Positions 1-32,407 of a stretch of 32,407 nucleotides of DNA are shown piece by piece. The stretch is from assembly GCF_003585965.1 (NCBI RefSeq), contig NZ_NRJF01000018.1, positions 1 through 32,407 on the forward strand, in the 5' to 3' direction. A program made the position numbers and the translations under genes. Position 1 is the first letter of the stretch; every line of letters starts with the position of its first letter. Origin of the DNA: Psittacicella gerlachiana (lineage in GTDB: Bacteria; Pseudomonadota; Gammaproteobacteria; Enterobacterales; Psittacicellaceae). Under the pieces are notes generated by a model, which saw nothing but the letters and a program-made list of their open reading frames with translations, had not been told where the DNA came from and made no database searches.

Positions 1-54
1 CCTCTATCGTGGTAATATGTATACTAAGAAGTTCTTAAATTTTTTCAAAGCTAA

Positions 55-90
55 TAGCAAATTTTTTTAGAGATTTGCTAATTTATTTTT
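55..90. terminator. Possible weak intrinsic terminator upstream of the glycosyltransferase
   Basis: TAGCAAAT (55-62) and ATTTGCTA (73-80) are perfect 8-nt complements around a 10-nt loop, followed on the plus strand by a T-rich run (82-90). This could end a gene lying left of the window. The stem is AT-rich, so it is weak. Confidence 0.35.
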
Positions 91-160
91 ATAAATTTGT
101 TAAGGCTTCTTGTTCACTTTCTATTAAAACTTTCATTAAAATTTTTTGCTTATCTAATTT

Positions 161-186
161 TAACTTTATGGTACAACCATAAGTTA
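161..186. other. Bulged inverted repeat in the leader of the glycosyltransferase gene
   Basis: TTATGGT (166-172) and ACCATAA (176-182) pair around a 3-nt loop. The stem extends as TAACT/AGTTA with one bulged T. It ends about 60 nt before the ATG at 248 and has no T-tail, so an mRNA structure or protein-binding site is more likely than a terminator. I see no convincing sigma-70 promoter in 1-247. Confidence 0.35.
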
Positions 187-247
187 AAGTTATAAAAAAC
201 ACAACAACTAATAATTAAAAACTCAGCTCTTATAGTGGAACTCGCAA

Positions 248-3200
248 ATGATATTTTCTCTTATCGTCTCTTGTGCAACAGACGACCAAATTCAAGATTT
301 ACCTATTTTAGTAGACTCATTACTAAATCAATATGACAGCGACGCAAAAAACTTTGAAGTTATTTTTGTTGTTGATAATTCTTTACCTGAAAATATAACT
401 CTTGTCGAACAACAAGTACAGCGTTTAAGCAAGTTTAATGCTCGTATGCTTGCTCAAGGGCAAGCTGGAGTAAGTGCAGCTCGTAATCTTGGTATCTTAA
501 ATGCCAAGGGAGATTGGTTAATTTTTGCTACGGCTAGCGACTTTTTTGATCAACATTTTTTATCAGAGTTAGCTCATGCAATTTATCTTTACCAAGGGAT
601 GGGGATGTTCTTTACTCGTATTCAAAGTTACAATCCAAAACATCCTCAACAACATAAGTATTATCACGATTTAGAAGGTACAGCTCCAAAGAATACGATC
701 GAGGTGGATCTCGATGATAATATGATCTTTGATTTAGGAGCGGTAAATAATCTGCAACGTTCAGCACGTAGAATTGCTTTTAATCGTAAAGTTTGTTTAG
801 AAAAAAATGTCTTATTCCGTGAAGATGTATTATTTGGTTCGGAAAAGATTTTCCACTTCCACTATCTCTATGCGTTAAAACAACTAGTAGAGGCGGGTGA
901 TCCTCGTTTCCATTTAGGATTTAAATCGGTTTATGTAAAAGGAGCTGTATTCCATACTCTACCTCCAGCAGTACGTAAAGATTTATTCTTTAGTAAAGCT
1001 AAATTTAAATCTCAAGATTTAATTTATGCCCAAACCGGTTATTTAGTGGCAGCTTATGAGTTAGCTCAAAGTTGTGAGTTTGATGTAAACTTTATTGTAG
1101 ATAACTTTACTCTGATCTCGCAATCATTGGTTTACGCTTTAGATTTTTCTCCAAGTTTAACTACTTACAATGCTCAAGTACGTAATGAGTTAATTGCCTT
1201 TGTCAATATTTTAAAAACTTGGATGCAATTAATTCGTGATGCGGGAGCAACGATTCAGTTTTTAGATACCGTAGCTAAAGATAACTTCTTTGTCCGTGTA
1301 AATGCTCAGCCTTATGCTTTATTCTTACAAGCTATAGCTTGTAATCCAAGTCGTTGTGATCAAGTAATTGATTTCTTAATGACCAAAAAACCAGATAATC
1401 AAGAGCAAGTAAGTGCACCAGCTACTCGCGTATATGAGGAAACTAATACCTTTAAGCGTGCTTTACAGTCAGTAGCCAATACTTTCCTTTCTTTATTTGG
1501 TTCAAAAACTCGTAAAGTAGAAGTAGTCGAGCTTTCAGAAAATTATGATCAAACTCCTTCTCAAGAGTTAGAAAAAAGTATCTCGAATGAAAAAGCTACT
1601 TATAGTCAAATTAATAAACAGTTAGTTAATAATGCGACAGAATTAGCTTATTTATACTATCGTAAACTTTATTATAAAAATAAAGAACCTTATTTAGCGA
1701 TAGTTACCAATATTCCGAATCGAGTATTAAGTTTTTTAGATTCTTTAGGTTTTAATCGTAAAAATTTAACTCGTAATATCACTTATAGGGTTTGTGGTCT
1801 TAATGTTGGACGTCAATTAATGCTTAATTTAAGTCTACTCAATGGAGCAGAGCGTAAAGCATTATTTGCTTTTTGTGAAAAGAACTATAAAAATAATTCT
1901 TTTTCCTACCTGCAACATAAAGGCTTAAAACGTTGGGCATTAAACTTTTTCTCTGATTTCCATGTGGCTCATAAAAATTATATTTTTTATCGTAAGCAAC
2001 AGGAACGTCAAACTCTAAGTTATTTAGAAAATATTTCTCAGTTATTAGGGAAGACGGCGAGTCAAGCAAGTGGTAATGAAGTAAAACTGGTGAACTCGTA
2101 TGAATTAGGCTATGAACTTGAGGAATTAGGTAACTATGAACTGAGTCAAGCTTTAAAAGAAAAATATGTATTACCTTTTGTTCATACCGAAGCTGAACTC
2201 TATAACGCTGAAGAAGATTTATATACCCAACTTAAAGAAAAAGCTACAGCTTTAGCGGCTCAAGCTAAATATGATGCTCAAGGGAATGATTTAAGTTGTC
2301 AAGATTCGGTTGAAAGCTTAAATTTACAAGTTCAACCTCATACTGAGACAAGTTCTACGAGCTCGGCAAGTACTGCAGCTAAAGAGGAATCTACAGCGCA
2401 AGCTGGAGAACAAGGAGAGAAAGCTTCTACAGCACAAGCTACTCAAACTCTAGAGAGCAAGGAAGTTACAAGTGATGGGGCAGAGCATAACCAAGTAAAC
2501 TCTGAGCAAGGAGAAGCGAGCGAATCTAAAGCTGAACTTGAGCAGACGACAACATCTCAAGCTCAAACTCAAGAAACTGAGGAAAGTGCAGGAGCAGAAA
2601 CTGTTTTAAGTACAGAGGGAGAGCAAAGCCATAAACTCGAGCAGATGCTTGAACAATTAGCTCCTGATACCGGAACGGTAGCAACATCGCAAGTTTTAGA
2701 AAATCTTGAACCGGAAACTCTAGAAGAGAATCTTTCGGCTGAAGCCTTAACTTCTGAAAATACCGAGCAGGCTACCGAAGTGGTAATTCCAACTAGTATT
2801 CACCTTAAAGATATTTTTGCACCACATCGTATTCGTGGTTTAAATCTAGGTGACTATGCAAGTGATTATCGTCCTTTAGCGGTAGAAGATTTAGGCACTG
2901 ATCCTTTAGATCATAATTTAGGGCATAGCTTAAACTATTACACTAAATTTGTAGGCTTAAACTCTTTAATTATTCCTTTATCCGAAGTACTTGATCGTAA
3001 AAACTTTAGTATGCGTTTACTTCCACCACGTTTCCCATTATTAGATATTATTGTGGTGGTAGATACCGTATGTACCGAGTTTAATCTTTCAAGTTTAACT
3101 AGCTTCCCAAATTTACGTCTGTTATTTACGGATGTAACTACTTATAAGTACTGGTTAGACTATATTAAGTACTATGCTGGAACTAAGAATGAACAAGTAA

Positions 3201-3289
3201 ACTATAAGTTATATTTACACCGTTATGATCACTGGCGTTTATTAACTCGTAGTTTTGTCTTAATTCGTAATAAAAATCAAGATAAATAA
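248..3289 (+). CDS. Family-2 glycosyltransferase-like protein with long low-complexity insert
   Basis: The first ~110 residues have the GT-A fold pattern of family 2 glycosyltransferases: an N-terminal beta strand (IFSLIVSC), an Asp in the FVVDNS strand (~43), and the segment G-x-S-A-A-R-N-x-G-I...G-D-W-L-I-F (~74-93). The place where family members have the metal-binding D-x-D-D reads T-A-S-D (95-98), so only the last Asp remains; activity or metal use may differ. Residues ~110-690 are mostly helical with no recognised domain. Residues ~688-845 are an E/S/T/Q/A-rich low-complexity insert. A compact, aromatic-rich C-terminal domain follows (~846-1013). A usual GT2 domain is 250-350 aa, so this protein is about three times longer. 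No signal peptide or clear membrane helix is visible. It most likely modifies surface polysaccharide or LPS, which is inference. The gene stands alone and is closed by a hairpin terminator. ATG at 248 has only a weak upstream GTGGAA. Confidence 0.6.
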   Translation: MIFSLIVSCATDDQIQDLPILVDSLLNQYDSDAKNFEVIFVVDNSLPENITLVEQQVQRLSKFNARMLAQGQAGVSAARNLGILNAKGDWLIFATASDFFDQHFLSELAHAIYLYQGMGMFFTRIQSYNPKHPQQHKYYHDLEGTAPKNTIEVDLDDNMIFDLGAVNNLQRSARRIAFNRKVCLEKNVLFREDVLFGSEKIFHFHYLYALKQLVEAGDPRFHLGFKSVYVKGAVFHTLPPAVRKDLFFSKAKFKSQDLIYAQTGYLVAAYELAQSCEFDVNFIVDNFTLISQSLVYALDFSPSLTTYNAQVRNELIAFVNILKTWMQLIRDAGATIQFLDTVAKDNFFVRVNAQPYALFLQAIACNPSRCDQVIDFLMTKKPDNQEQVSAPATRVYEETNTFKRALQSVANTFLSLFGSKTRKVEVVELSENYDQTPSQELEKSISNEKATYSQINKQLVNNATELAYLYYRKLYYKNKEPYLAIVTNIPNRVLSFLDSLGFNRKNLTRNITYRVCGLNVGRQLMLNLSLLNGAERKALFAFCEKNYKNNSFSYLQHKGLKRWALNFFSDFHVAHKNYIFYRKQQERQTLSYLENISQLLGKTASQASGNEVKLVNSYELGYELEELGNYELSQALKEKYVLPFVHTEAELYNAEEDLYTQLKEKATALAAQAKYDAQGNDLSCQDSVESLNLQVQPHTETSSTSSASTAAKEESTAQAGEQGEKASTAQATQTLESKEVTSDGAEHNQVNSEQGEASESKAELEQTTTSQAQTQETEESAGAETVLSTEGEQSHKLEQMLEQLAPDTGTVATSQVLENLEPETLEENLSAEALTSENTEQATEVVIPTSIHLKDIFAPHRIRGLNLGDYASDYRPLAVEDLGTDPLDHNLGHSLNYYTKFVGLNSLIIPLSEVLDRKNFSMRLLPPRFPLLDIIVVVDTVCTEFNLSSLTSFPNLRLLFTDVTTYKYWLDYIKYYAGTKNEQVNYKLYLHRYDHWRLLTRSFVLIRNKNQDK

Positions 3290-3294
3290 TCCAT

Positions 3295-3329
3295 AAGAGA
3301 GGAAGTTCTATACTTTCTCTCTTCTTTTT
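3295..3329 (+). terminator. Intrinsic terminator of the glycosyltransferase gene
   Basis: AAGAGAGGAAGT (3295-3306) pairs with ACTTTCTCTCTT (3312-3323), with one G-U, around a 5-nt loop. It is followed by C and a TTTTT run (3325-3329). It starts six bases after the stop codon. Confidence 0.8.
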
Positions 3330-3440
3330 ATGGATAAATTATTAGCTGGAATGAAACTTAAAAGTTTGATCTTTTATATTTTTAAGGTAGTTGTTAAGTT
3401 ATTACTATTACTCAAGCTACGATCAAGTTAAAAAATAAAA

Positions 3441-3476
3441 AAAAGTAGGTAAAGCTTAATCTTTACCTACTTTTTT
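3441..3476. terminator. Bidirectional intrinsic terminator between convergent genes
   Basis: AAAAGTAGGTAAAG (3441-3454) and CTTTACCTACTTTT (3461-3474) form a perfect 14-bp stem with a 6-nt loop. It is flanked by T-runs on the plus strand and by A-runs (T on the minus strand) on the other side. It ends the esterase gene on the minus strand and backs up the glycosyltransferase terminator. Confidence 0.85.
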
Positions 3477-3487
3477 ATGAGCTTAAA

Positions 3488-4756
3488 TTATTTTTTTAAG
3501 CTTGGTTGAGGATTACGTTGACTAAATAACCAGTCTTGAATCGCCGGAATATCATAGCTAATTGCCCAAGTACCTATATGAGCAGTACCAGGACCTTGAG
3601 TAGTTGCGTTAACTTGTGCTGGTAGGGTATTAGATTCAACATACATAAGGTGAATATTACCACCTTTAGCTAAGAGACTATTTACAGCTTGATTAAATTG
3701 ACTAGTTGTATCCTGTCCATTAACTTCAGCAGTTTCGATTTTTGCTCCCGCTTGTTCAAGAACCGGAATCATTTGCTGCCATGTAGGGTATGCTTTTGGA
3801 TCATCTTTACTAATAAAGATAAACATTTTATTTTGTGCCATAGGAGCAACTTGTTTAGCTTCCCATTGACTTGCCACATGGTAGCTAGCAGCTAAGAAAT
3901 GAGGGTGAGTTATATTTAGAGCATACTCAAACATGCCTCCACCTGATTGTCCGGTAGCATAGATACGAGCTGGATCTATATTGTATTGTGAACTTAAAGC
4001 CGTAATTAAATCGATAATAGCATTGATGTTCTTGGTTGGGATTTCATAACCATCAGTAACAATTTTATCACTAAATTGTGGAGCAAGAACAAATGCTGGA
4101 TGTTTAGCTTGGCTTTCAGGAGTTGCCCAAGCTGTTGCTCCATTTCCCTGATAAAGAGTAGCTTTTATGTAGTCAGAAGTAACCCCAGCGTCATGGATAA
4201 ACATCACTAAAGGATATTGCTCTTGAGGATTATAGTTTTTTGGTACATAAAGATTATAGTTAATGGTAGTACCATCTTTATCAGTAAAGCTTAATTGAGC
4301 AAAGTCATCAGCGACAAGGTTTACTTGATTAGTTGCTACTTTTGTTGTTGGAGCAAGAGATTTTCCTTGAGCATCAACAATAGCATTAACTTGAGTAACT
4401 TCTACCGGAATATATTTTGCTTGTGGTGGTTGACGATTTTCTTTAGTGATTAACCAAGCATCAGCATCTTCAGGGTTCATTTTTATAATGACATAATTCC
4501 CCTGAGTAGCTTTACTTTTTATATCACTACTACTTGCAACATATACTTCTTCAATGTTACGGTTTTTTACTTTAAAATCTGCAAGATTAATGTTACTTGC
4601 ATCGAGTTTTTCATCATATTTTACTACTGCATAGGTTACTCTTTGTCCTACGCCCATAGGTACAGAAACAGAAGTTACTTCTGCGATGTTAGCAAGAGCT
4701 GTAGTACTAGTAAATAGCCCTAAGCTCAGACAAGTAAGAATAAATTTCTTTTTCAT
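3488..4756 (-). CDS. Secreted alpha/beta-hydrolase esterase with N-terminal Ig-like domain
   Basis: This is a 422-aa exported hydrolase. Residues 1-22 are a Sec signal peptide (MKKK, hydrophobic core, ALA|NI cleavage site), so the enzyme should act in the periplasm or outside the cell. Residues ~25-150 resemble the all-beta Ig-like N-terminal domain found in some esterases. The catalytic domain (~155-412) has LVMFIHDAG (oxyanion strand, ~183-191), the nucleophile elbow G-Q-S-G-G-G (269-274, Ser271), a likely acid in SKDDP (~318-319), and the catalytic His in T-A-H-I-G-T-W (His393). This is the pattern of PHB-depolymerase/carboxylesterase-like hydrolases that cut esters of acyl or phenolic groups. 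The substrate cannot be told from sequence. The gene has its own promoter with a palindrome at the predicted start site, and it diverges from the nuclease gene. No clear Shine-Dalgarno is visible before the ATG. Confidence 0.75.
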   Translation of the reverse strand: MKKKFILTCLSLGLFTSTTALANIAEVTSVSVPMGVGQRVTYAVVKYDEKLDASNINLADFKVKNRNIEEVYVASSSDIKSKATQGNYVIIKMNPEDADAWLITKENRQPPQAKYIPVEVTQVNAIVDAQGKSLAPTTKVATNQVNLVADDFAQLSFTDKDGTTINYNLYVPKNYNPQEQYPLVMFIHDAGVTSDYIKATLYQGNGATAWATPESQAKHPAFVLAPQFSDKIVTDGYEIPTKNINAIIDLITALSSQYNIDPARIYATGQSGGGMFEYALNITHPHFLAASYHVASQWEAKQVAPMAQNKMFIFISKDDPKAYPTWQQMIPVLEQAGAKIETAEVNGQDTTSQFNQAVNSLLAKGGNIHLMYVESNTLPAQVNATTQGPGTAHIGTWAISYDIPAIQDWLFSQRNPQPSLKK

Positions 4757-4788
4757 GTTGTTTTTTTAAGAGTAAATAAATATAAATA

Positions 4789-4803
4789 ATAGGCAGTGCC
4801 TAT
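4789..4803. promoter_or_regulatory. Perfect 15-bp palindrome over the esterase transcription start (operator candidate)
   Basis: ATAGGCA-G-TGCCTAT is a perfect inverted repeat. It lies directly downstream of the minus-strand -10 element (4809-4814), over the predicted start site at about 4800. A repressor bound here would block the esterase promoter. It could instead form a 5'-end mRNA hairpin. The regulator is unknown. Confidence 0.5.
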
Positions 4804-4806
4804 GCT

Positions 4807-4836
4807 ATTTTATAGAGATGATTTTTTTAATTTCAA
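4807..4836 (-). promoter_or_regulatory. Sigma-70 promoter of the esterase gene
   Basis: On the minus strand, TTGAAA (4836-4831) and TATAAA (4814-4809, within TATAAAAT) are 16 nt apart. The start codon lies about 45 nt downstream of the predicted start site. Confidence 0.6.
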
Positions 4837-5001
4837 ATGGATTGATAACTAAAATTATAACATTAGGTTAATTCTTAATAAGCTAATGAGTTTTTTCCTT
4901 AAAGTTATGGAAAAGAGTAGATTCTTTTATAAAGAAATTTTGTTTTTTTAGAGTATTTATTTTAACTTGGCATATACTTGCAAAGAGAGAAAAGCTTAGC
5001 C

Positions 5002-5028
5002 TTGTAAAGTACAGGAGTTTGTTATAAT
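5002..5028 (+). promoter_or_regulatory. Promoter of the thermonuclease gene (extended -10)
   Basis: TGTTATAAT (5020-5028) is a full extended -10 element. A TTGTAA at 5002-5007 may act as a short-spaced -35 (15 nt). AAGGAAG (5056-5062) is the Shine-Dalgarno, 5 nt before the ATG at 5068. Confidence 0.65.
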
Positions 5029-5067
5029 AAGAGAGTTTTATTTTTTTAAAGAAAGAAGGAAGAAAAA

Positions 5068-5901
5068 ATGGCAAGGAAGAAAAAGGCAGGAGTTTTGACC
5101 ACGATTATTGCTGTGGTTTGGGGAATAGCTTGGTTTATTGTTGATCAGACTTTAGCTAAGGATTCTAAGAATACTACTAGTCAAGTAAGTCAAACTAGTA
5201 GCAAGCAACAAGCAAGCAAGACTAGTTCGACTAAGGAACAAGAGTCAAGCAGTTCGCAGGTTGAGCAAAGTGGAGAAATATATCTCAACACTAGAGGTCA
5301 TGAAGATGATAATCCTTGTATGGTGCAAACTAAAGGACGCACTTCAAAAAAATCTTATGCAGATTCTCCGGTGCAAATTTGTCGTCTCGAACATTTACCT
5401 TTAACCGAAAATGCTAAGGTTTCTGCGAGTAGCATTATTAATTATAATCTTGCTACTTGTAAGGTAAGTGCGGTACACGATGGAGATACCGTTCATTGTC
5501 GTTTAACCTCTAATCCAAAAAATGATATAAAAATTCGTTTGCTGGGCATAGATGCTCCGGAAACTAAACAAATTTATGGGAAGCAATCTACCGAGTTTTT
5601 AAGAAAGTTAATTCTTGGTAAAGATATTGCTCTTTATACTACAGGTTTAGATGTATATAAGCGTTACTTAGGTACTTTATATTTACAAGAAGGCTCAGAG
5701 TTTCTTAATGTAAATCAGTATATGGTAGCAACTGGAAATGCTTGGGTATATAACTATAGCAATAAAAGTTCGCAAATGTATAAAGTTTATACGCAAGTAA
5801 GTAAAACTGCTCAACAGCAACAATTAGGCTTATGGAATCCACAATATTATAAAAATGGTAAGGGACCACAAGAGCCTAAAGTTTGGCGTGAAAGAAAATA
5901 A
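5068..5901 (+). CDS. Membrane-anchored staphylococcal-nuclease-like (thermonuclease) protein
   Basis: This 277-aa protein starts with a basic stretch (MARKKK) and one hydrophobic helix (~8-26), best read as an uncleaved anchor or signal. A Ser/Thr/Gln/Lys-rich linker follows (~30-70). The C-terminal half is an SNase domain (~128-258): V-H-D-G-D-T (Asp138, Asp140), I-R-L-L-G-I-D-A-P-E (Arg157, Asp162, Glu165), Y-G-K-Q (~170-173) and Y-K-R-Y-L-G (Arg199). The Arg/Glu/Arg catalytic set of staphylococcal nuclease is therefore present, and calcium-dependent cutting of DNA or RNA is expected. Four cysteines (84, 105, 131, 144) could form disulfides, which suits a periplasmic place. The function may be nucleic-acid scavenging or defence against foreign DNA; nothing nearby decides this. 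A strong Shine-Dalgarno supports the start. The gene ends at a palindrome shared with the converging channel gene. Confidence 0.85.
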   Translation: MARKKKAGVLTTIIAVVWGIAWFIVDQTLAKDSKNTTSQVSQTSSKQQASKTSSTKEQESSSSQVEQSGEIYLNTRGHEDDNPCMVQTKGRTSKKSYADSPVQICRLEHLPLTENAKVSASSIINYNLATCKVSAVHDGDTVHCRLTSNPKNDIKIRLLGIDAPETKQIYGKQSTEFLRKLILGKDIALYTTGLDVYKRYLGTLYLQEGSEFLNVNQYMVATGNAWVYNYSNKSSQMYKVYTQVSKTAQQQQLGLWNPQYYKNGKGPQEPKVWRERK

Positions 5902-5904
5902 AAC

Positions 5905-5936
5905 TAAAGCTCTCTAGAAATTTCTAGAGAGCTTTA
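5905..5936. terminator. 32-bp perfect palindrome, shared terminator of convergent genes
   Basis: TAAAGCTCTCTAGAAA (5905-5920) is followed at once by its exact reverse complement (5921-5936). In RNA this folds to a long stem with a minimal loop. The minus-strand side has the better T-rich tail (TTTAGTTTTATTTT), so it serves the channel gene best, but it also follows the nuclease stop by 3 nt. Confidence 0.75.
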
Positions 5937-5946
5937 AGTTTATAAT

Positions 5947-8900
5947 TTATGCTTTATCCATGAGATTTTCGCTTTCGATTTTTACATCAACCCCTGAACC
6001 ATTTTTAATATAAACATCTAATTGGTTAAAGGCGATATCTATGCCACGTTCTTCACATAAACGAGCAATAGTGCGATTGATATCATGGGTAGTAGGTACA
6101 CGATCTCCCAAAGCAGAGACATGGCAACGTAAAACAAAGTTTAAAGTAGAAGCACCAAAGTCCGAGAAGTAACAAGTTGGCGGGAATTGTGCCAGTACTT
6201 TCGGAGAAGAATTTGCTGCTTCTAATAGAGTTTCAGTTACTTTATCGACATCAGAACCATAAGCTACCCCGATATTAAATACGAGACGGGTACGAGCTTC
6301 GGTGAGAGTCCAGTTAGTAAAGGAACCGGTAACAAAGGTTTTATTTGGAATGACAATTTCTTTATTATCTGAATCGGTAATCGTAGTTGCACGAATACGA
6401 ATAGATTTAATTGTTCCTGAAGTTCCACCTATAGTAATGTAATCACCAATACGAATTGGACGTTCAAAGAGAATAATAAAACCTGCGACAAAGTTAGTAA
6501 AGATTTCTTGTAAACCAAACCCTAAACCAACTAAGAGAGCTGAAAGTAACCATTGGAGTTTAGACCAACTTAAACCTAGAGTCCCTACTGCCACTGAGAA
6601 GCCTAAAGCAAAAAGGAAGTAAGCACTAATGGTTTGGATTGCATAAGGTAAACCATCAGAGAAACGAATTTTTGCGAAGACAAAAATATCGAGTAAGGTT
6701 TTTAAGTTTTTCCAAATAAAGTAAGTTACAAGAATAGAGATTAAAGCTTTAAGGGCGTTGAGTAATGTAATATTTTGTACTGTACCTGCTTGCACTCCTG
6801 CAACTTGCCAAATGGTAACTTGATCTAAGTAGTTAATAACGCTCACTAAGTCTGCCCACACAAGGTAGAAAATAATTAGACCTATGGTCCAAGAGAGTAG
6901 ATTTGACAGACGACGATAATCGATAAAGTTACTAAAGTAAGCTTCACGTCGAGCATTAAATACCGCAATTGCATGTTCTCTTTGTTTTGCAAACACATTT
7001 GTAGGTTCATTGCCGGTAGCATATTGCACATCATCATAGTCATCAGCAATGAGTTTTACTTTTGGTTGAGCTTGACGAGCATTGAAAAGATTAAATACTG
7101 CTAACTCACGTTGTAAAATTCTTGTAACAAGAATAATAATGACAATACCATAGTAACTATAGAGAATATGCTGTAAGATTACCGTGGTCGTATTTAAGAA
7201 GCCATTTAGTACCATTATTAATAATACTAATGGAACGAGCCATAAAATACAAATTCCTAGTTTATATTTATAATCTAGATAACCATGACTCTTACGATAG
7301 TTAGCATTCATATTTCTTGTATACTTAATTAGCATAATTAAAGTATATAAGAAAGCTAAAGCATACAGAGTTTGTCCAATAATATTTTCAGACGGAGTAA
7401 CCGTAGGGTGAAGATTAAAGTACATAATATTCACGAAAATAAAGATTGGAATTGCGGTAATTTGTAAGAGTGTACGTAAGCTATTAGTAAAGAGTGCAGC
7501 TTTTACAAATTGTTGTTTTACCGGAGCATCAGGTAGATCTATATACTTATCTGCTTCCACTACTTTTTCTTTACGAGTAGTAGGATCAAGGACTAAAGTT
7601 GAGCTTACACCCACTACTTGCTCAGCTACCGGAGTAACATAAGCTACTTGTGGATCATAAAGTTTTGGTTCATGGGTAGTATAGCCTTCATTACGTTCAA
7701 AATCAGCAATAAAGTTTAAGCGTTCTTCAATAAAGGTTTTATCACTAATTGCCGCTACTTGAGAACTTGTAAAAATTTGTAAGGGTGTAAATTTAATGCG
7801 TGGTTGAATACTATGCGTTGATTCATCTAAAAGTTCTTGATCTTTATTATCAACTTTAGCATAGAAAGAACCTAAAGGACTAAAGTGACTATTTAATACT
7901 CCACCTGGACGTAAAAGGTTCAGAGTGAAGTTTAAGAACATTAAGAAGATAAAAGTGTAACCAAAGTAATCTATAACATAGCTAGTATCACGGAAAACAC
8001 TATTGAAGATAATTAAAACTATCCCACCCCAAATAAAGGATTTATAGATACTTGCTAATAAGGTTAGACCTATAGCTAAAGGAGTAACCGCAAAGCCATC
8101 AGTTTTACGATTATTTACACGATTACGTAGTACTTCTAATTGCCCAATAATGCGATTTGACTGTCCATAAATAGTAAAACCAAGAATAATCGAAATAATG
8201 CCGATAATATAGAAGTAAATTGAACCAAAAGTAATGGTAAACTGTTGCTTAATGTAATCTAGTTGATTTAAAGTCCCATACCAGAAATTATGAATCCAGT
8301 CTTTATTTACTGGAGGCGTAGTACGGACAAAGAAGTCCTGTTGGTTTAACTTGTCGTCGATGGCATTAATCGTTTGCACGAGTTTATTTTGAATATTTTC
8401 TACTTTAGTTGCTTCAACGATAACTTGATTTAACAGTTTTAAGTTTTGAGCTACCAGTTCACTACGCTGGGTAATAAGATCTTGAAGATTAGCTCTTTCT
8501 TGTGCACTTAAAGTTACTTTATTCTCTTGTTCTAATTTACTAATATAGTTAGTAGGATTAGCAATTTGTTGTTGCAGAGCAAGCAGTTGAAAGTTTTGTA
8601 CTTGGAGATTATTGATCTTGCTAGTGTAACTTTCAATTTCGCCAATATTAGGTAAGAAGCTCTTTTGTTGGTTAATAAGAACATTTAACTCTAAAGTCCC
8701 TTTTAAAACCGAAATTTGCGTATCTATGGTATTAGATACTTGTTGAGCTATATCTAATTCGGAATTTCTTTGTTGAATCAGGAAGCTAATTTGTGCTTGC
8801 TGTTCATTTAATTGTTCGAGTTGATTTACCAATTCACGATTTATTTTTGCTTGTTGTAAATATAGTGGTGAGTCTTGGTTTTTACTTGCTTGGCTGTCTA

Positions 8901-9702
8901 CTTGTTTTTCCAAAGCTTGAGCATAGGCTTTGGTATAGCTAGCTAACTCTAGATTATAGTATTTAGTTTGGAGATCGTATAATTCTCCTTGGTTTTGAGT
9001 ATAAGTAGAGTAAAAGCTTTGTTGAGAAATATAGTAGTTATCATAAGCATTAAGAGCTGCAAGATAATCTAACTCCGCTTTTAAGGCGGTTATTTGACTT
9101 TCGCTTAAATTACTATTAGCTAAGGTAGTATTTATCTCTTGAATGCGATTATTATTTTGTATTACTTCTACATTGAGATTAGTATTTACTGGAGCGAGAG
9201 CTGCATCTTGAGTGGCAATTTCATTTAAGTTAGTGTTAATAACTTGAATTTGTGCTTGAATTTGCTCAGGAGTTAAAGTGTCTAAGCCTAAATTTTGTTC
9301 ATTATAATTGGCAATTTGTGTTTTTAATTGGCTAATTTGTTGACTTAGACTATTAGCAGTTGTTCTTAAGCTTTCGGTTTGTTGTACGAGATTTTGGTAG
9401 CTCTTTAAGGTAGCTAAGGTTTTATTTACAAAATTTAAGGCATTAGTTAAATTTGTAAGCTCAGTTTGGGTTGCTTGATCCGGATTACTTTGAGCTTTCA
9501 AAGTGGTAATTTGTGCTTCTAAAGTAGTAACATTCGCATTAAGGTTGCTAATTTGCTTACTTATTTGTAGAGTGTCTACTTGGGCATAAGCCGGAGTAAT
9601 AATTTTATCTAAGAGGGTTACCGTTGTTTGAGGCATACTTAGCAAAGTACCTGCTAAGCCTAATCCCAAACAAAGACGGCTAATTAAATTCAGTCTACTC
9701 AT
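5947..9702 (-). CDS. mscK: Large MscS-superfamily mechanosensitive channel (MscK/MscM type)
   Basis: This is a 1251-aa inner-membrane channel with a large periplasmic part. Residues 1-40 are a signal peptide with an A-Y-A|Q cleavage site. Residues ~41-470 are Gln/Asn-rich heptad sequence, predicted periplasmic coiled coil. A first membrane helix lies near ~495-515, then a series of helices up to ~1060. The MscS core follows: the pore helix and the G-L-G-F-G-L-Q-E-I-F segment, F-E-R-P-I-R-I-G-D (beta domain), I-R-I-R-A-T-T-I-T, I-P-N-K, and a C-terminal F-G-A-S-T-L / I-A-F-N-Q-L-D-V segment. Such channels release solutes upon osmotic downshock. E. coli MscK and MscM are about 1110 aa, so this copy is longer, mostly in the coiled coil. 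Whether it matches MscK (K+-dependent) or MscM cannot be decided here; the symbol stands for the family. It has its own promoter downstream of the secA terminator. Confidence 0.85.
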   Translation of the reverse strand: MSRLNLISRLCLGLGLAGTLLSMPQTTVTLLDKIITPAYAQVDTLQISKQISNLNANVTTLEAQITTLKAQSNPDQATQTELTNLTNALNFVNKTLATLKSYQNLVQQTESLRTTANSLSQQISQLKTQIANYNEQNLGLDTLTPEQIQAQIQVINTNLNEIATQDAALAPVNTNLNVEVIQNNNRIQEINTTLANSNLSESQITALKAELDYLAALNAYDNYYISQQSFYSTYTQNQGELYDLQTKYYNLELASYTKAYAQALEKQVDSQASKNQDSPLYLQQAKINRELVNQLEQLNEQQAQISFLIQQRNSELDIAQQVSNTIDTQISVLKGTLELNVLINQQKSFLPNIGEIESYTSKINNLQVQNFQLLALQQQIANPTNYISKLEQENKVTLSAQERANLQDLITQRSELVAQNLKLLNQVIVEATKVENIQNKLVQTINAIDDKLNQQDFFVRTTPPVNKDWIHNFWYGTLNQLDYIKQQFTITFGSIYFYIIGIISIILGFTIYGQSNRIIGQLEVLRNRVNNRKTDGFAVTPLAIGLTLLASIYKSFIWGGIVLIIFNSVFRDTSYVIDYFGYTFIFLMFLNFTLNLLRPGGVLNSHFSPLGSFYAKVDNKDQELLDESTHSIQPRIKFTPLQIFTSSQVAAISDKTFIEERLNFIADFERNEGYTTHEPKLYDPQVAYVTPVAEQVVGVSSTLVLDPTTRKEKVVEADKYIDLPDAPVKQQFVKAALFTNSLRTLLQITAIPIFIFVNIMYFNLHPTVTPSENIIGQTLYALAFLYTLIMLIKYTRNMNANYRKSHGYLDYKYKLGICILWLVPLVLLIMVLNGFLNTTTVILQHILYSYYGIVIIILVTRILQRELAVFNLFNARQAQPKVKLIADDYDDVQYATGNEPTNVFAKQREHAIAVFNARREAYFSNFIDYRRLSNLLSWTIGLIIFYLVWADLVSVINYLDQVTIWQVAGVQAGTVQNITLLNALKALISILVTYFIWKNLKTLLDIFVFAKIRFSDGLPYAIQTISAYFLFALGFSVAVGTLGLSWSKLQWLLSALLVGLGFGLQEIFTNFVAGFIILFERPIRIGDYITIGGTSGTIKSIRIRATTITDSDNKEIVIPNKTFVTGSFTNWTLTEARTRLVFNIGVAYGSDVDKVTETLLEAANSSPKVLAQFPPTCYFSDFGASTLNFVLRCHVSALGDRVPTTHDINRTIARLCEERGIDIAFNQLDVYIKNGSGVDVKIESENLMDKA

Positions 9703-9752
9703 AATAATATAAAGATTTGATTTGTCGTAAAATCAAGAAGAAAACGTGCTTT

Positions 9753-9761
9753 ATTATAACA
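9753..9761 (-). promoter_or_regulatory. Extended -10 promoter of the mechanosensitive channel gene
   Basis: On the minus strand TGTTATAAT (9761-9753) matches the extended -10 consensus, about 50 nt before the ATG. It is the same 9-mer as at the nuclease promoter. No good -35 is seen. Confidence 0.55.
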
Positions 9762-9787
9762 AAAAACAAGCAACTAGAGGTTATAAA

Positions 9788-9815
9788 TTGACCACTCTCA
9801 GTAGAGAGTGGTCAA
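9788..9815 (-). terminator. Intrinsic terminator of the secM-secA unit
   Basis: TTGACCACTCTC (9788-9799) and GAGAGTGGTCAA (9804-9815) form a perfect 12-bp stem with a 4-nt loop. On the minus strand a short T-rich tail (TTTATAA) follows. It lies between the secA stop and the channel promoter. Confidence 0.65.
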
Positions 9816-9899
9816 AGATTATAAGCTTTTATCGTAAGCTATATGTTTTTCTCATCAATTTTTGAGTTAAAAAATTTAGCTTAAAAATTTAGCTGCAAC

Positions 9900-12599
9900 T
9901 TACACTAAACCTGCAGGTGGTGGATTAAGGGGAGCAGTTTGTTGAGCACGGTTACCGTGACAGTGCTTAAATCTTAATCCTGAACCACAAGGACAAGGAT
10001 CATTACGTCCTACCCCCTCATACACATTTGCTTCTCCTGCATTAGGAGCTGCAATTGGAGTTGGTACAGGTTGTGGCTGTGGTTGAGCTGCTTGTTCTAC
10101 CTGAATTTTTGAAAGAATCGAGATAACATTATAATTTAAGTTATGCATTAAAGTCTCAAAAATCTCAAACGATTCGCGTTTGTATTCTTGTTTTGGATCT
10201 TTTTGAGCATAACCACGTAAGTGAATATGTTTACGTAAGTGTTCCATATCACTTAAGTGTTGACGCCAGAGGTCATCGATATTTTGCACAAATACCGTAC
10301 GCTCTACTGCAATACGTAATTCATCTCCCAGTTGAGTCATTTTCGCTTTATAAGCTTCAATTAATTTCTCTGCAATTTCACGGACAAAGTCTTGTTCTTG
10401 AAGAATTGCTGACTCTTCTAGACGTTGTTTTACTGAATAGTCTAGGTTAAAGTCATTTTTAATAATTGAATCTAAGCCCTCTAAATCCCATTGTTCATAT
10501 ACGGTATTAGGTGGCATAAAGCGAGAAATGAGATCTCCGATTACATCGTAAGTTTGGTTAATTAGTAACTCACTTAAATCATCTTTTTCGAGGATGTAAT
10601 CACGTTGTTGGTAGATTACCTTACGTTGTTCGTTAATTACATCATCATAACTAATTAAGTCTTTACGAATATCAAAGTTATGTGCTTCTACTTTACCTTG
10701 AGCATTAGCGATAAATCTAGACATAATTTTCATATCTAGGTAATCATCTTCATTGGTAAAGGCATTAGCTAGAGTTTTTAAGCGAGCTTCAGGGATAAAG
10801 ATACGTAATAAGTTATCTTCTAAAGATAAGTAGAAACGTGACGAGCCTGGATCTCCTTGACGTCCTGCACGCCCACGTAATTGGTTATCAATACGACGTG
10901 ATTCGTGACGTTCAGTACCAATAATTGCTAGACCTCCAGCATTACGTACTAGTTCGTTATCCTCTTCCCATTTTTTGTTTACAGCTACAATTTGTTCTTC
11001 AGTTGCTTCAGAACCTAATTCAGCAAGCATAGCTTTACGGTTGCCACCAAGGATAATATCGGTACCACGTCCAGCCATGTTCGTAGCAATAGTTACTGCT
11101 CCCGGTTTCCCCGCTTGAGCAATAATCTCTGCTTCACGCATGTGGAACTTAGCATTAAGTACTTGGTGAGTAATTCCCGCTTTAGTTAAGAATTGCGATA
11201 GAACTTCTGATTTCTCTACCGAAGCTGTACCTATAAGCACCGGTTGCCCACGAGCAATACGTTCTTTTACATCGTTTACTATAGCTTTAAATTTAGCCTT
11301 CTCAGTTTTAAAGAGAATATCAGGTAAATCGACACGAGCATTAGGACGATTTGGAGGTACAACAATAGTATCTAAGCTATAGATTTGATTAAACTCAAAA
11401 GCTTCGGTATCTGCCGTACCTGTCATCCCTGAAAGATTTTCATAAGTACGGAAGTAGTTTTGGTAAGTGATTGAAGCAATGGTAGTATTTTCAGCTTGAA
11501 TTGCTACGCCTTCTTTGGCTTCAATCGCTTGGTGTGTACCATCTCCCCAACGACGTCCTTCCATAGTACGTCCAGTATTAGGGTCAATAATCATAATTTG
11601 ATTATCTTGAACAATATAATCAACATTACGCTCAAATAAAGTATGAGCTCTTAAAGCTGCATTAAAGTAGTGCAGTAAAGATAAAGAACGAGTTGAATAT
11701 AAAGATTCTCCGTCTTGGAGTAAGCCTGCAACTGTAAGGATTTGTTCAACTTTTACTTGTCCTTGTTCAGTTAAGTGAACTTGACGATTTTTTAAGTCTA
11801 CAATGTAATCACCAGCTTGGCTCTCATCTTCAATTTCTTCTTTAGCTTGAGCTTTTAAGTGAGGAATTACTTTATTCATTGCCACACATAAATCGGTGGC
11901 ATCTGAAGCTTGCCCTGAAATAATTAATGGCGTACGTGCTTCATCGATAAGAATTGAATCAACCTCATCGATAATACAATAGTAGTGATCACGTTGTACT
12001 TTATCTTCTTTACGAGTTACAAGGTTGTCTCTTAGATAATCAAAACCTAATTCACTATTGGTTGCATAAGTAATATCGCAGTTATAAGCTTCACGTTTTT
12101 GTTCATTACTCATGCCTGAGAGGTTGATCCCTACTTTCATGCCAAGGAACTCAAATAGAGGCATGTTGTTTTTTGCGTCACGCTCGGCAAGATAGTCGTT
12201 TACTGTAACTACATGCACTCCACGTCCGCTGAGAGCGTGTAAATAAGAAGCCATGGTTGAAGTTAAAGTTTTCCCTTCCCCTGTTCTCATTTCTGCAATT
12301 GAACGTGAACATAAAACTAATGAACCTATTACTTGAACATCAAAAGGACGCATTCCGAGTACGCGTTTTGAAGCTTCACGTACTACAGCAAAGGCTTCAG
12401 GACGAATACTAATAAGAGATTCTCCTTTAGCTAAACGATCACGAAATTCTTGGGTTTTCGCTTTTAACTCTTCATCTGAAAGTTGCGCAATAGGTTCTTC
12501 GAGGTCATTGATTTTCTTTAGTTCACGACGCATACGAGCTAAGACACGGTCATTGCTCGAACCAAAGATTTTTGTAAAAAATGAAGTTAGTATACTCAT
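9900..12599 (-). CDS. secA: Preprotein translocase ATPase SecA
   Basis: SecA drives export of unfolded preproteins through SecYEG using ATP. The 899-aa protein matches the usual ~900 aa. The N-terminus ([18 protein letters not shown]) is collinear with other SecA proteins and fixes the start. Walker A is M-R-T-G-E-G-K-T (104-111). The DEAD-like Walker B is [11 protein letters not shown] (~212-222). The second helicase domain has T-N-M-A-G-R-G-T-D and the R-G-R-A-G-R-Q-G-D motif VI. The C-terminal zinc site C-P-C-x8-C-H (Cys869, Cys871, Cys880, His881) binds SecB and lipids in relatives. An unusual 18-residue tail follows the zinc site. The gene is preceded by a SecM-like leader gene. Its ATG has no Shine-Dalgarno within 25 nt; the only candidate, AAGGA at 12640-12636, is 36 nt upstream and sequestered by the leader's stop region (see the leader entries). 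Confidence 0.97.
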
Positions 12600-12629
12600 A
12601 AATTTATACGCATTTAGCCAAAGCTAAAT
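12596..12629 (-). promoter_or_regulatory. Hairpin and 5-codon mini-ORF joined to the secA start
   Basis: On the minus strand ATTTAGC-TTTG-GCTAAAT (12629-12612) is a perfect 7-bp hairpin between the AAGGA Shine-Dalgarno and secA. An ATG at 12613-12611 opens a frame M-R-I-N-L-stop whose TGA (12598-12596) overlaps the secA ATG as ATGA. No in-frame upstream start for secA exists before the TAG at 12626-12624. Re-initiation from the mini-ORF onto secA is possible but unproven. Confidence 0.4.
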
Positions 12630-12635
12630 TTTATT

Positions 12636-12725
12636 TCCTTAAATATATAAAAAAGACAACTCTTCTGGATGTTTAATCTCCAGAAATAAAAACATAACTA
12701 TAATGTTAAGGTCTTAATTTAAGGA
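12636..12725 (-). promoter_or_regulatory. SecM-type arrest-controlled RNA switch sequestering the secA Shine-Dalgarno
   Basis: On the minus strand the left arm TCCTTAAAT (12725-12717) consists of the last base of the Ala98 codon, the Pro99 codon CCT, the TAA stop and two more bases. It is a perfect 9-nt complement of ATTTAAGGA (12644-12636), the only Shine-Dalgarno-like sequence ahead of secA. Between the arms lies a nested hairpin, TTCTGGA/TCCAGAA (12685-12663, 7 bp, 9-nt loop). When the ribosome pauses on Pro99 it would occupy the whole left arm and release the Shine-Dalgarno, which is the E. coli secM-secA principle. The pairing is seen directly; the switching is inferred from the E. coli model. 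Confidence 0.7.
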
Positions 12726-13018
12726 GCGGCGCGAACTATACTGTAAGTTAAATAAGTTAACTCTCTACTTTCTTCTCTTTGTTGCTGAGGAAAGTAAAGA
12801 ATTACAGGTTTAACTTGTAAAGAATTTTTTAGAGTGCGTGCTTGAATAACCGGAGTTTTTAAACTAGTGTGTTTTTGCTTATTTAAAAGCATACTTACAT
12901 CATGTAAACGCTGTTGAGCCTGTACATGTTGGACGCTACTAAAAACTGCAGTTATTAAGATTAAACATGCCAGCAATGCACAACGATAGTTGCGGTGAAT
13001 AATTTTCTCTTGCTGCAT
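12719..13018 (-). CDS. secM: SecM-like secretion monitor / arrest peptide
   Basis: This 99-aa protein lies directly upstream of secA. Residues 1-34 form a Sec signal peptide: basic N-region, hydrophobic core ~13-27 and a V-Q-A|Q cleavage site. The mature part is only ~65 residues, polar, without a recognisable enzyme domain. It ends I-V-R-A-A-P-stop (94-99). E. coli SecM stalls the ribosome at ...G-I-R-A-G-P, with the Arg and the final Pro essential; here Arg96, Ala97 and Pro99 fall at the matching places, with Ala98 for Gly. The upstream Phe/Trp positions of the E. coli motif are not conserved; L-T-Y-L-T-Y precedes instead. E. coli SecM is 170 aa, so this is a short form. By the E. coli model, poor export prolongs the stall and raises SecA synthesis, while Sec pulling on the signal peptide relieves it. 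The ATG at 13018 has no Shine-Dalgarno; the start is chosen because it gives a complete signal peptide. Confidence 0.75.
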   Translation of the reverse strand: MQQEKIIHRNYRCALLACLILITAVFSSVQHVQAQQRLHDVSMLLNKQKHTSLKTPVIQARTLKNSLQVKPVILYFPQQQREESRELTYLTYSIVRAAP

Positions 13019-13057
13019 AGGTAAAATGATAAAAAATTGAGATTTTTTGACTTGTAT

Positions 13058-13086
13058 ATCTTACAAAATAATCGACATTTTAGCAA
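13058..13086 (-). promoter_or_regulatory. Promoter of the secM-secA operon
   Basis: On the minus strand TTGCTA (13086-13081) and TAAGAT (13063-13058) are 17 nt apart. The start codon of the leader gene is about 33 nt beyond the predicted start site. Upstream terminators isolate it from the MFS gene. Confidence 0.6.
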
Positions 13087-13095
13087 ATAAAATTT

Positions 13096-13129
13096 ATGCT
13101 CTTTGCCTGAAAAAGAACTCAGAGAGCAT
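13096..13129 (-). terminator. Second hairpin with T-rich tail after the MFS gene
   Basis: ATGCTCT (13096-13102) pairs with AGAGCAT (13123-13129), continued by an inner CTGA/TCAG stem after a 4-nt bulge. On the minus strand AAATTTTATTT follows. It probably backs up the terminator at 13165-13196. It sits just upstream of the secM -35, so a regulatory role is also possible. Confidence 0.45.
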
Positions 13130-13164
13130 TAATTAGTTAGACAACAAAAATGAAAAAAAATTTG

Positions 13165-13196
13165 ATAAAAGCACAAGGAAAGTCTTGTGCTTTTAT
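13165..13196 (-). terminator. Intrinsic terminator of the MFS exporter gene
   Basis: ATAAAAGCACAAG (13165-13177) and CTTGTGCTTTTAT (13184-13196) form a perfect 13-bp stem with a 6-nt loop. On the minus strand it is followed by TCAAATTTTTTTTC. It begins 8 nt after the stop codon. Confidence 0.85.
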
Positions 13197-13203
13197 TCGG
13201 TGT

Positions 13204-14895
13204 TTAGTGAGGAGAACCAAAACGAGCTTGCATTTGCTTTTTGTGAAGTTTAATGGCTTTAATGCGTAAAGCATGCATGCGAGCTCCTGGAGCTGGGTAG
13301 AGGTAATTAAAGAGTAGGGCAATAAAGAGACCAACAAAAATTACCGCTGCATCGAAAAAGAGGAAAGTTTTTCCCATGTATCTTGGTTCAAAACTAATAA
13401 TAAAGATTAAAATACTTGGAATAATGGTACGAATACTCAAAAATAGCGAAGAAGCTGTTCCTACCATATGACTATAGTCCATTAAATAAATCGAAACTAG
13501 GTTTGCATTTTGGAAACCAGTAAAAAGAGCATTTAAGGTTTGAGCAATTACCAAACCAATCGGACCTAAGAAGTAGAAAGCAACAAGAAAATTAGCTCCT
13601 GCACATACCGCTTGCAACAAGGTAGAGTAAACAAGAATTTTTTGGGGACTATGATATTTGACTAGACTTCCATTTAGTTTATTGGCAATAATAGTAAAAA
13701 TTACCGGAAAGATTGAATAGTAACCTATGTTTTGCGGAGAAATATGATAGTCATTAATCAAGAGGGCTGAACATAAAGCGGTCCAAGCAAAGAGTACTAC
13801 TGCCATTAATCCACCCAAACTTAAACAGAGTAAAGATTTAAAGTTTTTTAGAATGGTAAAGTAGTTTTTGGCAATAGCTACAGGATTAATGGGTTGTTTT
13901 CTTGTAGGATCAAGAGTTTCTGGAATTTTAGTTAAAAAGCAAAGAAGCCCAAATACACAAATTGCCGAAAGGATATTAAAAATCCATTTCCAACCTAAAG
14001 AAATGAGGACATAGCCTCCAAATAAAGGAGCAAAGGCTGGAGCGAGCAAGAAGAGAATCATGACCCAAGAGTTATAAATAATAAAGTTACGTGCTGAATA
14101 ACTATCTCGTAATACTGCGGTAGGTAGCAAGCCAAAGCAACTAAAAATTACTCCTTGAAAAAAGCGGGCAGTTTGTAATTGCTCATAGGTTTGAGTATTA
14201 ATAAAGATAAAATTAATGAGGACCGCAAGTAAAGTACAGGTAATAATCGATTTCTTACGTCCAAATCTATCGGTAAGAGGTCCCCATAGGAGTTGACCAC
14301 ATCCCAAGCCTAAAAAGTAAGTTGCCGACAGAGCTTGGATGTTTGCTAGAGAAACTTGATACTCGCTGGCAATTTCCATAATTGCGGGATTAAAAGAAGT
14401 GTTAGCCAGTCCAGGGGTAATCGAAACTATCGAAAGAAGAATTACCATAAAATAGGCAGAGGGTAACTTTTTCTGTAAAGATTTTTGATACGGAGTTACC
14501 ACATCATAACTTGAAGCTTGAGGAGTTTTGACTTGGCTTTTAAGTTGAGGATTTTGCGGTTGAGCTACATCCCGAGGTGTAACTGCTGAGTTAACCACTG
14601 GTTTGGTGTTTTTTTGGACAAAGTTATCTTCTTGTTCAGGATCATAACGATGATAATCCCAAAAAGCTTTGCGTCCGGTTGCTCGTCCTTGAAGTTCAGT
14701 TGTATGATATCTTTGGCTAGGAGAGGACTTTTCCTTTCCTACCTCAGAGGTAGATTGTTTTTGTTCAGGAGACAGAGAAGAGTTGTTAGCTTGAGTCGCT
14801 AAACGTTGACTAACGCTAGATGCTGAGACCACTTGGTATGATGATTTATTTTTTTGTGGTGGGATAGCGTTTTCGGCATAATTATTATCAGACAT
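13204..14895 (-). CDS. MFS multidrug exporter, Bcr/CflA family, with long N-terminal extension
   Basis: This 563-aa inner-membrane transporter has about 12 membrane helices from residue ~146 to ~540. The first helix (S-A-Y-F-M-V-I-L-L-S-I) is followed by helix 2 and the loop motif A, G-P-L-T-D-R-F-G-R-K-K-S (205-216). A motif-C-like P-A-F-A-P-L-F-G-G lies in helix 5, the mark of drug/H+ antiporters. Overall it looks like the Bcr/CflA drug-efflux group (usually ~400 aa). Substrate is unknown. The first ~145 residues are hydrophilic and rich in Ser/Gln/Lys/Pro, with no homology I recognise; they add a cytoplasmic domain absent from usual members. An internal start would remove it, but ATG at 14895 has an AGG about 6 nt upstream and the frame stays open and biased throughout. 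The gene is a single unit with a ~110-nt leader. Confidence 0.8.
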   Translation of the reverse strand: MSDNNYAENAIPPQKNKSSYQVVSASSVSQRLATQANNSSLSPEQKQSTSEVGKEKSSPSQRYHTTELQGRATGRKAFWDYHRYDPEQEDNFVQKNTKPVVNSAVTPRDVAQPQNPQLKSQVKTPQASSYDVVTPYQKSLQKKLPSAYFMVILLSIVSITPGLANTSFNPAIMEIASEYQVSLANIQALSATYFLGLGCGQLLWGPLTDRFGRKKSIITCTLLAVLINFIFINTQTYEQLQTARFFQGVIFSCFGLLPTAVLRDSYSARNFIIYNSWVMILFLLAPAFAPLFGGYVLISLGWKWIFNILSAICVFGLLCFLTKIPETLDPTRKQPINPVAIAKNYFTILKNFKSLLCLSLGGLMAVVLFAWTALCSALLINDYHISPQNIGYYSIFPVIFTIIANKLNGSLVKYHSPQKILVYSTLLQAVCAGANFLVAFYFLGPIGLVIAQTLNALFTGFQNANLVSIYLMDYSHMVGTASSLFLSIRTIIPSILIFIISFEPRYMGKTFLFFDAAVIFVGLFIALLFNYLYPAPGARMHALRIKAIKLHKKQMQARFGSPH

Positions 14896-14944
14896 AAACC
14901 TATTTCAGCGTAAAGTTATTTTCCGAGAATGTGAGGTTTACGGA

Positions 14945-14962
14945 CAGCTGACAAGGCAGCTG
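14945..14962 (-). promoter_or_regulatory. CAGCTG repeat hairpin in the MFS gene leader
   Basis: CAGCTG occurs at 14945-14950 and 14957-14962 with a 6-nt gap. Being self-complementary, the two copies can pair as a 6-bp hairpin in the leader RNA, or be a paired protein site. It lies in the ~110-nt 5' leader between the predicted promoter and the MFS start codon. There is no T-tail. Confidence 0.35.
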
Positions 14963-15011
14963 AGAGTAAGCCAGGAAGGATAAAAGAGTCATTTTTTTGT
15001 AACTAGTTCAT

Positions 15012-15017
15012 ATTATA
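15012..15017 (-). promoter_or_regulatory. -10 element of the MFS exporter promoter
   Basis: A perfect TATAAT on the minus strand (15017-15012). No convincing -35 is found 16-18 nt upstream; a weak TGAGCA is 16 nt away. Confidence 0.4.
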
Positions 15018-15060
15018 CTGCAAAAGCAATATTTGCTCAGCTTTATTCTGCTTTGCCTTG

Positions 15061-15066
15061 TATAAT
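15061..15066 (+). promoter_or_regulatory. -10 element for the giant DciA-like gene
   Basis: A perfect TATAAT lies 57 nt upstream of the ATG at 15124. The -35 is weak. The two divergent -10 boxes (15012-15017 minus, 15061-15066 plus) are about 45 bp apart, so the promoters overlap back-to-back. Confidence 0.45.
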
Positions 15067-15123
15067 AGAGAGATAAGAATAAAAAACGATCATTGGTAAA
15101 TAATTAAATTAATTGCTTAACTT

Positions 15124-18100
15124 ATGAAAAAAACATTATTTTCGGCTTCTGAAGATCCCTTAGATATTTTAGAACCAGCAACACCAGAGGTTAAGTTAAG
15201 TTTTTCGCAACTCATGTCGCATTTAAAGTTAATGTTAGAAGTGCGAGATTACCTTTGGCAACAATTAGAACCAGAATTACCTAAGCATCTAGCTCAAGAG
15301 TTACACTTAAAGTATGCTTTAAGTGTCGAGGGGTTAATTTGCCCGAATTTAAAGATTAACTCGCAAGGGAAAATTGAAAAAATTATTATAAATTATTACT
15401 TTGCGGGTTATAGTGTGATTTTACGTCATGTCTTTACCCAGTTAGTAGCTCAGCTCAAAGAGCAAAGAAATTTTCAAGTGCTGCAAGCAGTAGAGTTTAG
15501 TGTAAAGTATGAACCGCAATTATTGCAGTCAGTGCAAGAGTATGATTTACAACTGCAAAAGCAAAGTCGAACGCAAGTAACTAATTATTTACATGATACA
15601 CAAGTAAGGCAACAAATTTATGCTCAACAAGTACGTCAACTCTTGGGAATAAGTGAACAAGAGTTTGCTCGATTAGTGGGGTATCAAGGTAACTTAGAGC
15701 AAGTACACAAACTCTTGCGCGAACGTGAGCGTGCTTTACAAGCTAATGTGCTTGATGTCGATGATCCAGAACTTAATGCACAAATCCATGCTTATGTAGA
15801 AAATCAACTAGAAACTCGTTTAACTTATCTCAAAGCTCAGCAACTCTCAGAGCAACAGTCTCAAGCCACTTATCAAGAAGTAAAACCAGCTACTTTACCG
15901 AGTTTTGTGAATGAAGAGCAGTTAAGATCACAAATTTTTTGGGAGACTTTAAGTCAGGCTCTTCAAGAAGGTCCTGTAGCACAAATTGCCGAGGCAGTAA
16001 GAGCTAAGTACAAGCAACAAACTAAAGCTCAAGTAGTAATCCCCTCAAGTCCGAGCCTCGAAGCTCTGCAAGAGCAAAAGGTAGATTTTACTCAAGAACT
16101 CGAGCAACAACAAAAATTGCGTCAGCAACGAGAGTTAGAAATTCTTGTTAGTGCTAATCTCGAAGTGATGACTCGAAAGTTAAGACAAAGCTTTCATCAA
16201 CAAGGGAAACAACTATTAAAGATTCTCTTTACCAAGCTTGATTTTAAATATTGGCAAGGTTTTTATCAACAATATGCTAATAAGTATTATCAAGCACAAG
16301 AAATTCTTAAGAGTAATCCTGAAAATAGCTTAGCTCAAGAGATCTTAACCGTGTTTAAACAACCGGTAAGCAAAAAACTTCTTGGAGATTTTGTTGATTT
16401 TACTTTTTCTCACTCTGCTAGTTGGCAAATTGGTGAGCATAAGTTAGATTTTCAACTAGATCAAAAAGAGTTTTTAGAGCAAGCTTTTCGTGATCCGCTT
16501 AACTTAATCGAGCTCTATCAAACTTTAGCGGTAGATAATAGTTTAGAGCAAATTATTTGGGAAGATGAGGCGGTAATTAGTAAGGTTTTAGCTGGAATAG
16601 ATTGGTTTACTTTTGCCGGTAATTATTTTCAAGAGCAAGTAGAACCTCTATTTAATAAAGAGTTAGTGCTTCAGTTTAATCTTACAGACTTAACTGTTTA
16701 TAATGAAAAAGTACAACAGTTGCAAGCTCAAGAACTCGCGATCCCCGCTCCTTTAACGCAGAGTCAGCAAATAGCTCAGTTAGATAAGATTCAAGCTCAG
16801 ATTAAGCAGTTAAGAAGTCAACAAGGACAAGAGTTAGCCTTACAGCAAGCTCTTGAATCCCCAAAATGGCAAGCTTATAAAGAGCAATTGCAAGCTTTTG
16901 GCTCACGAACTTTAACTTCGAGTTTAGAAGCAAATGCTTTAGAGAAGGAAGAAGAGGCTTTTGGTAAAAGTACAAAAACAGAATTACCTAAAGAGCCTCT
17001 AAAGTTAGAAGGATTTAAAGAATCCCAAAAGCTTCAAGAACCGAAAAAGCTCCAAGAAGCAAAAAAGCTTGCAGAGTCTTCAGCCTTGAAAGCTAAGACT
17101 ACCCCCTCGCTTGCTTCAACTCAGGCTGCTAACTCTCAATTTGCTTCACCAGCAGATTGGGATCTACTCTTAAATAATTTACAGCATAATTTACAACTGC
17201 AAGAAAAAGCTGAACAAGAACGTTTAGAGCAGAATTTAGCTCGTAAATTAGAGCAAGAAGAACAAAATCTAGCTTTAAGTAAAGCTAAACAAGAGCAAGG
17301 AGAGTTTAGTAAAGAGCAAGAGTACTTGCAGTATAAGCAAGAACAACAAGTTCAAGAGCTAACTAGTAAATTAAAAAACTTACAACAAGAAGTCGTAAAA
17401 GTTCTCCCGAAACAGCAACCGAATGCCGAACAAAAAGCTTTAATTCAAGCTTCAAGAGAGCAAGAACTACAGCAACAACAAGTACGTCAATGGGAACAGG
17501 CTCAACAGCAAGAGACTATTTGGCAACAATTAGCTCAGCAAGTTCCGCTCTATGCTCAAAGCCCTGAAGCTTATGAGTTTATTGTGCAGTTTACACAAGC
17601 TCTTGCTAAAGAGTTGTTTCGTAGTTTGACTTTTAGTGTAAATAATCGCAAGCTTCCTGCCGAGTTATTATCACAATTAAGTAAAGAAAAAAATGCTTAT
17701 GAATTGGCATTAGCTCGAGGCTATAATCCGGGATATCATCTCTTAAGACTACAAAATAAGTTCTTTAGTCGTCAGGAGAAGAAAGGACGTAAGCTTGCTA
17801 ACTATTTAGTTTACAGTAGTGATTTTATTGGTAAGGTGCCAAATGAGTTTTTCCTCCATGAAGAAAAAGCTCCTTATGTAGGGAAAATGGGAATGACCTT
17901 AGCTCTCAAACATGAAATAAATCAACAGCAAAGAGGAGCTAAGGGAAGCGATGAGCAAGAAAGTTTAGAGTTTGCTTATAAAGGAGAAAGCGAACTTGAT
18001 ACTTTAGATCCAAGTTTACCTTTAGAGCAAGCTATTACTAAGCTAGTAGATCAAAGGTATGAGCGTAAGGATCAAGAGTTTATTCGTCAGCTTTATCATA

Positions 18101-19650
18101 AGTATATTCATTGGTATCAACAACGAGAAGCTTCTTTACATCAAGAGCAAATTGCACATTATCTTTTTGAACAAGCTCGTGAGCTTTTAGGGAAAAAAGA
18201 ACAAAAGCAAGCTCTTAAATTAAAAGAACTCATTACCAAACGTACAAAAAATAATCTCGAACTTATAGTACCGATTTTTGAGCAAACCTATGTTCAAGAG
18301 CAAGTAAGCATGCGTACACAGCTCTATAAAGACTTTGATTTAATTCAGGCTTTAGTAGAGCTGAGTCAAGCGGGGATTAGCGTTGAGAAATTAATGAAAG
18401 TTAGTGCACAACTAAATCAAGAGGAGCATCCAATATTTGCTGGATTGATTGACTTAGTCGCAGATTATCAAGAACTTTTAGGGTTTAAGTTAATAAAAAT
18501 AACTCATGCAGATCAAACTCTACCTTTAACTGAAAGTGAGTTAAGGGAAAGAGCTAAAACTAGCAAAAAGTATCAAGAGATTCTTGATGATCCACAAAAG
18601 TTTGCTTCATGGTTAGCACAAAAACAACAGCAAGAAGCTTTACAAGAGAAACAATTTGCCCAAATGCTCAAGAAGGTACAACAGTTGCAACTAGAGCAAC
18701 AGCAAGCAGAGCAAGAGTTATTAAAGCAACAAGTGATAGAAGTAAAGCAGTCTAAAGCTAAAGAATCTACCCAAGATTTACATTTGCGAGCATGGGTAGG
18801 GACTAAGGTATCGACTTCGGGACAGCAACTTATAAAAAAAGCAGGTTGGAAACAAAACAATAGCTTTAAAGTTGCTCCTGAAGTGAATCAAGTAATTAAG
18901 CAACTACAGCGTCAATTACATGAGCAAAAGCAAGTTGAGGAGATAGATTTTACGCAATTTATCGATCATGAGGAGTTAGATTTAATTAATGTTTATCAAA
19001 AAATGGTCTTAAATCCTCAGCTAGCTGCTCTAGAAAGCCTTGCTCAAGAAGCTAACTTAAGTAGTTTTTGTGCTTTTAGTGAAGCTCCTTTTGAGCCTTT
19101 AAGCTATACTAGCCAAGAGTTGGCACAGTTACAAGCAGAATACACTTGGAAATTAGCACAAGAGGAAAACTCTAATCTTGAGCCTGAGCTTACAATGCAA
19201 GGGTTAGAGATCCAGGATGAGGGGGGATTAAATGCTTTTGCTCTTCAGCCTAAGAGTCAAGAGTTTTATTCCTTATTTGAATATAAACAACAAAAAGCTC
19301 AGGTTTCTTGGTTGCACGCAAAAGATCCTTGGCAACCAAAAATCGAGAGCGAAGATTTGGAACCTGTTCCTATCGATAATTTAACCCATGCTCCTCATTA
19401 CCAAAGTTTACAGCAGGAGCAACAAGAGCATTTGCAAGCTTTATTGCAAAAGAAAGTAGACAGTATTTTTACTGCCTCTAATGAGCAAGAGCTAGCCCAA
19501 AAGTTAGCTTTAATTAAGCAACGCAATGCCGAACGGCGAGCTCGTGGACAACAAGAGATTAGTTTTGCTGCTCAAGAGCAAGTGAGTTTGGAAGAACAAG
19601 CTCAAGAGTTCGAAGCCAAACGCAAGGCATTAAAAAACCTAGAGGATTAA
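15124..19650 (+). CDS. Giant Gln-rich coiled-coil protein with DciA/DUF721-like N-terminus
   Basis: This 1508-aa protein has no membrane helix or signal peptide. Residues ~28-131 match the pattern of the DciA (DUF721) fold: a helix L-M-S-H-L-K-L-M-L-E-V, L-W-Q-Q-L-E-P-E-L-P-K-H-L, a beta strand (I-E-K-I-I-I-N-Y-Y-F-A), a helix with S-V-I-L-R-H-V-F-T-Q-L, and a final strand V-E-F-S-V-K-Y. DciA loads the replicative helicase DnaB in bacteria without DnaC. In many gammaproteobacteria dciA lies near secA, as this gene does (about 2 kb away), which supports the reading. The remaining ~1370 residues are rich in Gln, Glu, Lys and Leu with long heptad-like stretches, predicted coiled coil, and a K-L-Q-E repeat-like linker near 630-665. 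No second domain is recognised. Ordinary DciA proteins are 100-200 aa, so this would be an extreme extension. Alternatively it is an unrelated structural protein. No Shine-Dalgarno precedes the ATG. Confidence 0.5.
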   Translation: MKKTLFSASEDPLDILEPATPEVKLSFSQLMSHLKLMLEVRDYLWQQLEPELPKHLAQELHLKYALSVEGLICPNLKINSQGKIEKIIINYYFAGYSVILRHVFTQLVAQLKEQRNFQVLQAVEFSVKYEPQLLQSVQEYDLQLQKQSRTQVTNYLHDTQVRQQIYAQQVRQLLGISEQEFARLVGYQGNLEQVHKLLRERERALQANVLDVDDPELNAQIHAYVENQLETRLTYLKAQQLSEQQSQATYQEVKPATLPSFVNEEQLRSQIFWETLSQALQEGPVAQIAEAVRAKYKQQTKAQVVIPSSPSLEALQEQKVDFTQELEQQQKLRQQRELEILVSANLEVMTRKLRQSFHQQGKQLLKILFTKLDFKYWQGFYQQYANKYYQAQEILKSNPENSLAQEILTVFKQPVSKKLLGDFVDFTFSHSASWQIGEHKLDFQLDQKEFLEQAFRDPLNLIELYQTLAVDNSLEQIIWEDEAVISKVLAGIDWFTFAGNYFQEQVEPLFNKELVLQFNLTDLTVYNEKVQQLQAQELAIPAPLTQSQQIAQLDKIQAQIKQLRSQQGQELALQQALESPKWQAYKEQLQAFGSRTLTSSLEANALEKEEEAFGKSTKTELPKEPLKLEGFKESQKLQEPKKLQEAKKLAESSALKAKTTPSLASTQAANSQFASPADWDLLLNNLQHNLQLQEKAEQERLEQNLARKLEQEEQNLALSKAKQEQGEFSKEQEYLQYKQEQQVQELTSKLKNLQQEVVKVLPKQQPNAEQKALIQASREQELQQQQVRQWEQAQQQETIWQQLAQQVPLYAQSPEAYEFIVQFTQALAKELFRSLTFSVNNRKLPAELLSQLSKEKNAYELALARGYNPGYHLLRLQNKFFSRQEKKGRKLANYLVYSSDFIGKVPNEFFLHEEKAPYVGKMGMTLALKHEINQQQRGAKGSDEQESLEFAYKGESELDTLDPSLPLEQAITKLVDQRYERKDQEFIRQLYHKYIHWYQQREASLHQEQIAHYLFEQARELLGKKEQKQALKLKELITKRTKNNLELIVPIFEQTYVQEQVSMRTQLYKDFDLIQALVELSQAGISVEKLMKVSAQLNQEEHPIFAGLIDLVADYQELLGFKLIKITHADQTLPLTESELRERAKTSKKYQEILDDPQKFASWLAQKQQQEALQEKQFAQMLKKVQQLQLEQQQAEQELLKQQVIEVKQSKAKESTQDLHLRAWVGTKVSTSGQQLIKKAGWKQNNSFKVAPEVNQVIKQLQRQLHEQKQVEEIDFTQFIDHEELDLINVYQKMVLNPQLAALESLAQEANLSSFCAFSEAPFEPLSYTSQELAQLQAEYTWKLAQEENSNLEPELTMQGLEIQDEGGLNAFALQPKSQEFYSLFEYKQQKAQVSWLHAKDPWQPKIESEDLEPVPIDNLTHAPHYQSLQQEQQEHLQALLQKKVDSIFTASNEQELAQKLALIKQRNAERRARGQQEISFAAQEQVSLEEQAQEFEAKRKALKNLED

Positions 19651-19669
19651 GCTCTAGGTTTATTTTTTT
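19635..19669. terminator. Shared intrinsic terminator of the giant gene and lolE
   Basis: AAACCTAGAG (19635-19644) and CTCTAGGTTT (19652-19661) form a 10-bp stem with a 7-nt loop that contains the plus-strand stop codon. A TTTTTTT run (19663-19669) follows on the plus strand. On the minus strand the same stem is followed by TTT, giving TTTTTT with the stem end, for lolE. Confidence 0.8.
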
Positions 19670-21164
19670 AGGTTAAAAATTTAATATTTATTTGCTCTTT
19701 ATTAGTGCAATAGCTCGTAAGTAGGGCTGTAAAGAGAGAAATTGCAATAATTGCTAAGGCAATGGTTAGCATGTTACTCAGCTTTAAAGTAACCGGAATA
19801 TAGTCTATAAAGTAGTTAGAAGCACTAATTACTTCGACTCCCGAACTGAGCAACCAATGACTGAGAGCTTCAAGCCCTAAACTGAGAAGTATGCCGATCG
19901 CCAAACCTATTATGACAGCGTGTCCTGCAAGAATTAGACTATAATTCATAAAAATACGATGAATTTGTTGGAGTGAAAGTCCTACTGCTTGCAAACTAGT
20001 AATCGACTTTTTCTTATCACGAATTTGAATTAGGATCGCACAGATGACATTAAACCCTGCAAGGGTAACCACAAAGAGTAACCCTAAATTAAGTAAAGAC
20101 TTAATCATAGGAATGTCATTATAGATATTAGGATAAATTTGTCCCCAAGTACTATAGCTAATTGCTTGCTGACTTTGCCATCCTTCATAAGGACGGATAA
20201 TGAGATTGTCTGGATCTTGCAGACGAATTTGAAAAGCATTAGCGATTTGCTCTGGAGTTAAAGACTCAGTTTGACAAGTTTGAGCTGAGATCACTTCGCC
20301 TTGTGTATTTAATTGCGGACGAGAACAAGTTTGTTTGATTCCTACTAACCCTGTAGCATCATAAATATTTAAGAGGGCAAGTTCTTTATCAAAGAGTCCA
20401 TTAGAATCTATAATGCCGCTTACGATAAAGTATTGATTTTGTTCAAGACGATTATCTGAAGAAAAAACATACATACGTACGTAATCCCCAAGAGTTACGC
20501 CAAGAGCTTGAGCTAATTGTTTACCGAGAATAATACTTGGGGTATTTAAATAATCAGTAAAGGTTATTTCTTGAGGATTATCTTCTTGCTGACTATTCTC
20601 TTGAACAGAGGTAGTTGCTTTAGCTACCTCTTGAGTTAAGAGCTGAGCTTTTTTTAGGAGAAGATCTTTGCTCTGCAGATCTAAGCTCGAAGCTAATAAA
20701 GTTTCTAAGCCACCTTGTTCCTTGACATAGTCTCCTAAAGAGCTTACTTGAGCATAGGTTTGCGGGTCTACCGCAAAAGCTTGAATTACTCTTTTTTGTG
20801 GACCATTTTCCATGAGTACGGTTTTAGAGACTAGAGGACTAATTGCTTCTACATTATGAAAGCGTTTAAACTGGGACTCTAATGCTTCTCCTTGGCTAAA
20901 CACTTGCCCATTAGGCGTAAAAATTAAGGCTTGAGGAATTAAATTTAAAAACTTAGTATGTAGTTGTTTATCAAAACCATTAATTACGGCATTGGTAAGA
21001 ACAAGAATAGCAATACCTAAGATAATTCCAATTTTGGTTAACCAATTAATAAAGGATAACACCCGAATACTAGATTTAACTTTATAAAAGCGCCAAGCTA
21101 TCTTCCAAGTTAGAGCCAAGCTTGTTCCTGTACCAGCTTGTGGACTAGGTAGAGCTTTAGACAT
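19668..21164 (-). CDS. lolE: Lipoprotein-releasing permease subunit LolE
   Basis: LolE pairs with LolC and two LolD subunits to extract lipoproteins from the inner membrane and pass them to LolA. The 498-aa protein has a first membrane helix (~40-62, followed by N-G-F-D), a large periplasmic domain, and three C-terminal helices starting near residue ~350. The segments Y-N-D-I-P-M-I-K-S-L before helix 2 and A-S-N-Y-F-I-D-Y-I-P before the last helix match E. coli LolE rather than LolC. E. coli LolE is 414 aa. The extra length sits in two periplasmic insertions: a Gln/Glu/Lys-rich stretch at ~152-207, and ~276-302 containing Cys280 and Cys297, a possible disulfide. The ATG lies inside lolD (8-nt overlap) with GGGAG about 10 nt upstream, so translation is coupled. 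It is the last gene of the recB-lolCDE operon. Confidence 0.85.
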   Translation of the reverse strand: MSKALPSPQAGTGTSLALTWKIAWRFYKVKSSIRVLSFINWLTKIGIILGIAILVLTNAVINGFDKQLHTKFLNLIPQALIFTPNGQVFSQGEALESQFKRFHNVEAISPLVSKTVLMENGPQKRVIQAFAVDPQTYAQVSSLGDYVKEQGGLETLLASSLDLQSKDLLLKKAQLLTQEVAKATTSVQENSQQEDNPQEITFTDYLNTPSIILGKQLAQALGVTLGDYVRMYVFSSDNRLEQNQYFIVSGIIDSNGLFDKELALLNIYDATGLVGIKQTCSRPQLNTQGEVISAQTCQTESLTPEQIANAFQIRLQDPDNLIIRPYEGWQSQQAISYSTWGQIYPNIYNDIPMIKSLLNLGLLFVVTLAGFNVICAILIQIRDKKKSITSLQAVGLSLQQIHRIFMNYSLILAGHAVIIGLAIGILLSLGLEALSHWLLSSGVEVISASNYFIDYIPVTLKLSNMLTIALAIIAISLFTALLTSYCTNKEQINIKFLT

Positions 21165-21873
21165 TTTGTTTTAATCTCCCATTATCAAGATGCCAATGTA
21201 TAGGTAAGCTTTGAGCAATGTCAGGATCATGAGTTACGAGGAGAATACTCGTAGCAAAGTCTTGACTTATACGAGTAATTAATGCCATAACTTCACTCGA
21301 AGTCTCTTGATCAAGATTCCCTGTAGGTTCATCGGCAAGAATTAATTTAGGGTTATTAATTAAAGCGCGAGCGATAGCTACCCTTTGTCTTTCCCCTCCT
21401 GAGAGCTGATCGGGATAGTGATGCATACGAGCTTCTAAGCCCATATAGTTTAAGAGTTCGTGTGCTCGTTGTTTTGCTACTTGCGGATCGAAATTGCCAA
21501 TTTGTGCAGGAAGCATAACATTTTCGAGGGCAGTAAAATCTGGTAAAAGGTTATGAAATTGAAAAATAAACCCTAAATCTTGATTTCTGAGTTGATTGAT
21601 TTCTTTAGCAGACATTAAAGCTAAGTCTTGTCCTTGCCAGTAAATGGTATCTGGAGCAACTTTTTCAAAGCCAGCGAGTAAGTAAAGTAATGAAGACTTA
21701 CCATTCCCAGATTTCCCGACAAGAGAGATTTGCTCACCAGCATGAATCTTAAAGCTTAAATTTGAAAAAATTACCGTTTGTTCAGGTTGAGCAGAGTTAA
21801 TCTCTCCTTTGGTAACCTGAGCTTGGTTCTTAAGATAAGCTAAAGAAAGGTTTTTAACTTCTAAAATAGTCAT
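21157..21873 (-). CDS. lolD: Lipoprotein-releasing ABC transporter ATPase LolD
   Basis: LolD is the cytoplasmic ATPase of the LolCDE complex. The 238-aa protein has all ABC motifs: Walker A G-K-S-G-N-G-K-S (53-60), Q-loop Gln105, signature L-S-G-G-E-R-Q (157-163), Walker B L-I-L-A-D-E-P (177-183) and H-loop His215. The length fits E. coli LolD (233 aa), apart from a short insertion near residues 17-32. The D[10 protein letters not shown] segment after the Q-loop is typical of the LolD/MacB group. It starts 3 nt after the lolC stop and overlaps lolE by 8 nt, so the three are translated as a coupled set. Confidence 0.93.
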
Positions 21874-21876
21874 AGT

Positions 21877-23166
21877 TTAACGTAAAATTTGTGCGGGACG
21901 AATGCGAATAATAAAGTAGCCAGCAATAGCTGTGGCAAGGAAAATAATTGCTGAACAGCTAAGATAAGTAAAGGCTACTTCAAAATAGTCAATTTGTAAG
22001 GGAATCCGAATATTAAGATAAATATTGTAATGAGACCAAAAACTAGTAGCGAGTATAAAGAGGATTAAACTAAAAATATTAGCTCGTATGAGTAAGCCTA
22101 AGACCATGAGTAAAAAGACTTTATTTAACGACGGTGTAGGCATCCCTAAAACATTGAGAATCGCTATGTCTCGATCTTTCTCGACAATAATAAAACTAAA
22201 GGTAATTAAACAACTTAAAATCGCAATAATAATTAGTAGCGAAGTTAAGGTGGTAGTTACTTGACCTTCGGTTTTTATTGAACTAAAGATTATGGCAAGA
22301 CGTTGACGCCAATCGCTCGCTTGAGTTACAGCGAGTTTATTAGTTTGAGCTTGCCCTTGATAACTAAAGTCTCCTTGGTAGGTTAAGTGGAGATATTGAG
22401 CTAATTTAGGCATAAGCTTATCTATAGCTAAAGGATCTTTTAAAAAGATATTGAGCTGATGAAGATTACGCTCAAGATTTAATCTCGCAATATCATACAC
22501 ATTGGTATACCAAGTATTATTTAAGCCTTGATCTTGGTAAATGTAACTTATGGTAAATTGACGCATTACCGGCATAAATCCCGTGGGGAGATAAGTAGAT
22601 TTTTCGCTATTAATTAAAGTAACTTGATCTCCTACTGAAAGACGATAGTTATAAGCTAAGCTTTCTGGAATAGCTAAAGTAAAGCTACTTGGAGCCAGGT
22701 TAAGTTGGGCTACATCTTCAGGAATATTAATCGGAGCCTTGCTATGTGCATTAAGATTTTTTCTTGTTTGAGGATCTTGATTATCGAGTCCTAAAACCTG
22801 CCCCTCAATGAGATTATTGTCTACCTGCATAAAGAATTTACCGCCAGCATAGAGATTAAGCTGGTTAATTTGTTCTTTAAGAGGGCTTTGACTTAATAAC
22901 TGATAAGCCTGCTCAAGGTCAGCGGTAGGCTGACCATTGCTGGCTAAAGGTTGATTAAAGGTGACAATAATTTGTGGCGTATAGTTGAGCAATCTCTCTT
23001 TTTGAAATTGCTGCATGGAGTTTAAAATAGTAGTGATTAAGGCTATAGCTAGGGTCGCAAGGACAAAGGCAATAATCGATAGCCAATAGCTAACCTTAGT
23101 AAATCGGGTACGACGTACCGATTTCCCAAACCTACTACTTAAATAAAAGATTAAAGATGAAAACAT
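21877..23166 (-). CDS. lolC: Lipoprotein-releasing permease subunit LolC
   Basis: LolC is the permease subunit that docks the chaperone LolA. The 429-aa protein has a first membrane helix (~27-50), a periplasmic domain, and three C-terminal helices (~305-425), the usual Lol/MacB-type four-helix plan. The segment L-P-T-G-F-M-P-V-M-R-Q-F (~193-204) aligns with the E. coli LolC Hook loop (T-P-M-G-R-I-P-S-Q-R-L-F) that binds LolA. This separates it from LolE and supports the name. E. coli LolC is 399 aa. It starts only 5 nt after the recB stop and has no Shine-Dalgarno of its own, so it depends on recB translation or re-initiation. That makes export of essential lipoproteins transcriptionally tied to a recombination gene, which is an unusual arrangement. 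Confidence 0.88.
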   Translation of the reverse strand: MFSSLIFYLSSRFGKSVRRTRFTKVSYWLSIIAFVLATLAIALITTILNSMQQFQKERLLNYTPQIIVTFNQPLASNGQPTADLEQAYQLLSQSPLKEQINQLNLYAGGKFFMQVDNNLIEGQVLGLDNQDPQTRKNLNAHSKAPINIPEDVAQLNLAPSSFTLAIPESLAYNYRLSVGDQVTLINSEKSTYLPTGFMPVMRQFTISYIYQDQGLNNTWYTNVYDIARLNLERNLHQLNIFLKDPLAIDKLMPKLAQYLHLTYQGDFSYQGQAQTNKLAVTQASDWRQRLAIIFSSIKTEGQVTTTLTSLLIIIAILSCLITFSFIIVEKDRDIAILNVLGMPTPSLNKVFLLMVLGLLIRANIFSLILFILATSFWSHYNIYLNIRIPLQIDYFEVAFTYLSCSAIIFLATAIAGYFIIRIRPAQILR

Positions 23167-23171
23167 AAAAC

Positions 23172-26100
23172 TTATTGATTAATAATGAGATCGCTTAGTT
23201 CATCTAAGAGTTGATGGCTCGGCATTTGAGCAAAAATCCCATACTTTTCTCTTTGAGGTTTATAAAGTAAACCACGTAAGAATAAGTGCATACCGATAAA
23301 TTTAATTTCTTTTAACTGTTCGGGATTATGAGCAAAAATATTTTGGCGACAGTGACCATATACGGCAGCTAAATAAATATACATTTGCAGAATATAACCA
23401 CTACTAAGCATTTTTTCTCTTAACTGTCCTCGATATGCCTCAAGATTTGCTCCAAGATAATTGGTTTTATAGTCGATGACGATAATTTCTTGTTCGGTAA
23501 AGATAATTAGATCGATAAAACCATTAAATTGATCTATTTCGAGATCAAAATCTGCAGTTAAAGAAATAATCTGATGTTTGGCAAGAATTTTTACAAATTC
23601 GGGAATAAGCTTTCTAAACTTCTCTTGGTTTTGAGGCTGATTAAAGTAAAACTCCCATTCGGTAGTAGTGCTTATAGTTTCTTTATTCGCCTTAGTATTT
23701 AAATAGAGAAAGTTTTCATGATTTCCTTGTTTAGGAAGAGCATTAATTGCTTGCTCGAGATCATTACTACGACGTAAGAGATTGAGATCTAAAAGCGGAT
23801 ACTCGAGGGTAGCTCCAACCAGACGTTGAGTAGCTAGAGTTTCACTTACCTGAGCAAAGTTTATGTACCTTTGGATAAAGGACTTTAGCGTAAAATCATT
23901 TTGAGCAAACTCTTCAAAAAATACTTCAAAGAAGTTGTGTACTTTAGTTCCAAACTCTGAACCTCGAGGTAGGTTACGATTTACAAGGATAAACTCTTGT
24001 TCACTATCAACTGCATATTGGCTAAAGTTCGGGAGTTTCTGTACTATATTTGCTTCTAAACTGTCAATAAATTCTTGTTGTTCATTACCATCTAGAAGCT
24101 CAATTTCCAGTTCAGTGTCTTTTTGTTCTTGAGCTGGGGATTGAGCCAAGAGAGAGCTAAGATCAGGAGCTGTATTTGCTTCTAGATCAAGATGAGCTAA
24201 AAAAGTCTCATTAACACTAGAAAAGCTTCGCTTTTGATAACTCGGAAGTTGTTGTTTGAGCTCTTGAGTAGTCATTTGCGGATAGAGATAATTGAGTTTT
24301 TGTCTCACCGCTAAAGATTGACTGCTCAGACTTTTTCCTAATAACTCTAGTTGTTCCCAAGTTAAGTTATTTACTTGTGGAGTCGGAGTAGAGGTTAAGC
24401 TCTTTGTCCCTGCTTTTTGCATTTGTTGAAGTAAAGTCTGTAATCCTACTGTATATTGTGGATGTACAGGGAAGAGTTTTAACTCATTTTCAGGAGTTAA
24501 GTGTAGAGTTTGAGCTTTAAACTTATCTAAATCTGCAAGAGAAGTTTGAGTTGTAGCGACTATTGGTGAAGCTATTTCATACTCTTGTGCCATACTCGCT
24601 AAAGTACCCAGTGGAATAAACTCTAAGAGCTTTGGAGTGAAAGTTTGCAGAGCAGTCTCAGAAGTATACACTTGACGATAAAAAGCAAGTAAAGAGGGAG
24701 TATTTCCTTGTTTTTGTGCTTGTGTACTAAATTCTAGATAACTTGGAGCTAACTCACTAGTAAAACTGATTCCAGTTTGATTGGCGTAAGGAGTTAGGTT
24801 TAAGGATTCTAAGTTAGCATATTCTTTAATCGCTTCCATGAGGTCAGGATTAAGGAAATAGAACATAGCTACCTGTGCCCTTGTCGCCGCTACATAGAGT
24901 AAACGAGCGGTATCACTTTGTTTTATATCTTGAAAATAACGATATTCAATTAAATCATTATAGTTATAGAAGTTAGCAAACTTAGGTTGAATGGAATCGA
25001 GATTCCATTTAACTTCTTCTTTAAGTGAACGCACACTTTTTCCGCTGTAAGCAAGAACAAGAGGAAACTCTAGACCTTTAGATTTATGCATGGTCATAAG
25101 CATAACTTTATCACCAGTTTGGAAGCCTTGTCCTTGATTGAGTTCATGAGTTTTTTTACTTTTAATCAATAGGTCTTTACCTTGATCATAAAACTCTTTA
25201 ATAAAGTGAGGATCTTCTAGTTGAATTAGAGTTTGAGCTTGATCTTGCGGATTAGCAAGCATTTCTAAGAGTAAATTAAAAGTTTGCCAAAGATTTTCTG
25301 CAAAATTTTGAGGAAGTTTTAAGTTGGCAAAGACTACATTGGTTTTAATTAGAGCATCAAGAGTTCGCGTAAGACTTTGCTCTTGCCACATTTTTTGCCA
25401 ATCTTTTAATTGCTGTTTTACTTCGAGGTAAAGATTAGCTTCGACTAGAGTTTGTTCGATTTTTTCTAAGGTTAATCCTGATAAACTCGAGTAAATATAC
25501 TTACGAACTAGAGTTTGATTATTCGGATCACAAATAGCTTTGAGGCAAGTAGTGAGATCTTCTAAAATAAAAGCATCATCTTGTCCGCCTTGTCCTTTGA
25601 TATCACTATCAATTTGGTGGCGAAATTTTAAGAGATTAGCTAAAGTAACTACTTCATTGTTATTGCCGGTAAGAATGCAAATATCACTCGCTTTAATCGG
25701 TTTTAGGTGTTCTTGGGCATGAGCTTGTAAATGTCTTGGCTCAATAAAGAATAATTGATGCTTTTTCCCAAGCTCTACAAGTTTAGCAATAAAGGCAACA
25801 AGAGCCTCTTCACTTGAAAGCTTGTTTTCTTCTTGATTAACTACAAAATTTAAAGGATTAACAATTTCTAGTTCCCCATCTTGTTTACGCACCACAAGTA
25901 CTGGTTTTTCAGGATTTCCCGCTTCCACAACTTGATATTTAATTTGCGGTAAAGTAAAGAAGTTGCTATTTGCAGTAAATAAGTAGTTACAAGCTTCAAT
26001 AAAGATTTTGCTAGAACGATAGTTTTTATTGAGATCAGGAGCCTTAACCGCAGTCTCTTGAGCTTCAAAGTAATTAAAGATATCTGCTCCCCTAAAAGCA

Positions 26101-27329
26101 TAGATAGCTTGTTTAGGGTCACCAATCATAATTAAGCCTTTTTCTGCCTCTTGCTTATATTCAATAAAGAGGCGCTTAATAATTTCAAATTGGATTGGCG
26201 AAGTATCTTGGAACTCATCAATAAATACAAATCGGTATTTATTATTAATGATTTCTAGAGCGGTTGCATAGTCAGTGTTTTGACTTAGAGTTAGTTTTTG
26301 TAGTAAAAGAATTGCTTTACTATTTAAGTCTAACTCTTTATTTTTAAAACAATAATGTAAGAACTTAGTTAGAACTTTGTGGGTAAAGAAAATTCTTAAT
26401 TGGTTAAAGAGATCAACTTGAGTTACCGTATTTATTTGAGCATTTTTATAAAGATCAAATAAGCTAGTTTGCTCATTAAAGCCATATTGATAATAGAGTT
26501 TAGCTACATCTTCAGGAGAGATGTTTTGATAAATGGCATTAACAATAAAGGTGAGTAAAGAATCTTGATACCTTTCACTAATAATGCGATGATCTGAAAA
26601 GTAATTTTCTTTTACATTGATTTTTGGTAATTCAGGATGTTTATGACTAACTAAATTCCCAGTTGCGAGCTGACATAATTCCTCAAAAACTTTAACTCCA
26701 TTTGCTCCTTGGGCATCAATAAAAGCAATTTGTTCACGTAAAGTACTACTTAAACTCATGCGAAAAATATCAGCTCGACGGTCATTGAGTTTTTTGAGAT
26801 CACTAATGGGGAAAGTACGAATGGTATCAGGATCGAGTTCACTATCGATTTCTACTATGGCATCGCCAATAAACTTATCAAGAGTTTTAATAGAAAATTC
26901 ATTGGTTAATAATTCTTGCTCGAGAACTTGATATGCTTGAGTTAAACGATCTTCACAACAAAGTTGTTCGAGACATCTTTGCGTAAATTCATCGAGTTTT
27001 TCCTCTTGGCTTAAAACACTAAAAGCTTGTTCTGAGGTAAGATCTTGAGTTTTGCTAAGATGTAATAGCTTACCTATGAGCAGTTGTAAAGAACGCATGC
27101 GAGCGATTACACGCTCTTGCATTTCATTAACTGAGTTATTGGTAAAAGTAACGAGTAAAATTTCTTTTGCTTGATAAAAACGTGTTAGTTTCGTCTCTCC
27201 TAAGTTAAGTAAGAGACGAATAAACATATTGACGATCGAATAGGTTTTACCGGTCCCGGCACTAGCTTCAATGAGGCTAGTTTGGTTTAAGGTAAAGGTA
27301 AAAGAATCAAAAGAGTTTTTAGGGTGCAT
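23172..27329 (-). CDS. recB: Exodeoxyribonuclease V (RecBCD) beta subunit RecB
   Basis: RecB is the 3'-5' helicase and nuclease subunit of RecBCD, which processes double-strand ends for RecA and degrades foreign linear DNA. The 1385-aa protein begins with a UvrD-type helicase: Walker A E-A-S-A-G-T-G-K-T (21-29), T-F-T-N motif Ia, and Walker B F-I-D-E-F-Q-D-T (~368-376). Motif V is near M-T-M-H-K-S-K-G-L-E-F, and motif VI is R-L-L-Y-V-A-A-T-R-A. The C-terminal nuclease carries the His of G-T-K-V-H (~1131), the Asp of G-F-I-D-L-I (~1268) and D-Y-K-T-N (~1285). It ends with the family's L-F-L-R-G-L. E. coli RecB is 1180 aa; the ~200 extra residues lie mostly between the helicase and nuclease, partly low-complexity. 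recC and recD are not in this window. It heads the recB-lolCDE operon from its own promoter. Confidence 0.93.
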   Translation of the reverse strand: MHPKNSFDSFTFTLNQTSLIEASAGTGKTYSIVNMFIRLLLNLGETKLTRFYQAKEILLVTFTNNSVNEMQERVIARMRSLQLLIGKLLHLSKTQDLTSEQAFSVLSQEEKLDEFTQRCLEQLCCEDRLTQAYQVLEQELLTNEFSIKTLDKFIGDAIVEIDSELDPDTIRTFPISDLKKLNDRRADIFRMSLSSTLREQIAFIDAQGANGVKVFEELCQLATGNLVSHKHPELPKINVKENYFSDHRIISERYQDSLLTFIVNAIYQNISPEDVAKLYYQYGFNEQTSLFDLYKNAQINTVTQVDLFNQLRIFFTHKVLTKFLHYCFKNKELDLNSKAILLLQKLTLSQNTDYATALEIINNKYRFVFIDEFQDTSPIQFEIIKRLFIEYKQEAEKGLIMIGDPKQAIYAFRGADIFNYFEAQETAVKAPDLNKNYRSSKIFIEACNYLFTANSNFFTLPQIKYQVVEAGNPEKPVLVVRKQDGELEIVNPLNFVVNQEENKLSSEEALVAFIAKLVELGKKHQLFFIEPRHLQAHAQEHLKPIKASDICILTGNNNEVVTLANLLKFRHQIDSDIKGQGGQDDAFILEDLTTCLKAICDPNNQTLVRKYIYSSLSGLTLEKIEQTLVEANLYLEVKQQLKDWQKMWQEQSLTRTLDALIKTNVVFANLKLPQNFAENLWQTFNLLLEMLANPQDQAQTLIQLEDPHFIKEFYDQGKDLLIKSKKTHELNQGQGFQTGDKVMLMTMHKSKGLEFPLVLAYSGKSVRSLKEEVKWNLDSIQPKFANFYNYNDLIEYRYFQDIKQSDTARLLYVAATRAQVAMFYFLNPDLMEAIKEYANLESLNLTPYANQTGISFTSELAPSYLEFSTQAQKQGNTPSLLAFYRQVYTSETALQTFTPKLLEFIPLGTLASMAQEYEIASPIVATTQTSLADLDKFKAQTLHLTPENELKLFPVHPQYTVGLQTLLQQMQKAGTKSLTSTPTPQVNNLTWEQLELLGKSLSSQSLAVRQKLNYLYPQMTTQELKQQLPSYQKRSFSSVNETFLAHLDLEANTAPDLSSLLAQSPAQEQKDTELEIELLDGNEQQEFIDSLEANIVQKLPNFSQYAVDSEQEFILVNRNLPRGSEFGTKVHNFFEVFFEEFAQNDFTLKSFIQRYINFAQVSETLATQRLVGATLEYPLLDLNLLRRSNDLEQAINALPKQGNHENFLYLNTKANKETISTTTEWEFYFNQPQNQEKFRKLIPEFVKILAKHQIISLTADFDLEIDQFNGFIDLIIFTEQEIIVIDYKTNYLGANLEAYRGQLREKMLSSGYILQMYIYLAAVYGHCRQNIFAHNPEQLKEIKFIGMHLFLRGLLYKPQREKYGIFAQMPSHQLLDELSDLIINQ

Positions 27330-27365
27330 AAATTAAAAATGGTAGTAGTGAGGTTTTTACAGTTT

Positions 27366-27371
27366 ATTATA
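27366..27371 (-). promoter_or_regulatory. -10 element of the recB-lolCDE operon
   Basis: A perfect TATAAT on the minus strand (27371-27366), about 37 nt before the recB ATG and downstream of the rmuC terminator. TTTAGC 16 nt upstream is a poor -35. If correct, the whole recB-lolCDE operon is driven from here. Confidence 0.5.
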
Positions 27372-27403
27372 ACTTATATCAACCTAGGCTAAACTAAATA
27401 AAA

Positions 27404-27427
27404 CCTCTATTAGAGAACTAATAGAGG
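27404..27427 (-). terminator. Intrinsic terminator of rmuC
   Basis: CCTCTATTA (27404-27412) and TAATAGAGG (27419-27427) form a perfect 9-bp stem with a 6-nt loop. On the minus strand TTTTATTTAG follows. It begins 7 nt after the rmuC stop. Confidence 0.85.
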
Positions 27428-27434
27428 CTAAGAA

Positions 27435-29534
27435 TTAAGGTTTAGTTAAGTCTTCATATTCTTTAAAAATAGCATCGTATTCAGCAAAGAAAGAAGAGTT
27501 GGACTGCTGATCTTGTTTTTCTTTGAGATCTTGAGAAATAAATTGCAGTTGTTTTTGTACTTCTACCGCTAAGTCATCCGAATCTACTTCAGTTTCTTGT
27601 CTTGAAAGGGATTCTTGTCCTAGAATAGATGCTTGCTCTTGAGTTTGTTCTAATTTGAGTTGTTCAGTCTTTTCCTCATCTTGTTCAGGCTCTCCCTCTG
27701 CTTGCTCTGTTAACGCAAGAGATTTTTCCTCTAAAACTGCAGTAGAGTTATCCTCTTCTCTTTTTAGAGAAGAGGCCTGATCTTGAGTTGGCTCTGCCTC
27801 CTCTTGAGCTGTTGCTAGCTTGGCAAAAAACTCAGGATCAGAATTTGGGAGTAGTTGTTCGCTAACAAATTCATTGAGTTTTTGTTCCGGATCACCATCA
27901 GTTTCTAACTCTAGTTTTTGTAGATTATCTAGTTCAAGCAGAGCTTTTTGTGCAGAGTTATTAAAACGTTCTACCCGAGCAATAGCTCCTTTAGAGCTTC
28001 CTAAAGCTTTAATCAGTTCATTATATTGTTTATGTAAGGTACGAACGCCATTACCTAAAGCATGAGATCTTTGAGCAATACGAATTACTGCTTCAAAGAA
28101 GCTATTTGCCTGTTCAGCAAGCTTTCTGACATTATTTGAGAAGTCATGGTTTTTCCATACTCCATCAATTAATGAAAGCAGAGGAATTAAAGTTGAGTTA
28201 GAAACAATTACCACATTTTGTTTTTGAGCTTCTAAGAAAATTTCCGGTTTTTCTTCAGCGAGATAAGCAAGAACATTGTCAATAGGAATATACATTAAGA
28301 CAAAGTCAGTACTTTTTAATTCAGGAATTTTCTGATAATTCTTTTCTGCAAGATTTTTAATATGAGCCTGAATATTTTTGACTAATTCTTCTCGTGCTTC
28401 TTTTTCTTGCTCTTTGGTTTGAGCTTCAAAAGCTTTTAGATAAGAGTTTAAGGTAGTTTTACTATCGATAATAATTTTACGATTACCAGGAAGATTTAGT
28501 ACGCAGTCGGGAATTAATTTTTGATTATTTACCTGAAATACTGGTTGCATTTGATAATGCATTCCTTTAATTAGTCCGAGGGCATTTAAGGTAACTTCTA
28601 GTTGTTGTTCTCCCCAATTCCCTAAAGCTTTTTTATTAGTACCACGTAAAGCATTTGATAGGTTCGTAGAATATTCACGAATCAGATTAATTTGCTTATC
28701 AAAATCATTAATCTTGGTTATGAACTTAGCATCAGTTTGAATGTTTTTATCGAGTAATTGACGAGCATTGGTAGTTAACTCTAGCATCTTCTCTTTAAGA
28801 GGCTCGGTAATGAGATTAATTTTATTTACACTTTCATTAAAAAATGAAGTTGAGGTATCCTTTACAAGTTTATTTGCTGAGTTTTGAACTTCTTCACGGA
28901 TAAGTTTTAAGTTGGTATTGGTTTGCTCTTTAATAAAGCTTAGTTGTTCCTCAATTGCAGTTTTTTGTTGTTGCAATTGTTGTTCATGACTGGCTTTTAA
29001 TTGTTTTAATTGTTCTTGATGAGTTTGCGTTGTTGCATTAAGTTCACGTTGGTACTGCTGTTTAGTTTGTTCTAATTGCAATTGTTGCTGTTGTTTTAAT
29101 TCTTTAATTTGTTCTTGATAGTTATGTTGCTTTTCATTTAGCTCTTGCACTAGACTTGTGTATTTTTGTTGAGTTAAAGCACACTCGCCCTCAGTACGAG
29201 TGTTTTTTTCAATTTGGCTGAAGAGTTGTTCTTTACTCTCTTTGATTTGTTGTTGTAAATTATGAACTTCATGTAATAAGTTTACACTTTGGTTCTTTAA
29301 ATTAGCTAATTCACTGTCTTGTTGAATATACTTGTATTGTTGTTCTTCACGTTCAATTTTTAATTGTTCAACCTCGCTTTCAAGACTTAAAGCTTTAGTA
29401 GTCATATCACTGATATTGTTAGTTAAGCGTTCATTTTCTTGACGAGTCAAAGATAATTTATGCCAAAAGTATAAAGCTAGTAAGAGTAAAGCTAAGCTTA
29501 CAATTAAAATAAAGTAAAAAATATTTTCATTCAT
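27435..29534 (-). CDS. rmuC: DNA recombination protein RmuC
   Basis: RmuC limits inversions and rearrangements at short inverted repeats and is thought to be a nuclease. The 699-aa protein has one N-terminal membrane helix (~5-24), a coiled coil (~30-270) rich in Gln, Glu and Lys, and the RmuC domain (~275-540). That domain includes G-N-W-G-E-Q-Q-L (~303-310), I-P-D-C-V-L-N-L-P-G (~344-353) and I-I-I-D-S-K-T (~356-362), the last two shaped like a restriction-endonuclease core. E. coli RmuC is 475 aa; here a Glu/Gln/Ser-rich tail from ~545 to the end accounts for much of the difference. It is a single-gene unit with its own -10 and terminator, directly upstream of recB. Both act in recombination, but separate promoters mean they are neighbours, not one operon. 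The start codon has only a weak GAGAACGAG upstream. Confidence 0.9.
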   Translation of the reverse strand: MNENIFYFILIVSLALLLLALYFWHKLSLTRQENERLTNNISDMTTKALSLESEVEQLKIEREEQQYKYIQQDSELANLKNQSVNLLHEVHNLQQQIKESKEQLFSQIEKNTRTEGECALTQQKYTSLVQELNEKQHNYQEQIKELKQQQQLQLEQTKQQYQRELNATTQTHQEQLKQLKASHEQQLQQQKTAIEEQLSFIKEQTNTNLKLIREEVQNSANKLVKDTSTSFFNESVNKINLITEPLKEKMLELTTNARQLLDKNIQTDAKFITKINDFDKQINLIREYSTNLSNALRGTNKKALGNWGEQQLEVTLNALGLIKGMHYQMQPVFQVNNQKLIPDCVLNLPGNRKIIIDSKTTLNSYLKAFEAQTKEQEKEAREELVKNIQAHIKNLAEKNYQKIPELKSTDFVLMYIPIDNVLAYLAEEKPEIFLEAQKQNVVIVSNSTLIPLLSLIDGVWKNHDFSNNVRKLAEQANSFFEAVIRIAQRSHALGNGVRTLHKQYNELIKALGSSKGAIARVERFNNSAQKALLELDNLQKLELETDGDPEQKLNEFVSEQLLPNSDPEFFAKLATAQEEAEPTQDQASSLKREEDNSTAVLEEKSLALTEQAEGEPEQDEEKTEQLKLEQTQEQASILGQESLSRQETEVDSDDLAVEVQKQLQFISQDLKEKQDQQSNSSFFAEYDAIFKEYEDLTKP

Positions 29535-29570
29535 AATTCTCGTTCTCTTTGTTGCTTATGGAATCTGTTT

Positions 29571-29576
29571 ATTATA
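29571..29576 (-). promoter_or_regulatory. -10 element of rmuC
   Basis: A perfect TATAAT on the minus strand (29576-29571), 37 nt before the rmuC start. No strong -35 is seen. Confidence 0.45.
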
Positions 29577-29628
29577 AAAGAATTTAAGGTGCGATTCTCT
29601 TATATTTTATAAAGTTAGTAAAATTCAG

Positions 29629-29634
29629 TATAAT
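29629..29634 (+). promoter_or_regulatory. -10 element of hslR
   Basis: A perfect TATAAT (29629-29634), 58 nt before the hslR ATG. The -35 region is A/T-only and poor. No heat-shock sigma-32 pattern (CTTGAA...CCCCAT) is visible. Shine-Dalgarno AAGGAG (29681-29686) lies 5 nt before the ATG. Confidence 0.5.
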
Positions 29635-29691
29635 AAAAGTACCTAACTAAAAAGTTTTGAGATTTAGTTAAGAAAAAATCAAGGAGAAACT

Positions 29692-30117
29692 ATGGCAAAA
29701 AATTCTGAAGATACTGAATTAAGTGTGCGTCTTGATAAGTGGCTTCATGCTTCTCGTTTTTATAAGACTCGATCTTTAGCTACTCAAATGGTTGAAGGTG
29801 GTAAAGTTACTTATAATGGGCAAAGAACTAAACCATCACGTACTGTAGAAATTGGAGCTCAGATAACGCTACAAAAAGGTAATGAAAAGATTACTGTTGT
29901 AGTACAAGAGTTAAGTAACCGTCGTACAGCTTATAAAGTGGCAAAAAACTATTACGAAGAAACTCCTGAAAGTGTAGCCTTACGTGAACAAGTAGCAGAA
30001 CAAAAACGTTTAGAGAAGATGTCTTATACTGCTTCTGCACATAAACCGAATAAGAAAGATCGTAGAACTCTGCAAAAATTCAAGATCGATCGTGCTTCTT
30101 TAGATAATTACAATTAG
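29692..30117 (+). CDS. hslR: Heat-shock protein Hsp15, S4-domain RNA-binding protein
   Basis: Hsp15 binds free 50S subunits that still carry a nascent chain and helps recycle stalled ribosomes. The 141-aa protein is close to E. coli HslR (133 aa). The S4 domain spans ~11-65: S-V-R-L-D-K-W-L-H-A-S-R-F-Y-K-T-R (11-27), M-V-E-G-G-K-V-T-Y-N-G and T-V-E-I-G. A long helix (~93-112) and a basic C-terminus follow. The start has an excellent Shine-Dalgarno. In E. coli hslR and hslO are neighbours; here they keep the order but are separated by 509 bp with a terminator, so they form two units. Confidence 0.92.
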   Translation: MAKNSEDTELSVRLDKWLHASRFYKTRSLATQMVEGGKVTYNGQRTKPSRTVEIGAQITLQKGNEKITVVVQELSNRRTAYKVAKNYYEETPESVALREQVAEQKRLEKMSYTASAHKPNKKDRRTLQKFKIDRASLDNYN

Positions 30118-30181
30118 GTTTATTTTTTAGATAGATATCATCAATAATTAACTTTTACTTATACTATTTGATGTAAAAAAT

Positions 30182-30231
30182 GATGACATAAGTTAATGTA
30201 GTTAGCATTACTTAATGTCATCTTTCTTTTT
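30182..30231 (+). terminator. Intrinsic terminator of hslR
   Basis: GATGACAT (30182-30189) pairs with ATGTCATC (30215-30222). The stem continues through two single-base bulges as AAGT/ACTT and AATG/CATT around a 7-nt loop, about 16 bp in all. TTTCTTTTT (30223-30231) follows. Confidence 0.8.
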
Positions 30232-30317
30232 GAAGAAGAGATAAAAAAAAGAGATTGTAACTATAAGAAGTTTAGATTTTGTAAAAGATCAAAATAAGTT
30301 ACAGAAAGTAGACTATT

Positions 30318-30358
30318 AAGTAGTATCTGAGAATTAACTTAGAATTAAAGTAGTATCT
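30318..30358. repeat. Direct repeat of AAGTAGTATCT
   Basis: Two exact 11-bp copies (30318-30328, 30348-30358) with start-to-start spacing of 30 bp, close to three helical turns. They might be paired protein-binding sites on one DNA face. They are ~200 bp upstream of the hslO promoter, so the link is loose. Confidence 0.45.
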
Positions 30359-30532
30359 ACTAGTGAATCTACAGAGTAAGAGCTGAAAATGTAATGCTTG
30401 TTACCTTCTAAACTTGACTTTAGAAGCAAAATTAAGTGTGGTAAAAAGACTGGTAAAGAGAGTTGCGAAATAGACAGGGAACTCTAGAATAAGCAGAGTA
30501 TATATGAGCATTATGTTTATTCTTACTATTAT

Positions 30533-30550
30533 TTTACGTATAGACGTAAA
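30533..30550. promoter_or_regulatory. Perfect inverted repeat just upstream of the hslO -35
   Basis: TTTACGT-ATAG-ACGTAAA is a perfect 7+4+7 inverted repeat ending two bases before the -35 (30553-30558). The place fits an activator or dimeric regulator site. I do not recognise the regulator. Confidence 0.5.
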
Positions 30551-30552
30551 TA

Positions 30553-30582
30553 TTGAAAATAAAATTCTGAGTATGCTATAAT
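30553..30582 (+). promoter_or_regulatory. Sigma-70 promoter of hslO
   Basis: TTGAAA (30553-30558) and TATAAT (30577-30582) are 18 nt apart. TGC before the -10 makes it an extended -10 (TGCTATAAT). Shine-Dalgarno GAGG (30619-30622) lies 4 nt before the ATG at 30627. No sigma-32 pattern is visible, although hslO is a heat-shock gene in E. coli. Confidence 0.7.
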
Positions 30583-30626
30583 AGAGCAGAAAAAGAATAA
30601 ACAATTTAGAATAATTTTGAGGAAAA

Positions 30627-31571
30627 ATGACAAACGACAAATTTGCGGTATCAGCTGAGCAAGAACTTCTTGGAGTAGCTGATCGTGATTCAATTTATAG
30701 ATTTTTATTTGACGTAAAACCAGCTCAAGGTTTATGGTTAAATATTCATAAAACTTTAAAAGATTCTTTAGAGCATCAATCTGAATATCCTGTAGCAATT
30801 AAAAAGCTTTTAGGTGAATTACTTTTAGTAGGATCAATCCTTAAACACTACTTAAAAACAGATGGTAATTTTTCTTTAGCAATTCAATCTGAAAATACAC
30901 CAGTAAAAGCTTTATCAGTAAGTTTACGTGATGATACGGCACGTGTAGTGGCTTATTTTGATGAGAATGCTAATCTATCTGCAGAGGCAACATTAGAAGA
31001 TCTAATTAATCCTGAAGCGAATTTAATTATGTCTGTATACTTTGATGATCGTCAAGTACAACCATACCAAAGTATTATTCGAGTAAACTTAAATTCAATT
31101 CAAGATTCAATTCTTGATTATTATCGTCAATCAGTACAGATTCCAGCATTTTTACGTATTGCGTCTGAAGTAGATGTTAATGGTGAGGTTAATGCTTCAG
31201 GTTTATTTATGCAGTATATTCCTGATGAATCAGGTACTTTAGATGATTTTAATGGACTGGCAACTTTAGCTTATACTTTAACTGATAATGAATTATTAAA
31301 ATTATCAGCAAAAGATTTACTATATCGTTTATTTAACCAAGAAGAAGTAACTTTAGCTAAAGAAAAAGAATTAAAATTCCAATGTACTTGTTCAAGTGAA
31401 AAGTACTTTAAAGCAATAGCATCATTAGGAAAAGAAGAGTTAGAATCTCATCCTGATGAAAATATTGAAGCAGTTTGTAACTGTTGTGGTAAAAAGTATC
31501 ATTATGAACTAAAAGATATTTTAGAGTTTATTGATAGTGATGCAGAAAATGATATAGTTGCTACTAAATAG
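30627..31571 (+). CDS. hslO: Redox-regulated chaperonin Hsp33
   Basis: Hsp33 is a cytoplasmic holdase switched on by oxidation: four zinc-bound cysteines form disulfides and the C-terminal linker unfolds. The 314-aa protein (E. coli: 292) has the N-terminal fold with E-L-L-L-V-G-S-I-L (~64-72) and the family pattern throughout. The C-terminal zinc site has C-T-C (Cys253, Cys255) and C-N-C-C (Cys284, Cys286, Cys287), corresponding to the CxC and CxxC motifs. Cys286 is an extra fifth cysteine inside CxxC, where other members usually have a different residue. The acidic C-terminal tail (~300-314) is somewhat extended. It has its own strong promoter and terminator, apart from hslR. Confidence 0.93.
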   Translation: MTNDKFAVSAEQELLGVADRDSIYRFLFDVKPAQGLWLNIHKTLKDSLEHQSEYPVAIKKLLGELLLVGSILKHYLKTDGNFSLAIQSENTPVKALSVSLRDDTARVVAYFDENANLSAEATLEDLINPEANLIMSVYFDDRQVQPYQSIIRVNLNSIQDSILDYYRQSVQIPAFLRIASEVDVNGEVNASGLFMQYIPDESGTLDDFNGLATLAYTLTDNELLKLSAKDLLYRLFNQEEVTLAKEKELKFQCTCSSEKYFKAIASLGKEELESHPDENIEAVCNCCGKKYHYELKDILEFIDSDAENDIVATK

Positions 31572-31615
31572 TTAATATTATCTTTAATAATACTCATGTT
31601 TGATACTGAGTATAT

Positions 31616-31658
31616 AAAAGTCCTCCTAACTTTAATAATAAAGTACGGAGGACTTTTT
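31616..31658. terminator. Shared intrinsic terminator of hslO and hsdS
   Basis: AAAAGTCCTCC (31616-31626) and GGAGGACTTTT (31647-31657) form a perfect 11-bp stem, with an inner ACTTT/AAAGT stem. TTTTT ends it on the plus strand. On the minus strand the tail is TTTTATATA, so it can serve both convergent genes. Confidence 0.85.
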
Positions 31659-31695
31659 ATATTTATAAAACATTTTTGAAGTTTTAGATAATCTA

Positions 31696-32407
31696 TTACA
31701 CAAACATTCTTTGAAGTAAAGCTTTCTTTAATTGTGAAAAATTATCAATTTGATTTTCTTTTAATCTAATAAGATTATCTACATCATTAAGCAATTTTGC
31801 TAAGCGTATTTGTTCTTCTAATTTAGGTAACAGAATACTTTGTTCTTTAACTATTTCAGAGTTTAAATTAACTTGAGTTCCTGGTTGACCAGATCTATTC
31901 CAATATGATCTGTACCCCTCAAACCATTGAAACATATAATCTATATCAAAATTAGGATTTAAGAAAATTAAAAATCCATCATGAACACCAGTAGGAACTT
32001 TGTTAATTACAGGTTTACCTATAGTTGCAGCTATGCTTAATAATAGGTGTGGAGTCATTAGAACTCTAGTTTTATTTTGACCTAATTTGGAAATTCGTTG
32101 AGATAAGTAATGTATTCTTCCATTTTGTTCTGTTACGTCTGAAATTCTCAACCATCCTATTTCGCTATTATCATCAAACCATTTAGAATCGTTAATAGGT
32201 CGTGGACTTGCTCCTCTAACTATATTTGCTAACTCCCCAAGTTTGTACACTTCATAAGGCTCATTATAAAATTCTTTAAATCTGTATTTTGCTGATGAGT
32301 TTAATGGCATTAATGATCTTAATAACGCAACTTTTAAATTTTTAATTTTCGAAAGAACGGTATCCTCAGACTTTTTTATATAGTTTAAATCTTTAAAGAA
32401 TGCTCCT
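31696..32407 (-). CDS. hsdS: Type I restriction-modification specificity subunit HsdS (3' part, runs off the window)
   Basis: HsdS gives a type I restriction-modification enzyme its DNA target. The reading frame is open to the window edge, so the 5' part is missing and at least 236 residues are visible. At the edge is the central conserved helix (S-K-I-K-N-L-K-V-A-L-L-R-S-L), which follows the first target-recognition domain in HsdS. Then comes the second target-recognition domain: Y-K-L-G-E-L-A-N-I-V-R-G-A-S-P-R-P, G-W-L-R-I-S-D-V, L-L-S-I-A-A-T-I-G, and the late pattern Q-V-N-L-N...L-P-K-L-E-E-Q. The C-terminal helix ends S-Q-L-K-K-A-L-L-Q-R-M-F-V. The ATG at 32310 is internal to the frame, not the true start. 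hsdM and hsdR are presumably further right. Base composition looks as AT-rich as the neighbours. Confidence 0.88.
   Translation of the reverse strand, partial: GAFFKDLNYIKKSEDTVLSKIKNLKVALLRSLMPLNSSAKYRFKEFYNEPYEVYKLGELANIVRGASPRPINDSKWFDDNSEIGWLRISDVTEQNGRIHYLSQRISKLGQNKTRVLMTPHLLLSIAATIGKPVINKVPTGVHDGFLIFLNPNFDIDYMFQWFEGYRSYWNRSGQPGTQVNLNSEIVKEQSILLPKLEEQIRLAKLLNDVDNLIRLKENQIDNFSQLKKALLQRMFV

Follow-up and report, generated by a model that had tools for sequence, protein, structure and literature searches.

An Ala-Pro-stop leader upstream of secA in Psittacicella as a candidate secretion monitor

Psittacicella gerlachiana belongs to a bacterial genus that is known from birds. Its secA gene, which encodes the motor of protein export, is preceded by a short open reading frame that, judged by its sequence, is fairly likely to encode a secretion-monitor arrest leader for secA with an Ala-Pro-stop core. 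Within the window, i.e. the whole stretch of 32,407 nucleotides that was analysed, this leader occupies positions 12719-13018 on the minus strand, immediately 5′ of secA (Table 1). As an earlier note on this DNA had described, it is a 99-aa protein with an N-terminal signal peptide and an R-A-A-P-stop end. The comparative analysis showed a conserved leader, a selected C-terminus, and a predicted helix that is conserved together with its register. Among the papers found to mention Psittacicella, none, judged by title and abstract, deals with arrest peptides, and the genus is not named in the main text of PMC10987492.

Table 1. Features of the leader-secA region in the window, with the evidence for each
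Feature	Position	Strand	Evidence
secA, 899 aa, ATG at 12599	9900..12599	-	Pfam SecA domains
Hairpin ATTTAGC-TTTG-GCTAAAT, 3′ of AAGGA and 5′ of the secA ATG	12612..12629	-	MFE; analogous AGCAGT/ACTGCT in G003
Predicted 3′ arm ATTTAAGGA, including AAGGA 36 nt 5′ of the secA ATG	12636..12644	-	Sequence; fold; genome spacing norm
Nested hairpin TTCTGGA/TCCAGAA between the arms	12663..12685	-	Fold
Second CCTTAA, alternative AAGG partner just beyond a stalled ribosome	12706..12711	-	Sequence
Predicted 5′ arm TCCTTAAAT, from the final nt of the Ala98 codon through the Pro99 codon and the stop to 2 nt beyond	12717..12725	-	MFE; base-pair probabilities 0.71-0.96
C-terminal motif Y-S-I-V-R-A-A-P and stop	12719..12745	-	Four-species alignment; G000 vs G002 substitutions
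Candidate secretion-monitor leader ORF of secA	12719..13018	-	ORF listing; orthologues just 5′ of secA in three congeners
Signal peptide MQQEKIIHRNYRCALLACLILITAVFSSVQHVQA, putative cleavage site	12917..13018	-	Hydrophobicity maximum (KD 3.05) at residue 15, preceded by a net charge of +2; best-conserved part of the alignment
Putative sigma-70-like promoter TTGCTA-17 nt-TAAGAT, 5′ of the leader	13058..13086	-	Block shared by three of the four species

In regard to the conservation of the leader, the comparison comprised four Psittacicella genomes of one genus, that of the window's species (G000) and three congeners (G001, G002 and G003), its closest relatives by SecA (93, 90 and 87% identity; P. 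melopsittaci B96_4 and two genomes named P. hinzii, B96_3 and 111). The order MFS transporter gene, leader, secA is the same in all of them, and the leader, 99-103 aa long, always lies directly 5′ of secA. Its signal peptide is conserved, with invariant Y-R, A, L-A-C, I and T-A-V-F, the mature middle is freely variable and carries indels, and conservation returns only at the very end. There the four sequences read YSIVRAAP, YSLMPLAP, YSIVRAAP and HSIYIAAP, each followed by the stop codon, which gives a shared ending S-[I/L]-x-x-[A/L]-A-P-stop with S, A, P and the stop invariant in the genus. In the last eight codons, all 7 nucleotide differences between the window's species and G002 are synonymous and none is nonsynonymous (P = 2e-5 if substitutions were random), indicating selection on the peptide and not on the RNA alone. 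On these comparisons, the leader peptide is real and its C-terminus is under selection. A C-terminal Pro is rare in the window's genome (2 of 95 ORFs), and the constant position of the stop may reflect simple inheritance, given that the four genomes represent one genus. A scan of the genome collection with the single leader peptide returned no match, and the same scan with the four-sequence alignment returned only Psittacicella and one chance Terrihalobacillus match. Likewise, a search of the leader peptide against 59 relatives gave only chance matches outside the genus, and no comparable leader was found within about 200 nt upstream of secD.

The position occupied by Arg in the R-A-A-P ending of the window's species is R, P, R and I in the four species. 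The earlier note had proposed R-A-x-P as the arrest core and a SecM-like leader acting through an RNA switch. Aligning the relatives, the check that it had suggested, recovered A-P-stop in all four species and, in G002, the helix register built from other sequence, but R-A-x-P in only two of the four. The leader itself and a predicted helix arm at the putative arrest site hold in four genomes, and the proposed core is not supported, Arg being replaced by Pro or Ile in two congeners and RAAP not being tolerated in the arrest peptide ApdP. The R-A-A-P ending is thus suggestive, but it is not what the genus conserves. The branching order of the four species was not resolved in the SecA tree, and gain and loss of Arg are consequently not polarised.

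Several families of arrest peptides offer a comparison. In E. coli SecM, an export-sensitive stall adjusts SecA output, and the motif is FxxxxWIxxxxGIRAGP. The Psittacicella leaders share with it a predicted helix that begins, on its 5′ side, at the A-site Pro codon and has its pairing partner immediately 5′ of secA, but they lack the F, W and G residues and a conserved R, and their stop directly follows the Pro. The SecM_small leaders of Pasteurellaceae (PF10818) are alike in being signal-peptide leaders of about 100 aa just 5′ of secA with a similar spacer, and in many of them a helix likewise lies in the intergenic region, close to where the ORF ends. However, R-A-G-P or R-G-S-P is kept in all 61 Pasteurellaceae secA leaders surveyed, with 0-7 and usually 2-4 residues between the motif and the stop, whereas Psittacicella always has A-P-stop. 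The distance from the hydrophobic core (h-region) of the signal peptide to the C-terminus, 73-78 residues in the four Psittacicella leaders, agrees with the median of 71 from signal to arrest site given for the short SecM of Pasteurellaceae in PMC10987492. The same paper lists features of a monitoring substrate, namely a localization signal, a spacer of >30 aa, a conserved C-terminus, the lack of an annotated function and a position upstream of a sec gene, and the Psittacicella leader has each of these.

The absence of the E. coli Phe/Trp anchors had been taken by the earlier note as the sign of a distinct class. Most of the Pasteurellaceae short SecM leaders that were read also lack the E. 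coli F/W pattern, so this absence by itself does not define a new class. One Pasteurellaceae leader (L115, genome G095) ends in LPPIRAGP-stop, and RAGP at the very C-terminus is therefore already found in the related family. A further secA leader candidate of the same order (L017, genome G028), 176 aa long, ends in HIRAEP-IC-stop, where Glu is an unusual third residue for the RAxP type.

Read as a diverged standard SecM, the leader would undergo elongation arrest: Ala98-tRNA would occupy the P site and Pro99-tRNA the A site, Arg96 would be the driving residue, as Arg is in RAGP, and the arrest would be weakened or lost in the congeners without Arg. Gene position and size do match SecM_small of the related family, V-R-A-A-P is kept in two of the four species, and one Pasteurellaceae leader ends in RAGP-stop. 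On the other hand, Arg is present in 61 of 61 Pasteurellaceae leaders and in only half of the Psittacicella ones. The Psittacicella leaders match neither of the SecM profiles PF06558 and PF10818, the latter being matched by two Pasteurellaceae controls (8e-20 and 6e-23), and in a profile-profile comparison no relation was found (probability 0.1%). Furthermore, saturation mutagenesis found Arg to be irreplaceable in the RAPP type and, in ApdP, only Gly to replace the Pro of the third position in part, RAAP (P133A) being inactive (PMC12992588); a citation in the same paper extends the irreplaceable Arg to SecM. We thus consider a diverged standard SecM unlikely. The loss of Arg in two of four species, its irreplaceability and the inactivity of RAAP in ApdP leave the SecM/RAPP label without support; an arrest at Ala-Pro-stop, which may take place at termination as it does in NAP-stop and NSP-stop peptides, would fit better.

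The RAPP types ApdA, ApdP and ApcA and the RQH family resemble the Psittacicella leaders in having a short C-terminal motif of small residues and Pro. The third residue Ala of Psittacicella nevertheless lies outside their pattern, Arg is not conserved, and the RQH core (R/Q/H)-(A/G/D)-(P/G/S)-(P/G) is matched by none of RAAP, PLAP, RAAP and IAAP. With NAP-stop and NSP-stop, the likeness is that of sec-gene leaders ending in x-A-P or x-S-P and then stop, and Pro directly before the stop is found in four of four Psittacicella leaders. Neither the key Asn at -3 nor, for NSP-stop, the Lys at -5 occurs in Psittacicella, however, position -3 being A, L, A and A, and the sequences and phyla are unrelated. 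Arrest in NAP-stop and NSP-stop requires the stop codon, whereas for Psittacicella a need for the stop codon itself, i.e. an arrest at termination, is a guess that leans slightly towards yes.

Since Arg is not conserved and the stop always follows the Pro, an Arg-independent Pro-stop arrest is favoured over one of the RAGP type. The features shared with SecM and SecM_small are the signal-peptide ORF just 5′ of secA and, in all four species, a predicted helix connecting the putative arrest site with the secA initiation region; the Arg of R-A-G-P/R-G-S-P is not kept. The leader probably works in a SecM-like manner, yet it departs from SecM in two features, the profile match and the conserved Arg, and its stall sequence has probably drifted from the arginine-dependent one of SecM. 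As a tentative proposal, Psittacicella may use an Arg-independent Ala-Pro-stop arrest, probably at termination, where Pasteurellaceae use an Arg-dependent R-A-G-P elongation arrest, with the arm of the secA RNA switch placed on the same Pro-stop codons.

On the RNA, the 9-nt complementarity that the earlier note had pointed out is exact: TCCTTAAAT (12725-12717) is the complement of ATTTAAGGA (12644-12636) over exactly 9 bp, with the hairpin 12685-12663 nested between them. Minimum-energy folding of the segment running from the end of the leader to secA gave a helix in all four species. Its 5′ arm begins at or close to the Pro codon and extends across the stop, and the domain that it closes contains one or more strong nested hairpins, which in the congeners differ in sequence; the secA ATG itself is outside the helix. 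Spacer shuffling was used to evaluate how strongly nucleotides -1 to +5, counted from the Pro codon, pair with the 60 nt immediately 5′ of secA. Mean pairing by species was 0.94, 0.93, 0.63 and 0.56, and the shuffle p values were 0.007 (0.7% of shuffles, window's species), 0.032, 0.049 and 0.128. Jointly, p = 6e-5 for the four congeners, a value to be read with the register window chosen after the folds had been seen and with the species related, three of the four sharing related arm sequences and not being fully independent. A broader pairing window tried earlier gave weaker single-species values (0.10, 0.28, 0.04 and 0.15), and folding energy over the four species gave a Stouffer Z of -5.0. 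In G002, which has CCA for Pro and neither CTCCTTA nor AAGGA, a helix forms in the same register with CCATAATTTC; the helix topology is thus predicted to be kept in four Psittacicella genomes although one of them uses a different sequence.

The coincidence of stall site and switch arm, which the earlier note considered special to this leader, is found in E. coli as well, where the fold of secM-secA places the 5′ arm at +1 to +9 of the Pro166 codon, i.e. from nucleotide 2 of the codon. The Psittacicella arm (-1 to +7) lies one or two nucleotides from that position, and the Pasteurellaceae arm lies on average at +8 to +19; with a predicted E. coli arm that also begins inside the Pro166 codon, the position in Psittacicella is hardly new. 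A ribosome covers about 15 nt downstream of its P site, and one stalled at the Pro step would, in these models, cover all or part of the 5′ arm in Psittacicella, E. coli and Pasteurellaceae. When the footprint was masked in the fold, the unpaired probability of AAGGA rose from 0.03 to about 0.22, so that it mostly stayed paired, partly, as we infer, because the second CCTTAA (12711-12706) is available; the E. coli control changed little (0.26 to about 0.37). The masked fold therefore gives no clean switch, and with an E. coli control that hardly moved either, the masking test is a weak one.

According to the mechanism that we propose, the signal peptide would direct the growing chain to the Sec machinery at the time when its final codons are being translated, and S-[I/L]-x-x-[A/L]-A-P-stop would slow the ribosome at the Ala-Pro or the Pro-stop step. 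The stalled ribosome would then cover the 5′ arm of the helix, freeing the sequence 5′ of secA that this helix otherwise keeps paired and leading to more secA translation, and export, by pulling on the chain, would release the stall. Alternatively, the leader could be a small exported protein of unrelated function, its C-terminus being kept for that function and the intergenic fold being merely a processing or stability element. Structure alone is indeed no proof of regulation, but the highly variable mature region with conservation at the very end only, together with the Pro-stop ending and the helix predicted over those codons in four of four species, makes this improbable. An explanation at the RNA level only, in which GCT-CCT-TAA is kept since CUCCUUA has the sequence of the 16S anti-Shine-Dalgarno tail and base-pairs with AAGGA, Ala-Pro being incidental, agrees with three of the four species having CTCCTTA at the stop (9, 8 and 6 bp with AAGGA), yet it is very improbable, already weakened by G002, which recodes A-A-P-stop as GCT-GCG-CCA-TAA with CTCCTTA broken and no AAGGA, all 7 of its differences in the last eight codons being synonymous.

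New arrest peptides seem to appear 5′ of sec genes often, and existing ones to change often, but few loci can be traced from one arrest chemistry to another. In the present case, a family whose RAGP is invariant stands beside a genus that keeps only Ala-Pro-stop, with natural variants that have or lack Arg, and with four short sequences the question of how an arrest motif can be replaced under a working RNA switch becomes directly testable.

The region around the secA start adds a further aspect. The earlier note had named AAGGA as the only Shine-Dalgarno candidate for secA, and it is the only such motif there, but its distance of 36 nt from the ATG stands against a norm of 3-12 nt. In 95 ORFs from 168 kb of the window's genome, Shine-Dalgarno-like 4-mers are concentrated 3-12 nt 5′ of the start, where 37 of the ORFs have one; they peak at 4-10 nt and are rare beyond 12. 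Because of this gap, it is doubtful that AAGGA acts as an ordinary Shine-Dalgarno sequence. In the congeners, the gap is 15 nt in G001 and 32 nt in G003, and G002 has no AAGGA. If folded, the hairpin in the gap would leave an effective distance of 18 nt for the window's species and of about 12 nt for G003, and a structured spacer or standby site before secA is possible. A five-codon ORF ATGCGTATAAATTTATGA (12613-12596), considered as coupled to the secA start, was dropped, the congeners having no such ORF. The 16S 3′ end of G003 (L179) reads GGATTACCTCCTT in place of the usual GGATCACCTCCTT, with the anti-Shine-Dalgarno itself unchanged.

Elsewhere in the window, the 1508-aa ORF at 15124-19650 on the plus strand had no Pfam match at 1e-4 and was the sole large ORF without a family among those scanned. 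At the start of the leader (13018, minus strand), none of the four species has a Shine-Dalgarno sequence, and the sequence 5′ of the ATG is mostly U-rich. Further upstream, a terminator-like hairpin AAAAGCACAAG/CTTGTGCTTTT (13166-13194, minus strand) lies 3′ of the MFS gene and is followed by the TTGCTA-17-TAAGAT site (13086-13058), the block being kept in three of the four species.
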